Shown: positions 1 through 64,000, numbered from the stretch's first letter. The stretch: 64,000 bases of DNA from Natrinema caseinilyticum (GCF_024227435.1 NZ_CP100445.1:3283369-3347368); one strand, 5' to 3'. A program made the numbers and translations. Notes: generated from the letters alone by a model not told the origin.

Positions 1-125
1 CGTCCGTGATTGATCTCGCTGTTATAATACGTCTCGACTTCGTCTTTGACGTCCTGGCCGGACGGCTGATCGGCCCCTGCGATCACGTACAGAAGGTCTC
101 GTTGAAACCCTGTCAGATCGTCCAT
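1..125 (-). CDS. PadR family transcriptional regulator, N-terminal part (partial)
   Basis: Only the first 41 codons are in the window; the gene runs off the left edge. The translation starts MDDLTGFQRDLLYVIAG and continues with GQDVKDEVETYYNSEINHG. This is the N-terminal winged-helix pattern of the small haloarchaeal PadR-like regulators, which are usually about 90 residues and bind DNA as dimers. The ATG is at 125-123. What it regulates cannot be seen here. Confidence 0.8.
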   Translation of the reverse strand, partial: MDDLTGFQRDLLYVIAGADQPSGQDVKDEVETYYNSEINHG

Positions 126-523
126 TGTTGTATTCCGGTGGACGAACGGGAACACGACTATTTGTTATCGATTTCGTATCAACCGTTTCTCATACGTTCA
201 GCGCCACTAACTGAGTCAAGTCTGCCACTGTCTCTCGTTTCGCCTGGTAATCAGTGACTACAGTCGGCGACGCGAGCCCCGATTCGTTCGTACTACCGGT
301 GGAAATCTGATACTACCGTTTCGCTGACCCGAACAGCTGACGGTCGCCACTGGTTCGAGACGAGGAATCCGCGTCGACGGGTAGCGGACGTCGGCGGTGT
401 GGACTGACGGTATCACGGTGTCAACTGGTGACGCTGGCCGTCGCTGGCAGTCGCTGGTCGGCCGTTGTGTCTGGAAGAATGATAGTCGAATGTGAAACCC
501 GTTACCGAACGTGAAAAGCCGTG
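126..523. other. intergenic, no gene seen
   Basis: This stretch lies upstream of the PadR gene and downstream of the cold-shock gene, both on the minus strand. It has short GTCGCTGG-type repeats around 437-460. I see no RNA gene and no convincing coding frame in it. Confidence 0.5.
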
Positions 524-718
524 TTACAGGCGGGTGACGTTGGTGGCGCGGGGGCCCTTGGGGGCCTGTTCGATATCGAATTCGATGTCTGTGCCTTCTT
601 CGAGGTCCGGACCGCCAACGTCTTCCATGTGGAAGAATACGTCATCGTCCGCGTCGTCCGTCGAAATGAAACCGTAGCCGCCTGTGTCGTTGAAGAAATC
701 AACGTTTCCTTTCGCCAT
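524..718 (-). CDS. cold-shock domain protein (CspA family)
   Basis: A 64-residue single cold-shock domain. The nucleic-acid-binding motifs are present: RNP1-like GGYGFIS at residues 13-19 and RNP2-like VFFH at 27-30, after the MAKGNVDFF opening. The family binds single-stranded RNA or DNA and acts as an RNA chaperone in the cytoplasm. A longer open frame extends upstream to 895, but the ATG at 718-716 gives exactly the family length, and a TATA-like element lies about 26 bases before it. The many Asp and Glu residues are a salt adaptation. Confidence 0.95.
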   Translation of the reverse strand: MAKGNVDFFNDTGGYGFISTDDADDDVFFHMEDVGGPDLEEGTDIEFDIEQAPKGPRATNVTRL

Positions 719-1212
719 TGCGTTTCGAGAGAGACGACCGATACGTATAACAGTTATGCTATGCTTCGAGTGTCGAAACAAAATAACTGGGGCGATGAGT
801 CGAATGAATGGCGGCCGAAACCAGTAGAAACGACAGATTCGATTTTTCCTATTTAGCCGAGACGTTTCCGAGACGAGTTCTCGCTCGTGACCCACACGAG
901 ACCACGCTGTTTGCGCCTCGAGTCCGGTGGGCGGTCGGTCGGCTGTGACCGGAACCGCCGGGAGCGGGTCGATCCCGCCGCATTTGACACCAGTCTAACC
1001 GACCGTTCGTCCAGAAGGGCCGGTCCCGACGGCGGAGCGACTCGAGCGAACTGCTGACGCGACGGTCGACGGTCGACGGTCGTTCGTCATCGCACGCGCA
1101 CACTCGACGCGGGCTCGTGCCCTCGCACGCGCATACTCGGCGCGTGTGCCGTGCACACTCGAATCGGCCACGAATAGCACCGTTTAGGTACGTCCGATGG
1201 ATACGCTGTGCC
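719..1212. other. divergent intergenic region with short repeats
   Basis: Separates the minus-strand cold-shock gene from the plus-strand transporter. It holds the cold-shock promoter, a triple GACGGTC run near 1062-1082, and two imperfect copies of a CGCACGCGCA-rich segment near 1090-1115 and 1124-1150. No gene is seen; the long open frames here are GC-rich shadows. Confidence 0.5.
741..750 (-). promoter_or_regulatory. TATA-like element of the cold-shock gene
   Basis: Read on the minus strand this is TTATACGTAT. It ends about 23 bases before the ATG at 718, so the transcript should be leaderless or nearly so. Assigned by position and composition only. Confidence 0.5.
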
Positions 1213-1938
1213 ATGACAGAGGGACAGGCTCGCGCCGGGCCCACCATCGCGCAGGTCGCGTTGATCGGGCTCTTCGTGACCGCGTTGGTGACTGCACAGT
1301 TGACCGCGTCGAAAGTGCTCGCGTTCGAACTGCCGTTCGCCGTCCCGATTTCCGGATCGCAACTTGCACTCCCCGGCGCGGCGCTCGCGTACGCACTCAC
1401 CTTTCTCGCGAGTGATTGCTATACCGAGCTATACGGCCGTCGCGCCGCGCAGATCGTCGTCAACGTCGGGTTCGTGTTGAACTTTCTCGTCCTCGCACTC
1501 GTCTGGTCGACGATCGCCGCACCGGCGGCCGACTCGAGCGTCGATCCGGACGCCTTCGCGACGGCCCTCGGCGCGTCGACGAACGTCGTCGTCGGGAGCC
1601 TGCTCGCGTACGTCGTCAGTCAAAACTGGGACGTGATCGTCTTTCACCGCATTCGAGCGTCCACTGGTCCCGAGATGCTCTGGCTCCGAAATATCGCGTC
1701 CACGGCGAGCAGTCAGGCGATCGACACCATCATTTTCGTCGGAGTCGCGTTCGCCGTCGCACCCGCCGTTCTCGGTGTCGGGGTCGTCCTTCCGACGGAG
1801 GTCATCCTCTCGCTTATCGTGGGTCAGTACCTGCTGAAACTCGGAATCGCCGTCCTCGACACGCCCATCGTGTACGCCATCGTCTCGCTGGTTCGCTCGC
1901 GCGAAGGACTCGCCGCCGACGACGCCCACCCCGTCTAA
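1213..1938 (+). CDS. queuosine-precursor transporter, YhhQ/VUT family
   Basis: A 241-residue polytopic membrane protein with about six hydrophobic segments. It has the family signature SDCYTELYGRRAA at residues 67-79 and the early TASKV motif. Bacterial YhhQ imports preQ0/preQ1; archaea use preQ0 to make archaeosine, so this protein probably takes up preQ0 or a related base. This fits the window, which also holds tgtA, RaSEA and arcS. The frame is open from 1117, but the ATG at 1213 is chosen because MTEGQ leads directly into the first membrane segment. Substrate is inferred from the family. Confidence 0.85.
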   Translation: MTEGQARAGPTIAQVALIGLFVTALVTAQLTASKVLAFELPFAVPISGSQLALPGAALAYALTFLASDCYTELYGRRAAQIVVNVGFVLNFLVLALVWSTIAAPAADSSVDPDAFATALGASTNVVVGSLLAYVVSQNWDVIVFHRIRASTGPEMLWLRNIASTASSQAIDTIIFVGVAFAVAPAVLGVGVVLPTEVILSLIVGQYLLKLGIAVLDTPIVYAIVSLVRSREGLAADDAHPV

Positions 1939-2028
1939 GTCTGCACCTCGATCTCCGATGGTACCGTTCGACAGCCGACTCGTGTACCGAACGGAGAGCG
2001 TTTAGTAGCCCGCTCGAGAGGGACGGGT

Positions 2029-3126
2029 ATGGACGAACGCGTACGCGAACACGCCGCGGTGCTGGTCGACTGGAGCGCTCGCGTCGAGGAAGGCGACAAC
2101 GTCGTCTGTTCCGTGGGGCCGGGCGCCCACGAACTGGCGGTCGCGGTGGCCGAGAAACTCGGCGAACGCGGTGCGAACCTGCTGGCGACGTACGAATCGG
2201 GCGAGATCACGCGGGCGTACGTTCGGGCCCACGACGGCGACTTCGACGAGAACCCGGCCCACGAGTTGGCTCTGGTCGAGAACGCCGACGTGTACCTCTC
2301 GCTCGGCGGCGGTCGAAACACGAGCGCGACGGCCGACGTGCCCGGAGACAGGCGCCAGACCTACGATAGTGCCAGGACCGAAATTCGCGAGAGCCGGCTG
2401 GGAACTCGCTGGGTGTCGACGGTCCACCCGACGCGGTCGCTCGCCCAGCAGGCGAACATGGCCTACGAGGAGTACCAGACGTTCGCGTACGACGCGATCT
2501 TGCGGGACTGGGAGTCACTCGCCGAGGAGATGGCTCGGGTCAAAGCGTTGCTCGACGACGGTGACGAGGTGCGACTCGTCTCGAGCGGGACCGATATCAC
2601 GATGCGGATCGCCGACCGTTCGGCGGTCAACAGCGCCGCCTCGGTCGCCTACGACTCGCACAACCTGCCGAGCGGGGAGGTTTTTACCGCGCCCCACGCC
2701 ACGGACGGCGAGGTGACGTTCGACGTGCCCATGACCATCCGCGGCGAAGCGGTCCGGAACGTCCGCCTCGAGTTCGACGCGGGCGAAGTGGTCGCGTTCG
2801 ATGCCGAACAGGGCGCGGGCGTCATCGAGGACGTCCTCGAAACCGACGCGGGCGCGCGCCGACTGGGCGAACTCGGGATCGGAATGAACCGCGGTATCGA
2901 TCGCTACACGGACAATATACTCTTCGACGAGAAGATGGGCGATACGGTCCATCTGGCGCTCGGCCGAGCCTACGATTCCTGTCTTCCCGACGGCGAAACC
3001 GGCACCGAATCGGCCGTCCACGTCGATCTGATAACCGACGTAAGCGAGGACTCTCGTCTCGAGATCGACGGACGGGTGGTCCAGCGAAACGGAGTGTTCC
3101 GATTCGAGGACGGATTCGCGGAATAG
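2029..3126 (+). CDS. aminopeptidase, peptidase family M29
   Basis: A 365-residue cytoplasmic metallo-aminopeptidase that removes N-terminal residues from peptides. The family's metal and catalytic positions can be matched: Glu217 in GEVFTAPH, Glu281 in ELGIGMN, His308 and Tyr315 in DTVHLALGRAY, and His331/Asp333 in VHVDL. Length is a little under the usual 370-410. The ATG at 2029 follows the previous gene by 90 bases. No operon partner is obvious; the next gene on the same strand is a DUF309 protein 74 bases away. Confidence 0.9.
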   Translation: MDERVREHAAVLVDWSARVEEGDNVVCSVGPGAHELAVAVAEKLGERGANLLATYESGEITRAYVRAHDGDFDENPAHELALVENADVYLSLGGGRNTSATADVPGDRRQTYDSARTEIRESRLGTRWVSTVHPTRSLAQQANMAYEEYQTFAYDAILRDWESLAEEMARVKALLDDGDEVRLVSSGTDITMRIADRSAVNSAASVAYDSHNLPSGEVFTAPHATDGEVTFDVPMTIRGEAVRNVRLEFDAGEVVAFDAEQGAGVIEDVLETDAGARRLGELGIGMNRGIDRYTDNILFDEKMGDTVHLALGRAYDSCLPDGETGTESAVHVDLITDVSEDSRLEIDGRVVQRNGVFRFEDGFAE

Positions 3127-3200
3127 AACTGCGCCTCGAGGGAATCACTGGCGGTCACGGGTTTCGTTACGTTCTCGGGTCTGGAGCCCTAACTACCGGT

Positions 3201-3815
3201 ATGCGCGACCGGCTCAGAGCGGGCGTCGCGATCTTCAACGACGGCCACTATCACGCCGCACACGACGCCTGGGAGGACCGCTGGCTCGAACTCGAGTCCG
3301 GCAGCGACGACGAACGACTGCTCCACGGCCTTATTCAGTACACCGCGGCGGTCTATCACGCGCGCGAACGCAACTGGGATGGGGCGGTCGGACTGGCCGA
3401 AAGCGCGGGGGAGTATCTCGCGGCTCTGCCCGCCGACTATCGCGATCTCCGGCTCGATCCCGTTCGATCGTCGCTGACACGGCTGGCAACCGATCCCGAG
3501 GTGGTCGAGCGCCGGCCCCCGTTGCGACTCGAGCACGAGGGATCCACACCGACGCGGTCCGATCTCGGGTTCGAGCCGACGGCGATCGCGGCTGTCGTCC
3601 TCGCAACGGAGTTCGGCTTCGACGAGGAACCGGTCGAACGGGCGCGGACGTACGCGCGCCAGGACCTCGAGGACGGAGCGGACGACAGTCGATTCATCAC
3701 GCTCCTGTTCGATTTTGTTCGCGACGACGAGCACCGCGGTATCGTCGCACAGCGACTCGCGGAACACGTCGGGAGGCGGCGGGCTCGGGAGGAGGACGTA
3801 GACGGACTGTTCTGA
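3201..3815 (+). CDS. DUF309 domain protein
   Basis: A 204-residue protein opening with the DUF309 signature FNDGHYHAAHDAWEDRW at residues 12-28, followed by LLHGLIQYTAAVYHA. The family is a small helical fold with conserved His and Glu residues but no settled biochemical role. The C-terminal 100 residues are acidic and not recognisable. It lies between an M29 peptidase and an F420-type oxidoreductase on the same strand, with gaps of about 75 bases on each side, so co-transcription is possible but not shown. Confidence 0.85.
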   Translation: MRDRLRAGVAIFNDGHYHAAHDAWEDRWLELESGSDDERLLHGLIQYTAAVYHARERNWDGAVGLAESAGEYLAALPADYRDLRLDPVRSSLTRLATDPEVVERRPPLRLEHEGSTPTRSDLGFEPTAIAAVVLATEFGFDEEPVERARTYARQDLEDGADDSRFITLLFDFVRDDEHRGIVAQRLAEHVGRRRAREEDVDGLF

Positions 3816-3891
3816 CGGTGGCCCGGCACACGGGCGCGATCGCTTCGCGTTCGACCGGAGCTTCAAGTTCGACCCGTCCGAACGCGAGGGT

Positions 3892-4764
3892 ATGGAAATT
3901 GGCACGGTGCTCCCGCAACTCGAGATCGGGCACGATCCGCGGACGATAGCCGAGTACGCGATCCGGGTCGAAGAATCCGGCTACGAACACCTCGTCGCGT
4001 ACGATCACGTCCTCGGTGTGAATCCCGACCGCGAGGGGTGGGACGGTCCGTACGATTACGAGAGCACGTTTCACGAGCCGCTTTCCACCTTCTCGTATCT
4101 GGCGGGGCAGACGGACGAACTGGCGTTTATGACCGGCATCCTGGTCCTCCCCCAGCGCCAGACCGCGCTGGTGGCCAAACAGGCTGCCCAACTGGACCGC
4201 TTTGCCGACGGACGGTTCCGTATGGGCGTCGGCGTCGGTTGGAACGAACCCGAATACGTCGCGCTGGGGGAGGACTTCTCCCGGCGCGGGCGGCGCATCG
4301 AAGAACAGGTCGACGTCCTCCGGCGGCTCTGGACCGACGAACTCGTCGATTTCGAGGGCGAATTTCACGAGATACCGGACGCCGGCATCCGACCGCTCCC
4401 GGTCCAGCGACCGATTCCGATCTGGATGGGCGGGATGTCCGAACCGGTCAAGCGACGAATCGCCCGACTCGCCGATGGCTGGCTCCCGCAGTTTCAACCG
4501 GGCGACGAGGCCGAGGCTCACCTCGCCGACCTCGCCGAATACGCCGAGGACGCCGGTCGTGATCCCGACGAGATCGGCCTCGGTGGTCGGATGTACGCCG
4601 TCCCGGACGAGGAAGACGAATGGATCGATCGTGCGCAGGACTGGCACGACCTCGGCGCCGATTACCTCTCGATCACGACGATGTACCAGGGCCTCGAGGG
4701 CGAGGAACACACGGCTCACCTCGAGCGAGTCGCCGAGGTGCTTCGAGACGCTGGTCTATTGTAG
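3892..4764 (+). CDS. LLM-class F420-dependent oxidoreductase
   Basis: A 290-residue TIM-barrel protein of the luciferase-like monooxygenase class. Typical features are the opening EIGTVLPQLEIG, AYDHVLGVNP near residue 40, the QTALVAKQAAQLDR segment and GVGVGWNEPEY near residue 113. Archaeal members of this subgroup generally use coenzyme F420 rather than FMN; the substrate is unknown. Haloarchaea make F420, and a possible F420/riboflavin pathway enzyme (creatininase-like) is 3.3 kb downstream. ATG at 3892. Confidence 0.85.
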   Translation: MEIGTVLPQLEIGHDPRTIAEYAIRVEESGYEHLVAYDHVLGVNPDREGWDGPYDYESTFHEPLSTFSYLAGQTDELAFMTGILVLPQRQTALVAKQAAQLDRFADGRFRMGVGVGWNEPEYVALGEDFSRRGRRIEEQVDVLRRLWTDELVDFEGEFHEIPDAGIRPLPVQRPIPIWMGGMSEPVKRRIARLADGWLPQFQPGDEAEAHLADLAEYAEDAGRDPDEIGLGGRMYAVPDEEDEWIDRAQDWHDLGADYLSITTMYQGLEGEEHTAHLERVAEVLRDAGLL

Positions 4765-4827
4765 CGGGACGGAACCAGTTCCGCGTCCGCATTGGTCTGT
4801 CTCCCCCTTCCAACCGCGGTCCTCCTT

Positions 4828-5799
4828 CTAATCGTGACCTGTGACCGGAAGCGGCTCGTAGGGATCCTCGAGATAGTCCATCTCCGACCCGGTGAGGTCG
4901 ATTTCGAGGGCCTCGACGGCGTCTTCGAGGTGCTCGACGGAGGTCGTTCCGACGATGGGTGCGTCGACCCAGTCTTTGTGAAGCAGCCAGGCGAGCGAAA
5001 TCTGGGCCATCGAAACGCCCTTGTCGTCGGCGAGTTCCTGGATTCGCTCGTTTATTTCTCGGCCACCGCCCTGGAGGTAGGACATCTGCTCGAGGTACTT
5101 GTCGGTCCGGCCGCGCGTGGTGGACTCGAGTTCTTCGTGCGGCCGGGTTGCGACGCCGCGAGCGAGCGGCGACCACGGAATCACGCCGATATCCTCCCTG
5201 TCGCACAGCGGAAGCATCTCGCGTTCTTCCTCCCGATAGAGGACGTTGTAGTGGTTCTGCATCGTCGCGAACCGATCGAGTCCCAGCGAGTCGCTCGTCT
5301 GCAAGGCGGCGGCGAACTGGTGGGCCCACATCGACGACGTTCCGATGTACCGCACCTGTCCGCGTCGAACTGCGTCGTCCAGGGCTCGCAGTGTTTCTTC
5401 GATCGGCGTGTCGTAATCCCAGCGGTGCGTCTGGTAGAGATCGATCGTGTCCACACCCAACCGATCGAGGCTGGCCGCGAGTTCCTGCTCGATCGCCTTG
5501 CGCGAGAGGCCGCTCGCGTTCGGGTTCTCCGGGTCCATTTCGGCGAAGACCTTCGTCGCGACCACCTGCGCGTCGCGATCGTAGCCCTCGAGTGCCTCGC
5601 CCAGGATTTCCTCGGATTCGCCCGTGGAGTAGACGTTTGCGGTGTCGAAGAAGTTGATTCCGAGGTCGATGGCGCGATCGATGAGATCCTGACTCTCGTC
5701 GGGATCGAGCATCCAGTCTCGGCCGGTGCCGAAACTCATGCAGCCGAGACAGATGCGACTGACCGTCATCCCCGTCGATCCGAGGGTAGTGTACTCCAT
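4828..5799 (-). CDS. aldo/keto reductase
   Basis: A 323-residue NADPH-type oxidoreductase with the AKR catalytic tetrad Asp52, Tyr57, Lys83 and His125 (motifs INFFDTANVY, VVATKVF, YQTHRW). It resembles the YajO/Tas-like subgroup, whose substrates are broad carbonyl compounds. The frame is open to 5826, but MEYTTLGSTG at 5799 is the standard family start. It is convergent with the F420-type oxidoreductase and probably monocistronic. Confidence 0.92.
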   Translation of the reverse strand: MEYTTLGSTGMTVSRICLGCMSFGTGRDWMLDPDESQDLIDRAIDLGINFFDTANVYSTGESEEILGEALEGYDRDAQVVATKVFAEMDPENPNASGLSRKAIEQELAASLDRLGVDTIDLYQTHRWDYDTPIEETLRALDDAVRRGQVRYIGTSSMWAHQFAAALQTSDSLGLDRFATMQNHYNVLYREEEREMLPLCDREDIGVIPWSPLARGVATRPHEELESTTRGRTDKYLEQMSYLQGGGREINERIQELADDKGVSMAQISLAWLLHKDWVDAPIVGTTSVEHLEDAVEALEIDLTGSEMDYLEDPYEPLPVTGHD

Positions 5800-5912
5800 G
5801 CGGATAGATGACCGGTCGATAGACAAAAGATCGCGGCTCGTCCTGGTCGATTGCCGGCTTTCGATCGACGTGGCTCGCGTTTCGTCCAGTCGCGACCCGC
5901 CACGTGGTCGGC

Positions 5913-6656
5913 TCAGTCGTGGTGGGCGGAGTTGTCTCGCGGCTCGTAGTCGAGGACCTCGCGAGCGCGCTCTATCGAGTAGTACTTCCGGTCATTATCG
6001 GAGATTCCGTAGACGATCTCGTAGCCGTAGTCGGCGCGGATACAGCGGTCGAAGAGGTGCGCGCAGTCGCGATACGAGAGCCACATCGCCTGTCCGCGCT
6101 CGTAGTCGATCGGCGGGTGACCTTCGGTCAGGTTTCCGATACGAACGCAGACGACAGAAATCCCGTACTCGTCGTGGTAGTACCGTCCCAGCGTTTCGCC
6201 GGCCGCCTTCGAGACGCCGTAGAGGTTGCTCGGCCGGGGGAGCTCGGTCCCGTCGAGACAGTAGTCGTCGTGCGTGCGGTACAGTTCCGGCGTGCGGTCG
6301 TCGGTCTCGTAGGCGCCGACGGCGTGGTTCGACGATGCGAACGCGACTTTCTCGACCCCGGCGTCGACGGCGGCTTCGAAGACCGTCTGCGCGCCGTCGA
6401 TGTTGTTCGTCAGGACGCTGTCCCACGGCGCTTCCGGTCGCGGATCGCCCGCGAGATGAATCACGACGTCGATGCCGTCCATCGCGTCGCGAACTGCCTC
6501 TTCGTCCGTGATGTCTGCGACGACGAACTCGCCCGGTTGGTCGTCCGTCGGCGGATCGCGATCCAGCAAGCGCCACTCGTGATCGTCCGCGAGGCCGCCG
6601 AGGATAGCCTCTCCGACCCGCCCCGCAGCCCCAGTAAGCAGGACTGACTGTGCCAT
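5913..6656 (-). CDS. azf: NAD-dependent glucose-6-phosphate dehydrogenase-like protein (Azf type)
   Basis: A 247-residue short-chain/extended dehydrogenase. The Rossmann motif GAAGRVG is at residues 9-15 and the active-site Tyr146-x3-Lys150 lies in NLYGVSKAAGE, with a serine pair at 108-109. The sequence closely matches what I recall of the Haloferax volcanii Azf protein, the NAD-dependent glucose-6-phosphate dehydrogenase of the haloarchaeal oxidative pentose phosphate pathway, including AGDPRPEAPWDSVL and ISDNDRKYYS. A uronate-dehydrogenase-like role is the main alternative. The ATG at 6656 is preferred over an upstream in-frame ATG because MAQSVLLTGAAG is the normal N-terminus. A 26-base direct repeat lies just upstream. 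Confidence 0.75.
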   Translation of the reverse strand: MAQSVLLTGAAGRVGEAILGGLADDHEWRLLDRDPPTDDQPGEFVVADITDEEAVRDAMDGIDVVIHLAGDPRPEAPWDSVLTNNIDGAQTVFEAAVDAGVEKVAFASSNHAVGAYETDDRTPELYRTHDDYCLDGTELPRPSNLYGVSKAAGETLGRYYHDEYGISVVCVRIGNLTEGHPPIDYERGQAMWLSYRDCAHLFDRCIRADYGYEIVYGISDNDRKYYSIERAREVLDYEPRDNSAHHD

Positions 6657-6697
6657 TCGTTCGATGTGAGGGAAAGCGGCGATAAGAACCATGCGAT

Positions 6698-6752
6698 TCG
6701 GATGCAGAACGGACGGTCGTGGGGCCTCGGATGCAGAACGGACGGTCGTGGG
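6698..6752. repeat. two 26-base direct repeats in a divergent promoter region
   Basis: Identical 26-base copies occupy 6698-6723 and 6727-6752 (29-base period), each containing GATGCAGAACGGACGGTCGT. They sit 42-96 bases upstream of the azf-like start and about 160 bases before mptD. They may be operator sites or a local duplication. Confidence 0.8.
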
Positions 6753-6908
6753 ACCCACCAGCCGGCGAACGGGGCGGTCGCCGGTCCGAGAAGCGCGTCG
6801 TCGGCGCACGGAAATCGGGGGCGACTGCCGCGGCAACCGAGCAGCCACCCACTTCGAGCGGCCGTTCGCATCGAAATTCCCTTGCACCCCGCCTGCGAGT
6901 ACTCGCAC

Positions 6909-7274
6909 ATGTCCACCGACGCGTCGCCCACCGACGCCGAAGCCGCCTGCTTCGAAGCCGGCATCAAGTTCGGCTCGCTCTACCACCAGTTCGCAGGGAC
7001 ACCGATCTCGCTCGACAGCGCCTCGAGCCTCGCGACCGCGATGGAAGAATCGATCGAAAATCAGCCCCACTGTACGGACGTCGTCGTCGAGATCCGAATC
7101 GACGCACTCGAGTCCGCCATCGACGACTCGAGTGCCGACTACACCGAACTGACAGGCCGCTTTCTCGAGGTCGAAATCGTCGTCGAGTACGAGGGCTGTG
7201 AGGTCCGCACCCGCATGGAAATGGACGACGGGTATCCGCTGATGCGACTCGAGTCGGTTCGAGGACGAGAGTAG
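6909..7274 (+). CDS. mptD: archaeal dihydroneopterin aldolase family protein (MptD)
   Basis: A 121-residue protein with ACFEAGIKFGSLYHQFAG near the N-terminus and ESIENQPHC in the middle, the pattern of the archaeal MptD family. MptD cleaves 7,8-dihydroneopterin to 6-hydroxymethyl-7,8-dihydropterin and glycolaldehyde, a step towards folate- or methanopterin-type C1 carriers. The open frame begins at 6666, but the ATG at 6909 gives family length and avoids coding through the direct repeats. It is a stand-alone gene, divergent from azf. Confidence 0.85.
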   Translation: MSTDASPTDAEAACFEAGIKFGSLYHQFAGTPISLDSASSLATAMEESIENQPHCTDVVVEIRIDALESAIDDSSADYTELTGRFLEVEIVVEYEGCEVRTRMEMDDGYPLMRLESVRGRE

Positions 7275-7481
7275 CGTCGCTTCAGGGCGGACGGCGTCGC
7301 GATTCGGCCGGGACGTGCGTCGGGTCGAGTCCGGCATCGCCCGGGCCGACCGAATCCTCGACACCCCAGGACCTCCCTTTCGAAATCTCGTCGCTGTTCG
7401 ACCGATATCGGTGCGCTCCGGACGGATTTTACTTTCACTTTCGGGCTATCTTTTAACCTCGGTGGCCGCAAAGACGAGGGC

Positions 7482-7973
7482 ATGAGCCAAGCCACGTTCG
7501 GCGACGACGACGAACTGTTCGGGGAAGCGGCCAGCGAAATGCGCGAGGACGTCGAATCCTCGCTCGCGGACGCCTGGGCGGCGCTGCCCGACGCCGACGA
7601 CGTCTGGGAGACCGACGCCGACAACGTACTGGGCGTCCTCAACGGCCTCAATTCCGCGCTGAACGCCGGCGACGCCGAGGATCACCTCCGCGACGCGAAG
7701 AAGTGGTTCACCATGGGCCAGCGAGCCGATGCCTTCGACGACGCCGACGACCTCGAGGAGGAGATCGGCGACCTCGAGGACGCCATCGCCGATATCTCGG
7801 CCGCGGGCGAACAGGTCGGTGAACTCACGTCGACGATTCCGGCGCTTCGCGGGACGCTCGAGGATGCGGGCCCCGAGACCGAAGACACCGACGAGGCTGA
7901 CGCTGCGGGCGAAGACGAGACCGAAGACACCGACAAGGCTGACGCTGCGGGCGAAGACGAGGCCGAGGCGTAA
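7482..7973 (+). CDS. DUF5790 family haloarchaeal protein
   Basis: A 163-residue very acidic protein beginning MSQATFGDDDELFGEAASEM, which I recognise as the haloarchaeal DUF5790 family; no function is known. Residues about 60-120 are predicted helical or coiled (DDADDLEEEIGDLEDAIADI). The C-terminal tail carries two near-perfect copies of a 14-residue unit ETEDTDEADAAGED, encoded by a 42-base tandem repeat. The tail length probably varies between strains. ATG at 7482 follows a TATA-like TTTTAAC at 7451-7457. Confidence 0.85.
   Translation: MSQATFGDDDELFGEAASEMREDVESSLADAWAALPDADDVWETDADNVLGVLNGLNSALNAGDAEDHLRDAKKWFTMGQRADAFDDADDLEEEIGDLEDAIADISAAGEQVGELTSTIPALRGTLEDAGPETEDTDEADAAGEDETEDTDKADAAGEDEAEA
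7875..7958 (+). repeat. 42-base tandem repeat inside the DUF5790 gene
   Basis: Two copies, 7875-7916 and 7917-7958, differ by a few bases and encode the repeated acidic unit ETEDTD(E/K)ADAAGED. The period is a multiple of three, so copy number change would keep the frame. Confidence 0.85.
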
Positions 7974-8045
7974 CGGGAGTCGCGCTCTCGGACCGATCGC
8001 AGTGAGAGCGTCCCCGTCTCGAACCCGTACCGTCGCCTCGTCCGA

Positions 8046-8783
8046 TTATCGGTGCTCGGGCCGCGAAACATCTCGCTGGGCGACCGCCTCGAGGAGTCGA
8101 GCCAGCGAATCCGCGGCTAACTCGAGCAGTTCGGCACCGCGCTCGGCGTCGCCCTCGCTCGGATCCCCGACGACTCCGTTTTCCGTGAACTCCGCCGAGT
8201 CGTAAGACAGGTTGGCGCCACTCGTCCAGTCGCCCCAGCGCTCGGCCGCACCCGCACGCGCCTCGTCGATTCGATCCTCTCGGACCGATTCAGGCTCGAG
8301 GTGGCGCAGAAGCGCCGTCTCGAGGGGCCCACCGTGTCCCATCTCGGCGGTGTGTTCGCCGACGCACTCGAACCAGGTGAACGGCACGACGTACGCGTCG
8401 CCGTCCCTGGTGAGTCGGCCGCCGACTTCTCGCAGCGCGTCGACGTTGCCGCCGTGCCCGTTGACGACGATCACGCGGTCGAAGCCGTGGTGAGCGAGAC
8501 TCGAGACGACCTCACCGACGTAGTCGCGGAAGGTGTCGTCGGAGACCCACATCGTTCCGGCGAACTGACGGTGTTCCTCGGCGATCCCCACCGGGATCGC
8601 GGGCGCTCGAACGACCGCCCGGTCGACGCGTTCGACTCCGGCGTCGGCCACCGCTTCCGCGGTCAGGACGTCCGTTCCGAGTGGCGCGTGAGGGCCGTGC
8701 TGTTCCGTGCTCCCGACGGGTACGACCGCGAGGTCCGTCTCGAGGTCCCGCACGTCCGTCCACGTCGCGTCGGAGAGATCCAT
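8046..8783 (-). CDS. creatininase-family amidohydrolase (possible ArfB-type deformylase)
   Basis: A 245-residue metal-dependent amidohydrolase. The metal-binding signature is clear: Glu27, His29 and Asp38 in STEQHGPHAPLGTD, NGHGGN at residues 108-113, and Glu154 in GHGGPLETALL. Archaeal members include ArfB, which deformylates a formylaminopyrimidine nucleotide early in riboflavin and F420 synthesis; that is a reasonable role here but unproved, since the family also holds creatininases. It is convergent with DUF5790 and divergent from DUF5789. Confidence 0.8.
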   Translation of the reverse strand: MDLSDATWTDVRDLETDLAVVPVGSTEQHGPHAPLGTDVLTAEAVADAGVERVDRAVVRAPAIPVGIAEEHRQFAGTMWVSDDTFRDYVGEVVSSLAHHGFDRVIVVNGHGGNVDALREVGGRLTRDGDAYVVPFTWFECVGEHTAEMGHGGPLETALLRHLEPESVREDRIDEARAGAAERWGDWTSGANLSYDSAEFTENGVVGDPSEGDAERGAELLELAADSLARLLEAVAQRDVSRPEHR

Positions 8784-8937
8784 GCGCGACTATGCCCGCC
8801 GTGCGGGCATGAAACCCTCGGTAGCGACGGCCGAACGATGGCATCGGGGCCGAGACGACCGGTTCGCGGACCTCGGAACCCGCCCCCGTGGCGAACGCAG
8901 GGAGAACCCGTTTCCGCGCCGTCACGAATCATCGAGT

Positions 8938-9282
8938 ATGCCGGACGAGAACCGCGAACTCGGCGTCGAACTCGGCGACCTGCAGGAAACGCTCGAGAAC
9001 GAGACGTATCCGATCGGCCACAACGAACTGCTCGACGAGTACGGCGGCGAGGAGATCGAAATGAACGGTGATACGACCACGCTCGAGGACCTCATCGGAC
9101 CGCTGGGTGAGGACGAGTACCGGGACTACGGCGAGGTGGAAGGGGCGGTCATGACGATGGTCGGCGACGAGGCGATCGGACGGAAGAACTACAGCGACCG
9201 CACGCCGCCCGCGGCCGGCGAGGAAAGACAGGACGAAGGCGCACCGGAACAGGACGACCAGCGGGAACAGGAGTCGTTTTGA
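8938..9282 (+). CDS. DUF5789 family haloarchaeal protein
   Basis: A 114-residue acidic protein. ELGDLQETLENETYPIGHNE near the start and GDEAIGRKNYSDRTPP in the C-terminal half match the haloarchaeal DUF5789 pattern; function unknown. The tail is rich in Gln, Glu and Asp. ATG at 8938 is chosen because the upstream open frame (from 8707) overlaps the divergent creatininase gene and has no family similarity. Confidence 0.85.
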   Translation: MPDENRELGVELGDLQETLENETYPIGHNELLDEYGGEEIEMNGDTTTLEDLIGPLGEDEYRDYGEVEGAVMTMVGDEAIGRKNYSDRTPPAAGEERQDEGAPEQDDQREQESF

Positions 9283-9358
9283 GTCGCGCGACGAGTCCGG
9301 TTGGGGTACTCGTTCGTGGCTGATTCGCCTGCGGTCGAACGGCTCCGGTCGCTCCCAG

Positions 9359-11296
9359 TCAGTCGTCACCGACCTCCGTGCGCGCCTGTCGACGCTGGGC
9401 GCGCTCGATGAACTCCTGGGGCAACTCGTCGATCTCGCCGGCCTGTACGCCCCAGAGGTGGGAGTAGAGGCCGTCGTTTGCGAGCAGGTCCTCGTGAGAC
9501 CCGCGTTCGGCGATCTCGCCACCCTCGAGGACGAGGATGTGATCCGCGTCCTTGATCGTCGAAAGCCGGTGCGCGATGGCGAACGTGGTTCGATCAGCGG
9601 CGAGGTCGTCGATCGAGCGCTGGATCAGCATCTCCGTCTCGGTGTCGACGTCGCTGGTCGCCTCGTCGAGCAGGAGGATGTCGGGGTCTCTGAGAATCGC
9701 GCGGGCGATCGAGATCCGCTGGCGCTGCCCGCCCGACAGTTTGACGCCGCGCTCGCCGACTTCGGTGTCGTACCCGTCGGGCAGATTCTGGATGAACTCG
9801 TGCGCCTCGGCCATCTTGGCCGCCTCGACGACGTCCTCGCGGTCCGCGTCGAACGTTCCGTACGTGATATTCTCCGCGACGCTCCCGTAGAAGAGGAAGG
9901 TGTCCTGACTGACGTACCCCAGCGACTCGCGGAGGCTCCGGAGCGTGACGTCCTCGATATTCTGGCCGTCGATGCGGATCGCCCCGTCGTCGACGTCGTA
10001 CATCCGGAGGAGTAGCTTGAGGACCGTCGATTTTCCGGCTCCGGTGGGCCCGACCAGCGCGACCGTTTCGCCGCCCTCGACTGCGACGTCGATCCCCTCG
10101 ATGATCGTCTCGTCCCCATCGTAGCCGAACGCGACGTCGTCGTACGCGACGCGGCCCTCCGTTACCTCGAGATCGGGAGCGTCGGGCTCCTCGTCGACCC
10201 GGTTTGGCTGGTCCATCAGTCCGAAGATGCGGGCGCTCGAGGCGCGAGCGCGCTGATACATGTTGATGATCTGGCCAAACTGGGCCATCGGCCAGATGAA
10301 CCGCTGAGTGTAGAGGATGAAGACGACGAACATCCCGGTTCTTAACTCTCCCGAGAACGGGCCCGGCGGGCCATCGATGACCCAGAGCCCGCCCACGAGA
10401 AAGGTGATGACGAAGCCGATGCCCGCCAGGACACGCAACCCGGGGAAGAACTTGATCCTGGTTCGGATCGCGCTCCAGTTCGCGTCGAGGTATTCCTGTG
10501 AGACGTCCTCGACGCGATCCGACTCGTAGGTTTCGGTCGTGCTGGACTTGATGACCTGAATGCCGCCCAGGTTGTTCTCGAGTCGGGAGTTGACCTTGCC
10601 GACGGTCGAGCGCACCTGGGCGTACTTGGGCTGGATAGTCTGGATGAAGAGGTAGGTGAAGACGGCGATCAGCGGCACCGGCAGCAACGCGATCAGCGCC
10701 AGTTGCCAGTTGATTGCCACCAACAGTCCCCCGATCCCGAGGACCATCACGACCAGCCGGAACATGGAGTTCATTCCGTCGTTGAGAAACTTCTCGAGTC
10801 GGTTGACGTCGTTCGAGAGGATCGACATCATCTCGCCGGTCTGTTTGTCGGCGAAAAATCCCATGTTGAGCCGCTGCATCTCGTCGTAGGTGTCGGTCCG
10901 GACGTCGTGTTGAACGTGCTGGGCGAACGTGTTGAAACCCCAGTTTCGGGTCCAGTGAAAGATCGCCGAGAGGAGAAAGGCGCTCGCGATGATGCCGATC
11001 GTCAACCAGAACTGGGCCAGTCGTCCCTCGGGAACGGACGGCGCGACGAGACTTCCACCGATCGGGAACGCCTCGACGTACCCGACCTCCTGGCGGATCA
11101 CGGCGTCTATCGCGACGCCGAGCATGAGGGCGGGCAGCAAATCGAGAATTCGGGCGAAAATGCTCGCGATCACGCCGATCGTCGCAGCGCCCAGATAGTT
11201 GGATCCGTACTCGAAAAACAGGCGTTTCATCGGATTTTCGACCTCCTCGCGCTGCTCCTCGAACGGGTCGTCCTCGTCCAAGTCGGCGCTACTCAT
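9359..11296 (-). CDS. ABC exporter, fused permease and ATPase (MsbA/MDR type)
   Basis: A 645-residue half-transporter. About six membrane segments occupy residues 30-340 and the nucleotide-binding domain follows: Walker A GPTGAGKST at 416-424, signature LSGGQRQR at 520-527, Walker B ILLLDEATS around 540-547. Such proteins work as dimers exporting lipids or drugs; the substrate is unknown. The start overlaps the end of the DUF192 gene by 8 bases, so the two are probably translated from one message. An in-frame codon at 11323 is possible, but MSSADLDEDD at 11296 looks like the true start. Confidence 0.92.
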   Translation of the reverse strand: MSSADLDEDDPFEEQREEVENPMKRLFFEYGSNYLGAATIGVIASIFARILDLLPALMLGVAIDAVIRQEVGYVEAFPIGGSLVAPSVPEGRLAQFWLTIGIIASAFLLSAIFHWTRNWGFNTFAQHVQHDVRTDTYDEMQRLNMGFFADKQTGEMMSILSNDVNRLEKFLNDGMNSMFRLVVMVLGIGGLLVAINWQLALIALLPVPLIAVFTYLFIQTIQPKYAQVRSTVGKVNSRLENNLGGIQVIKSSTTETYESDRVEDVSQEYLDANWSAIRTRIKFFPGLRVLAGIGFVITFLVGGLWVIDGPPGPFSGELRTGMFVVFILYTQRFIWPMAQFGQIINMYQRARASSARIFGLMDQPNRVDEEPDAPDLEVTEGRVAYDDVAFGYDGDETIIEGIDVAVEGGETVALVGPTGAGKSTVLKLLLRMYDVDDGAIRIDGQNIEDVTLRSLRESLGYVSQDTFLFYGSVAENITYGTFDADREDVVEAAKMAEAHEFIQNLPDGYDTEVGERGVKLSGGQRQRISIARAILRDPDILLLDEATSDVDTETEMLIQRSIDDLAADRTTFAIAHRLSTIKDADHILVLEGGEIAERGSHEDLLANDGLYSHLWGVQAGEIDELPQEFIERAQRRQARTEVGDD

Positions 11297-11957
11297 TGAC
11301 CGGGCTTCGGGGACCCCCAGCAATAAGAATTACCGACGAATCGAAATACGTTGCTCGACCGGCGACGGGTTGCGGGGATGGGTCGCTTCGTGCCGTCGAC
11401 GCGACTCCCTCGAGCGTTCCGGCGCTCGCTCCCTGTCCGGCGATGATCGTCTGGTTCGACTCGAGGTCGATCTCGACTTCGTCGCCGACTTCGATGCCCG
11501 TCTCGTTCGTGTAGCCTCGCGGGACCTCGAGCACCCACTTCCCGCGCCCCGAATACTCGATGTCGTTTCCGTCCTCGTTCGGGCCGGGCGCGCGGGCGTG
11601 GTGGATCGACGTGATTTCGTGATCCGCGCCGATGTAAATGATGTCGATCGGAAAGTCCATCTTTCGCATCACGTACGTCAGCTCTTGCTCGCTGTCGTAG
11701 ACGAATAACATCCCGTTGCCCGACTCGAGAGAGTCGTGGTCGCTTAGCCCGGTACGCCGTTCTCGTGGCGAATCTGCCACCTCGACGTCGATGACGGCTT
11801 TCGGATCGCCGGAATCGGATTCGGGGTCGACGACGCGGGCCTCTCCGTTCTCCGGACTCCAGGGGCCCGAAACGAAGCCCGCCTGCACGAGGGCAATACC
11901 GACGACCGAGATGACCGCGACCGCGAGAAGCGCTTTCCATCCGCGCTCGAAAACCAT
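11289..11957 (-). CDS. membrane-anchored DUF192 protein
   Basis: A 222-residue protein with one N-terminal hydrophobic segment (residues about 6-24) that should anchor it outside the membrane. The DUF192 domain follows: ERRTGLSDHDSLESGNGMLF, then YVMRKMDFPIDIIYI and the C-terminal VLEVPRGYTNETGIEVGD. The family has no confirmed function. The unusual tail after residue 165 is rich in Ser, Thr and Gly. It is the first gene of an operon with the ABC exporter (8-base overlap). ATG 11957 was preferred to an ATG 15 bases upstream because MVFERGWKALL starts the anchor directly. Confidence 0.82.
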   Translation of the reverse strand: MVFERGWKALLAVAVISVVGIALVQAGFVSGPWSPENGEARVVDPESDSGDPKAVIDVEVADSPRERRTGLSDHDSLESGNGMLFVYDSEQELTYVMRKMDFPIDIIYIGADHEITSIHHARAPGPNEDGNDIEYSGRGKWVLEVPRGYTNETGIEVGDEVEIDLESNQTIIAGQGASAGTLEGVASTARSDPSPQPVAGRATYFDSSVILIAGGPRSPVNE

Positions 11958-12019
11958 GCACGATACCTCCACCGCCAGAAGGTAAAGGTTATTCGGACGG
12001 GGACACTCGTCCCGAATGC

Positions 12020-12093
12020 GGGCTCGTGGTCTAGTTGGTCATGACGCGGCCTTTACAAGGCCGAGGTCGGTGGTTCGAACCCGCCCGAGCCCA
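12020..12093 (+). tRNA. tRNA-Val (anticodon TAC)
   Basis: The acceptor stem GGGCTCG at 12020-12026 pairs with CGAGCCC at 12086-12092, with discriminator A at 12093. The anticodon loop TTTACAA presents TAC, and the T-arm GGTTCGAACC is canonical. CCA is not encoded and no intron is present. A TATA-like stretch lies about 30 bases upstream. A near copy of the 3' end is found 117 bases further on. Confidence 0.95.
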
Positions 12094-12404
12094 TTTCTGG
12101 GACGAACGATAGCGAGCCACAGAAATGTATGCGAGAGCGGGTTCGAACGAGACGAGACGCACACACCGAAGTGAGCACGTCTTGGCGTGGTTCGAACCCG
12201 CTCGAGCCCACTTTCACTCGGCAAATCTCACACGTGACGATCGAAGCCCAACCGTACAGGCTTCGAGAAAGGGCATCTGCCGGAGCCGCACACACACGTC
12301 GAAAAACACGGCGCCGCTTGTGGAAGCGAACGCGAGACCTCGAGTCTGACCGGCGCTACCAATGCTCCACTATCCTCGAGTCAGCCTGTCGTGACCGGGA
12401 GTAG
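12094..12404 (+). other. intergenic region with a decayed copy of the tRNA-Val 3' end
   Basis: No protein gene is seen. Positions 12187-12210 repeat the last 24 bases of tRNA-Val (12070-12093) with a single mismatch, at a 117-base offset. Between them lie GACGAACGATAGCGAGC and ACCGAAGTGAGC, short sequences that recur in similar form downstream of the other two tRNAs in the window. The 5' half of the tRNA is absent from the copy. Confidence 0.8.
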
Positions 12405-12851
12405 TCACTGCTTGAGACGCGCGACGTTCTCTCGGATCTGACCGAGCAGGCCCTCGCCCGAATCGGTCTGTAGGGCACTGTGGAGCGTCGAATTCTCCGG
12501 TTCGTCTTTGACGACGATCCGGAGGTACGGTTCGAGCTGATCGAAGTTGTCCGCGAGGACGACGGTGTGGTTGTCCTCGTCGTGGTCGACGACGCCCGCA
12601 TCGTCGAGTTTCGGGACGTGACACTGGACGGACGAGACGTAGACGCTCTTGTACTCGTTTTTCGCGACCTCGTCCGGCGGAACGTCGTGTTCCCAGCCCG
12701 CGACCGTTTCGGCCAACGTCGAGAGTTCGATCGGATCTTCGCGCCCGCGCAAGGCGTACAGAAGGTAGCGCCGCCGCCGATTTGCCAGTAACTCGAGGAT
12801 GGTGTCGGCGGAGAGTTCTTGCTCCGCCTGGCTCGAGGCAAGTGCTTCCAT
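12405..12851 (-). CDS. DUF7344-type winged-helix protein
   Basis: A 148-residue cytoplasmic protein. LELLANRRRRYLLYALRG at residues 20-37 and YVSSVQCHVPKLDDAGVVDH further on form the winged-helix fold of the haloarchaeal DUF7344 group, a set of predicted transcription regulators common near mobile DNA. Target unknown. ATG at 12851. Two copies of GATTATCGG, 19 bases apart, sit upstream and could be its own operator. It lies between tRNA-Val and tRNA-Phe. Confidence 0.8.
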   Translation of the reverse strand: MEALASSQAEQELSADTILELLANRRRRYLLYALRGREDPIELSTLAETVAGWEHDVPPDEVAKNEYKSVYVSSVQCHVPKLDDAGVVDHDEDNHTVVLADNFDQLEPYLRIVVKDEPENSTLHSALQTDSGEGLLGQIRENVARLKQ

Positions 12852-12895
12852 AACACGATATTACCCCCCAGGGCGGAAAAGAGTGTCTTGAATAT

Positions 12896-12923
12896 CCGAT
12901 AATCCAACAGACAGCCGATAATC
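12896..12923. repeat. paired 9-base direct repeats upstream of the DUF7344 gene
   Basis: CCGATAATC occurs at 12896-12904 and 12915-12923, 45-72 bases before the ATG at 12851. The 19-base spacing is close to two helical turns, so it could be a binding site. It could also be chance. Confidence 0.4.
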
Positions 12924-13084
12924 GCGCGGAGGCGTGACCGTATCCTCAGTGTAACGCCTGTTTCGAGTAACTTACGTGAAATCACGAGGCCGTGTAATCC
13001 AGTTCGAGAGACAGATTGAAACGATCGGAGCGACCCACGACGGTCCCGTACCACGGCGGAGTCGTCGGCCCCAATTCGAAATCC

Positions 13085-13095
13085 TTTTTTATACG
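13085..13095 (+). promoter_or_regulatory. TATA box of tRNA-Phe
   Basis: CTTTTTTATAC ends about 21 bases before the first base of the tRNA at 13116, a normal spacing for an archaeal tRNA promoter. Confidence 0.6.
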
Positions 13096-13115
13096 ATGGA
13101 CGGAGGGAGGAGTAG

Positions 13116-13189
13116 GCCGCCTTAGCTCAGACTGGGAGAGCACTCGACTGAAGATCGAGCTGTCCCCGGTTCAAATCCGGGAGGCGGCA
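13116..13189 (+). tRNA. tRNA-Phe (anticodon GAA)
   Basis: Acceptor GCCGCCT (13116-13122) pairs with AGGCGGC (13182-13188), discriminator A at 13189. The anticodon stem CTCGA/TCGAG encloses loop CTGAAGA with anticodon GAA. The T-arm CCGGTTCAAATCCGG is standard. No intron, no encoded CCA. An exact 26-base copy of the 3' end follows 120 bases downstream. Confidence 0.96.
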
Positions 13190-13731
13190 TTTTCCTGCGA
13201 ACGAAGTGAGCAGTGACAATGCTCACGACCGGATTCTGAACCCTGGAAGTCGCAACCGCGAGCGTAGCGAGCCGTCCGTCTTCCTCCGGTTCAAATCCGG
13301 GAGGCGGCATTCCGATTCTACTCGGTCCGAATTCACAGGCTAGTAGCGCCGTCTGTCGATTTCTCCGCGATTCCCGGCTGAGACTTGATCGTTATTCTCA
13401 TCATTCCATTCGTTCCCCGACGCCTTCGACCACTTCAGGCTAGATTCGATTTGAGAGGGGCCTATATTTCAGCGTACAGAATGGAACTCACAGGGACTCG
13501 TCCATCGAAGACCGCTCTCGCGTCATCCCGGTGGGATCAGGATCGATTTTCATCTCGTTGTCTAATTCGGCGGACTTGGAGAAAAGGACGCTGCAATCTA
13601 CAATGACGCCTCTACCAATCGACTTTCTCTCTAACCCTCTCGTTTCGAGGATCCACTAAGCGCGGCAGAGAGTAGCGAGGGGCAGATAGCAACCGAATCC
13701 CCTTCATCATCTCGACAGGTTCGACGGATTC
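13190..13731. other. intergenic region with exact copy of the tRNA-Phe 3' end
   Basis: Positions 13286-13311 are identical to 13166-13191 (T-arm and acceptor 3' strand of tRNA-Phe). GCGAACGAAGTGAGC and GAGCGTAGCGAGC lie between the two copies. From 13312 to 13731 the composition is more AT-rich and I see no convincing gene. The last 8 bases (ACGGATTC, 13724-13731) are the left target-site duplication of the insertion element. Confidence 0.8.
13724..13731. repeat. 8-bp target-site duplication, left copy
   Basis: ACGGATTC directly abuts the left inverted end at 13732. The same eight bases directly follow the right inverted end at 16242-16249. Eight bases is what I recall for the ISH1 group. 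Confidence 0.92.
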
Positions 13732-13748
13732 GGCCTTGTTGAAACCCT
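13732..13748 (+). repeat. left terminal inverted repeat
   Basis: GGCCTTGTTGAAACCCT, a perfect inverse of the right end at 16225-16241. It begins 54 bases before the transposase ATG. Confidence 0.95.
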
Positions 13749-13785
13749 TTCCGACAAACATGGTTGGTGGATAGTTGGAGGGAAG

Positions 13786-14637
13786 ATGGACGCTCTCCCG
13801 AAGTCACGACTCCTTCGATTCGTTGAACGGGCTATGGTGGTGGCTCGCCGTGCTGTTGCACGTTTTTCGACTCGCTATTCGCGGAAGCGGTTCACGCTCC
13901 GGCAACACGTCGTCCTGCTCTGTCTGAAGGTGAAGAAGACGACTACGTACCGCGATCTCGTTGATGAACTCATTGAGATGCCACGCATCCGCGAGGCCCT
14001 CAATCTTGATTCAATTCCCGCACCCTCGACACTCTGCAAAGCCTTCGAGCGCCTAGAGATGGCCGTCTGGCGAGTGTTACTGAACGTCTCGCTCGCGGAC
14101 TTGCCGCTGAACGGTGTCACCGGCATCGATGCGTCCGGATTCGAGCGCGCTCATGCCTCAACTCACTACACGAAGCGAACGAATCTCACTATCCAGCAGT
14201 TGAAGACAACGCTGTTGGTCGATACAGCGACCAACGCTGTGCTCGATATCCACGTAACGACAACGCGAAAACACGATACGCAGATTGCGCCACAGGTAGT
14301 GAAACGGAACGCACAGTCCATCGCGGTTTTGACCGGTGACAAGGGATACGACGACCAGAAGCTCCGGCGGCTCGCCCGTGAACACGACATTCGACCACTC
14401 ATCAAGCATCGTGAGTTCACCTCACTCCACAAAGCGTGGAATGCACGGCTGGACAGCGACCTCTACCATCGCCGAAACATGAACGAGACGGTCAACGCGG
14501 GGATTAAACAGAAATTCGGTGCATTCGTGCGGTCACGCCTCTGGTGGAAGCAGTTCCGCGAACTCGTCATCAAGTGTGTCGTTCACAACCTCGAACGAGG
14601 ACTCGATGTTTCTCACGGGCAGTTTGATTGTCCGTAG
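13786..14637 (+). CDS. ISH1-group transposase (IS5 superfamily, DDE)
   Basis: A 283-residue full-length transposase. The DDE catalytic triad reads Asp115 (GIDASGF), Asp185 (TGDKGYDD) and Glu234 (NETVNAG), with the usual basic N-terminus and a helix-turn-helix-like region at residues 35-85 (RQHVVLLCLKVKKTTTYRDL). It performs cut-and-paste or copy transposition at the 17-base ends. Its lower acidity compared with neighbours is typical of transposases. No frameshift or stop is present, so it should be active. ATG at 13786. Confidence 0.95.
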   Translation: MDALPKSRLLRFVERAMVVARRAVARFSTRYSRKRFTLRQHVVLLCLKVKKTTTYRDLVDELIEMPRIREALNLDSIPAPSTLCKAFERLEMAVWRVLLNVSLADLPLNGVTGIDASGFERAHASTHYTKRTNLTIQQLKTTLLVDTATNAVLDIHVTTTRKHDTQIAPQVVKRNAQSIAVLTGDKGYDDQKLRRLAREHDIRPLIKHREFTSLHKAWNARLDSDLYHRRNMNETVNAGIKQKFGAFVRSRLWWKQFRELVIKCVVHNLERGLDVSHGQFDCP

Positions 14638-14750
14638 CTCTGAGAGGAACAGGCTGCTGAATATAGAGAATGAATCTGTCAAACGAGGTCGCCAACACGA
14701 CGCGTCTCTTCAGCACCCCGAGCCGTGGGTTCGGCGGAAACAGACATAGC

Positions 14751-15968
14751 TCAAGAAGAGATGCCGAAGATCGCGATGCTCACCATCGCTAGGCCGACCA
14801 GGGTGATGCCCACGGTCTGTACCCACTGCTTGTCGCGGACGGCTAGGATCAGTGCGATCAGACACTGTATCGCGAAGAACACCGCGAAGACCCGTGAGGC
14901 CGCTGCGACGGCCGTGAGCACGTCGGTGACCAACACGACCCCAATGGCGCCCACAGCGAGCAGTGGGAAGGTATAGGCGCGTGGGAGGCGCTCGTCGGTG
15001 ACTTCTTCCAAGACATCGGAGCGCGAGGAAATAGCGTTGATGGAGGCAGACGACTGGCTTCCAACCGCCAGGAGCAGAGTGAGCCAAGGGAGCACGGGGC
15101 TTGCCACCTGGCCGATCGTAAGGACCGCGGCCGGGGTCGGCTGTGGGCGAACCTGCGCGAAGAGGAGGAGGGCTGACGCCGGGAAGAGCACGAATGCGAC
15201 CGTGGCAATGATTTGCGCGAGCCGCATCGTCCGGATTCGTCGCGCTGCGCTGAACTCACCGCCGAGGTACCGGGACGCCTCGAAGCCCTGGACGAGTGCG
15301 AAGAACCCGAGAATCTGGCGGGTGCCCCTCGTGGTGAGTGGCGGGTTGTAGTCGGGGAGCGACCAGTTCCCCTGAAGGGCCACGACGACGTTGTATCCGA
15401 GAAATCCGACGATGATTGCCGTGATGGCCGCGAGGTTGAACGCGGTCGTCCGATCGCCCAACTGATTGAGCTTTTCCAGCCCGAAGAAGAAGCCGACCAC
15501 ACCGAGGCCGATCAGCGATCCGACCGCGATTGTTGTTACGACCGTGGCGGCTTCGGCGGTTCCGAGGTCGAAGGGGAAGACGATGGCTTCACCCATCAGT
15601 TGCAGGTAATAGGCGACGTTCACGAGCGAGGCGACAATCAACGACCACTTGGCAACGTTCGAGATACTGCTCAGGAGACCTTTTTCGCCGGACATCGGCT
15701 CGAATCGCTCGATGTTGAGGCGCATGACCCAGCCCATCGCGTAGCCCAGCGCGCAGAGGCCGAGCATCATCAGGGCCGAACCAAGTCCGGTGATGTGCAC
15801 GATAATCGGCGTCATCGCGACGAACCCGATGTCCATGATGTTGGCCAGCGGGACGACCATGGCTTGGTAGCGCCTCGATTCCTGGACCCGGCTCGAATAG
15901 AGCACTAGGCCCAGTGCGAGCAGCGTCACGATTACGAGTATCGTAATTACGAGCATTATTTTCCCCAT
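14751..15968 (-). CDS. multi-pass membrane transporter-like protein, passenger of the ISH1-type element
   Basis: A 405-residue very hydrophobic protein with about eleven membrane segments. Visible motifs include GFFALVQGFEASRYLG near the middle, GSQSSASINAISSRSDVLEE and ITGLGSALMMLGLCALGYAMG near the N-terminus. The arrangement resembles LeuT-fold/APC-superfamily carriers, but I do not recognise the exact family or substrate. It is convergent with the transposase (113 bases between stops) and lies wholly inside the element, with 256 bases between its ATG and the right inverted end. Its proteins loops are much less acidic than those of neighbours, suggesting origin outside the core genome. Confidence 0.75.
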   Translation of the reverse strand: MGKIMLVITILVIVTLLALGLVLYSSRVQESRRYQAMVVPLANIMDIGFVAMTPIIVHITGLGSALMMLGLCALGYAMGWVMRLNIERFEPMSGEKGLLSSISNVAKWSLIVASLVNVAYYLQLMGEAIVFPFDLGTAEAATVVTTIAVGSLIGLGVVGFFFGLEKLNQLGDRTTAFNLAAITAIIVGFLGYNVVVALQGNWSLPDYNPPLTTRGTRQILGFFALVQGFEASRYLGGEFSAARRIRTMRLAQIIATVAFVLFPASALLLFAQVRPQPTPAAVLTIGQVASPVLPWLTLLLAVGSQSSASINAISSRSDVLEEVTDERLPRAYTFPLLAVGAIGVVLVTDVLTAVAAASRVFAVFFAIQCLIALILAVRDKQWVQTVGITLVGLAMVSIAIFGISS

Positions 15969-16224
15969 TGCTCAGGTTGAGCGCCGATGTGGCTGAGTTC
16001 ACGAATGTGGGCAGGCACTGAGCAAATTTGAGACCGGCGTGTCGTCCGTCCCTCACCTCTAACCCAAACCAGGCTGATTATTTGTTATTCAGTATCTATA
16101 CGTTGGCAATATGAGTTTGACAATTCCATCGTCAATTGAGTGGTTCGGATGGGACTCTCGCTCTCCCATCTCGACTGAGAAGCGCTGTATCTCTCGCACA
16201 GCTGATGAAATCTATCACCGGGCG
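15969..16224. other. element-internal region upstream of the passenger gene
   Basis: Holds the promoter region of the passenger transporter (minus strand) and the right sub-terminal part of the element. No further gene is seen. AT-rich stretches around 16078-16100 (TATTTGTTATTCAG) are candidates for its promoter. Confidence 0.45.
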
Positions 16225-16241
16225 AGGGTTTCAACAAGGCC
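16225..16241 (-). repeat. right terminal inverted repeat
   Basis: AGGGTTTCAACAAGGCC, the exact reverse complement of the left end. Confidence 0.95.
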
Positions 16242-16249
16242 ACGGATTC
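16242..16249. repeat. 8-bp target-site duplication, right copy
   Basis: ACGGATTC, identical to 13724-13731. Confidence 0.92.
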
Positions 16250-16448
16250 GCCTCGTTGTCACGTAGTGTTTACTGACGTAATCACTTCCTTTGTCTCTCC
16301 TGGTCAAGCTATGTGACTTGACAAACGAGTCTGGGAAGATGTTCTTGAACCCAAGTGTTATTATAATTTTATCGCGTGGAAATTGTATTCAGCACAACCA
16401 ATTCATAATAACTTGATAGTGAAGGTGTCTATCAGAGTTGACGGTGGT

Positions 16449-16889
16449 ATGTCAAGCTGGCATCGCCGAACGGTCCTCGTGACAGGTGTAACGCTTTCGA
16501 GCGGACTTGGACTCGCTTCGAGTGGGGCGGGTGAATCTAACGATGATGATGTCGAGAGGGAGGGCGGTCTCGAACTCTCGGTGTCGGCACCTGAGTCGGT
16601 CCCATACAAAGAGGTCGCCGATCCGAGCGAGGACGCCGCCGACTTCGACATCGAGGTGACAAACTCCGGTGACGAATCCGTCACGGTCGAGGGGAGATTC
16701 AAGATCGGTCAGTTTAACGAACCTCTATTGTCCGCTTCGCCAATCGAACTGGAGCCTGGCGAGACGGATACCGCCCACTTCGGCGTCATGAGCCGGGATC
16801 TCGGTCCCGGTGGCCACGAGTGGACCATCACCGCGAACGACGAAACCGAAACCGGGACGCTGACCGTGACCGACGACGAGGAGTGCTAA
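16449..16889 (+). CDS. secreted hypothetical protein with an immunoglobulin-like domain
   Basis: A 146-residue protein. The N-terminus (SSWHRRTVLVTGVTLSSGLG) looks like a Tat-type signal peptide with twin arginines and a short hydrophobic core. The mature part, from about residue 45, reads as a CARDB/Ig-like beta sandwich: FDIEVTNSGDESVTVEGRF, then ELEPGETDTAHFGV and HEWTITANDETETGTLTVTD. No Cys anchor is present at the cleavage site and there is no C-terminal anchor. Function unknown; probably cell-surface. The frame is open from 16383 but the ATG at 16449 begins the signal peptide. The upstream region is very AT-rich. Confidence 0.65.
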   Translation: MSSWHRRTVLVTGVTLSSGLGLASSGAGESNDDDVEREGGLELSVSAPESVPYKEVADPSEDAADFDIEVTNSGDESVTVEGRFKIGQFNEPLLSASPIELEPGETDTAHFGVMSRDLGPGGHEWTITANDETETGTLTVTDDEEC

Positions 16890-16967
16890 CCAGTTTCGGG
16901 CCCCGAATAACGGGACAGGTTCGAGTTGAGTAGGGACCTCGAATTCCGTCGGAGCGGAACGATTGAT

Positions 16968-17231
16968 ATGGTCCCTCCGCGTTTTGTCGACCGCGACGAC
17001 GAACACGACCTGCTGGAATCGCGGTTCGAGAACGACAACGCCGAACTGGTAGTCGTCTACGGACGTCGACGACTCGGTAAAAGCGCGCTCGTCCGCGAAG
17101 CGGTCCACGGCTGTCAGGATGCTACCTACTGGCAGGCGACCGAGAGGACGCCGGACGTACAGCGTGCGAATTTCGTCGACATTGCCAACGAAACGTTTCC
17201 ACTCTTCACTCGTGGACGACATACAGCGTGA
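16968..17231 (+). pseudogene. truncated archaeal ATPase (AAA, DUF234-associated family)
   Basis: Only about 87 codons remain of an ATPase that is normally about 450 residues. FVDRDDEHDLLESRF and the Walker A region VVVYGRRRLGKSALVREA are intact, then the similarity stops after NFVDIANETFPLF. A stop follows 21 bases later. The rest of the ATPase and the usual C-terminal nuclease-like domain are missing; the adjacent AzlD gene is on the other strand. This looks like a deletion remnant at the edge of the variable region. Confidence 0.75.
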
Positions 17232-17244
17232 CTGAGAAGCCGGG

Positions 17245-17592
17245 TCACCCGATCAGCGACGGCCCGAACCGTATCACCCACAACGCGCTCATGCCGACGA
17301 CGATCGTGTAGAAAATGTCCCCGGTGCGCCACGCCACCAGCGTAGCGATCGTCCCTGCGATCAGGCGGTCGTCGAGCAACGTTTCGCCGACCGTCGGCTG
17401 AACCGTCACGACCGACGGGACGACGAGCGCAGCGAGGACGGCCGCGGGGACGTATCGGAGTACGTGGCGGATGCGCGGCGGGACCGAGTCGATCCGTCCG
17501 AACAGATAGATGAACGAGAGCCGGATCGCGTACGTACAGATACCGATGCCCGCTATCGCGGCCCAGATACCACCGTGTGACCACTCCGTCAT
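17245..17592 (-). CDS. azlD: AzlD family branched-chain amino acid exporter subunit
   Basis: A 115-residue membrane protein with about four hydrophobic segments. GICTYAIRLSFIYLFGRID and the VPPRIRHVLRYVPAAVLAALVVP stretch are typical of AzlD. AzlD forms a two-component permease with AzlC, exporting branched-chain amino acids or their analogues. Its ATG at 17592 overlaps the azlC stop by four bases (ATGA), which indicates coupled translation. Confidence 0.9.
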   Translation of the reverse strand: MTEWSHGGIWAAIAGIGICTYAIRLSFIYLFGRIDSVPPRIRHVLRYVPAAVLAALVVPSVVTVQPTVGETLLDDRLIAGTIATLVAWRTGDIFYTIVVGMSALWVIRFGPSLIG

Positions 17593-18290
17593 ACGTTCCT
17601 CCACGCGTCGACGGCCACCCCGGAGAGGATTCCGATCACCGCCGCGATCGGTAGATCGAAATTGAGCGGCACGCCGACTGACGCAACACCGAGCGCGGCG
17701 ATCCCGGCGACAACGCCGGCAGTCGTCGTCCCAGCGTCTTTCATTGCCGGCACGAGCAACGCGATGAACACCAGCGGCAGCGCGAAGTCGAGCCCGAGCG
17801 AGTCGGGGACACTCGCTCCGAGGACTGCCCCGACGACCGTCCCGATTTGCCAGACGACCCACAGCGTCGCAGCGATTCCGACGTAGTACCAGAGCCGGTG
17901 CCGTTGGTCGTTCGTTTCGTACTCGGCCACGGACATCGCGTACGCCTGGTCGGTCAGCACGTAGGCGGCCAGCCCGCGGATGCGGAGGGAAAACGGTTGA
18001 AAATACGGCGCGATCGACGCCGAATACATGATCATTCGGATATTGATCACGACCGCCGTCCCAACGACGACGATAAACGACGCGTTCGAACCGATGAGGT
18101 CGATCGCGGCTAGTTGGGAGGCGCCCGCAAAAACGATGACCGACATCCCGACCGCTTCCGCGACCGTCAACCCCGCACCGATAGCGGTGATCCCGGTAAC
18201 GAGCGCAAAGGGGATAATTCCGATGACGATCGGTCCTGCTGCGCGGATGCCGGCGACCAAATCGGGATGGAGTCGCTCACGAAGCGTCAT
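17589..18290 (-). CDS. azlC: AzlC family branched-chain amino acid exporter
   Basis: A 233-residue membrane protein with seven to eight hydrophobic segments. The family motifs PIVIGIIPFALVTGI, VFAGASQLAAIDLIG and INIRMIMYSASIAPYF are present. It forms the large subunit of the AzlCD exporter. It is the first gene of the pair; ATG at 18290. Regulation is not visible. Confidence 0.92.
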   Translation of the reverse strand: MTLRERLHPDLVAGIRAAGPIVIGIIPFALVTGITAIGAGLTVAEAVGMSVIVFAGASQLAAIDLIGSNASFIVVVGTAVVINIRMIMYSASIAPYFQPFSLRIRGLAAYVLTDQAYAMSVAEYETNDQRHRLWYYVGIAATLWVVWQIGTVVGAVLGASVPDSLGLDFALPLVFIALLVPAMKDAGTTTAGVVAGIAALGVASVGVPLNFDLPIAAVIGILSGVAVDAWRNV

Positions 18291-18686
18291 GTACCGCTCT
18301 CTTGGGTGAGAACGTGAAACCGTACCGATTCACCGACGTCGAGCGGGCCGTCGCGTCCCGGCGTCGTCGATTCGTCCGATCTCGAGGGCGGTTCGCAGTT
18401 CGGAACCCGTGCGAGCGGACGGCCGGTCCGCCGGCGACAACGGTCGAGAGCGCCTGCAGTGCCTTCGGCCGCATCTGTCCGGTGCGAGACGATCGTCGAC
18501 CGACTCGAGTACTGTCGACACTCAAACATCGCACCGATCGGGTCGAATCCACCTGAACGGAGCGGTCACAGGGGTGTGAGTGCCGACCGTCGCCGTCCGT
18601 CCGAGGCGAAAGTGACAGCAGAACGACGCCGGAGGAGTGATAGCAGCCGGGGGAAAGTTAAGTCAGTCGGGGAGAAACGGGGTGCC
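18291..18686. other. divergent intergenic region between azlC and the dioxygenase-like gene
   Basis: No gene is seen. A TATA-like AAAGTTAAG at 18654-18662 lies about 25 bases before the ATG at 18687 and should drive a leaderless transcript of the plus-strand gene. Open frames here on both strands are GC-rich shadows. Confidence 0.5.
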
Positions 18687-19361
18687 ATGACCGAAGAATG
18701 GTACCTCGAAAACGATCGCCTTCAGTCGTTCATCGACACGGTAGACGACGCTGCAAACACGCACGAGGAGATTCCGGATCTCCTGGAGGCGCTCCACGAT
18801 CCCTTCCAGGATCTGTTGACCGACGACGACTGGCTTCCCGAACCGTACGACGGACTCGTCCCCGATGGGTACGACGACAAAGGCGAGATGGGGCGTGACA
18901 TCGCCCAGTGGCTTCTGTACCGCAGACCGGAGAAGCTCACGCTGTTTACGCTCGCACTTCCGCCGGGCGTCGAGACGCCGGTTCACGACCACCTCGCCTG
19001 GGGGCTCGTCGGAATCTACTCGGGGACCCAGACGGAGGAGTTCTACCGGCGGACGGACGACGCGGACAACCACATCGGCCACGCCGACCTCGAGCACCTC
19101 CGGACCGAAGAGATGGAGCGCGGCGATTTTTACGAAATCGTTCCCCCAAACAACGATATTCACCAGGTAGAGACGTCGTCCGACGTGCCGAGCGTGAGCG
19201 TGCACTTGCTCGGGGCGGACGTGGGATGCATCCAGCGCCACCAGTTCGATCCCGACGAGGAGTTCGTGGAACTGTTTCAGTCGCATTACTCGAACGTCCG
19301 GTGCGAGCGGCCGCTGTCGCCGCCGGAAGATCACGGCCACACGCACAGTCACCACCACTGA
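18687..19361 (+). CDS. cysteine dioxygenase-like cupin protein
   Basis: A 224-residue double-stranded beta-helix (cupin) protein. The non-heme iron ligands of thiol dioxygenases can be matched: His100 and His102 in ETPVHDHLAWGLVGIYSG and His159 in DIHQV. The family oxidises cysteine or small thiols such as 3-mercaptopropionate to sulfinates. The N-terminal 70 residues are helical. The C-terminus ends in a His-rich tail HGHTHSHHH, which may bind metal or be accidental. ATG at 18687 agrees with the leaderless promoter. Confidence 0.82.
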   Translation: MTEEWYLENDRLQSFIDTVDDAANTHEEIPDLLEALHDPFQDLLTDDDWLPEPYDGLVPDGYDDKGEMGRDIAQWLLYRRPEKLTLFTLALPPGVETPVHDHLAWGLVGIYSGTQTEEFYRRTDDADNHIGHADLEHLRTEEMERGDFYEIVPPNNDIHQVETSSDVPSVSVHLLGADVGCIQRHQFDPDEEFVELFQSHYSNVRCERPLSPPEDHGHTHSHHH

Positions 19362-19403
19362 GTGACGACGGCGTTGCGCCACGATTCTCGCCGTCTTTCT
19401 CTT

Positions 19404-19443
19404 CGGACCGCCGGCTCCGTGTCCGGACCGCCGGCTCCGTGTC
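19404..19443. repeat. 20-base tandem duplication
   Basis: CGGACCGCCGGCTCCGTGTC occurs twice back to back (19404-19423 and 19424-19443) between the dioxygenase gene and the flippase remnant. Non-coding. Confidence 0.9.
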
Positions 19444-19589
19444 CCCTCCTCGGGCCGCACTCTATTCCGTGACCCGCTGTGTGCCCCAGCGGGCGAACGC
19501 GTGGAGGTCTCCGTAGACCGGTAATCGGGTCCATAACGTATTCGTCGCCGAGGGGGAGAAGGTGGGGTAGTGACGGACAGGAGGACGGA

Positions 19590-20071
19590 GAACGTGTCGA
19601 CCCACTGTTCAGCGTCGCAGGCGGCGCGGCGGTGGTCGTCTCCGGAACGGTTACCGGAATGGTGTTGATGCTCGCGGGCCGAGGAGCGTTTACCCGCTCG
19701 TTCTCGCGGCCGTCTTCGGCGCCGAGTACGCTGTCGGCGCGGACGCGCTCCGATTGCTCGCCGTCGCGTTCTTCCTCGGAAACGTGATGGGGCCGAACGG
19801 GGCGACGCTGACGGCGCTCGGACGGACGCGCGTCCTGATGTGGGCCAACGTGGGCCAACATCGTCGCGGCGGTCGCCAGTTCGTCCGTCGCGATCTCGTC
19901 TACGATGGCTCGCTCGAGTTATCGGCTTCCGTGCCGGCGCATCTCGCCGGATTCAGTCTGCTGTGCGGGGTGGCATTCGCCCCGCTTGCGTTTCTGCTCG
20001 CGTACACACTTCGGCTCTCGACGATCGTGAGTTACCCGCCGCTGCGGAACTCGTTCATCACCGATGGGTGA
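19590..20071 (+). pseudogene. decayed polysaccharide flippase (Wzx-like), C-terminal part
   Basis: Three reading frames together give a recognisable membrane flippase. Frame 1 (about 19597-19690) reads VDPLFSVAGGAAVVVSGTV; after a frameshift near 19690 frame 2 reads LVLAAVFGAEYAVGADALRL and GPNGATLTALGRTRVLMWAN; then a duplicated GTGGGCCAAC (10 bases, about 19839-19858) shifts the frame again and IVAAVASSS follows. GPNGATLTALG is a hallmark of haloarchaeal flippases that move lipid-linked glycans. The N-terminal two thirds are absent. It has no intact glycan gene nearby. Confidence 0.7.
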
Positions 20072-20217
20072 ACGATGAGCCGTTCGGACGACCGTCGGAT
20101 CGGTGCCGTCGCGCGGACGACGTCGAACGTCATAGCGAACCCGAGCGCGATCGCCCGGCACTCGGTCAGTCCGCGTCGGCGGCTGAACGCCCAACGGTTA
20201 TCAGTCTGCTGTGAGTT

Positions 20218-21090
20218 GTGCCAGTCGTGAGCAACGACGCGATCACCAACGAGAGCGATACGTTCGACATCGGCGAGACGACCGTTCATCGACTCGGGTT
20301 CGGTGCGATGCGACTCTGTGGCGACGACATCATCGGTTCGCCCGAGGACGAGGAAACCGCGCGCGAGGTCGTCAGGCACGCGGTCGATTGCGGAGTCGAC
20401 TTCATCGACACGGCCGACTCGTACGGTCCGGCCGTCAGCGAGCGGCTCATCGGCGAGGCGATCGGCGATCCCGACGACGTCCTCGTGGCGACGAAAGCCG
20501 GGCTGTTGCGCAACCGCGAGGGCGACTGGATCGCCCACGGCAACCCCGATTACATCCGGAATCAGGTCCTCACATCGCTGGACCGACTTCGGACTGACAC
20601 GATCGATCTCTATCAGTTCCACCGTCCGGACGACGATAAGACGCCGTTCGAAGACTCCGTCCAGGCCTTCGCCGAACTCAAAGACGAGGGAGTCGTCGAG
20701 CAAGTCGGACTCAGTAACGTCTCGGTCGACCTCATCGAACGAGCGCGCGAACACGTCGAGGTCGCGACCGTCCAGAACCGGTACAACCTGAACGACCGCG
20801 GAAGCGCGGCGGCCCTCGAGTACTGCGAGGAACACGACATCGGCTTCATCCCGTGGGCGCCGATCAACGGCGGCGATCTCGAGGAACACGCGGACCTCGT
20901 AGACGAGATCGCGGCCGACCACGACGCGACGCGGCGACAGGTCGCGCTCGCGTGGCTGCTCGAGCGGTCGCCGGTTGTGCTCCCGATTCCGGGCACGTCC
21001 GATCCCGAGCACCTCGAGTCGAACGTCGCCGCGTCACGGCTGTCGCTCGGCGACGACGACGTGCGGCGATTGACCGACGCGGCGGACTGA
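20218..21090 (+). CDS. aldo/keto reductase
   Basis: A 290-residue reductase with catalytic residues Asp64, Tyr69, Lys93 and His135 (DFIDTADSYG, VATKAGL, YQFHRP). It is only distantly similar to the aldo/keto reductase at 4828-5799 and is shorter at the C-terminus. Starts are GTG at 20218 or GTG at 20227; both give the same core. It carries the C-terminal NADP-binding signature LPIPGTSDPEHLESN. Substrate unknown. Confidence 0.9.
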   Translation: MPVVSNDAITNESDTFDIGETTVHRLGFGAMRLCGDDIIGSPEDEETAREVVRHAVDCGVDFIDTADSYGPAVSERLIGEAIGDPDDVLVATKAGLLRNREGDWIAHGNPDYIRNQVLTSLDRLRTDTIDLYQFHRPDDDKTPFEDSVQAFAELKDEGVVEQVGLSNVSVDLIERAREHVEVATVQNRYNLNDRGSAAALEYCEEHDIGFIPWAPINGGDLEEHADLVDEIAADHDATRRQVALAWLLERSPVVLPIPGTSDPEHLESNVAASRLSLGDDDVRRLTDAAD

Positions 21091-21171
21091 TTCCGCGATC
21101 GCGTTTTGGGCCCGTTTCGCCCGTTTGTCGCGCGCTCCCGTTCAGGAGAGCACCAGCGACGAGCGGACGGA

Positions 21172-22449
21172 TTACCGCTCGAGTCGATTCGCGATCCGCC
21201 GGGAGAGGTCGGTGAGGTACAACGCGCCCCAGATCGCGGCGACGACGGCGCCCGCGCCGTCGAACAGGAGGTCGACGATCGTATCGTTGAGACCGTACTG
21301 GGCGACGACGGCCTGAAATCCGAGTCGCCGTGCACTCTCGTCGATGGCGAACTCGAGGAGTTCCCAGAGGACGCCGAAGGCCAGGACGAACACGAGGATG
21401 AACGCGAACAGCATCGTCGTCGGCAGGGACACCTCGTCGGTGTGGAGGTCGATTCCTCGAACGACCGCGTACCCCGCCGCCGCGACGATCGAGGCGGAGA
21501 GCGTGTGGGTCAGACTATCCCACTGGCCGACGAGCGCGTAGGCACCGGCGGAGCCGAGCGCGTGGAGGAACACGGCCGCAGTGAGCCAGAATACGAGCCC
21601 CGGCTCGAGCGGTAGTCTCGCGTCTCGCTCGAGGACGGCCGGGAGGAACGTGATCGCCAGCGCGACGCCGGCGTTGACGACGGTCGTCAGGTCGCGGCGA
21701 ACGAGGCCGAACAGCAGGAGGCCGGCGAGCGCGATCTGTATCCCCCGCGAAAGCCGTCTGACGGTCTCGTCTGGGACGTCCAACCGATCGCGGATCGGGG
21801 CGGGTATCGGTTCGGCGTTCGTATCCGGTCCGGGTTCGTTGGTCGGGGACGGCTGCTCGGAGACGCTCTCCGAGTACGACCGGAACGACCGGTCGAAGAG
21901 GAGCCCCGCGAGCAGACCAGCGATCGCCGCATAGGCGAATTCGATCATCAGCGCCCGGTTGGCCGCGTCCTGGGAGCGTCCGTCCAGGAGGTAGTCGGTT
22001 CCCAAGGCGACGTCTGCGAGCCACTGGACGACGTTCCAGCCGCCGGCGACGGCGAGCGTCATGAGAACGACGAACACGACCGCGAAGGAGTGATTCATTC
22101 GAACTACGGTAAACCGGTCCATCTCGACGGCGACGATGAGCGAAATTGCGGCGACGGCGACGTACGTGGTGATCGCCGTCAGGACCGACTCGCCGAACAG
22201 CGCCGCGTCGGCGACTGGAACGAGAACGAGAACGACCAGGTCCCAGGGCGGGATCGAAAGGGGGTCCCGAAACGCGGCGACCGGGAGCAACACGATCACG
22301 ACCGCGAACGCGGTAAAGGCGAACCACCGGTACGAGTTCGTGAGTCCGTATCGGATCGCGAATACAGCGAGGACGACCGTGACGAGCCAGGCCATCGTTG
22401 CGTCTCGCTTCGGGTCGTCGAACAGTCCGCCACGTCGGGCGTCCGGCAT
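21172..22449 (-). CDS. multi-pass membrane protein with YjdF/DUF2238-like C-terminus
   Basis: A 425-residue membrane protein with about eleven hydrophobic segments and a polar, acidic loop in the middle (residues about 195-235). The C-terminal third (QWDSLTHTLSASIVAAAGY, then FGVLWELLEFAIDES and DTIVDLLFDGAGAVVAA) resembles the YjdF/DUF2238 inner-membrane family. No function is known. It is convergent with the aldo/keto reductase gene and divergent from the hydrolase gene. Confidence 0.7.
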   Translation of the reverse strand: MPDARRGGLFDDPKRDATMAWLVTVVLAVFAIRYGLTNSYRWFAFTAFAVVIVLLPVAAFRDPLSIPPWDLVVLVLVPVADAALFGESVLTAITTYVAVAAISLIVAVEMDRFTVVRMNHSFAVVFVVLMTLAVAGGWNVVQWLADVALGTDYLLDGRSQDAANRALMIEFAYAAIAGLLAGLLFDRSFRSYSESVSEQPSPTNEPGPDTNAEPIPAPIRDRLDVPDETVRRLSRGIQIALAGLLLFGLVRRDLTTVVNAGVALAITFLPAVLERDARLPLEPGLVFWLTAAVFLHALGSAGAYALVGQWDSLTHTLSASIVAAAGYAVVRGIDLHTDEVSLPTTMLFAFILVFVLAFGVLWELLEFAIDESARRLGFQAVVAQYGLNDTIVDLLFDGAGAVVAAIWGALYLTDLSRRIANRLER

Positions 22450-22629
22450 ACGCAGAAATACGGGCCTGACCGTCTAAACGAGCGTGCCTGGATATCGTGG
22501 CGTGAAACGTGGATCGCCTTCGCGAGAGGCGTGGCCGGATCCAAATTCCCCCGCCGCGTTCGACCGGTGGCGCTACCGCTCCCGTCCGAGTTACCGAAGA
22601 CTGATAGATCGCTGCTTCAATAATGAGGT

Positions 22630-23478
22630 ATGGTCGCAATTAACGACCTCGAACACGGATTGGCCCGCGTCAACGGCGTCAAACTGCACTACGTCGTCGC
22701 CGGGGAGGGACCGCCGCTCGTCCTGCTGCACGGGTGGCCCCAGACGTGGTACGAGTGGCGTCACGTGATTCCGGACCTCGCCGAGCAGTACACCGTCATC
22801 GCGCCAGATCTGCGGGGACTGGGCGACTCCGAGACGCCCGTCTCGGGCTACGACAAGGACACCGTCGCGACGGACGTCAGGGAGTTGGTCCACCACCTCG
22901 GATTCGGCGGCGAGCCGATCGCGCTCGTCGGCCACGACTGGGGAATGCCGACGGCCTACGCGTACGCCGCGCAGTACCGCGACGAAGTCCGAGCACTCGC
23001 CGTTCTCGAGGCCGGGCTCCCGGGGGTTCACGAGGACGAGAAACGTAAACTCTGGCACACGCGATTCCACAGCGTTCGGGACCTCCCGGAACAGCTCGTC
23101 GCCGGACGGGAGCGGCTGTATCTCTCGTGGTTCTACCGGGAAGGTGCCTACGACCCGTCCGCGATTAGCGACGACGCTCGCGACGAGTACGTCCGGTGTT
23201 ACGCCGCACCCGGCGGCCTTCGCGGCGGCTTCGAGTACTATCGCGCGTACGACGCCGACGCCGAACATAACCGGGAACACGCCGAAGATCCCCTCGAGAT
23301 GCCGGTTCTCGCCCTCGGTGGCGTCGCCTCGTTCGGCGAACTGCCGATCAGGGATATGAACGCCGTCGCGACCGACGTCGACGGCGAGGTCGTCGACCGC
23401 GCCGGCCACTGGATCCCCGAGGAACGGCCGGCGTATTTCGTCGACCGAGTGACGTCGTTCGTCGAAGAATCGACGTAA
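22630..23478 (+). CDS. alpha/beta hydrolase, epoxide-hydrolase-like
   Basis: A 282-residue alpha/beta hydrolase. The oxyanion motif HGWP is at residues 34-37; the nucleophile elbow GHDWG has Asp103, which fits epoxide hydrolases or haloalkane dehalogenases rather than esterases (Ser). The catalytic His is His260 in RAGHWIPEE. The cap domain contains LYLSWFYREGAYD with a Tyr pair that may polarise the epoxide. Substrate unknown. ATG at 22630, nine bases after a possible ATAATGAGG stretch. Confidence 0.87.
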   Translation: MVAINDLEHGLARVNGVKLHYVVAGEGPPLVLLHGWPQTWYEWRHVIPDLAEQYTVIAPDLRGLGDSETPVSGYDKDTVATDVRELVHHLGFGGEPIALVGHDWGMPTAYAYAAQYRDEVRALAVLEAGLPGVHEDEKRKLWHTRFHSVRDLPEQLVAGRERLYLSWFYREGAYDPSAISDDARDEYVRCYAAPGGLRGGFEYYRAYDADAEHNREHAEDPLEMPVLALGGVASFGELPIRDMNAVATDVDGEVVDRAGHWIPEERPAYFVDRVTSFVEEST

Positions 23479-23510
23479 CCGCACGGTCGAATCAGCGACG
23501 GGGCCCGTGT

Positions 23511-23864
23511 TCAGTGTCGATTCTGGAGCGCGTCCATCTCACACTGCACGCACAGGTCGTCGGCGAAACACCCGACGCTGTCGTACGGGCACTCGTAGGC
23601 GTCGGCGTCGACGGACAGGCGGCGCTTCGCGTGGTGCCACTCCCGTTCCCAGACTTCGATGTCCATGTCGGCGGAGGTGAAGACGACGTCCCCGTCCCGA
23701 TCCACGATCTTCGCGACCGTGACCGAGCGGTGACGATCCTTCACGGTCGCTATCGCTCGTTCGTACGAGTTACACCGGATCTCGTCGCGTCCCGTGCGAT
23801 CGTCCAGGAGTCGAACGACGATGGATCCGTCGGTCGTCTCCGTCGGATCCAGTCCGTCAGTCAT
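23511..23864 (-). CDS. small Cys-containing haloarchaeal protein, unknown
   Basis: A 117-residue soluble acidic protein. The C-terminus ECPYDSVGCFADDLCVQCEM has four cysteines in a zinc-ribbon-like spacing. The middle reads TVAKIVDRDGDVVFTSADMD. I do not recognise the family, though the pattern is typical of haloarchaea-specific proteins. ATG at 23864. Confidence 0.65.
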   Translation of the reverse strand: MTDGLDPTETTDGSIVVRLLDDRTGRDEIRCNSYERAIATVKDRHRSVTVAKIVDRDGDVVFTSADMDIEVWEREWHHAKRRLSVDADAYECPYDSVGCFADDLCVQCEMDALQNRH

Positions 23865-24136
23865 GTCATATACTGGCGGGCCGACACGATAAAAAGGTGC
23901 TCGTCGGCGTTTTCGACGGTATCATCGAGGATACCGGTCAGCGACACGACGAAGGCGACCGAACTACCTGTACGAAAACGGGACGTTCCTTCTTCTGTTG
24001 CTTTGACAACACTAATTCCGTTCGACAGCCTACTGTTTTTCGGTAGGGGTACCACGAGAATGTCGAAAATCGATCATGTGAACACGAATTGGGATTCAGA
24101 TCGCCGGACCGAATCGGTTCGTAGCGGGCGTGAGAT

Positions 24137-24769
24137 ATGAGCCTCGTGCAGGTTCTCCCGTTGGCCATGGTGATGATTACAGGTCCACAGATACTCTCGC
24201 CGATTTTCCTCGCCACGAGCGAACAGTGGCGGACGAACTCGACAGCGTACGTCGTCGGTGCGTCCCTGTCTATCAGTCTCGTCGTCACCGTCGCGTACCT
24301 CCTCGGGAATCGACTCAGTGGTCGTGGCCCCCTCCTCGGGACGAGCGTCCGGCAACTGCTCTACGTCGCCGTCCTCGTCTTGCTCCTCTACGCGGCGGTG
24401 GATACCTACAGAAAGCGGACCGTGTCGGAGCCGCCGGAGTGGATGGGGAAGTTGACCACCGCGACACCGCGGTTCTCGTTTCGACTGGGATTTCTCCTGT
24501 TGGGATTCTTTCCGACCGACGTCGTCACCTCGGTGAGCGTCGGCACTTACCTCGCGGCGAACGGCGATCCGATCACGGACGCGACCGGATTTATCCTCCT
24601 CACGCTGTTCATCCTGGCGCTTCCGTCCCTCGGTGTGTTGGTGCTGGGCGAGCGAGCGGAAGCCGCGCTCCCGGGGATTCGCGACTGGATGGACGACAAC
24701 TCGTGGCTCATCTCCGAAGCGGTGATCGCACTCTTCGTCGTCATGACGCTGCAGAACCTCTTCGGGTGA
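24137..24769 (+). CDS. GAP family (Sap-like) membrane protein
   Basis: A 210-residue membrane protein with six hydrophobic segments, beginning LPLAMVMITGPQILSPIFLA and containing RFSFRLGFLLLGFFPTDVV. It matches the GAP/Sap family (LysE-like fold), whose mycobacterial members help deliver glycolipids. Archaeal role is unknown. ATG at 24137. The 270 bases upstream are relatively AT-rich and could carry its promoter. Confidence 0.75.
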   Translation: MSLVQVLPLAMVMITGPQILSPIFLATSEQWRTNSTAYVVGASLSISLVVTVAYLLGNRLSGRGPLLGTSVRQLLYVAVLVLLLYAAVDTYRKRTVSEPPEWMGKLTTATPRFSFRLGFLLLGFFPTDVVTSVSVGTYLAANGDPITDATGFILLTLFILALPSLGVLVLGERAEAALPGIRDWMDDNSWLISEAVIALFVVMTLQNLFG

Positions 24770-24852
24770 ACTCTCCGACGACCGCTACGCGTGTGACCGA
24801 CGATCCGATCGGTTCTCGAGTCGCGACACATCGCTGAGGGCGCGATATCGCG

Positions 24853-24876
24853 GTCCAGATACGAGAATCGAACCCG
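24853..24876 (-). repeat. decayed copy of the tRNA-His 3' end
   Basis: On the minus strand this repeats the T-arm and acceptor 3' strand of tRNA-His (24961-24984) at an offset of 108 bases downstream, with three mismatches in 24 bases. It parallels the copies after tRNA-Val and tRNA-Phe. Confidence 0.75.
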
Positions 24877-24960
24877 ACTGCGAGACTCGTTACACTCGTC
24901 TCGCGTGGTTCGATCTCGCCGTCCGGCGTTCCCGCTCGTCACTTCGTTCCTCGCGAAAAA

Positions 24961-25033
24961 GTCCGGGTGCGAGAATCGAACCCGCGTCTCAGCCTCCACA
25001 AGGCTGAAGGATAACCACTACCCCAACCCGGAC
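24961..25033 (-). tRNA. tRNA-His (anticodon GTG)
   Basis: Read on the minus strand, G-1 at 25033 and TCCGGGT pair with ACCCGGA and C73 at 24961, which is the extra G-1:C73 pair specific to histidine tRNA. Anticodon loop TTGTGGA has anticodon GTG. T-arm CGGGTTCGATTCTCG is canonical. No intron or CCA. A TATA-like GATAACTT lies about 12-20 bases upstream. Confidence 0.95.
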
Positions 25034-25241
25034 GCGCTTGCAAGTTATCCTACACGCGGTCGGCCTGAAATACGTTACGACTCCGGGTTCGGGGTGTGCG
25101 ACTCCGTACCGCGCGATTTCGGTTGGGCCCGACGACACGCCGCGACTCAGTCCCGACTCGATCGGCCCCGACAGCGATTCCGACCCTACCGGACCGCGAC
25201 CGGGACGTTTTTCGGCCCACGGCCGCAAGAACCGCCAACGC

Positions 25242-25697
25242 GTGGCTATCACCGACAAGATCTACGTCAAAAACCACCGCCAACTCAGTTCGCAACTCGA
25301 GACGAACATCCCCAAGGGCGCGTTCAAGGGCGCGACGCTCGACGTCCTCTTTCAGGGATCCGGCCTCGAGAAACTCGACGACGCGACCCGCGATCGCGTT
25401 CTCGATTTCGCACAGGACTTCCTCGATTGCGACTGTGACACCAACCCCTACTGCGGGTGCCCGGAGCGGAAGTTCATCGAGTATCTCCTCGAGTTACGCG
25501 CCCAGGGGCTCGGTCCGGACGCCATCGTCGACGTCATGACCGACGACTACATGGTCTATGCGTACTCCGGCGACGTCCTATCGTTTCTCGACAACGCCGT
25601 CCGAACGCTCGAGGCGGCAGAAGGGCTCGCTCGCGTCGACGGCGCGGACGAGAAGTACGACGAGATTCGGCAGGCGAAACAGGATCTGGCTCGGTGA
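25242..25697 (+). CDS. DUF5814 family protein
   Basis: A 151-residue protein beginning (GTG) MAITDKIYVKNHRQLSSQL and containing FLDCDCDTNPYCGCPERKF, four clustered cysteines that may bind zinc or a cluster. This is the haloarchaeal DUF5814 pattern, also found fused to helicases; function unknown. GTG at 25242 was chosen because family similarity begins there, although the frame is open from 25038 through the tRNA upstream region. Confidence 0.82.
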   Translation: MAITDKIYVKNHRQLSSQLETNIPKGAFKGATLDVLFQGSGLEKLDDATRDRVLDFAQDFLDCDCDTNPYCGCPERKFIEYLLELRAQGLGPDAIVDVMTDDYMVYAYSGDVLSFLDNAVRTLEAAEGLARVDGADEKYDEIRQAKQDLAR

Positions 25698-25739
25698 GGG
25701 AGTCTCCGACCGACCCGCCGTCGAGTCGACGCGTCGCGT

Positions 25740-26144
25740 TTACCGTAACTGATACGATTCCTCGTCGTCCAACTCGTCGAGCAGCAACACCTCGTCTTCC
25801 TCGTCCTCGAGTCGGTCTTGCAGATCGTTGACGTATCCTTTGTACTCGTCGAGTTGTTCGCGGAGGTGTTCGGCCTCGAGTTCCAACCGCTCGTGCTCGC
25901 GGATGAACCGCTTTGGGACTTCGACGGTCGGTGGGAACGAGACGTCCGTCTCGCCATCGGTGGCTCGTGCCTCGAGGTCTCCTTCGGGGACGACCTCGAC
26001 CTGCCCGTCGTGTTCGACTAACTGGTCGACGTAATCCCGGAAGACCGCCGAGAGCGAGATGTTGCGCTCTTCGGCGATCTCCTGGAGCGCCTCGAAGGCG
26101 TCCTCGTTGACCCGAAACGAGATGGTCTTGTTCTTGTTCCCCAT
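25740..26144 (-). CDS. ribbon-helix-helix protein with acidic coiled coil
   Basis: A 134-residue protein. Residues 1-45 (NKTISFRVNEDAFEALQEIA then ISLSAVFRDYVDQLV) form a CopG/Arc-type ribbon-helix-helix DNA-binding fold. Residues about 75-125 form a strongly charged coiled coil (RLELEAEHLREQLDEYKGYV). This architecture suggests a dimeric or higher-order DNA-binding protein, perhaps a regulator or small chromosome-organising factor. ATG 26144 is preferred to 26180 because MGNKNKTISF starts the ribbon strand. No target is visible. Confidence 0.8.
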   Translation of the reverse strand: MGNKNKTISFRVNEDAFEALQEIAEERNISLSAVFRDYVDQLVEHDGQVEVVPEGDLEARATDGETDVSFPPTVEVPKRFIREHERLELEAEHLREQLDEYKGYVNDLQDRLEDEEDEVLLLDELDDEESYQLR

Positions 26145-26333
26145 GGATACCCATACTCTTCTTTCACGCCACTTAACCATTCGTCAGACGGACAGGGTGT
26201 ATCGGCCGGAAATAAAGTGACGCGGGGGAATCTCGACGGCGTTGGCGTCTGCAGCGGCGATTCGGTGGGATAGCCGGTTCGCAGTGCGGAAAAAACACGA
26301 CGAATCGAACGACGGATTCGGTGTGTCGACGAT

Positions 26334-26969
26334 TCAGGCGGTGGCTTCCCGATCGTCGACGGTCTCGAGGCTCTCGAGCGCCTGGATCACGTCGTTGCGA
26401 TAGTTGACGACGGGCGAGTCGTACTGCTCGCGGGCCATCTGGGCGTACTCGTTCGTCGGTGCGGTCGAGGCGCTTTCGGGCGCCTCCTGTTCGCGTTCCC
26501 ACTCCGCGAAAGCTTCGATGCGGTCGAGTGTTCGCTCGGCGGTTTCGACGACCCATCGGTCGCGGGTATCCTCGTCGACGATCGAGATGGACTCCGGTCG
26601 CAGGGAGACGTTGACGGTGCCGTCGTCGGTTTCGTAGGTGCGGGGTTTGCCGACGATGGAGACGTACGCCGGCGGTTCGGTGTCCCGCAGGACGGAGGCG
26701 GCCTCGGGCTGGTACTGACCGGCGTAGACGAAGAACGTGCCGGTCGGGTCGACGACCCGGCCGCGCCAGTACTCGCTGTCCTCGCCGACGTCTTCGGTCT
26801 CGGTGAGTGTGCCGACGACGAACACGCGGTTCGCGCGGTCGCCCGTCGGGAGCAGCGCGTAATTGGGGGCGCGCTCGTCGTCGCTCTCTTTGAAGGTGTA
26901 CGTCGAATCGTTGAATTCCGAGGCGAAGACGCGGCGGGCGACTTCGCGGGTGAGTTCTGCCTGGCTCAT
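26334..26969 (-). CDS. rpap3: RPA-associated protein
   Basis: A 211-residue OB-fold protein of the COG3390 type, starting MSQAELTREVARRVFASEFND and containing YWRGRVVDPTGTFFVYAGQY. In Haloferax such proteins form a specific complex with the RPA encoded next to them and support single-stranded DNA handling in replication and repair. Its ATG is one base past the stop of the rpa gene, so the two are clearly one operon. A two-gene arrangement without a phosphoesterase matches the rpa3-rpap3 type rather than the rpa1 type. Confidence 0.88.
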   Translation of the reverse strand: MSQAELTREVARRVFASEFNDSTYTFKESDDERAPNYALLPTGDRANRVFVVGTLTETEDVGEDSEYWRGRVVDPTGTFFVYAGQYQPEAASVLRDTEPPAYVSIVGKPRTYETDDGTVNVSLRPESISIVDEDTRDRWVVETAERTLDRIEAFAEWEREQEAPESASTAPTNEYAQMAREQYDSPVVNYRNDVIQALESLETVDDREATA

Positions 26970-26970
26970 G

Positions 26971-27900
26971 TCACATCGACCTCGCTTTGATCAGCAACTG
27001 TTCCGCATCCGCCGGCCCGTCGAGTTCGTCGACGTCGTCGGCCAGGACGTAGCGACCGAACGTCGGCCCCTCGATTCGGTAATAGGTGCCGACGATGTCG
27101 TCTGCGATCTCGTCGGCGACGACGGTCGTATCCAGTGCGTCCATCGCCATCTCCTTTGCCTCCTCGAGGCTCAGGCCGGTCAGTGCTTCGGTGGCGTCCT
27201 TGTCGAAGATGACCTCGTGGGCGTCGATGCCGTCGTCGACGACGGCCTTGATCCGGAGATCGAATTCACCTTCGACCTCGCCGTGTTCGTTACAGCGGCC
27301 GTTCTGGAGGACGCGCGTACAGTCGTCCTTCGGGCAGCGCTTGATCAGGCCGCTTCCGCTTTGCATGTCGACTAACGCGCCCTCGATCTCGCTGGTGTCG
27401 TCGCCGACCTCTATGTCCTCGTCGAGTTCCTCGATGACGGTCGTCGAGTTGAGTTTGACCGAGTACCGGCCCTGGTACTCGTCGGTAACGACGTTTCGAA
27501 GCTCGTAGACGCCGCCCTCCTCGAGTGCGGGAAGGTCGGACTTGGCCCACTTGGTGAATTTGATGGTCCCCGTCGGGTCGCCGAGCAGACCGACCTGCGC
27601 GACCGAGTCGCTGCGGGGGTCCCAGAGTTCGATGACTTTGGCCGTCAGGTCGATCCACTCCTCGGGTTCGTCGACGTCCTCGACGTTGGCCGCTTCGCTG
27701 CCGCCGCTCGCGATGTCCTCGCGTTCGAGGCCGGCCTCCTCGAGGTAGTGGTTCGTGACGCTCCGTCGCGCCTCGTCGATCGGGACCTTGTACTCGTCGA
27801 CGAGCGTGGTCAGGCGCTCTTCGACGTCCTCGACGCTCACGTCGAGGTGGTCCGAAAACTGCTCGTGTATGTCGTCCGCGTGTTGACGTACGTCGCTCAT
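26971..27900 (-). CDS. rpa3: replication factor A (single-stranded DNA-binding protein)
   Basis: A 309-residue protein with an N-terminal helical region (1-60), an OB fold at about 83-155 and a zinc finger Cys189-x4-Cys194-x8-Cys203-x2-His206. It coats single-stranded DNA during replication and repair. The upstream region carries a strong TATA box (27959-27966) and a textbook Shine-Dalgarno AAGGAGGAGG 9 bases before the ATG, so this is one of the few genes here with a clear leader. It is co-transcribed with the downstream rpap gene. Confidence 0.92.
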   Translation of the reverse strand: MSDVRQHADDIHEQFSDHLDVSVEDVEERLTTLVDEYKVPIDEARRSVTNHYLEEAGLEREDIASGGSEAANVEDVDEPEEWIDLTAKVIELWDPRSDSVAQVGLLGDPTGTIKFTKWAKSDLPALEEGGVYELRNVVTDEYQGRYSVKLNSTTVIEELDEDIEVGDDTSEIEGALVDMQSGSGLIKRCPKDDCTRVLQNGRCNEHGEVEGEFDLRIKAVVDDGIDAHEVIFDKDATEALTGLSLEEAKEMAMDALDTTVVADEIADDIVGTYYRIEGPTFGRYVLADDVDELDGPADAEQLLIKARSM

Positions 27901-27909
27901 TGTGTCACG

Positions 27910-27919
27910 CCTCCTCCTT
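27910..27919 (-). promoter_or_regulatory. strong Shine-Dalgarno site of the rpa operon
   Basis: AAGGAGGAGG on the minus strand, 9 bases before the ATG at 27900. It decides this start against the in-frame ATG at 27939 upstream. Confidence 0.85.
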
Positions 27920-27958
27920 GGTTTCACTGGGAGGCACACGTCCGTTCGCGCCCGATAG

Positions 27959-27966
27959 TATTTAAA
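27959..27966 (-). promoter_or_regulatory. TATA box of the rpa operon
   Basis: TTTAAATA on the minus strand within GTACTTTAAATACTATC. Transcription would start near 27935, giving a leader of about 35 bases that includes the Shine-Dalgarno site. Confidence 0.75.
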
Positions 27967-28096
27967 GTACCGCCACCGGAGCGGAAGTGAAGGTCGGCGA
28001 AAGAAACCGCACGACCGCGTGGAGGGGGAGTTTCGTCCCGGCGGTCCGCGCCGTCGACGGAAACCAGCGGCGGTTCGATGCTGGATCGTATCGACA

Positions 28097-28993
28097 CTAT
28101 CCGTCGCGCCCGCCGACTGCGAGCGCCGCGTCCACGGCGTCGCCGATCGTCTCCGTCCCCGCGTCGTCGACCGAAACCAGCGGTGGGCGAACCTCGTCGG
28201 ACGGAACGACGTCGCGGTGGGCCAGCGCCGTTTTCGTCGCCGGGGCGAAGTCGTGGGTCGTACAGGCGTCGAACAGCGGCGCGATCGCGTCTCTCTGGAG
28301 GTCCCGGCCGCGCTCGTCCGCCGCGTGCTCGAACGCCTCGTTCAGCACGCTGGGGACGACGTTCGACAGCGCGTTGACCCCGCCGTCGGCACCCATCCGG
28401 AGCGCGGGGACCAGCAAGGCGTCGTACCCCTGCAGACACAGGAACTCGTCGGGGGTTTCCCGGAGGACGGTCTGGAAGGACGCCAGATCGCCGCTCGAGT
28501 CCTTGATCCCGATCGCTCGTTCGTGGTCCGCGACGGCGGCGACGGTCTCGGGCTCGATACGCTGGCCCGTACACTGCGGAATGTTGTACAGCAGGACGGG
28601 GAGCGACGCCTCGTCGAGGACGGCCTCGAGGAACCGTCGGTTGCCAGCCGGCGCGTTCGCGGTGGTGAAGTAGGGCGTGACGATCACGGCGGCGTCAGCG
28701 CCCGCCGCGGCGGCGCGGTCTACGGCCGCGACGGTTTCGCCGATACTCGTCGCGGCGGCGCCGGCGACGACGGGAACGGCGGCGTTGTCGACGGTCGTCT
28801 CGAGGACGCGCCGTTGCTCGTCGGCCGTCAAACTCGGGAATTCGCCGGTCGTCCCGCAGGGAAAGACGGCGTCGATCCCGCCGTCGTGGAGGTGCTCGAG
28901 CAGGTCGACGAGCGCCGAGTCGTCGATCGATCCATCGTCGAACGGGGTCACCATCGGACAGGTGATTCCCCGAAGCGCGTCGCGGACGTCCAT
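28097..28993 (-). CDS. DHDPS/NAL family aldolase (DapA-like or KDPG aldolase)
   Basis: A 298-residue TIM-barrel Schiff-base aldolase. GTTGE is at residues 47-51, Tyr136 in LLYNIPQCTGQ, and the Schiff-base Lys164 in GIKDSSGD. The family covers dihydrodipicolinate synthase (lysine), N-acetylneuraminate lyase and 2-keto-3-deoxy-(6-phospho)gluconate aldolase. The gene is not beside dapB, and haloarchaea use a KDPG aldolase of this family in the semiphosphorylated Entner-Doudoroff pathway, so a sugar-acid aldolase is at least as likely as DapA. The ATG at 28993 excludes a longer read-through frame. Confidence 0.85.
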   Translation of the reverse strand: MDVRDALRGITCPMVTPFDDGSIDDSALVDLLEHLHDGGIDAVFPCGTTGEFPSLTADEQRRVLETTVDNAAVPVVAGAAATSIGETVAAVDRAAAAGADAAVIVTPYFTTANAPAGNRRFLEAVLDEASLPVLLYNIPQCTGQRIEPETVAAVADHERAIGIKDSSGDLASFQTVLRETPDEFLCLQGYDALLVPALRMGADGGVNALSNVVPSVLNEAFEHAADERGRDLQRDAIAPLFDACTTHDFAPATKTALAHRDVVPSDEVRPPLVSVDDAGTETIGDAVDAALAVGGRDG

Positions 28994-29151
28994 GTGGCTG
29001 GGTACGGCCGATCCGCCAAAGTCGTTGGCATCGGCCCGGATCACAGCGCCGCCCGGGGCAACGTGGTTCGGCCGACGTGCTGTCGGCGACGAATCGGAAC
29101 GACGGCCCGTCGGCGACGAACCTATGTGCCCGGCGCTCGAACCACGGAGCA

Positions 29152-29463
29152 ATGGCGGATCGGCGACAACTCGAGCGATTCCTGCGCTCGACGCTGCAGG
29201 GGGCGGGCGAGCAGTTCGAAGCGTTTCGCAGATCGACCGACGAGCAATTCGAGGAGGCTCGCGGCTCCTACGAAGTGGCGAAGAACGCCCGCAGCCTTCC
29301 GTCGGACGAGGCAGGGCGGGCGAAGATCGTCTGTCGGCGCCACGCCCAGCAGCGGGCCGCGAAGCTCGACGAAGAGTACCGACCGGCCTGTTACGAGGCG
29401 GGCCACCCCGACTGCGAGGGCTGTGCCGAGGACGTCCGCGAAGGGCGGATCGAGACCTGGTGA
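29152..29463 (+). CDS. DUF7091 family haloarchaeal protein
   Basis: A 103-residue protein starting MADRRQLERFLRSTLQGAGE. The N-terminal 60 residues are helical and amphipathic; the C-terminus has cysteines in CYEAGHPDCEGCAEDV that may bind metal. It matches the haloarchaeal DUF7091 pattern; function unknown. Its stop is 1 base before the ATG of the guanylyltransferase gene, so the two are likely co-transcribed. Confidence 0.8.
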   Translation: MADRRQLERFLRSTLQGAGEQFEAFRRSTDEQFEEARGSYEVAKNARSLPSDEAGRAKIVCRRHAQQRAAKLDEEYRPACYEAGHPDCEGCAEDVREGRIETW

Positions 29464-29464
29464 C

Positions 29465-30517
29465 ATGGATCGGCCGATCGTCGCCTGCGTCCTCGCTGGT
29501 GGAACCGGCAGTCGCCTCTATCCCGCCAGTCGGAGCGATCGACCCAAGCAATTTCTCTCGCTCGTCGGCGAGCGATCGCTGCTCGCCCGAACGATGGATC
29601 GGACCACCTTCGCCGACGAACGGTACGTTCTGACCCGCGGCTCCTTCGCCGACGAGATTCACGATCACGCACCCGAGGCGGGCGTGCTGGTCGAACCGGC
29701 GGGCAAGGACACCGGCCCCGCGCTGGTCTACGCCGCCTGGCGGCTTCGCGACCTGTCGGGACGGGAACCGGTACTGGTCTGTCTCCCGAGCGACCACCAC
29801 GTCGCCGACGACGCCGCGTTCGCGGCGCGACTCGAGCGCGCCGCCGAGATCGCCGGCGAAACCGACGGACTCGTGACCCTGGGCGTCGAGCCCGCGCGGC
29901 CGGCGACGGGATACGGGTACGTCGTCCCCGATCGCGACGGGCCGTCCCTCGAGACGGGCGACGACCCGGAGACGGACTACGCCGGTATCGATCGATTCAC
30001 GGAGAAACCCGACCGCGAGGAGGCGACGCGGCTCATCGAGTCCGGCGCGTACTGGAACGCGGGCATCTTCGCCTGGACGCCGAGTGCCCTCCTCCGGGCG
30101 GCGCGGACCTCGCCGCTGGCACCGCTGGTGGAGGCGCTCGAGGCGGGCGATCCCGGCCGCGGATTCGATGCGATCGACCCCGTGAGCGTGGATTACGCGA
30201 TCATGGAGCGAGCCGCCGAGGCGTACGTGACGCCGCTGTCGGTCGGCTGGGACGACCTCGGGACGTGGGACGCCGTCGGACGGGTAGTCGGCCGGAGCGC
30301 CGAACGCGACGGCGAAAACCGGATCGTCGACGGAGACGTGCTGTCGATCGACGCGTCGAACAACGTGGTCGCCGCGCCCGACGCGCACGTCTCCCTTCTC
30401 GCGGTCGACGACCTGCTCGTCGCGGCGTTCGACGATCGAATCGTCGTCGCCCCGCGCGGCGCGTCACAGCGACTCCGCGCGGTCGTCGAGGCGCTTCGCG
30501 AACGCGATGCGTTTTGA
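29465..30517 (+). CDS. mannose-1-phosphate guanylyltransferase
   Basis: A 350-residue nucleotidyltransferase. The nucleotide-binding motif LAGGTGSRLYPASR is at residues 10-23, followed by RPKQFLSL; FTEKPD and YWNAGIFAW mark the active site. It makes GDP-mannose for glycans. The bacterial isomerase domain is missing, so it is the short single-activity form. The first bases of an imperfect 30-base tandem repeat overlap its stop codon. ATG at 29465 follows DUF7091 by 1 base. Confidence 0.92.
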   Translation: MDRPIVACVLAGGTGSRLYPASRSDRPKQFLSLVGERSLLARTMDRTTFADERYVLTRGSFADEIHDHAPEAGVLVEPAGKDTGPALVYAAWRLRDLSGREPVLVCLPSDHHVADDAAFAARLERAAEIAGETDGLVTLGVEPARPATGYGYVVPDRDGPSLETGDDPETDYAGIDRFTEKPDREEATRLIESGAYWNAGIFAWTPSALLRAARTSPLAPLVEALEAGDPGRGFDAIDPVSVDYAIMERAAEAYVTPLSVGWDDLGTWDAVGRVVGRSAERDGENRIVDGDVLSIDASNNVVAAPDAHVSLLAVDDLLVAAFDDRIVVAPRGASQRLRAVVEALRERDAF

Positions 30518-30568
30518 GGCTGAGACGCCTGGACAACTCGTTTTGAAAGCTCAGACGTCTGGCAAACT
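30510..30568. repeat. imperfect 30-base tandem repeat after the guanylyltransferase gene
   Basis: Copy 1 (30510-30538) and copy 2 (30539-30568) share CGTTTTGA, AGACG, CTGG and CAAACT-like blocks. The stop codon lies within copy 1. Both contain short T-runs, so they could act as a transcription terminator region. Confidence 0.6.
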
Positions 30569-30635
30569 CGTTTCGAGGGCCTAAGAAGGAGAGTCGAGCG
30601 GTCGGATGGGGTTCCGGACGGGGGAATCGGTCCGG

Positions 30636-30845
30636 TTAGCCGGCCCGTGACGACTCACCGTTCGTGTCACCGTTCGGCGACCACACCGCCCAGACGACGA
30701 TCGCGAGGGCGACCGCTATCCCGATGACGCCAGTCTCGAGGACGGTTAGCTCGACGCCGAACCACGAGAGTGCCGTCCGGAGTTCGACGACGAACGGGAC
30801 GAGCATGACCAGAACCACGAGGAGTGCGCCCTCGGAGATGCGCAT
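30636..30845 (-). CDS. cbaE: small subunit of ba3-type terminal oxidase (CbaE-like)
   Basis: A 69-residue protein with two membrane segments (ALLVVLVMLVPFVVEL and VIGIAVALAIVVWAVW). Its ATG follows the cbaA stop with no gap, so it belongs to the oxidase operon. The gene order matches the cbaDBAE operon described for Natronomonas, where cbaE is a small hydrophobic protein. The halocyanin gene found there next is not present here. Confidence 0.75.
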   Translation of the reverse strand: MRISEGALLVVLVMLVPFVVELRTALSWFGVELTVLETGVIGIAVALAIVVWAVWSPNGDTNGESSRAG

Positions 30846-32597
30846 CTACCGCATCACCTCCGTGAGTGACTCGAGCGCGAGCCCGGGATCGGTCCCGATC
30901 GTGAGCTGGAAGCCGTCGATGCCCGGACCGAACAGGCCGCCGGCGTCGACGATGCTCGCGAGCGGGAGGGTGTAGGCGATGATCACGAGCGTGGCCGCGA
31001 TGGCGGTCCAGAGTTTGAGGTTGTCCAGAATGGCCGGCGAGTCCTCCGGTCCGGAGAGCGTGCCGGCGTAGGTGTTGTCGGGGATCGCGTCGCTGGTGCC
31101 GTTGAACGAGGTCATGATCATGTTCGCGAGGAACAGGGCGAGCGACACGGTCAGTATCACGCCGCCCAGAGCGACCTGCATATTGATCTCGCCGACGGTG
31201 CCGACGGCGGGCTCGAACTCGAAGCCCTGATACTGCGGTTCGGCGGTCCGGCGGGGCATCCCGAACAACCCGGACCGGTGCATCGCGTTCGACATGAACG
31301 TCATCCCGACGAACCAGAGCAGGACCTGCGCCAGCGCGACCGAACGGTTCCAGAGCTTCTTCCCGGTCAGTTGCGGGATGAACCAGTACGACGCCGCCAT
31401 GAAGGTCAGCGCGACGGCCGTGCCGACGGTGAGGTGGAAGTGTCCGACGACCCACCAGCTGTTGTGGACGAGGTAGTTGATGTTCATCCCCGCGTTGATC
31501 ATGCCGGAGAAGCCGGCCGCGGCGAACATGAGGCCCGCGAGCGCCATGCCGGTGAAGACCGGATCACGCCACGGAAGCGCTTTGAGCCAGCCGAGGTAGC
31601 CCTCGCCGCCGCGCTGACGCGCGCCGTGTTCGATGCTCGCGACGACGGTAAAGGCCGTGAGCAGGCTCGGAAGCAGGAGGAACATCGTGTTCGTCATCGC
31701 GATGAACTTGTATCCCTCCGCGATTCCGGGATCCAGGTACTGGTGGTGGATCCCGAGCGGCGTCGAGAGTAACAGGAACAGCACGAAGACGACGCGTGCG
31801 AGCGGATCGCTGAACAGCTTTCCGCCGGAGAACTTCGGCAGCATGACGTACCACATCAGGTACGCCGGCATCAGCCAGAAGTAGACGACGGCGTGACCGA
31901 AGTACCAGAACAGCGTCCGGGTCAGCAACGGATTCACCGAGTCGGTGATCCCGAGCGACCACGGTAGCAAGAACACGAGGATCGACAGCGCGACGCCGAG
32001 GGTACAGATGTACCAGAACAACGTCGTCGTCAACACCATGAACGCCGGAAGCGGAATCCGCTCGTCGGGATTGTCGTCGCGCCAGGCGAACCACGTCCGG
32101 AACCAATCGACGCCGGCCAGCCAGGACCCGACGACGAACAGCACGAGACCCACGTAGAAGAGCGGGTGGGCCTGCAGCGGTGCGTAGAACGTAAAGAGGA
32201 CGTCCGCGTTCAGCGGCGCCCCGAGCACCTCGGGGGCTTCCTCGAGGAAGCCGCTGAAGATCGTGACGGCGACCATCACGGAGCCGACGACCATCATCGC
32301 GTACCAGCCCCAGGTGAACCGACTGTCCACGACGCCGCGCTCGAGGCTCGTCGTGACGGCCCAGGTAAACGTCCCAACCAGGAAGAAGATCGTGAACGTA
32401 ATCGCGAGCAGGACGCCGTGGGCCGTCAACACGGTGTAGTAATCGGGCGACTGGATGAATCGGAAGACGTCCGTCCGGTGGAGCGCCTGTACGAGGCCGA
32501 GCGTCCCGCCGATCGCCAGCGCGATGAAGGAACTCCAGAACGCGGCCTTGATAATTCTGGCTTCGGTCGGGAACTGGTCGACGTAGGCGTTACGCAT
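30846..32597 (-). CDS. cbaA: cytochrome ba3-type terminal oxidase subunit I
   Basis: A 583-residue heme-copper oxidase subunit with about 13 membrane segments. Recognisable parts are TAHGVLLAITFTIFF (low-spin heme ligand region), GHAVVYFWLMPAYL (CuB His), LGIHHQYLDPGI (two CuB His) and WVVGHFHLTVGTAV (heme ligands). The protein reduces oxygen to water and pumps protons. Starts at 32606 (GTG), 32603 and 32597 (ATG) are possible; ATG 32597 is chosen because GGGGGTG lies 8 bases upstream. It overlaps the end of cbaB by 8 bases. Confidence 0.93.
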   Translation of the reverse strand: MRNAYVDQFPTEARIIKAAFWSSFIALAIGGTLGLVQALHRTDVFRFIQSPDYYTVLTAHGVLLAITFTIFFLVGTFTWAVTTSLERGVVDSRFTWGWYAMMVVGSVMVAVTIFSGFLEEAPEVLGAPLNADVLFTFYAPLQAHPLFYVGLVLFVVGSWLAGVDWFRTWFAWRDDNPDERIPLPAFMVLTTTLFWYICTLGVALSILVFLLPWSLGITDSVNPLLTRTLFWYFGHAVVYFWLMPAYLMWYVMLPKFSGGKLFSDPLARVVFVLFLLLSTPLGIHHQYLDPGIAEGYKFIAMTNTMFLLLPSLLTAFTVVASIEHGARQRGGEGYLGWLKALPWRDPVFTGMALAGLMFAAAGFSGMINAGMNINYLVHNSWWVVGHFHLTVGTAVALTFMAASYWFIPQLTGKKLWNRSVALAQVLLWFVGMTFMSNAMHRSGLFGMPRRTAEPQYQGFEFEPAVGTVGEINMQVALGGVILTVSLALFLANMIMTSFNGTSDAIPDNTYAGTLSGPEDSPAILDNLKLWTAIAATLVIIAYTLPLASIVDAGGLFGPGIDGFQLTIGTDPGLALESLTEVMR

Positions 32598-33381
32598 CGC
32601 CATCACCCCCGCTGGTCTCGTTGCCGACCGTGAGCGTCCCGGTCTCCTCGTGGTCGTCGACCGTCACCGTCCAGTCGTTGTCGCCCGTTTCCAACTCCGC
32701 GGTGTCGACCGCGAACTCGACGGATTCGCTTCCAGCGCCGGCGACCGTCACGTCGCGCTCGTACGTTTGCTCGCCGATCTCGAGCGAGACGGTCGTCTCG
32801 AGGTCGGTCTGCATGCCGTCGCTGACGGTCGCGGTGATCGTCGTTTCGTTGCCCGCCTCGACCTCGTCGGGCGCCTCGACGGACAGTTCGGTCAGGTCGA
32901 ACTCGTCTTCGGGGACGACGTTCAGTTTCCCTTCCATGGTGTGGTGAAACTCGCCGCAGTATTCGTTACAGAGAATGCCGTATTCGCCCGTTTCGTCGAA
33001 CTCCACGGTCATCTGGGACACCTGGCCGGGGACGACCATGGTGTTCACGTTCGTTCCGACGACGGTGAAGCTGTGTGTCACGTCCCGGCTCGTGACGTAA
33101 AACGTCACCTCGCTGTTCGCCGGGATCTCGATTTCGCTCGGATTGTACGACCACGCCTGAGCGACGACGGCCACCTCGTATCTGTTCCCGCCCAGGTGTG
33201 TGACGCCGGGATCGGAGAACCGCTCGTCGTCGTTGATCTGGTCGGGGTCGATCGACCCGCCGTCGTCGTCGATCATGGCGATCCCGGGCCCGACGGCGCC
33301 GTAGGTGATCGTCGCGATGAAGCCGACGATCAGCACCATCGAGGCGACCAGCCACGCCTTCTCGTACGTGTGGATATTCAT
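32590..33381 (-). CDS. cbaB: cytochrome ba3-type oxidase subunit II (CuA)
   Basis: A 263-residue subunit with one N-terminal membrane anchor (residues 9-30) and an outside cupredoxin domain. The CuA ligands are His103 in VTHSFTV, Cys138, Cys142, His146 and Met149 in ILCNEYCGEFHHTMEG. Unusually, about 100 extra residues follow after residue 160; they look like an Ig-like acidic domain ending TVGNETSGGDGDA, similar to halocyanin-type surface extensions. It overlaps cbaD by four bases (ATGA) and cbaA by 8 bases. Confidence 0.93.
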   Translation of the reverse strand: MNIHTYEKAWLVASMVLIVGFIATITYGAVGPGIAMIDDDGGSIDPDQINDDERFSDPGVTHLGGNRYEVAVVAQAWSYNPSEIEIPANSEVTFYVTSRDVTHSFTVVGTNVNTMVVPGQVSQMTVEFDETGEYGILCNEYCGEFHHTMEGKLNVVPEDEFDLTELSVEAPDEVEAGNETTITATVSDGMQTDLETTVSLEIGEQTYERDVTVAGAGSESVEFAVDTAELETGDNDWTVTVDDHEETGTLTVGNETSGGDGDA

Positions 33382-33581
33382 GCCAGTCCCACCACCGTCA
33401 GGGCGGCCCCGACGACGGTCGGACCGTTGCCGAGGAACTCGACGAAGTACATAAACACCCACAGCAGGACCAGAATCAGGAAGTAAATCCCGATTAAGAT
33501 CGCAGTCCCCACCGGATCGTACTCCTCGTGGCCGATCTCGCGGACGTGATCGGGATCCCGTCGTTCCGTCTGTGAACTCAT
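33378..33581 (-). CDS. cbaD: small subunit of ba3-type oxidase (CbaD-like)
   Basis: A 67-residue protein with a short charged N-terminus (SSQTERRDPDHVREIGHEEY) and two hydrophobic segments. It is the first gene of the oxidase operon and overlaps cbaB by an ATGA junction. The frame is open to 33701, but the ATG at 33581 gives the expected small subunit and leaves room for the divergent promoter. Confidence 0.78.
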   Translation of the reverse strand: MSSQTERRDPDHVREIGHEEYDPVGTAILIGIYFLILVLLWVFMYFVEFLGNGPTVVGAALTVVGLA

Positions 33582-33610
33582 ACGATTGAGTTGGGAATAG
33601 GGACGACTTA

Positions 33611-33666
33611 CGACCAGTTGTGATTCCCGCCCGATGGGAAGTGCTCGGGGTATTAAGCCCTGGTCG
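33611..33666. promoter_or_regulatory. inverted repeat in the cbaD/cbaC divergent promoter
   Basis: CGACCAG (33611-33617) and its inverse CTGGTCG (33660-33666) flank a 42-base stretch that includes a TATA-like GTATTAAG at 33649-33656, about 26 bases before the cbaC ATG. It could be a shared operator for the oxidase operon and cbaC. Confidence 0.4.
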
Positions 33667-33681
33667 TCCATAGAATCGGGC

Positions 33682-33900
33682 ATGGCCTTCGAGACACTCA
33701 CCCCGCGGCTCGCAGCGGCCGTCGGGCTCCTCGCGTTCGTTCCGATTCTCGTCTACGGGTTCACCAACTCGGGACTCGCCGGAATCGTCAGTGCGGTGAA
33801 CGTCGTCCTCATCGTCGGCGCGCTGTACATCGCGATGTCGCCGGTCGAGGGAACGCACGGGAGCGACCACCACGGCGACGGAAACGGAACCGTCAGCTGA
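33682..33900 (+). CDS. cbaC: small membrane protein CbaC-like
   Basis: A 72-residue protein with two membrane segments and a His/Asp-rich tail (SPVEGTHGSDHHGDGNG). It is divergent from the cbaDBAE operon and is placed where haloarchaeal genomes carry the gene annotated cbaC. The tail could bind copper. A TATA-like element ends 26 bases before the ATG, implying a leaderless transcript. The 14-base gap to the next gene suggests co-transcription. Confidence 0.7.
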   Translation: MAFETLTPRLAAAVGLLAFVPILVYGFTNSGLAGIVSAVNVVLIVGALYIAMSPVEGTHGSDHHGDGNGTVS

Positions 33901-33914
33901 GCCTCGCCGTCTCC

Positions 33915-34739
33915 ATGCCCTCCGTTTCACTCGTCGTTCCGTCGATGGCCGCCGCGGGACCCCCCGAACTCGGGCGTGTGAATCTGCTCGTGCTCTTCGT
34001 CGTCGGCCTCCTCGCCGGGGCCCATTGCCTGGGGATGTGCGGGCCGCTGGTCACGACGTACGCCGATCGGATCGGCGCGGCGAGCGGGAAGCGCCGCGAC
34101 GATACGCTCACCGGCTACGAGGTGCGCCAGCACGCGCTGTTCAACCTCGGCCGGACCGCCAGCTACGCCGTCATCGGCGGCCTGTTCGGTCTGCTCGGTG
34201 CGTTCACGATCGCCTCGAGCGAGGCCGTCGCCGCGGTCGGCGACACCGTCAGAGGGGCGACCGGGATCCTCGTCGGCATCGCCATCGTCGCGAGCGGGCT
34301 CTACTACGTTCGCGGCCGAACCGCCGTCCCCGGCCACGACCTGCCCTTCGTCGGCACGCTGTTTCGTCGCCTGTCGGAGTTGCTCTCGAGTCGGGTCGAT
34401 CGGCTCGCGACGTCGCCGGGGATCGTCGCCCTCGGCGCGGTCCACGGGTTCATGCCGTGTCCGATCATCTACCCGGCCTATCTCTACGCGTTTGCGCTCG
34501 GGTCACCGACCCGCGGGGCGCTCTCGCTGGCCGTTCTCGGGCTCGGAACGATCCCGACGCTGTTCGCGTACGGCACCGTCCTGAACTCGATCACCCCCGG
34601 GACGCGCGTCCGACTGCATCGCGGACTGGGTGCGGCGTTCATCGTCCTCGGCTACATCCCCCTGTCACACGGCCTGATGCTGTACGGGATCCACCTGCCG
34701 CATCTGCCGCTCCCGTTCCAGCCCCTGTTCGTGTTCTAA
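33915..34739 (+). CDS. TauE/SafE family protein (COG2836, CcdA/DsbD-like)
   Basis: A 274-residue membrane protein with six or more hydrophobic segments. GAHCLGMCGPLVTTY at residues 36-50 and HGFMPCPIIYPAYLYA contain cysteines in the CxxxC and PCP arrangement of the CcdA/DsbD-related group that bacteria carry next to copper ATPases for cytochrome oxidase assembly. Here it precedes a CcoI-like copper ATPase and follows cbaC, so a role in delivering copper or reducing thiols for the ba3 oxidase is likely. This is context, not proof. Confidence 0.85.
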   Translation: MPSVSLVVPSMAAAGPPELGRVNLLVLFVVGLLAGAHCLGMCGPLVTTYADRIGAASGKRRDDTLTGYEVRQHALFNLGRTASYAVIGGLFGLLGAFTIASSEAVAAVGDTVRGATGILVGIAIVASGLYYVRGRTAVPGHDLPFVGTLFRRLSELLSSRVDRLATSPGIVALGAVHGFMPCPIIYPAYLYAFALGSPTRGALSLAVLGLGTIPTLFAYGTVLNSITPGTRVRLHRGLGAAFIVLGYIPLSHGLMLYGIHLPHLPLPFQPLFVF

Positions 34740-34905
34740 GGATGGGACGGAAATCACGACCGCCCGCGCGACCGCACGAATCGACCCGGCAGCCGACGCT
34801 TCGAACGTTCCGAGGGGTGCATCAGCGGCGAACGAGGACGGAGCGGCGGCCGATGCCGATGCTCCCCGCTGACAGACGACAGAAACCGATACTGCTACCC
34901 AGACC

Positions 34906-37341
34906 GTGACCGAAACCGAGACCGAGACCCAGGGCAGTTCGCCGGACGATGCCGACGCCGAGTCCTGCGACCTCTGTGATCTCCCGACCCCCGCGGAACC
35001 GATAGCCGACCCCGACGTCGACGGATCGTTTTGCTGTCGCGGCTGTCTCGAGGTCCATCGGGCGCTCGAGCGAACGGACGACGGGCCCGACGAGTCCGCA
35101 GTTCGGTCCCGGCTCGACCGGCCGGACGACGAGGACGGCCCGGACCTCGACGAACTCGACGGCGAGGACGCGTATCTATCGGTCGACGGGATGCACTGCT
35201 CGACGTGCGAGGCCTTCCTCGAGACGAGCGCCGAGCGGGAGGCGGGCGTCCTCGGCGCGACGGCGAGCTACGCGACCGATACGATTCGACTCGTCTACGA
35301 TCCCGACCGGGTCGCGTCCGACGACCTCCCCGATATCGTCTCCGGATACGGCTACACCGCCGCCGATCGATCCGACGACGATGGCGACGTGGGGTCCGAC
35401 GACGGACTCGCCCCGCTGTTGCTCGGCGGCTTCTTCGGCATGATGGTCATGGTGTGGTACGTCCTGTTTCTGTACCCGACCTACTTCGGCCTCGAGCCGG
35501 TCGCGGACTTCGGGCGCTACGAGACCGTCTTCCTGTCGGCGAACATCTGGGTGTTTACGTCGTTTATCCTCTTTTACACCGGCTACCCGATCCTCCGGGG
35601 TGCGTACGTCAGCCTCAGGGCGAGACGGCCCAATATGGACCTCCTCGTCGCGACGGCTGCGCTGGGTTCGTACGGGTACAGCGCGGTCGCGATCCTGCTC
35701 GGGGAGGCCCACATCTACTTCGACGTCACCGTCGCGATCGTCCTCGTCGTCACTGCGGGTACCCTCTACGAGAAATCCGTCAAGCGCCGCGCGACCGGGC
35801 TGCTCTCCGACCTGACCGAACAGCAGGTCGACGAAGCGCGCCTCGAGTCCGGCGAGACGGTCCCGCTCGAGGCCGTCGAGCCGGGGGACCGCCTGCTCGT
35901 CCGTCCCGGTGAGCGAGTCCCGCTCGACGGCGAGATCGAAACGGGGAGCGCCGCGGTCGACGAGTCGCTCGTCACCGGCGAATCGCTCCCCGTCGGGAAA
36001 GGACCGGGCGATCCCGTCCGCGGCGGCACGGTCGTCACCGACGCGCCGATCGTGCTCGCGGTCGGCGAGGACGCCGAGAGCACCCACGATCGGCTCGTCT
36101 CGCTGCTCTGGTCGATCCAGAGCGCCCGGCCCGGCGTCCAGCGACTCGCCGACAAACTCGCGACCGTGTTCGTTCCGCTCGTGGTCGTCCTCGCAGCCGG
36201 GACGGCGGCCACCCTGCTGGCGACCGGCTCGAGCGCGTCGACGGCCCTCCTGATCGGATTGACGGTCGTGATCGTCTCCTGTCCGTGCGCGCTCGGGCTC
36301 GCGACGCCGCTTGCGATCGCCGCGGGCGTTCAAAACGCCGCGGAGCGTGGCGTCGTCGTCGCCGCGGAGACGATCTTCGAGGACGCCCCGGACGTCGACG
36401 TCGTCGTCCTCGACAAGACGGGGACCCTCACGACCGGACGGATGACCGTCGAGGAGATACACGTCGCCGACGATCCTCGTTCCGACGCGGTCGACACCGC
36501 TGCGAGCGACGAACTGCTTCGGCGGGCCGGCGCGCTCGAGGCCCTGTCCGACCATCCGATCGCGGCCGCCATCACCGACGCAGCCCCCGATTCCGTCACG
36601 ACGGACGCCGCGAGCGCGGTCGAGGGGTTCGAGCGGGCGGACCGTGGTGTCAGCGGCGTCGTCGACGGCGAGCGCGTTGTCGTCGGTCATCCCGAGTTTC
36701 TCAGCGAGAGCGGACAGGCCGTTCCCCACGCCCTCGTGTCGTCGATCGACGGCGCTCGAGCGGCGGGCGACGTCCCGGTCGTCGTCGGCTGGGGGGGACG
36801 GGCCCGCGGCACCGTCGTCGTCGGTGACGCCCCCCGCGAGGAACTGGACCGTGCGCTGTCGACGCTCTCGGCGGGTCGCGAACTCGTCGTCCTCACCGGC
36901 GACGAAGGGCCGGCGGCGGAACAGTTCCGCGCGATCGACGCCGTCGACGAGGTCTTCGCCGGCGTTCCGCCGGAGGCGAAAGCCGAAACCGTCGATCGGC
37001 TTCGCGCCCGCGGGACGGTCGCGATGGTCGGCGACGGGAGCAACGATGCCCCCGCGCTGGCCGCCGCCGACGTCGGAATCGCGATGGGCGGCGGAACGAA
37101 ACTCGCGACCGACGCGGCGGACGCGGTGATCGTCGGCGACGACCTCGAGGCCGTCGCCGAAATCTTCGACGTCGCCTCGAGCACCCATCGGCGAATTCGC
37201 CAGAACCTGGGCTGGGCGTTCGGGTACAACGCGGTCGCGATCCCGCTGGCGATCGCCGGCCTGCTGAACCCGCTGTTCGCCGCCGTCGCGATGGCCGCGA
37301 GCAGCGCGCTCGTCGTCGCCAACTCGGCCCGCTCGATGTAG
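34906..37341 (+). CDS. copper-translocating P-type ATPase (CcoI/CtpA-like)
   Basis: An 811-residue heavy-metal P1B ATPase. The N-terminus has CDLC at 21-24 and CCRGC at 43-47, typical of the FixI/CcoI type, then an HMA domain with GMHCSTC at 95-101. The copper motif CPC is at 459-461, the phosphorylated aspartate in DKTGT at 503-507, and GDGSNDAPAL lies near the C-terminus. About eight membrane segments. FixI/CcoI ATPases load copper into heme-copper oxidases, which fits the adjacent ba3 operon. GTG start at 34906; 166 bases separate it from the TauE/SafE gene. Confidence 0.92.
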   Translation: MTETETETQGSSPDDADAESCDLCDLPTPAEPIADPDVDGSFCCRGCLEVHRALERTDDGPDESAVRSRLDRPDDEDGPDLDELDGEDAYLSVDGMHCSTCEAFLETSAEREAGVLGATASYATDTIRLVYDPDRVASDDLPDIVSGYGYTAADRSDDDGDVGSDDGLAPLLLGGFFGMMVMVWYVLFLYPTYFGLEPVADFGRYETVFLSANIWVFTSFILFYTGYPILRGAYVSLRARRPNMDLLVATAALGSYGYSAVAILLGEAHIYFDVTVAIVLVVTAGTLYEKSVKRRATGLLSDLTEQQVDEARLESGETVPLEAVEPGDRLLVRPGERVPLDGEIETGSAAVDESLVTGESLPVGKGPGDPVRGGTVVTDAPIVLAVGEDAESTHDRLVSLLWSIQSARPGVQRLADKLATVFVPLVVVLAAGTAATLLATGSSASTALLIGLTVVIVSCPCALGLATPLAIAAGVQNAAERGVVVAAETIFEDAPDVDVVVLDKTGTLTTGRMTVEEIHVADDPRSDAVDTAASDELLRRAGALEALSDHPIAAAITDAAPDSVTTDAASAVEGFERADRGVSGVVDGERVVVGHPEFLSESGQAVPHALVSSIDGARAAGDVPVVVGWGGRARGTVVVGDAPREELDRALSTLSAGRELVVLTGDEGPAAEQFRAIDAVDEVFAGVPPEAKAETVDRLRARGTVAMVGDGSNDAPALAAADVGIAMGGGTKLATDAADAVIVGDDLEAVAEIFDVASSTHRRIRQNLGWAFGYNAVAIPLAIAGLLNPLFAAVAMAASSALVVANSARSM

Positions 37342-37380
37342 CGATTCGCCGACGTGCGGTCGGCCGGTACTCGTGGCTAC

Positions 37381-37430
37381 CCGTCGGTGCCCGTAGTTAT
37401 CCGTCGGTGCCCGTAGTTATCCGTCGGCGC
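37381..37430. repeat. 20-base tandem repeat
   Basis: CCGTCGGTGCCCGTAGTTAT occurs twice exactly (37381-37400, 37401-37420) followed by a partial third copy. The repeat overlaps the last codons of the CDGSH gene. Confidence 0.9.
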
Positions 37431-37656
37431 CGTCGTCGGCCGTCACGACCCGTTCGACTTCTCTCCGCTGCCCGTCCTCGTAGACGTAGGTCGTTTCGTC
37501 GTCCTCGTCGTCCGTCCGCCGGTGACTCCCGTCGCAAAAGGGAAACGAGTCCGAGAGTCCGCACTGGCAGACCGCGACGTCTCCTTTCTCGTCGTCGATA
37601 TCGGACGGCTCGAGTTTCCGCGGTCCCGTCGCCTCGAGTTCGACCAGTCGGGTCAT
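37417..37656 (-). CDS. CDGSH iron-sulfur domain protein
   Basis: A 79-residue protein with the CDGSH cluster motif: Cys30, Cys32, Cys41 and His45 in VCQCGLSDSFPFCDGSH. Such proteins bind a [2Fe-2S] cluster with three Cys and one His and take part in redox or iron handling. The C-terminal 30 residues are acidic and end inside a 20-base tandem repeat, so the last residues may vary. ATG at 37656. Confidence 0.9.
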   Translation of the reverse strand: MTRLVELEATGPRKLEPSDIDDEKGDVAVCQCGLSDSFPFCDGSHRRTDDEDDETTYVYEDGQRREVERVVTADDGADG

Positions 37657-37796
37657 CGACTCCGTCTCGGGCCGCCGCGATCAAAACGCTTCGCACGCGG
37701 TCGACCGCCGTCTGCGTGGATCGGTGCCATGCACCAGGGCTTACGGGAACGGCAAAGTTCTTGGTACAGGTCTTGAATATCGGAGTGAGAACACAC

Positions 37797-38090
37797 ATGT
37801 CGTTCTACGCCGCGGCAATGCCGACCGCGATCGCGCTCGCGGTCGTCAAGACGCTCGTCCTCATCGTCGGCGGCGTGATAACGTTTTTCGCGTACAAGGC
37901 CTATCGGCGAACTCGCCAGCAGGCGCTTGGTTACCTCGCGCTCGGGTTCGGCCTCGTCACGCTCGGACTCGTCCTGGCTGGCATGCTGTACGAACTGCTT
38001 TCGGTTCCGCTCATGACCGGCATCCTGCTCGAGAGTCTGCTGGTTCTCGCCGGCTTCGTCGTGATCGCGTACTCGCTGTACGTCACCTGA
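37797..38090 (+). CDS. DUF7521-type small membrane protein
   Basis: A 97-residue protein with three hydrophobic segments: VKTLVLIVGGVITFFAYKAY, then ALGYLALGFGLVTLGLVLAG and a C-terminal one. The pattern matches a haloarchaeal family often found beside winged-helix regulators; no such regulator is next to it here. A TATA-like TCTTGAATAT lies about 25 bases before the ATG at 37797. Function unknown. Confidence 0.72.
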   Translation: MSFYAAAMPTAIALAVVKTLVLIVGGVITFFAYKAYRRTRQQALGYLALGFGLVTLGLVLAGMLYELLSVPLMTGILLESLLVLAGFVVIAYSLYVT

Positions 38091-38489
38091 GTGTGGCCTG
38101 CACTCCTCGCTCCCGTTTCGCCCCGTCGCGATAGCAGTCGCGAGAGTCGAGGTTCGGTCCGCTCGGACGGAACGGCCGCTGTCCGGATCGCGGGCCGATC
38201 GCGGACCGATACCAAATATTGTTGGAGACAGCCGTATTAGCGGTGTCCCGGTACGACTCCGTACGGCAGGGCCAACTGAAATCGAACCCCCACGTTTCAC
38301 CCGCTCTGTCGTCGTGCCCCCTCCTTTCGAAACGATTGCGGCCGAGACGAGCGCCCGTCGAGCAGCGGGTCCGACGGCACGATTCGAGCCTCCGTCTCCA
38401 CGAGACCCGCCTCGCGGCTCGCGTTTCAACGCGTGGCGCCCGTGGTACGACCACCCAGAGGTAAGTGGTTCCCACTCCCAGTAGCGTCT
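38091..38489. other. intergenic region, no gene seen
   Basis: A large gap between the DUF7521 gene and the short ORF leading into the FAD oxidoreductase. An AT-rich CCAAATATTGTTGG near 38211-38224 may be a promoter. An 81-codon open frame at 38219-38464 has no family features and is taken as chance. Confidence 0.45.
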
Positions 38490-38579
38490 ATGACTGCCGA
38501 CTCGGACCGCGCGAAATCGTTGACTGGTCGCGTTTCGAGACGGTCCGACCGACCCGTCCCGGCGGGTGAGCTCCCGTGA
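38490..38579 (+). CDS. short upstream ORF overlapping the FAD oxidoreductase start
   Basis: A 29-codon ORF from ATG 38490 to TGA 38577-38579. Its stop overlaps the GTG start of the next gene in the string GTGA. The peptide (MTADSDRAKSLTGRV, then Arg/Pro-rich) has no family features. A GTAAGT element about 30 bases upstream may be its promoter, so the transcript could begin at this ATG and the main gene would be reached by re-initiation. It could be a leader peptide, or the real start of the oxidoreductase could have been moved by a frameshift. Confidence 0.4.
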   Translation: MTADSDRAKSLTGRVSRRSDRPVPAGELP

Positions 38580-39769
38580 CCGGCGCCGGCGAAGCGGAAC
38601 TGGCCCTCGACACGGAGGCCCTCTCTGAGCAGGGTGCGGGCCTCGAGGTCGCCGTCGTCGGCGCCGGTGCCCTCGGCGCGACCGCGGCCTACGACCTCGT
38701 CCGGGAGGGGACGGACGTGGTGCTCTACGACCGCGGTGACGTCGCGAGCGGCTCGTCCGGGCGGGCGGCGGGGATCTGTTATGACGCCTTCGCGGACGAT
38801 CTCGACGCCGAAATCGGGGGCGAATCCATCGAACGGTTCCGCGCGCTCTCGGGCGACGACACGTTTCCGTTCGTCGAGTGCCCCTACGTCTGGTTGGCCC
38901 GCGATGGGGACCCAGAGCGGGCCGACGCCATTCGAGAGCAGGTCCGACGCATGCAGGAAAACGGCACCGTCGCTTTCGAGATGGACGACGGGGCGCTCGC
39001 CGACCGGTTTCCCGCGTTGCGGACCGACGATGTCGAACTCGCGGGGATCGCCGGCGCGGCGGGTTACGTCGATCCGTCGGCGTACACGACCTGTCTCGCG
39101 GCCGCAGCGACGGGGGCCGGGGCGACCCTCGAGACCGATACCCCCGTCTCGATTCGAACTGATCCCCCGCGCGTTGTCTACTCCGACGGTCGCACCCGCG
39201 AGTTCGACGCGGTGCTGGTGGCTGCCGGCGCCCACACGGCGGCCCTGCTCGCGGACGCGGGCGTCGCCCTCGCGATGAAACCCTATCGCGTCCAGGCGCT
39301 CGTCGCGGACGCCGATTTCCCCGAGCCGATGTGTTACGATGCGACCGGCGGTTTCTACGTGCGACCGCACGCGGACGGCATCCTCGCGGGCGACGGCACG
39401 GAAACTCGCGAAGCCGATCCCGCCGGATACGACCGCGACGCCGATCCTGCGTTCGCAGACGACCTCCTGGAACGGATCGCACACCGCGTTCCGTCGATCG
39501 CCAGCGCGGGCGACGCTCGTCCCGAGCGGGCGTGGGCCGGCCTCTGTACTGCGACGCCCGATCGAGACCCGCTGGTCGGTGCGGTCCGAGACGGACTGTA
39601 CGTCGCGACCGGCTTTCAGGGACACGGCTTCATGCGTGCACCGGCGATCGGACGGCGACTCGCAGACGAGCTTCTCGGCGGGTCGGGGATCGACGCGTTC
39701 GATCCGACGCGATTCGACGGGGACGAAGAGTTCGACGTCGCGGAGGGACTCGCGCTCGATCCGAACTGA
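38576..39769 (+). CDS. FAD-dependent oxidoreductase (DAO/sarcosine-oxidase-like)
   Basis: A 397-residue flavoprotein. The FAD-binding motif VAVVGAGALGATAAYDLV is near residue 23, and the C-terminal YVATGFQGHGFMRAPAIG is the DAO-family signature. The family oxidises amino acids or N-methyl amino acids such as sarcosine and glycine; the exact substrate is unknown. The start GTG at 38576 overlaps the stop of a 29-codon ORF. The first 20 residues before the Rossmann fold are acidic and dispensable. Confidence 0.88.
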   Translation: MTGAGEAELALDTEALSEQGAGLEVAVVGAGALGATAAYDLVREGTDVVLYDRGDVASGSSGRAAGICYDAFADDLDAEIGGESIERFRALSGDDTFPFVECPYVWLARDGDPERADAIREQVRRMQENGTVAFEMDDGALADRFPALRTDDVELAGIAGAAGYVDPSAYTTCLAAAATGAGATLETDTPVSIRTDPPRVVYSDGRTREFDAVLVAAGAHTAALLADAGVALAMKPYRVQALVADADFPEPMCYDATGGFYVRPHADGILAGDGTETREADPAGYDRDADPAFADDLLERIAHRVPSIASAGDARPERAWAGLCTATPDRDPLVGAVRDGLYVATGFQGHGFMRAPAIGRRLADELLGGSGIDAFDPTRFDGDEEFDVAEGLALDPN

Positions 39770-39770
39770 G

Positions 39771-40256
39771 TCAGTCCTCTATCGTGACCCGTTCCGTTTC
39801 GGCGCCCGAGTCCGGATCGGCCCCCGCCACTTCGGCATCCTCGTGAGCGGGCACGCTCGCGGTTTCGTCGGCGTCGATCGCCGAATCTTTCGGGATTTCG
39901 ACGCTCAGCGTGCCCGTTTCGGAGAGTCTCGCCGTTCCGGCGTCCGGATCGACCACAGCATCGGTCGGCAACTCGGCGTCGCCGTTCAGGGCCATTCCGC
40001 GGCCGGGAAATCGCATCTCGTACCCCTCGTGGAACTGCCGGAACCGGTCGATCCGGATCTTGATGTTGCCATCGAGGTAGCGGACCTGGACGTCGTCCGG
40101 CTCGGCCCCGGGCGCGTCGAAGACGACTCGATAGGAACTGTCGTTCTCGAGGATGTCGGCGGGCAGCGACCGGTGGCTCTGGACGCGGCCTTTCGCGCGG
40201 CCGACCTGCCGGTACAGTGCGCTGCCGAGCGACTCCCCGATGTCTCTGAGAGTCAC
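39771..40256 (-). CDS. Hsp20/alpha-crystallin family protein
   Basis: A 161-residue small heat-shock protein-like sequence. The beta-sandwich core runs from SLPADILENDSSYRVVFDAP through GTLSVEIPKDSAID, with an acidic tail of about 35 residues ending in VTIED. It lacks the usual IxI tail motif, which lies near the GvpH/Hsp20-like haloarchaeal group. It acts as a holdase chaperone in the cytoplasm. GTG start at 40256; convergent with the FAD oxidoreductase gene (1-base gap between stops). Confidence 0.8.
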   Translation of the reverse strand: MTLRDIGESLGSALYRQVGRAKGRVQSHRSLPADILENDSSYRVVFDAPGAEPDDVQVRYLDGNIKIRIDRFRQFHEGYEMRFPGRGMALNGDAELPTDAVVDPDAGTARLSETGTLSVEIPKDSAIDADETASVPAHEDAEVAGADPDSGAETERVTIED

Positions 40257-40462
40257 GGGTTCTCACCCCGAGCGATACGTCCGTCACTGACTGCAGTCGG
40301 AGGGAGCGGGATCAGGGCTTGACGGGACATGGGAGTGACGATTGTGCACGGAGCTACGACTGCCGCCGTCATATCCCTTTTGCCAGAGACGACGGACCCG
40401 TTCGACGAGCGCGGCACCTGTCCGGTCGGTCGCGTCGCCGTCGTGGGACCGGGACCCACCAG

Positions 40463-40621
40463 TTAGAGGTCGACCTGCTCGAGGCAGTCGGTGCCGCCAC
40501 AGACGGGACACGACAGGTCCGTGACGTCTAAATCGTCCGGTACGTCGTACGTATAGTGGTTTTCGAACAGATCGAGGAAACACTCTTCGGCGGTACAGAC
40601 GAGCTCTTCCGTCGGGGGCAT
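40463..40621 (-). CDS. DUF7559 zinc-ribbon protein
   Basis: A 52-residue protein beginning MPPTEELVCTAEECFLDLFE and ending LSCPVCGGTDCLEQVDL. The four cysteines (CTAEEC and CPVCGGTDC) suggest a zinc ribbon. It matches the haloarchaeal DUF7559 pattern. ATG at 40621. Too short for most gene finders but well supported by the motif. Confidence 0.8.
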   Translation of the reverse strand: MPPTEELVCTAEECFLDLFENHYTYDVPDDLDVTDLSCPVCGGTDCLEQVDL

Positions 40622-40860
40622 AGTCGGGAGTAGTGCCAGGAGGACTATCAACGCAGGGGTTGCGGCGGGACGACCCGGGTTGTGTCGGGCCGCACGTCGT
40701 GTCGCGTATTGCTGTCGCTGCGTCGGCGCAGCGCCGCGTGATGGAACGGGCGGCATCGCTGTGTCGTGTGCCTGTCGCGGTGTCACCGTCGCGTTTCGCG
40801 ACGCCGTGCGGTCTTGCAGTCTGTCTCGCCCGGTTCTCGCTCGTGTAGTCACCGTTTTAT

Positions 40861-40882
40861 CCCTCGAGTCGTTACTCGAGGG
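40861..40882 (+). promoter_or_regulatory. perfect palindrome between TATA box and start codon of the radical SAM gene
   Basis: CCCTCGAGT and ACTCGAGGG (9-base arms, 4-base loop) occupy 40861-40882, directly between a TATA-like GTTTTAT (40853-40859) and the ATG at 40884. The gene is likely leaderless, so this position is where a repressor would block the promoter; a hairpin at the 5' end of RNA is less likely because transcription would start at or near 40884. Confidence 0.6.
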
Positions 40883-40883
40883 C

Positions 40884-42611
40884 ATGACAGACCCCGAAAC
40901 GCTGTTGGTGACGATCGTCGACGGCTACGTCGACGAGCCAGCACACTTCGGGGTGCCGCCGTACATTTCGACGTACCCGCGGTACACGGCGGGTGCGCTC
41001 GTCGACGCGGGCGTTCCGCGCGAAGCGATCACGTACCACACGATCGACGGCCTCCGAGACGATCCGGATCGGTGGCGGGACGTCGACGAGGCGGATCTGC
41101 TGATCTACCTCGGCGGAATGACCGTCCCCGGCAAGTACGTCGGCGGTACGCCGGCCGAACCCGACGAAGTCCGAAAGCTCGCCTGGACCGCCACCGGGAC
41201 GAGCCTGATGGGCGGCCCCGTCAAGTTCGGCGTCGGCGACGAAAACGCCGGCGCGACCGAGACCGAACGGCAGGACCTGGACTTCGACTTCGTCGCGAAA
41301 GGAGACGTCGAGGCCGCCGTCTACGATCTGGTCGAAAGCGGTCTCGAGGGCTTCAACAATCGGATGCGAGACGTCGACGAAGTATCGCGGTGGGCTCGGG
41401 ACGGCGCGTTCGTGGTCGAAGAACACCCCAACCACCCGGACCACCTCATCGCCGAACTCGAGACCTCCCGGGGCTGTGCGTATCGCTGTTCGTTCTGTAC
41501 GGAACCGCTCTACGGTAACCCCGAGTTCCGGCCGCCGCCGTCGGTCGTCGGCGAAGTTGACGCGCTCTCCGACCACGGCGTCAGGCACTTTCGAATCGGC
41601 AGGCAGGCCGACATCCTCGCTTACGGCGGCGACGGTGAAGCGCCCAACCCAGACGCGCTTCGACAGCTCTACGGCGGGATTCGTGCGGTCGCTCCCGACC
41701 TCGAGACGCTCCACCTGGACAACATGAACCCGATCACGATCGTCCGGTGGCCCGACGCGAGTCGTGAAGGGATCCGGATCATCGCCGAACACAACACGCC
41801 CGGTGACACGGCTGCGTTCGGACTCGAGTCGGCGGATCCGGTCGTCCAGGAGGAGAACAACTTGAACGTCACCGCGGAGGAGTGTTTCGAAGCGGTGAAG
41901 ATCGTCAACGAGGAAGGTGGATGGCGACCCGGCGAGGAGCCGACGGACGCCCGGGGGAGCGGTCGGGACGGTCCTCGGCGACTGCCGAAGTTACTGCCCG
42001 GCATCAACCTCCTCCACGGGCTCAAAGGCGAGCGCGAGGAAACCTACGAGCGAAACCGGGAGTTCCTTCGACGGGTCTACGACGCGGGGTACATGCTTCG
42101 ACGGGTCAACATTCGGCAGGTGATGGCCTTCGACGGCACCGACATGTCCGACACCGGCGCCGCGATCGCGAACGAACACAAGAAGCTCTTCAAACGATAC
42201 AAACGACAGGTCCGCGAGGAGATCGATAACCCGATGCTCGAGCGCGTCGCGCCCGTCGGCACCGTGTTACCGGACGTCCACCTCGAGTACCACCAGGACG
42301 GGACGACCTTCGGCCGCCAGCTGGGAACCTACCCGCTGCTGGTCGGGATACCGGGCGAACGCGACCTCGAGCGAACGATCGACGTGGCGGTCGTCGATCA
42401 CGGCTACCGTTCGGTGACCGGGGTTCCCTACCCGCTCGATCTCAATACGGCGTCGATGGACGAACTCACCGCCATCCCCGGCATCGGCGACAGCACCGCG
42501 GGAGACCTCATCGTCGATCGACCCCACGAATCCGTCGAGGACGCGGCGTTCGGGACCGAGTTCGATCTCTCCCGGTTCGTGACGACGCGCCCGCTCGAGC
42601 GGGCGGAGTGA
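40884..42611 (+). CDS. radical SAM protein with C-terminal helix-hairpin-helix
   Basis: A 575-residue protein. An N-terminal domain (residues 1-180) is Rossmann-like (LLIYLGGMTVPGKY). The radical SAM cluster motif is Cys198-x3-Cys202-x2-Cys205 in SRGCAYRCSFCTEP. The C-terminal 60 residues hold LNTASMDELTAIPGIGDSTA, a helix-hairpin-helix motif that binds nucleic acid. This matches archaeal COG1031 proteins, predicted nucleic-acid modifying enzymes of unknown reaction. The ATG at 40884 agrees with the TATA box and excludes the long upstream frame. Confidence 0.85.
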   Translation: MTDPETLLVTIVDGYVDEPAHFGVPPYISTYPRYTAGALVDAGVPREAITYHTIDGLRDDPDRWRDVDEADLLIYLGGMTVPGKYVGGTPAEPDEVRKLAWTATGTSLMGGPVKFGVGDENAGATETERQDLDFDFVAKGDVEAAVYDLVESGLEGFNNRMRDVDEVSRWARDGAFVVEEHPNHPDHLIAELETSRGCAYRCSFCTEPLYGNPEFRPPPSVVGEVDALSDHGVRHFRIGRQADILAYGGDGEAPNPDALRQLYGGIRAVAPDLETLHLDNMNPITIVRWPDASREGIRIIAEHNTPGDTAAFGLESADPVVQEENNLNVTAEECFEAVKIVNEEGGWRPGEEPTDARGSGRDGPRRLPKLLPGINLLHGLKGEREETYERNREFLRRVYDAGYMLRRVNIRQVMAFDGTDMSDTGAAIANEHKKLFKRYKRQVREEIDNPMLERVAPVGTVLPDVHLEYHQDGTTFGRQLGTYPLLVGIPGERDLERTIDVAVVDHGYRSVTGVPYPLDLNTASMDELTAIPGIGDSTAGDLIVDRPHESVEDAAFGTEFDLSRFVTTRPLERAE

Positions 42612-42782
42612 TCTCATCCGGCCCGACGGTCGTCGCACCCGCGTCCGGCGCGGCCGACGCCGTCACGCGGGTCCCGGTCCCGACCGTCACTCGCGGTGGA
42701 CTCGATTCGCCCGTCTTTCGACCGTTCGGTGTCGGTAGTTCTATTATGGATGGGAATCAGAGGTGAAATAGAGGGTCTACCT

Positions 42783-43193
42783 GTGGAAATATCTGAAAAA
42801 CTGTTGTGTCTGTTCAGTACGGACGTTTCGGAAGAGGAGGACCGATACATCATCGAAGTACCCCGTCAGGAGGTCGAAACCGGGGATATCGACCCCGGCG
42901 AGACCTACCGGGTCGCACTCATCTCACGAGAGGAGGAGACACCGGCCGAGGAGGGCACGGCGACCACTCAGCCGAAAACTGCGCCGTCCGAACCGCAACC
43001 GCCGGTCGACGTCGGGGAAACGCGCTACGTCGAAATCGAGGACATCGGCAAGCAGGGCGACGGAATCGCTCGCGTCGAACGCGGGTACGTCATCATCGTC
43101 CCCGGTGCCGACGTCGGCGAACGCGTCAAAATCGAAGTGACCGAAGTGAAGTCGAACTTCGCCGTCGGTGAAATCATCGAGGAGACGTTCTAG
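42783..43193 (+). CDS. TRAM domain protein
   Basis: A 136-residue protein starting with GTG at 42783 (MEISEKLLCLFSTDV). The C-terminal TRAM domain (VEIEDIGKQGDGIARVERGY and VPGADVGERVKIEVTEV) is an RNA-binding beta barrel. Archaeal single-TRAM proteins act as RNA chaperones. The middle is a Pro/Thr linker. The longer upstream frame to 42696 lacks family similarity. Confidence 0.85.
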   Translation: MEISEKLLCLFSTDVSEEEDRYIIEVPRQEVETGDIDPGETYRVALISREEETPAEEGTATTQPKTAPSEPQPPVDVGETRYVEIEDIGKQGDGIARVERGYVIIVPGADVGERVKIEVTEVKSNFAVGEIIEETF

Positions 43194-43495
43194 GAACGAC
43201 CGTTTTACGCCTCGGATTCGCTCGCGACGGACGCGAACCACCGACCGGGACGGAAAAGCCGAGCACGCCGCGGGCGCGTTCGCTGACGCGCGCCGTCCGG
43301 GCGGTCGTGTCTCTCCGTCTCCCCTCACCTGGTTCGACCCGTTCGTCCCGCACGTCTGCGACCCGATCTCTCGGTATGCGTTTCCTGCCACGTTCGACGT
43401 CGACACCGCTGGGTCCGACCGTGACCGTTCGATAGACCGGAGAGTATCGTGTACACACCGCCGGTGTGGCTCCCACGAGGCCCGCGAGGCGTCCG
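43194..43495. other. intergenic between convergent genes
   Basis: Lies between the ends of the TRAM and YkgJ-type genes. I see no gene, terminator hairpin or repeat that stands out. Confidence 0.45.
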
Positions 43496-44173
43496 TTACT
43501 CCTCGAGCGGGGTCCCGTCCTCCCGTTTCGCGCCCTCGGAGTCGTGAACCACGACCTCGCCGGGGGCGGGGTCGGCGGGCCGGTAGGTGTCTCGGACGCC
43601 GATCGCTTCCTCGAGTTCTTGCACGGCGCGTTCTTTCAGCGCGCGAGCGAGCGCCTCGGCGTCCGCCCGTGAGATGTCGCGGCCGAGTCCCTCGCACTCG
43701 TGTGCACGGACCACGCCGTCCTCGTCGACGGCGTCGCCCATCGGCTGGCTCGTGCCCGCGAGCGCTACGCTGAACGGGTAAGTCTGACAGATGAGTGGTC
43801 GATCGTCGTGGGCGACGCACGCGCCGGCCCCCGAGTCGTCTTCCTCGTAAAACACGCAGTCGCCGCAGCCGTCGGTCTGGAGGGCCCACTCGAAGGTTTC
43901 GCCCTCGAGGTCGCCGTCGTCGGTCGCCGAGAGGCCGTACGGCATCGGTCGCGCGACGTCGCGCCAGTCGCGGGTCGTCTCGCCGGTCGCGTCGCCGTCC
44001 CGGAGGTCGCGCACTTCGTCGGGAAACACCGTCGCCGTGTGGCGGTCGTCGCCGTGCCCCGTACAACAGGCACCACAGCGGGTACACTCGAAGCCGATCG
44101 ATTCGATCGCGTCCGCGAGGTCCTCGACGGCGAGGGAACGGGCCTGCTCGAGTTCGGCTTCGAGTGATCGCAC
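43496..44173 (-). CDS. YkgJ family cysteine-cluster protein
   Basis: A 225-residue protein. CTRCGACC (Cys30, Cys33, Cys36, Cys37) is followed by more cysteines at GCGDCVFYEE, GACVAH and LICQTYPF, the YkgJ (zinc- or iron-chelating) pattern. The role in archaea is unknown. GTG start at 44173, 30 bases after the end of the MBL hydrolase gene, so it may be co-transcribed with that gene. Confidence 0.85.
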   Translation of the reverse strand: MRSLEAELEQARSLAVEDLADAIESIGFECTRCGACCTGHGDDRHTATVFPDEVRDLRDGDATGETTRDWRDVARPMPYGLSATDDGDLEGETFEWALQTDGCGDCVFYEEDDSGAGACVAHDDRPLICQTYPFSVALAGTSQPMGDAVDEDGVVRAHECEGLGRDISRADAEALARALKERAVQELEEAIGVRDTYRPADPAPGEVVVHDSEGAKREDGTPLEE

Positions 44174-44203
44174 ACCCGAGAGGAGTCCGTCGATGCGGAA
44201 AAG

Positions 44204-44995
44204 TTAGTCGCCATCGAGCGGGTACGCTCGCCGTCCGTTCCACGTCACTCGACCCTCGACGTCGAGTTTCTCGAGGTGGGCTGCGACGGTGGCCCGTGCG
44301 AGGTCGCGGACGCCGGAAAGCTCCTTCTCGTAGGCCCCGTCGAGGATCTCGTCGAGCGTTTCGGCTCCCCGGGCGACGGCCTCGCGGACGCGCTGTTCGC
44401 GCTCGGTTCGGTGGGAGAGGAGTCGCTCTATGGTCTCGCGAGGGGCGTCGATTTCGGGACCGTGGCCGGGATAGAGCGCCGGCGGATCGATCGCCCAGAG
44501 CCGGCGCAACGAGGTCACGTACGCACGCATATCTCCTTCGGGTGCGCCGACGACGACGCTCCCCTCGCGGACGGCGCAATCGCCACAGAGGATCGGACCG
44601 CCGGGGCCGGCTTCGAGGACGACGTGGTCCGGCGCGTGTCCCGGTGCGGCGAGGATCCGAACGGCCGCGTCTCCGAGCCGAATCGTCGTCCCGGGGGTGA
44701 ACGTGCGGTCGGGTTCGCGACCGGTCGCGTCGCGGAACCGGTCGGTGCGACCGTACCGTGCCCAGACCGTCGCACCGGTCTGAGCCGCGTACGAGTCGAC
44801 CGCGCCCACGTGATCGGGGTGCGTGTGGGTGACGAGGATGTGCTCGACGCGATGATCGCGGATCAGTCGATCGAGCGCCGGGGTTCGGGCCGCCGGATCG
44901 ACGAGAATCGCCGGTTCGGTTCCGAGCAGATACGCGTTCGTGTCGCCGCTTGGCGCGCGCGTCGTGACCGGGACGGTGCGGGTGCGGACGTCCAT
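44204..44995 (-). CDS. MBL-fold metallo-hydrolase
   Basis: A 263-residue metallo-beta-lactamase fold hydrolase. The metal motif HTHPDH is at residues 57-62 (His57, His59, Asp61, His62), then APGHAPDHVV and YPGHGPEI add the remaining His ligands. The C-terminal 70 residues (GVRDLARATVAAHLEKLDVE) look like a winged-helix, as in LACTB2/glyoxalase-II-like nucleases or hydrolases. The substrate is unknown. ATG at 44995 ignores an upstream extension in frame. Confidence 0.87.
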   Translation of the reverse strand: MDVRTRTVPVTTRAPSGDTNAYLLGTEPAILVDPAARTPALDRLIRDHRVEHILVTHTHPDHVGAVDSYAAQTGATVWARYGRTDRFRDATGREPDRTFTPGTTIRLGDAAVRILAAPGHAPDHVVLEAGPGGPILCGDCAVREGSVVVGAPEGDMRAYVTSLRRLWAIDPPALYPGHGPEIDAPRETIERLLSHRTEREQRVREAVARGAETLDEILDGAYEKELSGVRDLARATVAAHLEKLDVEGRVTWNGRRAYPLDGD

Positions 44996-45092
44996 ACGTC
45001 GAGGTCTCACCGAACGGAAAAGTGGGTATCGGCTGGCCTCGAGATGGAAGCAACCGCGGTGTGACTGCGGTCCGTTTCTCCGCGGCGCAGAC

Positions 45093-45374
45093 TCAGTGTT
45101 TGAGGAAGTAAACCTGCTTCCGAGCGTCCCGGAAACTGTACCGGGAACCGACCAGCCCGACGTCCTCGAGTCGATTGAGCGCGTAGCGGACGGTTCGGTC
45201 GGGAAGCAGCGATTCTTCGGCGAGTTGGCCCTGCGAGAGCGGGGAGTCGATTTCCAGCACCTTGGCGATGAGCTTCGCGCTCGGTGGTAACTCGCGGAGC
45301 CGCTCGCGGTATTCGTCCTCGGATAACGTTTCCTCGGTGACCGCACCTGGGTCCTCCGCTGTACTCGTGCTCAT
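45093..45374 (-). CDS. MarR/TrmB-like winged-helix regulator
   Basis: A 93-residue DNA-binding protein. LSQGQLAEESLLPDRTVRYA (helix-turn-helix) and LNRLEDVGLVGSRYSFRDAR (wing) fill the C-terminal two thirds. It is a typical small haloarchaeal winged-helix regulator. It is upstream of the MBL hydrolase on the same strand but 98 bases separate them. Its promoter region shares the gap with the divergent methyltransferase gene. Confidence 0.85.
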   Translation of the reverse strand: MSTSTAEDPGAVTEETLSEDEYRERLRELPPSAKLIAKVLEIDSPLSQGQLAEESLLPDRTVRYALNRLEDVGLVGSRYSFRDARKQVYFLKH

Positions 45375-45560
45375 ATCTACGGAAGCGGAATCGGCGATGG
45401 TAAAGCTTCCCTATATGTGGATACGAATAATCCAGTTTGTATAAGGCATATGAATGTGCTATTAACACAGATATACGCAGTCACCGTTTTGCTGACGGGG
45501 CCCGACGAACCGGGCCGATCGGGGATCGATTTCGACGGACCTCGCTGACGGACTCCAGTA

Positions 45561-45570
45561 TCGTTTTATC
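45561..45570 (+). promoter_or_regulatory. TATA box of the methyltransferase gene
   Basis: AGTATCGTTTTATCC surrounds it; CGTTTTATCC ends about 26 bases before the GTG at 45597, consistent with a leaderless message. Confidence 0.55.
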
Positions 45571-45596
45571 CCCGCACGATAGTAGATTCGCCCAGT

Positions 45597-46304
45597 GTGA
45601 AAGGACAGGAGTGGTACCAAGCCGACGACGTCGCCAAGGAATACGACGACAAGCGGTTTTCCCGGGGCGGTCAGCTCATCGATAGCCGGGAGAAGAATGC
45701 CGTTCTCGAGGCCATCATGCCGGTCGAGGATCGGAAGGTACTCGAGATCGCCTGTGGTACCGGGCGGTTTACGCTCATGTTGGCCCACCAGGGGGCCGAC
45801 GTCGTCGGACTGGACATTTCGGCAGCGATGCTACAGCAAGGCCGCCAGAAAACTCGGAACGCAGACATCTCGGGCTCGCTCGAATTCCTCCGCGGTGACG
45901 CGGGCCGACTGCCGTTTCCGGACGATCACTTCGACACCGTGATCGCGATGCGGTTTTTCCACCTCGCGGACGACCCGGAGGCGTTTCTGCGTGAGATGCG
46001 GCGAGTCTCCCGCGATCAGATCGTCTTCGATACGTTCAATCGGTTTTCCACGCGCAGCGTCTACAACTGGGCGCTCCCGATGGGGTCGCGACTCTACTCG
46101 AAGAGCGAAGTAGCCGTCCTCCTCGCGAAAACGGATCTGACGCTCGCCGACGTCGAAGACGATTTCCTCCTTCCGTACGGTCTGTATCGCTCGATTCCCA
46201 ACGCGCTCGCGTCACCGCTGCGAGCGATCGACGAATGGGTCGGCGAACTGCCGGTCATGGACCATTTCGCGTCGGTCTCGTACTGGAACGCGCACGTTCG
46301 CTGA
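45597..46304 (+). CDS. class I SAM-dependent methyltransferase
   Basis: A 235-residue methyltransferase. The SAM-binding motif VLEIACGTGRF is near residue 48, with VGLDISAAML and GDAGRLPFPDDHFD following as in UbiE/Methyltransf_11 members. The substrate is unknown; the next gene is a glycosyltransferase 53 bases downstream, so a glycan or lipid substrate is possible. GTG start at 45597 fits the leaderless promoter. Confidence 0.87.
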   Translation: MKGQEWYQADDVAKEYDDKRFSRGGQLIDSREKNAVLEAIMPVEDRKVLEIACGTGRFTLMLAHQGADVVGLDISAAMLQQGRQKTRNADISGSLEFLRGDAGRLPFPDDHFDTVIAMRFFHLADDPEAFLREMRRVSRDQIVFDTFNRFSTRSVYNWALPMGSRLYSKSEVAVLLAKTDLTLADVEDDFLLPYGLYRSIPNALASPLRAIDEWVGELPVMDHFASVSYWNAHVR

Positions 46305-46357
46305 GCGATCCGGCCGGAAACCCATCTATTTACTATCAGGAGCCCCTATCAGACCGC

Positions 46358-47257
46358 ATGGAGCTCTCGGTAGTTGTGTCGACGCTGAACGACCGGGAGC
46401 GGCTGCTGTCGTGTCTCGACTCGCTTTCGGCGCGGACGCCACGGTCGACCGAGATTATCGTCGTCAACGGGCCCTCGTCCGACGGAACGACCGGCGTCGT
46501 CCGTGAGCGCGACGACGTCGACGTTCTCGTCGAGATCTCAGAGCGGAACGGAAACGTGTCGCGAAACGCGGGCCTCGAGCAGGCGACGGGCGACGTCGTC
46601 GCGTTTCTCGACGGCGAATACACGATCGACGACGGCTGGTATCCGGCCATCGAGGACGGGATCGGCGACGAAACGGACGTCGTTACCGGTCCGGTTACCG
46701 GAGGTCCGGTCGGATCCGATCTCCGATCGCAACGTGAGATGTGGAGCCAACGGGTGACGCAGTTCCACGGCGACAACGTCGCGTTCGAGCGACAGGTTCT
46801 CGAAGCGCTGGACGGCTTCGACGAGTATCTGGAGAAAGAGAGCGAACGCGACTCCGCCAATCGGGTGGCCGGTCTGGGTTTCGAGGTTCTGTGGGACGCG
46901 ACGATGGCCGTCCGCTGTGAGGTCGGGACCGACGGGGGGCGGACCGATCCCGACTGGGGAACGACCTACCGGTCGATGTCGTACCGACTCGCGAAGAATC
47001 ACGGATTGCGACCGCGGATCCTCGGCCGCATCGTCGGGAGCGCCGTCCGCGACGGTGCCACCGGCGCACGGCTCCTCGCCTCCGGAGACGCGACGCCGAC
47101 GGGCTGGGTGTCCGACGGAGCCGACGTTGCCAAAAACGTCGCGCGCGGGTTCTGGGACGGCGTTCGCGCACGGCACGCCGATCAAACGAGCCGGCGAAAT
47201 CCCCACGGCCTCTCGAAACGACACGACCGAGCGGTTCACGTATACGATCGGCGCTGA
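46358..47257 (+). CDS. glycosyltransferase family 2
   Basis: A 299-residue GT-A glycosyltransferase. MELSVVVSTLNDRERLLSCL at the start and IIVVNGPSSDGT, VAFLDGEYTIDDGWYP mark the nucleotide-sugar and metal-binding regions (a DxD-like DGE replaces the usual DDD/DAD). No membrane segment is visible. It probably acts with the upstream methyltransferase in surface glycan synthesis. ATG at 46358. Confidence 0.87.
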   Translation: MELSVVVSTLNDRERLLSCLDSLSARTPRSTEIIVVNGPSSDGTTGVVRERDDVDVLVEISERNGNVSRNAGLEQATGDVVAFLDGEYTIDDGWYPAIEDGIGDETDVVTGPVTGGPVGSDLRSQREMWSQRVTQFHGDNVAFERQVLEALDGFDEYLEKESERDSANRVAGLGFEVLWDATMAVRCEVGTDGGRTDPDWGTTYRSMSYRLAKNHGLRPRILGRIVGSAVRDGATGARLLASGDATPTGWVSDGADVAKNVARGFWDGVRARHADQTSRRNPHGLSKRHDRAVHVYDRR

Positions 47258-47302
47258 TTTCGATCCGACACCGGTTTCGATCCGTCGACCGAGGGACTCG
47301 AC

Positions 47303-48091
47303 TCACTCGCCGCGGAATTCGGGTTCTCGGTCGTCGAGTCGGGCTTCGAACCCTTCGCGGTAGTCGGCGGTGTCGTCGAGTTCGCGTCCCAACTGCCGTT
47401 CGTACTCGAGTCCGTGTTCGAGGGGCATCTCGAGTGCGGCGTTGAGCGCCCGTTTTCCGTTTCGAAGGCCCAGCGGTGCGTTATCACAGAGTCGATCGGC
47501 GAAGGCTTTCGTCCGCTCGTCGACCGCGTCGGCGTCGACGACGTCGTGAACCAGTCCCATGTCGGCGGCATCGTCGGGATCGACGAGTTCGCCGGTCAAC
47601 ACGATCTCTTTCGCCTTCGAGAGTCCGACCAGTCGGGGCAGGCGCTGGGTGCCGCCCCCGTGGGGGAACGTTCCGAGTGCGACCTCGAGCAACCCGTATT
47701 TCGCGTCCCGGCCGATGAGACGGAAGTCACAGGGGAGCGAGAGTTCGAACGCGCCCGCGAGGGCGGCTCGCTTGATTCCGGCGACCACCGGCTGGCGGGT
47801 GGTCTCGATCGTCTCGAGGAGCGTCGGGAACACGTCGCGGTCGATCCCGGTTTCCGGTTCGACGCGGTCGCGCATCATGTTGAGGTCCATCCCCGCGGAG
47901 AAGACGGGCCCCTCCCCGAGGAGGGTGACCGCTCGAACGTCGTCGGTCGCGTCGACCCGCTCGAAGGCCTCGATGAGGTCACGCATCAACGCGACGGTCA
48001 TCGCGTTTCGCTTGTCCGGCCTCGAGAGGACGACGTCCGCGCGGTGGCCGTTCCAGTCGATCGTCGCGAATCCGTTGCCGATGGATTCCAT
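47303..48091 (-). CDS. enoyl-CoA hydratase/isomerase family protein
   Basis: A 262-residue crotonase-fold protein. GPVFSAGMDLNMM and AGIKRAALAGAFELSLPCDF form the CoA-binding and oxyanion regions, and GTFPHGGGTQRLPRLVG carries the active-site segment. Typical reactions are hydration or isomerisation in fatty acid or aromatic degradation. The exact substrate is unknown. ATG at 48091. Confidence 0.9.
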   Translation of the reverse strand: MESIGNGFATIDWNGHRADVVLSRPDKRNAMTVALMRDLIEAFERVDATDDVRAVTLLGEGPVFSAGMDLNMMRDRVEPETGIDRDVFPTLLETIETTRQPVVAGIKRAALAGAFELSLPCDFRLIGRDAKYGLLEVALGTFPHGGGTQRLPRLVGLSKAKEIVLTGELVDPDDAADMGLVHDVVDADAVDERTKAFADRLCDNAPLGLRNGKRALNAALEMPLEHGLEYERQLGRELDDTADYREGFEARLDDREPEFRGE

Positions 48092-48249
48092 GGGGAGAAG
48101 TCGTGTGCCGGCCTTATAATACTCCGGCGCGGGGCCGTGCTGTCGAAACCCTCGAGCGGATCGCCGCGAGGACGGTCGTCTTTCGAGCCGTTTCGTCTCG
48201 CGAAATGCGGGGAAACACCTATCCGAGTCGTCGGAATCAGCACCGGACA

Positions 48250-48378
48250 GTGACGAACCTACCAGATTCTCGAATCTGGGAGTGTCCGGAATGTGAACAC
48301 TCCGTAAACGGATTTGTAAACGGCCGTCGGTGTCCGTATTGCCGAGAATGCATCAAAAATCGTCCCAACGGATTGTGA
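48250..48378 (+). CDS. tiny zinc-ribbon protein
   Basis: A 42-residue ORF with GTG start: VTNLPDSRIWECPECEHSVN and then GRRCPYCRECIKNRPNGL. Two CxxC pairs (CPEC and CPYC) separated by 14 residues make a zinc ribbon, a common type of haloarchaeal microprotein. It lies between an enoyl-CoA hydratase and arcS. Support is the motif only; expression is unknown. Confidence 0.5.
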   Translation: MTNLPDSRIWECPECEHSVNGFVNGRRCPYCRECIKNRPNGL

Positions 48379-48426
48379 CAGTTTTCGGCGGAGAGTCGGG
48401 ACCGAATCGGACGGGTCGACCGTGGC

Positions 48427-50184
48427 CTACTTCTCCTCGACGTGGCGGATCTCGCACGCGACGCCGCGTGTACTCTCCGCCATTTCACGCCCGAACATTT
48501 CGGCGCGGCCGACGGCGAAGGCCCTCGGCCCGTCGACGATCACCTCGTCACCGACGCGTATCTCCTCGTCGGCGTCGACGACGCCCGGTGCGAGGACGCT
48601 CCCGTGCGGAACGAAGCCGTCGATCTCGACGCGTTTGACCGGCGCGTCGCTCTCGAGCCAGCGTCGGGCGCCCGCGAGGGTAAACGAAAGCGTCCCGTAC
48701 TGCGGAACCATCGTCGCGAGCTGGGTGTCCGCCGTGTCACGGACCTGAATTTTCGGATACCGGCTGGTCGTTCGAATGTCGCCGAAGAGGTCGTCGCCGG
48801 CGCCGTCGCCGAGCAGGTAGTCCGCGATGGCGCGGACGGTATTGTGTTCGCGCTCGCGTTTCGAATACTTCAGTTCGCCCGACAGCGACTCCGAGAGGTT
48901 CGCGAGCGACGTCTCGTCGGTCGGATGTCCGCCCTCGGGAACGGTGTACGTGACATCGATCTCGAGCCGATCTTCGACGCGTTCGACGATGTCCCGGTAC
49001 CCTTCGTCGGGGACGTGCGCGATTACGTCGGCATACTCGTTGCGCTCGAGGTAGCGCCGCAGGACCTCGCTCACGAACGATTTCTCGTCTTCGGACCAGC
49101 GACCCGTGACGACGGTGTCGTAGTGCTGTGCCGGGTAGGTCGTCTCGAGTTCTTGCGGAACGACGCCGATGGGACTGGTCATGGAGACGAGGTGGGCGCG
49201 CCACTGCACGGCGTCGTGGAACTGGCGGTGACTCTGGGACTCGCTGTACGGTTTGGCGGCCGAACAGGGAACGAGTACGAGCGGGTTCTCGAACCGGTTG
49301 CGGTACCGGGTCGTCACCCGGTCTGCGAATCGCTGGATCTCCACCCGGCGGAGGGTGTCCTCGGTCGCGGCACTGATCAGGGCGTCCCGAAGGATCGGCG
49401 TTCGTCGCTCGAGGTACTCCCACTGCGAGTCGAGTTCGCGCATCGCGGCGGTAAGCCACTGATCGTGGCGCACCTGCCCTTCCACGTAATCGCGGAGCCG
49501 TCCGTCTCGGATCCGCCGTCGGACGATCGCGAGTTCGGCCGCGAGAGCGTTGACGTTGTGCTCGGCGCAGTCCTCCCGGGTGAACGACTCGCGGGGCCCT
49601 TGGCAGGCCGGACACGAGCAGGGGAGTTCGTCGAGGTCCTCGAGGAAGTACGCGTCGTCTGTCGTGAGGTATCGACCTTCCGTTCCCTTCACGATGGCCG
49701 CGGTCTCGTCGAACAGGTCGACCCCGGCGTAGGCCAGGAGGGCGACGTTCCGGGGGGTTGCGACGCCCGAGAACAGCAACGCGGTGTCGGTCGGAATCGC
49801 CTCGCGGACCTCGACGACGGCCTCGACGAGCGCAGCGCCGTGTCCCAGTACCGACTGCACGTTCGAGAGAGCGTACGCGTCAGTACCGTGGTCTTCGACG
49901 TGTTCGCTCGAGACGACGGCGACGCTGGGGTAGTCGACGTCCGGGTAGCCGACGGCGAACGAGTCCTGGACTTCCTCGGCGGTGCCGCCGGGAAACGCTC
50001 GGTGCGGAAGGACGGTGAGCGCGGACTCGTCTCCGGGAGGGACCTCGCGGTCCGCGCTCCAGAGCGAACCCGCATCCTCGAGGACGTCGTCGACGAGCGC
50101 GGGGGTCGTGATCGGCGAGGAGAGGCGGAGTTCGCCCACGCGCGCCGCCCCGTCGCGCGCGTGTACTTCGAAGGAGTCGGTCAT
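48427..50184 (-). CDS. arcS: archaeosine synthase subunit alpha (ArcS)
   Basis: A 585-residue protein. The ArcS core motif PCSAAKPYSESQSHRQFH lies near residue 315, and the C-terminal PUA-like domain (EEIRVGDEVIVDGPRAFAVG) binds tRNA. ArcS adds lysine to preQ0 at position 15 of tRNA; RaSEA then converts the adduct to archaeosine. The two proteins form a complex, and RaSEA is encoded 9 kb away. The N-terminal part resembles TGT. ATG at 50184. Confidence 0.92.
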   Translation of the reverse strand: MTDSFEVHARDGAARVGELRLSSPITTPALVDDVLEDAGSLWSADREVPPGDESALTVLPHRAFPGGTAEEVQDSFAVGYPDVDYPSVAVVSSEHVEDHGTDAYALSNVQSVLGHGAALVEAVVEVREAIPTDTALLFSGVATPRNVALLAYAGVDLFDETAAIVKGTEGRYLTTDDAYFLEDLDELPCSCPACQGPRESFTREDCAEHNVNALAAELAIVRRRIRDGRLRDYVEGQVRHDQWLTAAMRELDSQWEYLERRTPILRDALISAATEDTLRRVEIQRFADRVTTRYRNRFENPLVLVPCSAAKPYSESQSHRQFHDAVQWRAHLVSMTSPIGVVPQELETTYPAQHYDTVVTGRWSEDEKSFVSEVLRRYLERNEYADVIAHVPDEGYRDIVERVEDRLEIDVTYTVPEGGHPTDETSLANLSESLSGELKYSKREREHNTVRAIADYLLGDGAGDDLFGDIRTTSRYPKIQVRDTADTQLATMVPQYGTLSFTLAGARRWLESDAPVKRVEIDGFVPHGSVLAPGVVDADEEIRVGDEVIVDGPRAFAVGRAEMFGREMAESTRGVACEIRHVEEK

Positions 50185-50507
50185 ACACGATATGACCGGG
50201 GCGAGCGAAAGAGGTTGTCGATAGCGAGTGGCGGCTGTCTCGAGCCGAGCGCGTTCCAGTCTACAGTTATTGGTATTGCTTGGCCTATCAGTTAGCTCGA
50301 TTGATGCGCTAAGCCCCTTCCTCAGTGAGCGAAGCGAGTAGGGTTGCTGACGGCGGTCCTCCTCCGTCACTGCACTAGAGCCGAGAATCGGACACGTCGA
50401 TCCAGACTGCATCACAGACTTACTCACTGTTGTTCCGGTACCGGGGCGGTTCGCGCTTTCGTCAAAAGGACCAGACGACGTTTACCGCTACCTACCTACG
50501 TTCTCAT
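50185..50507. other. divergent intergenic region with possible mobile-element end remnant
   Basis: Separates arcS from nosL. Near 50311-50372 is a stretch AAGCCCCTTCCTCAGTGAGC followed by GAAGCGAGTAGGG and two short complementary GACGG/CCGTC arms. It resembles, from memory, the right ends of haloarchaeal IS200/IS605-type elements, but no transposase or TnpB gene is nearby. The identification is tentative. Confidence 0.3.
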
Positions 50508-51107
50508 ATGGAGAAGCTGACCAAACCTACCGGTTCAGGACGTTTTGTGACGCGTCGAGCAGTTCTGGGCGGCGTTGGGGCTGCCGGTATCGGAATGATG
50601 GCCGGTTGTTTCGGCGGCCAGGAGTCGGAGAACGTTCCCGACCCGATGAGCATCGATCCGGAGCAGGCGTGCGATAACTGCACGATGATAATCGGGAGCC
50701 ATCCCGGACCGGCCGGACAGTCCCACTACGACGATCCGACGGCGATCCTCGACGAGGACCGTCCGGCGCAGTTCTGTAGCACGCTCTGTCTGTACACGTT
50801 CGGCTTCGACCACGAAAGCGAGAGCGAACCCGGCGTCTCCTATCTGACCGATTACTCGACGGTCGACTACGAGGTCGACGACAGCGGCCAACGGACGGTC
50901 ATCTCTCGCCACCTCGAGGCCGACACGTTCGGAGACGTCACGGAACTGACGATGATCGCGGACAGCGACGTGGAGGGTGCGATGGGGAAATCGATCATCC
51001 CGTTCGGCGACGCCGACGATGCCGACCAGTTCCAATCCGAGTACGGCGGCGAGACCTACGTCGACGACGAAATCACACAGGAACTGATAATGTCGCTGAT
51101 GGGTTGA
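50508..51107 (+). CDS. nosL: NosL family copper-binding lipoprotein
   Basis: A 199-residue lipoprotein. The N-terminus has a Tat motif (TRRAVLGG) and a lipobox MMAGC. The copper ligands typical of NosL are intact: CDNCTM, CSTLC and GAMG before IIPFGDADDADQF. NosL delivers Cu(I) to nitrous oxide reductase in bacteria; here no nosZ is visible and a ba3 oxidase is 17 kb away. ATG at 50508 starts the signal peptide. Confidence 0.87.
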   Translation: MEKLTKPTGSGRFVTRRAVLGGVGAAGIGMMAGCFGGQESENVPDPMSIDPEQACDNCTMIIGSHPGPAGQSHYDDPTAILDEDRPAQFCSTLCLYTFGFDHESESEPGVSYLTDYSTVDYEVDDSGQRTVISRHLEADTFGDVTELTMIADSDVEGAMGKSIIPFGDADDADQFQSEYGGETYVDDEITQELIMSLMG

Positions 51108-51230
51108 TCCGCGCGATCGAAACCGGAGCGAATTCCGATTCGAGGACGGCGGGTGCGGGCCGGGGCTGGAGACCGTCCGAGACCCGCCCCGCCCGCGACG
51201 ACGACTCCCTGTTCAGCGGGCGACTGTCGG

Positions 51231-52121
51231 CTACCGGTTCAAGAGCGACATCGCGATTCCGAGGGACGCGGTCGTCCAGACGGCGAGACTCAGCAGACTC
51301 GAGATGGGCGATGCCGCCGCCGGACCGGTTCCCGCCGCGACGACGATGGCGCTCTCGAAGACGAGCCCCCTGTACGCGCTGAGCGGGCTGATCGCGAGCG
51401 CGTGGATGAGCGCACTGTCACCGATTATCCCGGCCGAGAATCCGTAGACGAGCGCCAGATCGAGTCCGACCAGCAGGACGACGAGTGCGACGACCGACAG
51501 CGCGAGCGCGCTTCGCGTACTGCTGACCATCGCCGAAATCGCGATGGCGACGGCGAGGACGGCCAGTGCGAACAGTATCGTCAGCACGACGAATCGGGCG
51601 AACAGGATCGGCGAGTCGACGCCCGAGTGAGAGGCGTAGAGGGTTCGTCCCTCGTCTTCGACGGCGAAGACCGTCACCGCGACGAGGACGAGCGGGACGA
51701 CGAGCGTGGTAACGAGGCCGACCGCTCTCCCAGCGTAGACGCCGAGGACGATCTGACGGCTCGAGACGGGATACGTCTTCAGGACGTCGAGTTCGCCGCG
51801 CTGTGCGTCGCCGAGAATGGCGCGATAGCCGAACGCGACGGCGACGACCGGAACGAGCAACTCCATCGGCGTGAGCAAGTCGACCAGCGTCGGAACGTAC
51901 CCGCCGCGGACGCTCCCGCTGATCCACGCGATGCCGAACACGACGGCGGCAAAGGCGACGCCGAGGACGAAGAACGTTCGCGTCCGCACGATCGTCCGAA
52001 GCTCCCGTCGAACGATCGTCTCGAGGATGCGTTTCGAGCCGGGAGCCGTCGTCGTGCGACCGGCACCGGACTCGTCGCGTCGGGGGGTGGCGTCTCTCGT
52101 CGGGTTCGTGTCGGCGCTCAT
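51231..52121 (-). CDS. nosY: ABC transporter permease (NosY-like)
   Basis: A 296-residue membrane protein with six hydrophobic segments. RRELRTIVRTRTFFVLG and FGYRAILGDAQRGELDVLKT are typical of NosY/ABC2-type permeases. It works with NosF to move a copper or sulfur species. The ATG at 52121 overlaps the nosF stop (ATGA). Confidence 0.87.
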   Translation of the reverse strand: MSADTNPTRDATPRRDESGAGRTTTAPGSKRILETIVRRELRTIVRTRTFFVLGVAFAAVVFGIAWISGSVRGGYVPTLVDLLTPMELLVPVVAVAFGYRAILGDAQRGELDVLKTYPVSSRQIVLGVYAGRAVGLVTTLVVPLVLVAVTVFAVEDEGRTLYASHSGVDSPILFARFVVLTILFALAVLAVAIAISAMVSSTRSALALSVVALVVLLVGLDLALVYGFSAGIIGDSALIHALAISPLSAYRGLVFESAIVVAAGTGPAAASPISSLLSLAVWTTASLGIAMSLLNR

Positions 52122-52855
52122 CGGCCGTCACCCAGAACCTGGACGGTATCACGCTCGCCACCGATGGCGTTGTCGTAGACCGGTCGCAGCGAGTCGACCC
52201 CCAGTCGCTCCCGCAACTCGGTCGCCGATCCCTCCCTGACGACGCCGCCGTCGGCCAGTATCACCACGTTATCGGCGACCCGTTCGACGAGTTCCAGATC
52301 GTGCGAACTCAACAGGACCGCGATCCCGTCGTCCGCGAGCCGTTCCGCGACGTCGAAGACGTGCAGTCGCATTCCCGGATCGAGTCCGCTGCCCGGTTCG
52401 TCGAGAACGACGATCGGCGGGTTCCCGATCGTCGCCTGAGCGATGCCGAGCAGTCGCGTCATCCCACCGGATAGCGCTTCGACCGGCCGGTCTGCCGCGT
52501 CTTCGAGTCCGATCCGCTCGAGTTCCGTCGACGCGTCCGTTTCGTCGCCGCCGACGAGCGACGAGTAAAACCGAAGCGTCTCGAGGGCGGTGAATCCGGG
52601 TCGGAACGCCGGTCGTTGTGGGAGGTATCCGATCTGTCGTGCGGTGTCGGGGCCGTTGTACGCGACCTCGCCGGCCGTCGGCTCGTTGAGTCCCGTGAGG
52701 ACGCGGATGAGCGTCGTCTTGCCGGACCCGTTCGGTCCGATCAGGGCCGTCACCGTTCCGCGCTCGATGGTCATCGAGACGTTCCGGATGACGGAGACTG
52801 TCCCGTAGTCGTAGTCGATACCGGTCGCCTCGAGGACGGGTGTGTGATCGGTCAT
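52118..52855 (-). CDS. nosF: ABC transporter ATPase (NosF-like)
   Basis: A 245-residue ATPase: Walker A GPNGSGKTT near residue 40, signature LSGGMTRLLG, Walker B VVLDEPGSG and the H-loop SSHDLELV. The nearby nosY and nosD genes support the NosF assignment. Its ATG overlaps the nosD stop by four bases (ATGA) in the order nosD-nosF-nosY. Confidence 0.9.
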   Translation of the reverse strand: MTDHTPVLEATGIDYDYGTVSVIRNVSMTIERGTVTALIGPNGSGKTTLIRVLTGLNEPTAGEVAYNGPDTARQIGYLPQRPAFRPGFTALETLRFYSSLVGGDETDASTELERIGLEDAADRPVEALSGGMTRLLGIAQATIGNPPIVVLDEPGSGLDPGMRLHVFDVAERLADDGIAVLLSSHDLELVERVADNVVILADGGVVREGSATELRERLGVDSLRPVYDNAIGGERDTVQVLGDGR

Positions 52856-54789
52856 GGATCGTCTCGGGTCGTTTCGTAACAGGTCCAGGCGTCGTCGGCC
52901 CATTCGGTTCGGTTCAGCAATTCCGGGTTGTTCGGCTCGCAACTCGGGGCCCTGTCGACGATGCTCCCGGTTCGCATCCCGGGAACCGATCCCTCGAGTC
53001 CGGCCAGCGCCTCGAGTGCCGGTGCTCGGGCGAGCGTCGGCGTGCCGTCAGTCCGGTGAAGGCGTCTGTCGATGGGGTCCGTCGGCGAGTACGACAGATC
53101 GGACTCGTCGCCGCTGGCGATGCCGGCAGCGCCCTGCCAATAATTCCCGCGTCCCTCGAAGCTCCAGACCCGAAGCGGGCCGGACATCGCGGTTGCGTGG
53201 ACGTCGTTCTCGACGAAATCGTTGCCGACGACGCGGTTCGTCGGCAACATAGCGCTCGCCTCTGCACCCACGTCGTTGCCGGCGATGACGTTGTGTTCGT
53301 AGATAGATGTGGTCGAGTCGATGTGGAGGCCGAGTTCGTTGTCCGCGATGAGATTCTCCGCGACGTAGGATCCGCTCCCGCCGGGGCTCAGCCCGAATTC
53401 GGCGTCGTAAATCGTGTTGCCGACGATCGCGTTTCGCTCGGGGCCGGTCATGATAACGATACCGTTGCTCGGCTGCTCGCGGAGGACGTTGTTCGCAAGC
53501 AGGCTATCGCCCGTGTGCATCAGATGAACGCCGAGGTAGTTCCTCTCGATCGTGTTCGATCGCACGACGGTCTCCGGAGACCGGTACAGATAGACGCCGT
53601 TTCGCGTGCCGTAGATCGTCGACTCCTCGATCACGCCCGGTGACTGGAACAGCAGCATACCGGCGAGCCCCTCAGTCGGATCGTCCGGGCCCGTCACAGT
53701 GACGTTCCTGACGACGGCGTCGTCGCTCTGGTAGGCGATGATCCCGCTCGCCGGCGTCTCGATGCCGACGTTCTCGACGACCAGCCCCGTCGCATCGTAG
53801 GCTGCGATTCCGGCATCGGTCCCGGCGTAGTATTTCGTGAACGTGGCGTCCCACGCTTGCTCGTCGATTTCGACGGGTAACTCCCCGCCCTCTCTCGTCA
53901 CGTTCCCGACGCCGGTAATATCGATGCCTCGAATCGCGGTCCGCTCGGCGGTGACAGTGATCACCGAACCGTTCCCATTACCCTGGAGCGTCGCGTTGCC
54001 CTCGCCGACGAGCGAGAGCGGGCGATCGATTTCGATTTTCTCGTCGTACGTTCCCGCGGGCACTACGACCGTCGTATTCGCCGGTGCCCGCTCGACCGCC
54101 TCCTGGACCGTGTCCGTCTCTTCGCCGACGACCAGCGACGTCGGTCGGTCGGTGAGTGCCGACGCATTTTCGAGGCGCTCGTCCGCGAGTCGCTGCCTGT
54201 CGTCGACGCGGTCGCGAGCGAGCGCTGCGTCGTCGCGCTCGAACGAACGATCGAGAACGTCGTCCCACGACCGAACGGTGCCGCCGTGGCGCTCGGTAAA
54301 CGCCGTCGCGTCATCGCGGTCGGCGAACGGAACGACGGTGCTCCCGGCCGGTGTTCGAGCGTCGCTACCGACGACGTACCACGCCGTCTCGGCGTCGGTC
54401 CAGTCGGGAGAACGATCCGTCACGGGATACCCCTGGCTGGTCAACTCGATCCCCGTGTCGCTATAATCCGATACGTACACCGTCAGCGGATAGCCGAATC
54501 GTTGTTCGTGGGCCGGCTGGCGCTGATTTTCGACGAACGTTTCGACGCCATAGTAGCCGACGACGTACTGGTACTGCGAATAGAACACCTGAGCGCGGGG
54601 GAGTTCGACCGATTCGTCGAGCGAGTATTCGGCCTCGAGCGTGAGGCCGACGGAGACCGTGTCGTCGAACGCGACGGGATCGGGTGACGTCGAACCCACG
54701 TCGACGACGAAGAGGCCAGCGACACCGACTGCAGCCACGACGAGAAATCCCAGAAAGAGAGTACTGGCAGAACGATCGATCACGACCAC
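52852..54789 (-). CDS. nosD: NosD fused to a ligand-less NosL-like domain
   Basis: A 645-residue exported protein. After one N-terminal membrane segment (about residues 7-28) comes a NosL-like domain (about 60-175): GYPLTVYVSDYSDTG, WYVVGSDARTPAGSTVVPFA and GGTVRSWDDVL match NosL, but the CxxC and the Met of GxMG are replaced (TPAG). The rest is a right-handed beta-helix with repeated NTI/NVL elements, the NosD/periplasmic copper-binding type. It probably recruits copper or sulfur with NosFY. The start is GTG 54789 or 54783. Such a fusion is not something I know as standard. Confidence 0.85.
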   Translation of the reverse strand: MVVIDRSASTLFLGFLVVAAVGVAGLFVVDVGSTSPDPVAFDDTVSVGLTLEAEYSLDESVELPRAQVFYSQYQYVVGYYGVETFVENQRQPAHEQRFGYPLTVYVSDYSDTGIELTSQGYPVTDRSPDWTDAETAWYVVGSDARTPAGSTVVPFADRDDATAFTERHGGTVRSWDDVLDRSFERDDAALARDRVDDRQRLADERLENASALTDRPTSLVVGEETDTVQEAVERAPANTTVVVPAGTYDEKIEIDRPLSLVGEGNATLQGNGNGSVITVTAERTAIRGIDITGVGNVTREGGELPVEIDEQAWDATFTKYYAGTDAGIAAYDATGLVVENVGIETPASGIIAYQSDDAVVRNVTVTGPDDPTEGLAGMLLFQSPGVIEESTIYGTRNGVYLYRSPETVVRSNTIERNYLGVHLMHTGDSLLANNVLREQPSNGIVIMTGPERNAIVGNTIYDAEFGLSPGGSGSYVAENLIADNELGLHIDSTTSIYEHNVIAGNDVGAEASAMLPTNRVVGNDFVENDVHATAMSGPLRVWSFEGRGNYWQGAAGIASGDESDLSYSPTDPIDRRLHRTDGTPTLARAPALEALAGLEGSVPGMRTGSIVDRAPSCEPNNPELLNRTEWADDAWTCYETTRDDP

Positions 54790-54950
54790 TGCTTCGGGCC
54801 TGGAGAAAATATAACGTCTGGTCCGCGCCTCGAACCAGCCCGCTCGAGCCCAGCGAATTCCCCGCCAGAGTCGCTCGAACGCGCTTCTCGCGGTCGTGGG
54901 ATCACCGTCGCGTTTCGTCGGTATCCGACGTCCCGAGGGCGCCGGCGTCT

Positions 54951-55313
54951 CTACGCGGTCTCGAGATATCGCGCCGTCGCCGACGTGTGACCGCGGTTGA
55001 AAGAGAGGATCGTGACCCGAATCACGTCCGCCACCTCGCACTCGTCGGGCACGTCTTCGATGAAGATGACGAATCCCTCCACCTTGCCGACCGCCCGCCG
55101 TTCGCCCGAGTGGTGGTCGCTGAACTCGTGAACGGCGACCGTCACGGTGTCGCCGATGTCGACCGGCGGGTCGCGTTTCTGAGCCGCCTCGTGCCGTTCC
55201 AGAGAGCGCCGCTCGTCCGCTGATCGATTCCGTCCGCGAACTCGTTTGAACAGCAACGAGCCGACCACGAGAACGGCGAGTCCGCCCGCGCCGATCATTG
55301 CTGGGCCAAGCAT
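54951..55313 (-). CDS. membrane-anchored TRAM domain protein
   Basis: A 120-residue protein with one N-terminal hydrophobic segment (GPAMIGAGGLAVLVVGSLLF), a basic linker and a C-terminal TRAM domain (VDIGDTVTVAVHEFSDHHSG and VADVIRVTILSFNRGHTSAT). The TRAM domain binds RNA. Anchoring it to the membrane is unusual but known in haloarchaea. ATG at 55313. The relation to nosD, 160 bases downstream, is unclear. Confidence 0.82.
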   Translation of the reverse strand: MLGPAMIGAGGLAVLVVGSLLFKRVRGRNRSADERRSLERHEAAQKRDPPVDIGDTVTVAVHEFSDHHSGERRAVGKVEGFVIFIEDVPDECEVADVIRVTILSFNRGHTSATARYLETA

Positions 55314-55436
55314 ACTCGAATCGGTTCCGCCGGGGTCTTTGGTGTTGCGGTACTGGTGGCCTGTGACGGTGGCAATGCGGTGCTGGAAGAGGCGCGCCGC
55401 TCGTTCGCGCGTACGCAATTTGCAGTAAAGCGAAAC

Positions 55437-55610
55437 AGCGGCGATTCATGCGACGCTGCGACTGACTCGAGCGGGTCCGAAGACGACGCCGACGACCCGG
55501 AGAAGACGCCCGGATTCGGCGTTGTCGTCGGCCTCGCAGGTACCGTCGGCGGGTCGGTGCTCGCCGCTCGTCGCCTCGCCTCGAGTGACGACTTGACTGA
55601 GAGAGACTGA
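55437..55610 (+). pseudogene. orphan PGF-CTERM-like C-terminus
   Basis: The frame ending at 55610 encodes EDDADDPEKTPGFGVVVGLA, then GTVGGSVLAARR, the acidic-linker plus PGF motif plus membrane-helix plus arginine layout of a PGF-CTERM archaeosortase signal. Nothing upstream encodes the surface protein it would belong to, so it is probably the tail of a deleted gene. Confidence 0.55.
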
Positions 55611-55849
55611 GCCCGGTTCAGACGGCGGCGGACTGTGACCGACTCGGTCGGTCGGGAACACGACAACGGGAGCGATACCGGAAGCGAGTTACACGACTCG
55701 AGGATCGGACACGTCTCGTCAGTCGCGGCCCCCAATTCAGCGAAGATCCGCGGATACGGGCACCTCGACCCCGTTCAGAGTTATGTTGCTCAACGTGCAA
55801 CCTACTTAGATTGTGTGTATGAATATACGCTGTTTGTAATCTTCAGTGT

Positions 55850-57550
55850 ATGTCGAGATGCAATCGGCGCGGCCTCCTGATGACGGGGGCTGGGGCAACT
55901 ATCGCCGGCAGGGTAGCTACCGCCGGTGATAGCGTCAGCGCCAACACGGGACCCGAATCCGACGCTTCCGACGGAAGCGAGACTTCTGACGAGGGCGAGG
56001 ATCCGAACACACCCACCGAAACGGTGGCCCCGCCCGGCTGGACGTCGTATCGAGGAAACGAGGGGAACACGTGTTTCTTCGAAGCGGGCCCCGAAATCGA
56101 CGGGGAGAGCCTCGAAGTCGCGTGGACGGTCGAGTGTGGCTGTGACGGATTCGCAATCACGGACGATTTCATCTACATGGGTACGGGTGACGGTGTCGTC
56201 GCCCGCCGCATCGACGACGGTTCGATCGAGTGGAGCACGACCGACGTGAGCGGTACGTTTCCGGTCGTAGCCGACGAGACACTCTACCTCGACGGCGACG
56301 GCGAAATCGTCGCACTCGATCCGACGGACGGGAGTCGCTGTTGGCAAAGCGACATCGGTGGCGCATACGCCTCCGCACCGACGGCGGCCTACGGCGCGGT
56401 CTACGCGACCGTGGATGGATCGTTGTACGCCCTCGAGGCCGAGGACGGTTCGATCCGGTGGCGCCGGGAGCTACTCGAGCCCACGGGAAACATGTGGGGG
56501 TGTGAGGCTCCCCGTTTCAGGACGGCCGCAGCCAACGAACTGCTCTACGTCGCGACGGTTCAGTCCTGTTTCGTGCTCGATCCGAAAACGGGTGAAACGG
56601 TGGACCAGTTCGGGAGCGCCATGGAAGGCACCGTGACGTCGATCGCCGCCAATTCGACCGCCATCGCGACCGAATCCACCGCGTTCGGGGGGACTGACGC
56701 GACCATCTACGACTCCGAGACCAAGGATATCCGTCTCACCCACGGCGGGAGCAATTTTGCGCTCGGCGACGACATCGCCGTTACCAGCCACCGGAAAACG
56801 GGTCTGAAGACGGTCGACCTCGAGAGCGGCGACACGATCCACCAGTGGTCGATCGGGAGCACTCGGCCCGTCCTCGTCGGTGATACGGTCTACGTCTACT
56901 CCCCGGCACAGTGTTCGAAACCCGGGTCGGCATCGGGTTCGATCGTCGCGTTGGACACGAACGAGGGGATCGAGAAGTGGCGGTTCGAGGTGGGCCCTAC
57001 GGACCGATTCGCCCGTCTCGCTCTCAGCGGAACGACGATCTATCTGGTGAGCGAAGACGGCGTGACGGCGATTCGGGAAGCGTCGTCCGACGACGTTCCG
57101 GACGACGGCTCCGGCTCCGGCGACGACTCCGACGGCTCGGATGGGGCCGACGGCTCCGGCGACGGTTCCGACGGCTCCGGCGATTCGGGTGGGTCCGGTG
57201 GCTCCGGCGACGATTCCAAAAGCGCCGGCGGCTCGAATGGGTCCGGTGGCTCCGGTAGCCCGGATGGCTCGGGAGAGTCCGGCGACGGGTCCGCCGGCGC
57301 TGGCGGCTCGGGGTCCGATTCCGGCGGCGCCGACGGATCCGGCGACGAATCTATCGGTACCGCAGACGATACGGAGAACGAATCCGCGGCTCCCGCCAGT
57401 ACGAAATCGACGGGCGGTATCTTAAGCGACATCAACCCGCTCGGCGCCCTCACCGGTCTCGCCGTCATGGGCGGCGGCGCGGCGCTCGCCTCGCGTCGGT
57501 TCAACCCGCACACGGACACGACGGACGACGACGGGTCGGCCGAGGACTGA
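55850..57550 (+). CDS. secreted PQQ-type beta-propeller protein with Gly/Ser linker and C-terminal anchor
   Basis: A 566-residue protein. A Tat-like signal (CNRRGLLMTGAGATIAG) precedes PQQ-like propeller repeats from about residue 65 to 410, such as WSTTDVSGTFPVVADETLYL and DGSLYALEAEDGSIRWRREL. A low-complexity region of about 120 residues rich in Gly, Ser and Asp follows, then a membrane helix (LGALTGLAVMGGGAALASRR). The protein is probably displayed on the cell surface through a long flexible stalk. Function unknown. ATG at 55850. Confidence 0.82.
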   Translation: MSRCNRRGLLMTGAGATIAGRVATAGDSVSANTGPESDASDGSETSDEGEDPNTPTETVAPPGWTSYRGNEGNTCFFEAGPEIDGESLEVAWTVECGCDGFAITDDFIYMGTGDGVVARRIDDGSIEWSTTDVSGTFPVVADETLYLDGDGEIVALDPTDGSRCWQSDIGGAYASAPTAAYGAVYATVDGSLYALEAEDGSIRWRRELLEPTGNMWGCEAPRFRTAAANELLYVATVQSCFVLDPKTGETVDQFGSAMEGTVTSIAANSTAIATESTAFGGTDATIYDSETKDIRLTHGGSNFALGDDIAVTSHRKTGLKTVDLESGDTIHQWSIGSTRPVLVGDTVYVYSPAQCSKPGSASGSIVALDTNEGIEKWRFEVGPTDRFARLALSGTTIYLVSEDGVTAIREASSDDVPDDGSGSGDDSDGSDGADGSGDGSDGSGDSGGSGGSGDDSKSAGGSNGSGGSGSPDGSGESGDGSAGAGGSGSDSGGADGSGDESIGTADDTENESAAPASTKSTGGILSDINPLGALTGLAVMGGGAALASRRFNPHTDTTDDDGSAED

Positions 57551-57700
57551 CCTCGCGCCGTCCGTCCGCTGGGGATGTTCGCCGGCCTCGAGGCGCGGTA
57601 CGGGGCGCCGACGATTCGGCGATAGCGGGGCGCCGTCGTGTTCTCGCGGTGTTTCGCAGATGTGTGGGTGTGCACCGGGGATTCTCAGATCGTCAGCTCG

Positions 57701-59185
57701 TCACCGGCCGTCGGTCGACCGGAGATCGAGTAGTTCGACCGATTCTGGGACGGTCGCGAGGGCGCTCGCGGGCCACCCTCGATGCGCGAGCGTGACCGAC
57801 GCGTTCGGGTTCGCGTCGACGAGCCGAGCGACGCCGTCGGCCGCGGCCTCGAGCGCCGCTCGATCGGTCCGCGTCGGGACTTCGGCGGTGAGCGGGTAGC
57901 TCTTCGAGAGGGCCCTCGGGAAAGGGCCGAACGGCGGCTGGACTCGCCAGACCTCGTCGAACCCGTCGTCGGGTGCGGACCGGTCGACGGTGAGCAACAG
58001 CGAGTCCGGCACGGCGAGTCGCTCGAGGCGGTTCTGGTGGCGCAGGACTTCGGGCCGGCGCGCGCTCTCGTGGGAGGTGTAGAAAAACGACCCTTTCGAG
58101 ACTGGATCCGAGCGCTCGAGTTGGGCAGCGTGGTCGAGCAACGCGCGATACCCGTCGAGCATCGTCGGGTGAGCGCGGGCGCGTTGCTCGACGAGTTCGA
58201 GCAGGTCGCCGGCGCGGATGGCCTGCTTGATTCGGCGGATCTCGGCGAAGGTGACGTGGAGGTTGTGGGCCGCCAGTTCCGACTCGCGGTCGTCCGCCGG
58301 GAGCGCGCGGAGCTCGTCGGGCGAGTGCTCGGTGCAGACGGCACAGGAACAGGGGAGGTACTCGAGGTCGTCGAGTGCTCGAGTCCCCCGAACCGTCAGG
58401 TAGCGGTCGTCGCGAGCGTAGATCGCGTAGGCCGCCGAATCGAACAGGTCACAACCCATCGCGACAGCGAGTGCGAACATCATGGGGTGGCCGGCGCCGA
58501 AGAGGTGGACGGGGGCGTCGGCGCCCAGGCCGCGTTTGGCGGCGGCGACGACGTCGATCATGTCGTCGTACCGGTAGTCGTTCATCAACGGAACGACCGC
58601 GCCGACCGGGAAGACGTCGAGATCGGTTCCCGCTGCGTGGCGGCCGGCCCGCTCGCGGAGGTCCGGATAGGTCGACCCCTGGACGGGCGCGCTGACCAGC
58701 ATCTCGCCCGTGTCGGCGGCGTCGGCGATCTCGAGTCGTTCCTGCGTCGTCTCGAGGTCGCCGTCGGCGCGCTGGCGGGAGACGTCCGGCGGCGTCGGGA
58801 TGTCGACGGGGGTGGCGATGTCGGAGCCGATCTCGCGCTGGAAGGCGAGAATCTCTTCGGTCGTGACGTCGATTTCCCCGTACTCCGAGAGCTGAAAGGA
58901 ACCGGAGTCCGTCATGATCGCACCCGGGAACTCGAGCATGTCGTGGAGGCCGTCGGTGCGGGCGCGTTCGCGGAGGGCGTCGTCACCGTGGATGATGTAG
59001 GAGTTGGTGATGAGGATCTCCGCACCGAACTCGTCGGCGAGCCGACGCGGGCGTATCGTATCCAGATTCGGGTTGATTACCGGCAGCAGCGCCGGGGTTT
59101 CGACGGTGACGCCGGCACGCGGGACGGTGAGTTCGCCGATGCGACCGCCGGCGTCCGCGTCCCGAAGTTCGAAGCACTCGCGCAT
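57701..59185 (-). CDS. tgtA: archaeosine tRNA-guanine transglycosylase
   Basis: A 494-residue protein, first enzyme of archaeosine formation: it swaps guanine 15 of tRNA for preQ0. The TGT catalytic region is clear: [14 protein letters not shown] near residue 95 and [14 protein letters not shown]. The Zn ligands are in [12 protein letters not shown]. The PUA domain is absent, as usual in haloarchaea where it is carried by ArcS. It is divergent from RaSEA (163 bases between starts). ATG at 59185 is preferred over an in-frame codon at 59209. Confidence 0.93.
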
Positions 59186-59348
59186 TGACCGTCCCTTGTG
59201 CCGTCGCACGTAAGTCGTGACGGTTTCCGGTCGGCGAGCGCGCCGAAATCGGTCGGTCGTCCCGGTCGTCGGTGGCGTGTGGCAGTCCCGAACGTCGCGG
59301 CGAACGGAGACGAAGCCGCTTTACGCGCCGGACCGCTTGCGTCTTCTA

Positions 59349-60443
59349 ATGAGCAAACCCACGCCCGAGGTCTACGAGCAGGGCAAGGGCATGGACGCCC
59401 ACAACCAGGCGATGCGGGAGATCCGCTCGCGCAAGGAGGCCAGTTACGACCCCCACGAGCCGACTCGCGTCTGGCTCGACGAGGACAACACCCCCGGTGG
59501 CGTCAAAACGAGCCTGACGATCATCTTGAACACCGGCGGCTGCCGCTGGGCCCGCGCCGGCGGCTGTACCATGTGTGGCTACGTCGCCGAGAGCGTCGAC
59601 GGCGGTTCCGTCCCCCACGAGGCCCTCATGGACCAGATCGACGTCTGTCTCGAGCACGAGGCCGACAACGCGGACGAACCCGCCGATCTCGTCAAGATCT
59701 ACACCTCCGGCTCCTTTCTCGACGAACGCGAAGTCGGCGCACAGAGCCGCCGGGCCATCGCCGAGACCTTCGGCGATCGCGAACGGATCGTCCTCGAATC
59801 CCTGCCGGACTTCGTCGACCAGGAGAAGATCGGCGACTTCACCCGGTACGGACTGGACACCGACGTCGCGATCGGCCTCGAGACGGCGACGGACCGCGTT
59901 CGCCACGACTGCGTGAACAAGTACTTCGACTTCGCGGATTTCGAGGCCGCGTGCGCGGAAGCGACAGCGGCGGACGCGAGCGCCGACGCCGCGGCGGGGA
60001 TCAAAGCCTACCTCCTGATGAAACCGCCGTTTCTGACCGAATCCGAGGCCGTCGAGGACATGATCTCGTCGATCGAGCGCTGTGCCGACGTCGAGGGCTG
60101 TCACACCGTTTCGATGAACCCGTGTAACGTCCAGCGATACACGATGGTCGACGAACTCTACTTCAACGACGGCTACCGCCCGCCGTGGCTCTGGTCGGTC
60201 GCCCACGTCTTGGCGGAGACGGCCGGGATCGACGCGATCGTGGTCTCGGATCCGGTCGGCCACGGTTCCGATCGCGGTCCCCACAACTGCGGGGACTGTG
60301 ACGATCTGGTCCAGAAGGCCATCAAGGACTTCGACCTCCGCCAGGACCCGACGGTCTTCGAACAGGTATCCTGTGACTGCGAACTGACCTGGGAGACCGT
60401 CCTCGAGCGCGAACGGAGTTTCAACCAGCCGGTGACTCGGTAG
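59349..60443 (+). CDS. archaeosine synthase subunit beta, radical SAM protein RaSEA
   Basis: A 364-residue radical SAM enzyme. The cluster motif Cys65-x7-Cys73-x2-Cys76 (GGCRWARAGGCTMCGY) is the RaSEA-type variant. It acts with ArcS to turn the lysine adduct at tRNA position 15 into archaeosine. It is adjacent to and divergent from tgtA, and a third gene of the pathway, arcS, lies upstream at 48.4-50.2 kb. ATG at 59349. The cysteines at the C-terminus (NCGDCDD and SCDCELT) may form another metal site. Confidence 0.92.
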   Translation: MSKPTPEVYEQGKGMDAHNQAMREIRSRKEASYDPHEPTRVWLDEDNTPGGVKTSLTIILNTGGCRWARAGGCTMCGYVAESVDGGSVPHEALMDQIDVCLEHEADNADEPADLVKIYTSGSFLDEREVGAQSRRAIAETFGDRERIVLESLPDFVDQEKIGDFTRYGLDTDVAIGLETATDRVRHDCVNKYFDFADFEAACAEATAADASADAAAGIKAYLLMKPPFLTESEAVEDMISSIERCADVEGCHTVSMNPCNVQRYTMVDELYFNDGYRPPWLWSVAHVLAETAGIDAIVVSDPVGHGSDRGPHNCGDCDDLVQKAIKDFDLRQDPTVFEQVSCDCELTWETVLERERSFNQPVTR

Positions 60444-60671
60444 CGCCCCTCGTTTTCGCGTCCGTCGCAGTCCCACCGAACTCCGCGATCGACGAGACGC
60501 ATCGGTAGCGATGGGTCCCAGGAAATTGGGCCCGAACGGATTCAACTATGCGCCTTTATCGACGGTAATGATCGTATTTATTCACTACTTTCTGCCCTGA
60601 ACTGACGTCTCGAAATCCATAGTTTAAAACATGATGAAAAGTATTATAGTAACGATCATTGATTGCCGAGT

Positions 60672-62456
60672 GTGCCATCCAATAGTAATACGGGCGAGAA
60701 CAGGAGGCGAGACGTGCTGAAATCGGCTGCCATCGGCAGTGTCGCGTTTCTCGCGGGCTGTACCGATTCGCCGGCCGACGACGGCACCGACGTGGGACAC
60801 TGGACCGGTGCCCAGGCGAGCGAGGCTCCGAATTACAACGTGTTTCGGATTACGGACACCACCTCGGGCAATCGCGTCTCTCGCGTGCTCGATTCAGCCT
60901 ACGTGTTCGACGAAACCGACGACTTCGTGCCGCGGCTCGTTCGGAGCTACGAGACCAACGACGACTTCACCGAGTGGACGTTCACGATCACCGAACACGG
61001 CGAGTGGTCGGCCCCCTACGGTTCGATGACAGCCGAGGACTGGGTCTATTCGATAACCGAAATCATCCAGGGTGAGGACAACTGGGCGAACGTTTCGATG
61101 GCCGACAACTGGCGAATGGGCGTCGACGAGGTCCCGGACGGGTTCGAGGCCGCCGGTGAGGACGATACGCAGGCGTGGTTCGACGTCGAACAAACCGGCG
61201 ACTACGAACTCGAGGTCCGGACACCGGACCCGTTCCCGGGACTCCTGAAATCACCCGTTCTCTGGGGGTTTCAGGCGGTCGTACCGAAGGGGCTGGCCGA
61301 ACCGTACGTCGAAGAGCGAAACGGCGAGGGGTTGAACAAAGACGAGGAGATCCAGGGGCTGAGCTACACCGGTAATCTCGGCGCGTTCACCGTCGAAGCA
61401 CTCGAGACCGAATCGCGAATGTACGCGCCCCGAAACGACGATTACTACCTTCGAAACTACGAGGGCTACGAGGACGCACCGAACATCCAGGAGTGGACCT
61501 ATCAGGTGATGCGCGAGGAGTCGACACGGTTGTCCGCCATTCAGGCCGGCGACATCACCAATACGGGCATTCCGGCCCGCCGTGCGGACGAATTCGAGGC
61601 GATGGACGACGTACAGGTCATACCGACGCCGACGGTCTTTTGCAACAGCCTGATGTACAACATGCGTTCCGACGGCTGGGACGCACTCGAGACGGCGGAA
61701 GTGCGACAGGCCCTCACGATGGCCGTCGACAGGGAGTCGATCGTCGAAAACATCGAATACGGGTACGCTGACGTCGCGCACACCCTCCAGCCGGAGTACT
61801 CCGAATTCTACGACGATTCACAGGTCGTCGAGTGGGAATACGATCCGGACAGTGCTCGAGACCGTCTCGAATCGTCCCTCCCCGGTGAGTACGGCTACGC
61901 GGACGGACGCGTCGTCGACGGCGACGGGGAGGAAGTCACCCTCAATTACGTCTTCACGGACGCGTCGAAGTCGACGAAACTGATCGCCCGATACGTGCAA
62001 ACCGAGTTCGAGGACAACCTCGGGCTCGCGGTGACACTCGATCCGGTCCCGTGGAATTCGATGCTCGACGAGTACTTCTACGCGGCACCGGGTGACGCGC
62101 AACGGTGGGATCTGATGGGCGGGGTCGGCCGCAATTCCTATCCGCGCGCCCCCGAAGCGACCGAATCCTACTGGCGGGAGACCGACGAGCCGTGGAACAC
62201 GGCAAACGGGTACGGCTACGACGACCCACACGGAATCGCAGACCGCCTCGCCAAGTCGGCCAGGATGACAGATCTGGACGAGCGGCAAGCGGTTCTCGCA
62301 GAGGTGTTCGGCATCTTGAGCGAGGAGCAGCCGTGGAACTTCCTCTTCTTCGGAAAGGATCTCAACGGCTACCGAAATTCCGTCGATCCGACCGAAGAGC
62401 CGAGCATCTCGTGGGGATACGATCTCGTCCGCTGGCAACTCGAGACCGAACAGTAA
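60672..62456 (+). CDS. substrate-binding lipoprotein of a dipeptide/oligopeptide-type ABC transporter
   Basis: A 594-residue extracellular solute-binding protein of family 5. The N-terminus has a Tat motif RRRDVLK and lipobox AFLAGC. The mature part reads WTFTITEHGEWSAPYGSMTA and YNMRSDGWDALETAEVRQAL, the family-5 pattern. It would hand peptides or sugars to the permeases encoded next. GTG 60672 or TTG 60663 may be the start. The upstream 100 bases are very AT-rich (ATGATGAAAAGTATTATAG), a strong promoter region. Confidence 0.9.
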   Translation: MPSNSNTGENRRRDVLKSAAIGSVAFLAGCTDSPADDGTDVGHWTGAQASEAPNYNVFRITDTTSGNRVSRVLDSAYVFDETDDFVPRLVRSYETNDDFTEWTFTITEHGEWSAPYGSMTAEDWVYSITEIIQGEDNWANVSMADNWRMGVDEVPDGFEAAGEDDTQAWFDVEQTGDYELEVRTPDPFPGLLKSPVLWGFQAVVPKGLAEPYVEERNGEGLNKDEEIQGLSYTGNLGAFTVEALETESRMYAPRNDDYYLRNYEGYEDAPNIQEWTYQVMREESTRLSAIQAGDITNTGIPARRADEFEAMDDVQVIPTPTVFCNSLMYNMRSDGWDALETAEVRQALTMAVDRESIVENIEYGYADVAHTLQPEYSEFYDDSQVVEWEYDPDSARDRLESSLPGEYGYADGRVVDGDGEEVTLNYVFTDASKSTKLIARYVQTEFEDNLGLAVTLDPVPWNSMLDEYFYAAPGDAQRWDLMGGVGRNSYPRAPEATESYWRETDEPWNTANGYGYDDPHGIADRLAKSARMTDLDERQAVLAEVFGILSEEQPWNFLFFGKDLNGYRNSVDPTEEPSISWGYDLVRWQLETEQ

Positions 62457-62468
62457 CCACACCGAACA

Positions 62469-63443
62469 ATGAAACGGTACATCGCAAAACGTCTCGCCTG
62501 GACCGTCGTCGCGACCTGGATCACGGTGACGATCACGTTCCTGCTCATCGATTTCTCACCCATTTCCGCCAGCGGTGCCACGTTCGTCGATCAGCAGGTG
62601 CAGGCGGGCATGAACGTGAACGAAGCGAGAGAATTGTACCGACAACAGTTGGGGTACGGGGACACCGTCTGGGAGCGATACACCAACTTCATGATCGGGC
62701 TGGTGACACTCGACTGGGGGTGGTCGATGCTGTACAACCAGCCGGTGATCGACGTGATCACCAGTTCCTGGATCTACTCGTTTCAGTACGTCTTCCCGGC
62801 GACGGTGCTCTCCGTCGGTCTCGGGTTCGGAATCGGACTGTACTCGGCGACCCACCAGCACACCGCGGAAGATTACGCGGCGACCCTGTTTGCGTTCACC
62901 GGTATCAGCCTTCCGAACTTCTGGTTCGCGATCATGCTCATCCTGCTCTTCGGCGTCCACTTCGACGTGCTTCCGAGCTTCTACACCACGAAGCACACCC
63001 TTCTCTCCGTGGGAAACGTCAAGCAACTCATCCTCCCGATCGTCGTCCTCGGGACGTCCGCGATCGCCACCGAGATGCGCTACGCTCGGGCGGAGTCGCT
63101 CGAGTACGTTCAGGCCGAGTTCGTCAAAACCGCACGGGCGAAGGGGCTCTCGGAGCGCGAGATAACCCTCAGGCACATCTTCCGGCCGGCGATGGTACCG
63201 TTGATCACGATACTCGTCGGTGACGTCCTCGGACTGTTGTTCGCCGGCGCCTACGTCCTCGAGGTCATCTTCCAGATCCCCGGTCTCGGGCTGGTCAGCT
63301 ACCAGGCGATCATCCAGCAGGACACGCCGCTGGTCCTCGCGACGGTGCTGATTCCGGTGCTAATCGCGATCGTCGGGAACCTCGTTCAGGACGTCTGCTA
63401 TACGATTCTCGACCCACGAATCGACTTCGGTGATCGCGAATGA
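62469..63443 (+). CDS. ABC transporter permease, DppB-like
   Basis: A 324-residue permease with six membrane segments. RYIAKRLAWTVVATWITVTI at the start and EYVQAEFVKTARAKGLSERE (the EAA loop that contacts the ATPase) identify a DppB-type permease. ATG at 62469 is 12 bases after the binding-protein stop, so the genes form one operon. Confidence 0.93.
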   Translation: MKRYIAKRLAWTVVATWITVTITFLLIDFSPISASGATFVDQQVQAGMNVNEARELYRQQLGYGDTVWERYTNFMIGLVTLDWGWSMLYNQPVIDVITSSWIYSFQYVFPATVLSVGLGFGIGLYSATHQHTAEDYAATLFAFTGISLPNFWFAIMLILLFGVHFDVLPSFYTTKHTLLSVGNVKQLILPIVVLGTSAIATEMRYARAESLEYVQAEFVKTARAKGLSEREITLRHIFRPAMVPLITILVGDVLGLLFAGAYVLEVIFQIPGLGLVSYQAIIQQDTPLVLATVLIPVLIAIVGNLVQDVCYTILDPRIDFGDRE

Positions 63444-64000
63444 GTCCGGATTCACGGGCCGACCGCGGGCTGGACGACGTCACCTTCGAAGATATCGACT
63501 GGGACGACTACGAGAGCGGGTTCGAACTGACTCGTTGGCGAATCGCGACGTTCGTCACGATGGGCGGGATACTCGTCGCCTGGCTCCTCGACACCCGGTT
63601 CGGGAGTCAGCAACAGCCCCTCGTCGCCACCGAGATGGGACCGTTCGAGTTCGCACCGAACCCGGGGAACGTCGAGTGGCTCTTCGCGCTCACCGTCGCG
63701 GTGCTGTTCTTCTACGGCATCGTCCCCCTGTACCGGAACCCGCGGATGACCGGCTACTACTGGACGGAGTTCAAGAAAAACAAGGCCGCAGTGGCGAGCC
63801 TCGGGTTCCTCACGTTCATCTTCCTCCTCGCGGTGATCGGGCCGTTCGTGGTCGGCCGCCCCGAAATCGACATCACGAACCCGTACCAGCCGCCGGTGTT
63901 CTACCGGTACCTGCCGGGTCTCGAGGGCGGGTCGTGGGAGCACCCGCTCGGAACGATGCAGTCGGGCGAAGACGTCCTCCAGATCGTGGTCAGTGGCGCC
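63440..64000 (+). CDS. ABC transporter permease, DppC-like (partial)
   Basis: The first 187 codons of a second permease; the gene continues past the window. The ATG at 63440 overlaps the DppB stop (ATGA). It has two or three membrane segments in view and a long acidic N-terminus (LDDVTFEDIDWDDYESG). The typical DppC opening FKKNKAAVASLGFLTFIFLL occurs near residue 110, so about 100 extra residues precede it. Confidence 0.88.
   Translation, partial: MSPDSRADRGLDDVTFEDIDWDDYESGFELTRWRIATFVTMGGILVAWLLDTRFGSQQQPLVATEMGPFEFAPNPGNVEWLFALTVAVLFFYGIVPLYRNPRMTGYYWTEFKKNKAAVASLGFLTFIFLLAVIGPFVVGRPEIDITNPYQPPVFYRYLPGLEGGSWEHPLGTMQSGEDVLQIVVSGA

Follow-up and report, generated by a model that had tools for sequence, protein, structure and literature searches.

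Known elements of the ISH1 group are about 0.9-1.15 kb long and carry a transposase only. The locus described here lies in a 64,000-nucleotide stretch of DNA from Natrinema caseinilyticum (the window, with positions counted from its first letter) and consists of an intact element of 2,510 bp (13732-16241) in which one pair of terminal repeats encloses both a transposase and a gene for a membrane protein. It raises the question of whether such a passenger is part of the mobile unit and, if it is, whether it marks one unusual insertion or a property of the family. The features referred to below are the following:

13724..13731, no strand: left target-site duplication ACGGATTC (from the sequence; a congener has it once, at its empty site)
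13732..13748, plus strand: IRL, left terminal inverted repeat of 17 bp, GGCCTTGTTGAAACCCT (end comparison)
13786..14637, plus strand: DDE transposase of the IS5 family, 283 aa, intact (open reading frame; Pfam DDE_Tnp_1, 5.6e-14; NCBIfam NF033579)
14638..14682, plus strand: post-stop module (half-linker B), conserved, with the left junction site at its end (conservation, PWM, linker model)
14654-14682: left junction site CTGCTGAATATAGAGAATGAATCTGTCAA, inner arm degenerate in this element (PWM score 33.2)
14683..16170, no strand: variable slot with passenger DNA (conservation down to background at the border in 27-29 relatives)
14751..15968, minus strand: passenger gene for a 405-aa polytopic membrane protein of an uncharacterised family, intact (open reading frame and homologues)
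16171..16199, minus strand: right junction site, degenerate in this element and in the opposite orientation to the left site (TCGACTGAGAAGCGCTGTATCTCTCGCAC) (conservation, PWM)
16171..16241, no strand: right module of about 70 bp (half-linker A with IRR), conserved in relatives
16225..16241, minus strand: IRR, right terminal inverted repeat of 17 bp, AGGGTTTCAACAAGGCC (end comparison)
16242..16249, no strand: right target-site duplication ACGGATTC (from the sequence; a congener has it once, at its empty site)

An earlier note on this DNA had claimed perfect inverted ends, a perfect 8-bp duplication and an intact transposase, and all three are borne out: IRL and IRR are complementary at 17 of 17 positions with no mismatch, ACGGATTC stands on both sides of the element (the chance of an 8/8 duplication being about 1.5e-5 per pair of ends), and the transposase frame is uninterrupted. 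The protein meets the criterion for the IS5 family (NCBIfam NF033579; 8.3e-63, 212 bits, cut-off 140), and it is about 70% and 68.5% identical to the transposases of the named relatives ISHla2 and ISHxa2, respectively. We take the 8-bp duplication and the haloarchaeal distribution to fit the ISH1 group, an assumption made without comparison with a reference ISH1; the length and content criterion of that group is met neither by the window element nor by its close clade (1,572-3,903 bp). In viral contigs, neither the transposase nor the passenger had a relative.

To look for an unoccupied target, the two flanks were joined without the element and queried against 29 congeners. In one of them (G054, locus L172) the flanks are contiguous, 92-94% identical and contain one ACGGATTC, as had been predicted for strains lacking the insertion. 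This is direct evidence that the whole 2,510-bp unit inserted once. Two findings that would have spoken against a single unit did not materialise. A search for ends inside the element found no second right end between 14637 and 16225, and the passenger is not a fixed neighbour of the locus, being absent from 124 other genomes of the host's taxonomic family. The proposal that one pair of ends moves extra DNA therefore stands, since the duplication brackets the unit and an empty site exists; the extra DNA comes to 1.6 kb besides the transposase. The same congener differs from the window genome by a length of about 219 bp (L172, ~1006-1225; extra in the congener or deleted in the window genome), which is unconnected with the element and starts about 25 bp to the right of its insertion site. 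Two other observations concern the left flank. The 3′ end of a tRNA-Phe (CCGGTTCAAATCCGGGAGGCGGCA, 13164-13189) is repeated about 120 bp downstream, at 13286-13311, just left of the transposon, and looks like the attachment-site scar of an integrative element. Further away, at 95-111, a sequence with two mismatches to the 17-bp repeat has no paired right end nearby and is probably due to chance or a remnant.

With one transposase, one IRL and one IRR in 13732-16241, the element does not meet the criterion for a composite transposon (two flanking IS copies), but it does meet that for a transporter IS, namely a transposase and a passenger within one end pair and one duplication. It is the only full copy in the 4.77-Mb host genome, and no second copy of the transposase with this passenger was found. 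Because it is single-copy, the evidence for its own movement is limited to the duplication and the empty site. The search for further copies that the earlier note called for thus failed for this combination and succeeded for relatives with different passengers at other sites. It is among such relatives that movement of the passenger with the IS was observed repeatedly: a whole 1,586-bp element is 98.6% identical between Natrinema limicola and Halalkalirubrum salinum, within unrelated flanks (L044/L045); two copies on the chromosome and a plasmid of one genome are 99.9% identical (L030/L031); and in a third pair, whose duplications differ, the right-hand 1,500 bp are 98.4% identical (L128/L129).

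The passenger frame (15968-14751) converges on the transposase, and the membrane-protein gene of 405 residues described earlier was confirmed as an intact frame on the minus strand. That it encodes a transporter, as also claimed, remains a guess: the membrane protein is evident, but the function is unproven because the protein is uncharacterised. Profile searches of Pfam, NCBIfam and PDB gave no significant family or structure (in Pfam, insignificant matches only), a defence library had no match, and the fold model, built from a six-sequence alignment, was too poor to use (mean pLDDT 39). Homologues occur in a few genomes of other haloarchaeal families (65-69% identity), with DNA similarity that barely exceeds the frame, and in bacteria at about 28-35% identity. 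Compared with native homologues, the gene has a dN/dS of about 0.23-0.36.

The second part of the question was addressed with a survey seeded with the window transposase and right end. Scanning 84,980 genomes with the transposase yielded 63 loci, nearly all haloarchaeal, to which loci at conserved right ends and plasmid copies were added. Right ends were selected by matching duplication, and chance cannot yield 8/8 matches at the observed rate. Thirty distinct transposase-bearing elements (1,211-3,903 bp) have an 8/8 duplication. A slot ORF of 100 aa or more is present in 25 of them, and in two of the 25 (L019, L065) the slot includes a second transposase. Within the window-like transposase clade, all 20 elements with such a duplication are at least 1,572 bp long and 19 of the 20 contain a slot ORF of this size, so the idea that the window element is an exception among passenger-free relatives of about 1.1 kb had to be given up. 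Part of the relatives' extra DNA is secondary insertion, because some slots hold other transposases (L019, L052, L057, L065).

By Pfam, the passengers include a type IV pilin, GrpB, an amine oxidase, a periplasmic binding protein, MgtE, PHO4, a multicopper oxidase, RDD, a BAT/HTH_10 regulator with DUF7344, and a formate/nitrite transporter with TrkA_C; P450, Usp and DUF7537 passengers were seen in copies with non-matching duplications. The passenger frames are uninterrupted, and their dN/dS of 0.14-0.35 indicates purifying selection. Different passengers were observed on a near-identical chassis: L015 and L016 share 95.7% identity in the chassis and 98.4% in the right 62 bp, and have unrelated passengers, a pilin in L016 and, read from the sequence without a Pfam match, a beta-propeller-like secreted protein in L015. 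A copy of ISHxa2 on NC_015658.1 is a 2,490-bp unit with RDD and a hypothetical gene inside an 8/8 duplication. The host genome itself has other passenger-bearing sites, two with 8/8 duplications (L010, L012) and one with 7/8 and a broken transposase (L009). The passenger of L130 (752-2650, plus strand) is a 633-aa protein-kinase-like protein that matches PD-T4-6 phage-defence models (1e-25), possibly a defence gene as transposon cargo.

These passengers occupy a slot with fixed borders. Among 27-29 window-like elements, the conserved stretch takes in the transposase and some 45 bp beyond its stop, as far as the end of CTGCTGAATACAGAG..TG.ATTCAGCA, and conservation returns about 70 bp before the right tip; across elements with different passengers, information content is near zero from the identical base onward. 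The inner motif on one side is the reverse complement of that on the other (GTGCTGAATACAGAGCRTGTATTCAGCAC and its inverse), and both passenger junctions carry a conserved imperfect palindrome of about 29 bp, in inverted orientation, with arms of about 11 bp and an asymmetric centre. A PWM built from the two inner motifs reached a score of at least 12 at one place in the 64-kb window, which is the left site of the element itself; its score at the degenerate right site is lower. The loose resemblance between ACAGGCTGCTGAA, after the transposase stop, and CACAGCTGATGAA, before the right end, to which the earlier note had drawn attention, is therefore real and reflects a module pair conserved in nearly all close relatives. 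Its guess that the passenger had entered near an old right end was correct in substance, as the slot lies between the post-stop module and the right module of about 70 bp. An empty chassis, with the two modules joined without a passenger (exact pattern), was found in none of 392 genomes, and the direction of passenger gain is consequently not seen directly. The mechanism of capture remains open.

Besides these elements, we identified 15 transposase-free units with an 8/8 duplication (463-5,853 bp), in which IRL directly adjoins the inner motif and is followed by a slot and a right module of the same kind. All 15 meet the MIC criterion of having no transposase gene, which the window element, with a transposase of its own, does not. 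Their cargo includes an MMPL protein, a tRNA-synthetase-like protein and a BBE-type oxidase (the latter in the host genome, L201, C1:1511016-1512641), and there are also smaller, MITE-like units. One unit (L140:3474-4454, minus strand) carries a 327-aa class I tRNA-synthetase-like protein of the Trp/Tyr type together with a small HTH-like protein. Of 392 haloarchaeal genomes of the order, 243 contain sequences like the 65-bp left module of these units (matches with E ≤ 0.01, of which some are partial and not all represent complete units). Presumably these units are moved in trans by related transposases, an inference unsupported by transposition data. The notion that the hairpin is purely a terminator of the transposase gene was weakened by these units, which keep it directly behind IRL.

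Members with several genes revealed how the modules relate to one another. Their cassettes are connected through a linker of 95 bp, the two halves of which correspond to the two ends of the vehicle. Between genes, the inverted sites of a pair start 66 bp apart in 22 of 24 cases and 65 bp apart in the other two (the 24 include overlapping loci; 18 distinct linkers were aligned). On the linker model, left ends match mostly from positions 45-47 to 94 and right ends from 1-2 to 46-47; in the window, 14614-14675 corresponds to positions 27-88. Left ends thus match half B and right ends half A, and a cassette therefore has the form B-gene-A, which vehicles extend by IRL in front of B and IRR behind A. 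There are four linker matches in L220, and the host genome, with 27 full or partial matches, contains linker arrays too, one of them at C1:2490281-2496169. Rfam gave no match on five linker-bearing loci. Two regions of the host genome, L242 (C1:2486500-2500500, four full-length linkers) and L243 (C2:546500-558500, two), have linker-separated genes without clear intact outer ends and may be decayed arrays or cassettes outside vehicles.

One cassette was also observed in different vehicles. The block of formate/nitrite transporter and TrkA_C in the transposase-free L192 is 98.3% identical over 2,362 bp to that in the transposase-bearing L179 of Halorussus halophilus; identity rises from 0.2-0.5 to 0.9-1.0 within the left site and is back to 0.5 right after the right site. 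Likewise, the PHO4 cassette ends in A-IRR in L128 and in an A-B linker in L220, and the similarity stops at the site. Since homology ends in the sites in both comparisons, cassette exchange with borders in the junction sites is an observation. We also considered invertible cassettes, given that the sites are inverted and that the distant L015 differs in orientation from L021/L148. Close homologues keep their orientation and L214 and L010 agree once L214 is oriented by its right end, so this possibility was not supported.

The reading that we prefer, to which we assign a probability of roughly 0.88, is that the element is the transposase-bearing vehicle of a modular haloarchaeal family of cut-and-paste transposons (IS5, ISH1-like) with exchangeable cassettes. 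The constant vehicle would comprise IRL, the DDE transposase, half-site B, the slot, half-site A and IRR, with the slot holding an exchangeable B-gene-A cassette. The transposase would use the outermost IRL and IRR, insert the whole unit and leave the 8-bp duplication, so that passenger and transposase would move together, and transposase-free units with like ends would be mobilised in trans by such transposases. The cut-and-paste mode is inferred, as is the exchange of cassettes by recombination in the junction sites; homologous recombination is our default assumption there, and the choice between it and a site-specific process is not decided.

How the passenger was captured is a matter on which a composite origin, compatible with this explanation, keeps a real chance, if one slightly short of even. 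Two neighbouring IS copies would have trapped a host gene, the outer IRL and IRR being used and the inner ends lost later; the fixed borders would then be minimal functional end modules, and passengers would have been shuffled afterwards by ordinary homologous recombination. Such a history agrees with L071, which uses its outer right end (8/8 duplication) despite a near-perfect inner one, with L033, where two tandem copies lie within one 7/8 duplication, and with the inner right ends in L149 and L043. It is harder to reconcile with borders that coincide to the base in some 27 elements whose passengers differ, and random loss of inner ends would not give the single geometry of the internal linkers. 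As an observation in their own right, these four loci, with the outer right end in use and inner ends persisting, resemble intermediates of passenger capture.

The palindromic sites with their asymmetric centre, inverted at the two sides of a cassette, could instead belong to a dedicated cassette system, integron-like or dif-module-like, served by a hypothetical recombinase, with IS ends added outside the half-sites. Full A-B linkers between genes, vehicle ends that match only half A (1-47) or half B (45-94), cassette identity that ends in the sites and the arrays in the host genome would all fit. Yet no core of the attI/attC type was recognised (GTTRRRY was not seen in the linker consensus, inspected by eye only), homologous recombination in the sole conserved stretch would put crossovers in the sites as well, and close homologues all have one orientation, so we regard this account as doubtful. 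We hold it equally improbable that the linker and half-sites are the recombination sites of an unrecognised archaeal system whose cassettes are inserted, lost and exchanged by a dedicated recombinase and were taken over as cargo by autonomous and transposase-free ISH1-type transposons, spreading host genes across haloarchaea.

It is likewise unlikely that the hairpins are nothing but transcription terminators or subterminal repeats bound by the transposase, and the passengers random flanking DNA that survived by chance. The pairing of the hairpin covaries only modestly (86% of cells paired) and the two ends share the motif as an inverted repeat, as expected of subterminal binding sites, but the passengers are intact and under purifying selection, and the motif also occurs in full linkers between array genes, with no adjoining terminal repeat. 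Finally, two unrelated events, a short IS beside a host gene and a solitary downstream right end with a chance duplication, can be dismissed, being already refuted by the empty site with one copy and opposed by the low chance of an 8/8 match and by the same architecture in many other elements.

Haloarchaea exchange genes frequently, and the modular family that we favour offers a concrete route for this flow, for transporters and surface proteins as well as for redox enzymes and regulators. Among the "hypothetical" genes next to transposases, many would be cargo whose borders can be defined, and with the junction sites and linkers at hand, the way in which passengers are captured can be tested directly.

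A single haloarchaeal transposon passenger has been published, Hlac_3088 of Halorubrum lacusprofundi, which was called a transposon passenger gene without a description of the family or structure of the transposon (PMC10544981). ISHla2 and ISHxa2 have the same terminal repeats as the window element, and we found no paper describing either as a passenger carrier; nor did we find ISH1-type elements described as a modular passenger family in the literature, of which few subscription papers were covered, and single members may have been flagged earlier. Integron cassettes and Xer dif modules share with the present family exchangeable genes, short palindromic borders and arrays, whereas here the two sites of a pair are inverted and a DDE transposase moves the unit, duplicating the target. 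Transporter IS, or tIS, as defined in the literature (PMC9330008, PMC7986276, PMC10132070), likewise have one end pair, their own transposase and passenger genes unrelated to transposition. In those papers, however, they are single or rare family members, while in the window clade passengers are the rule, vary by element and occupy a slot with fixed, site-marked borders. The modular IS231-MIC231 group of Bacillus cereus (IS4 family; PMC2266710, PMC6542083, PMC3129680) also combines an autonomous IS with passenger DNA and transposase-free mobile insertion cassettes with the same ends. It is bacterial and has its extra DNA between the left end and the transposase (PMC2266710); the haloarchaeal family belongs to IS5 and has its slot between the transposase and the right end, paired palindromic junction sites, and arrays with a 95-bp linker. 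According to a 2008 review of the IS4 family, no other IS family had yet shown the modular organisation of IS231, possibly for want of a systematic search (PMC2266710); a large modular transposon family has now been found in archaea. The window element is thus a transporter IS by definition, inside a modular family that also has MIC-type members and for which IS231-MIC231 is the precedent.
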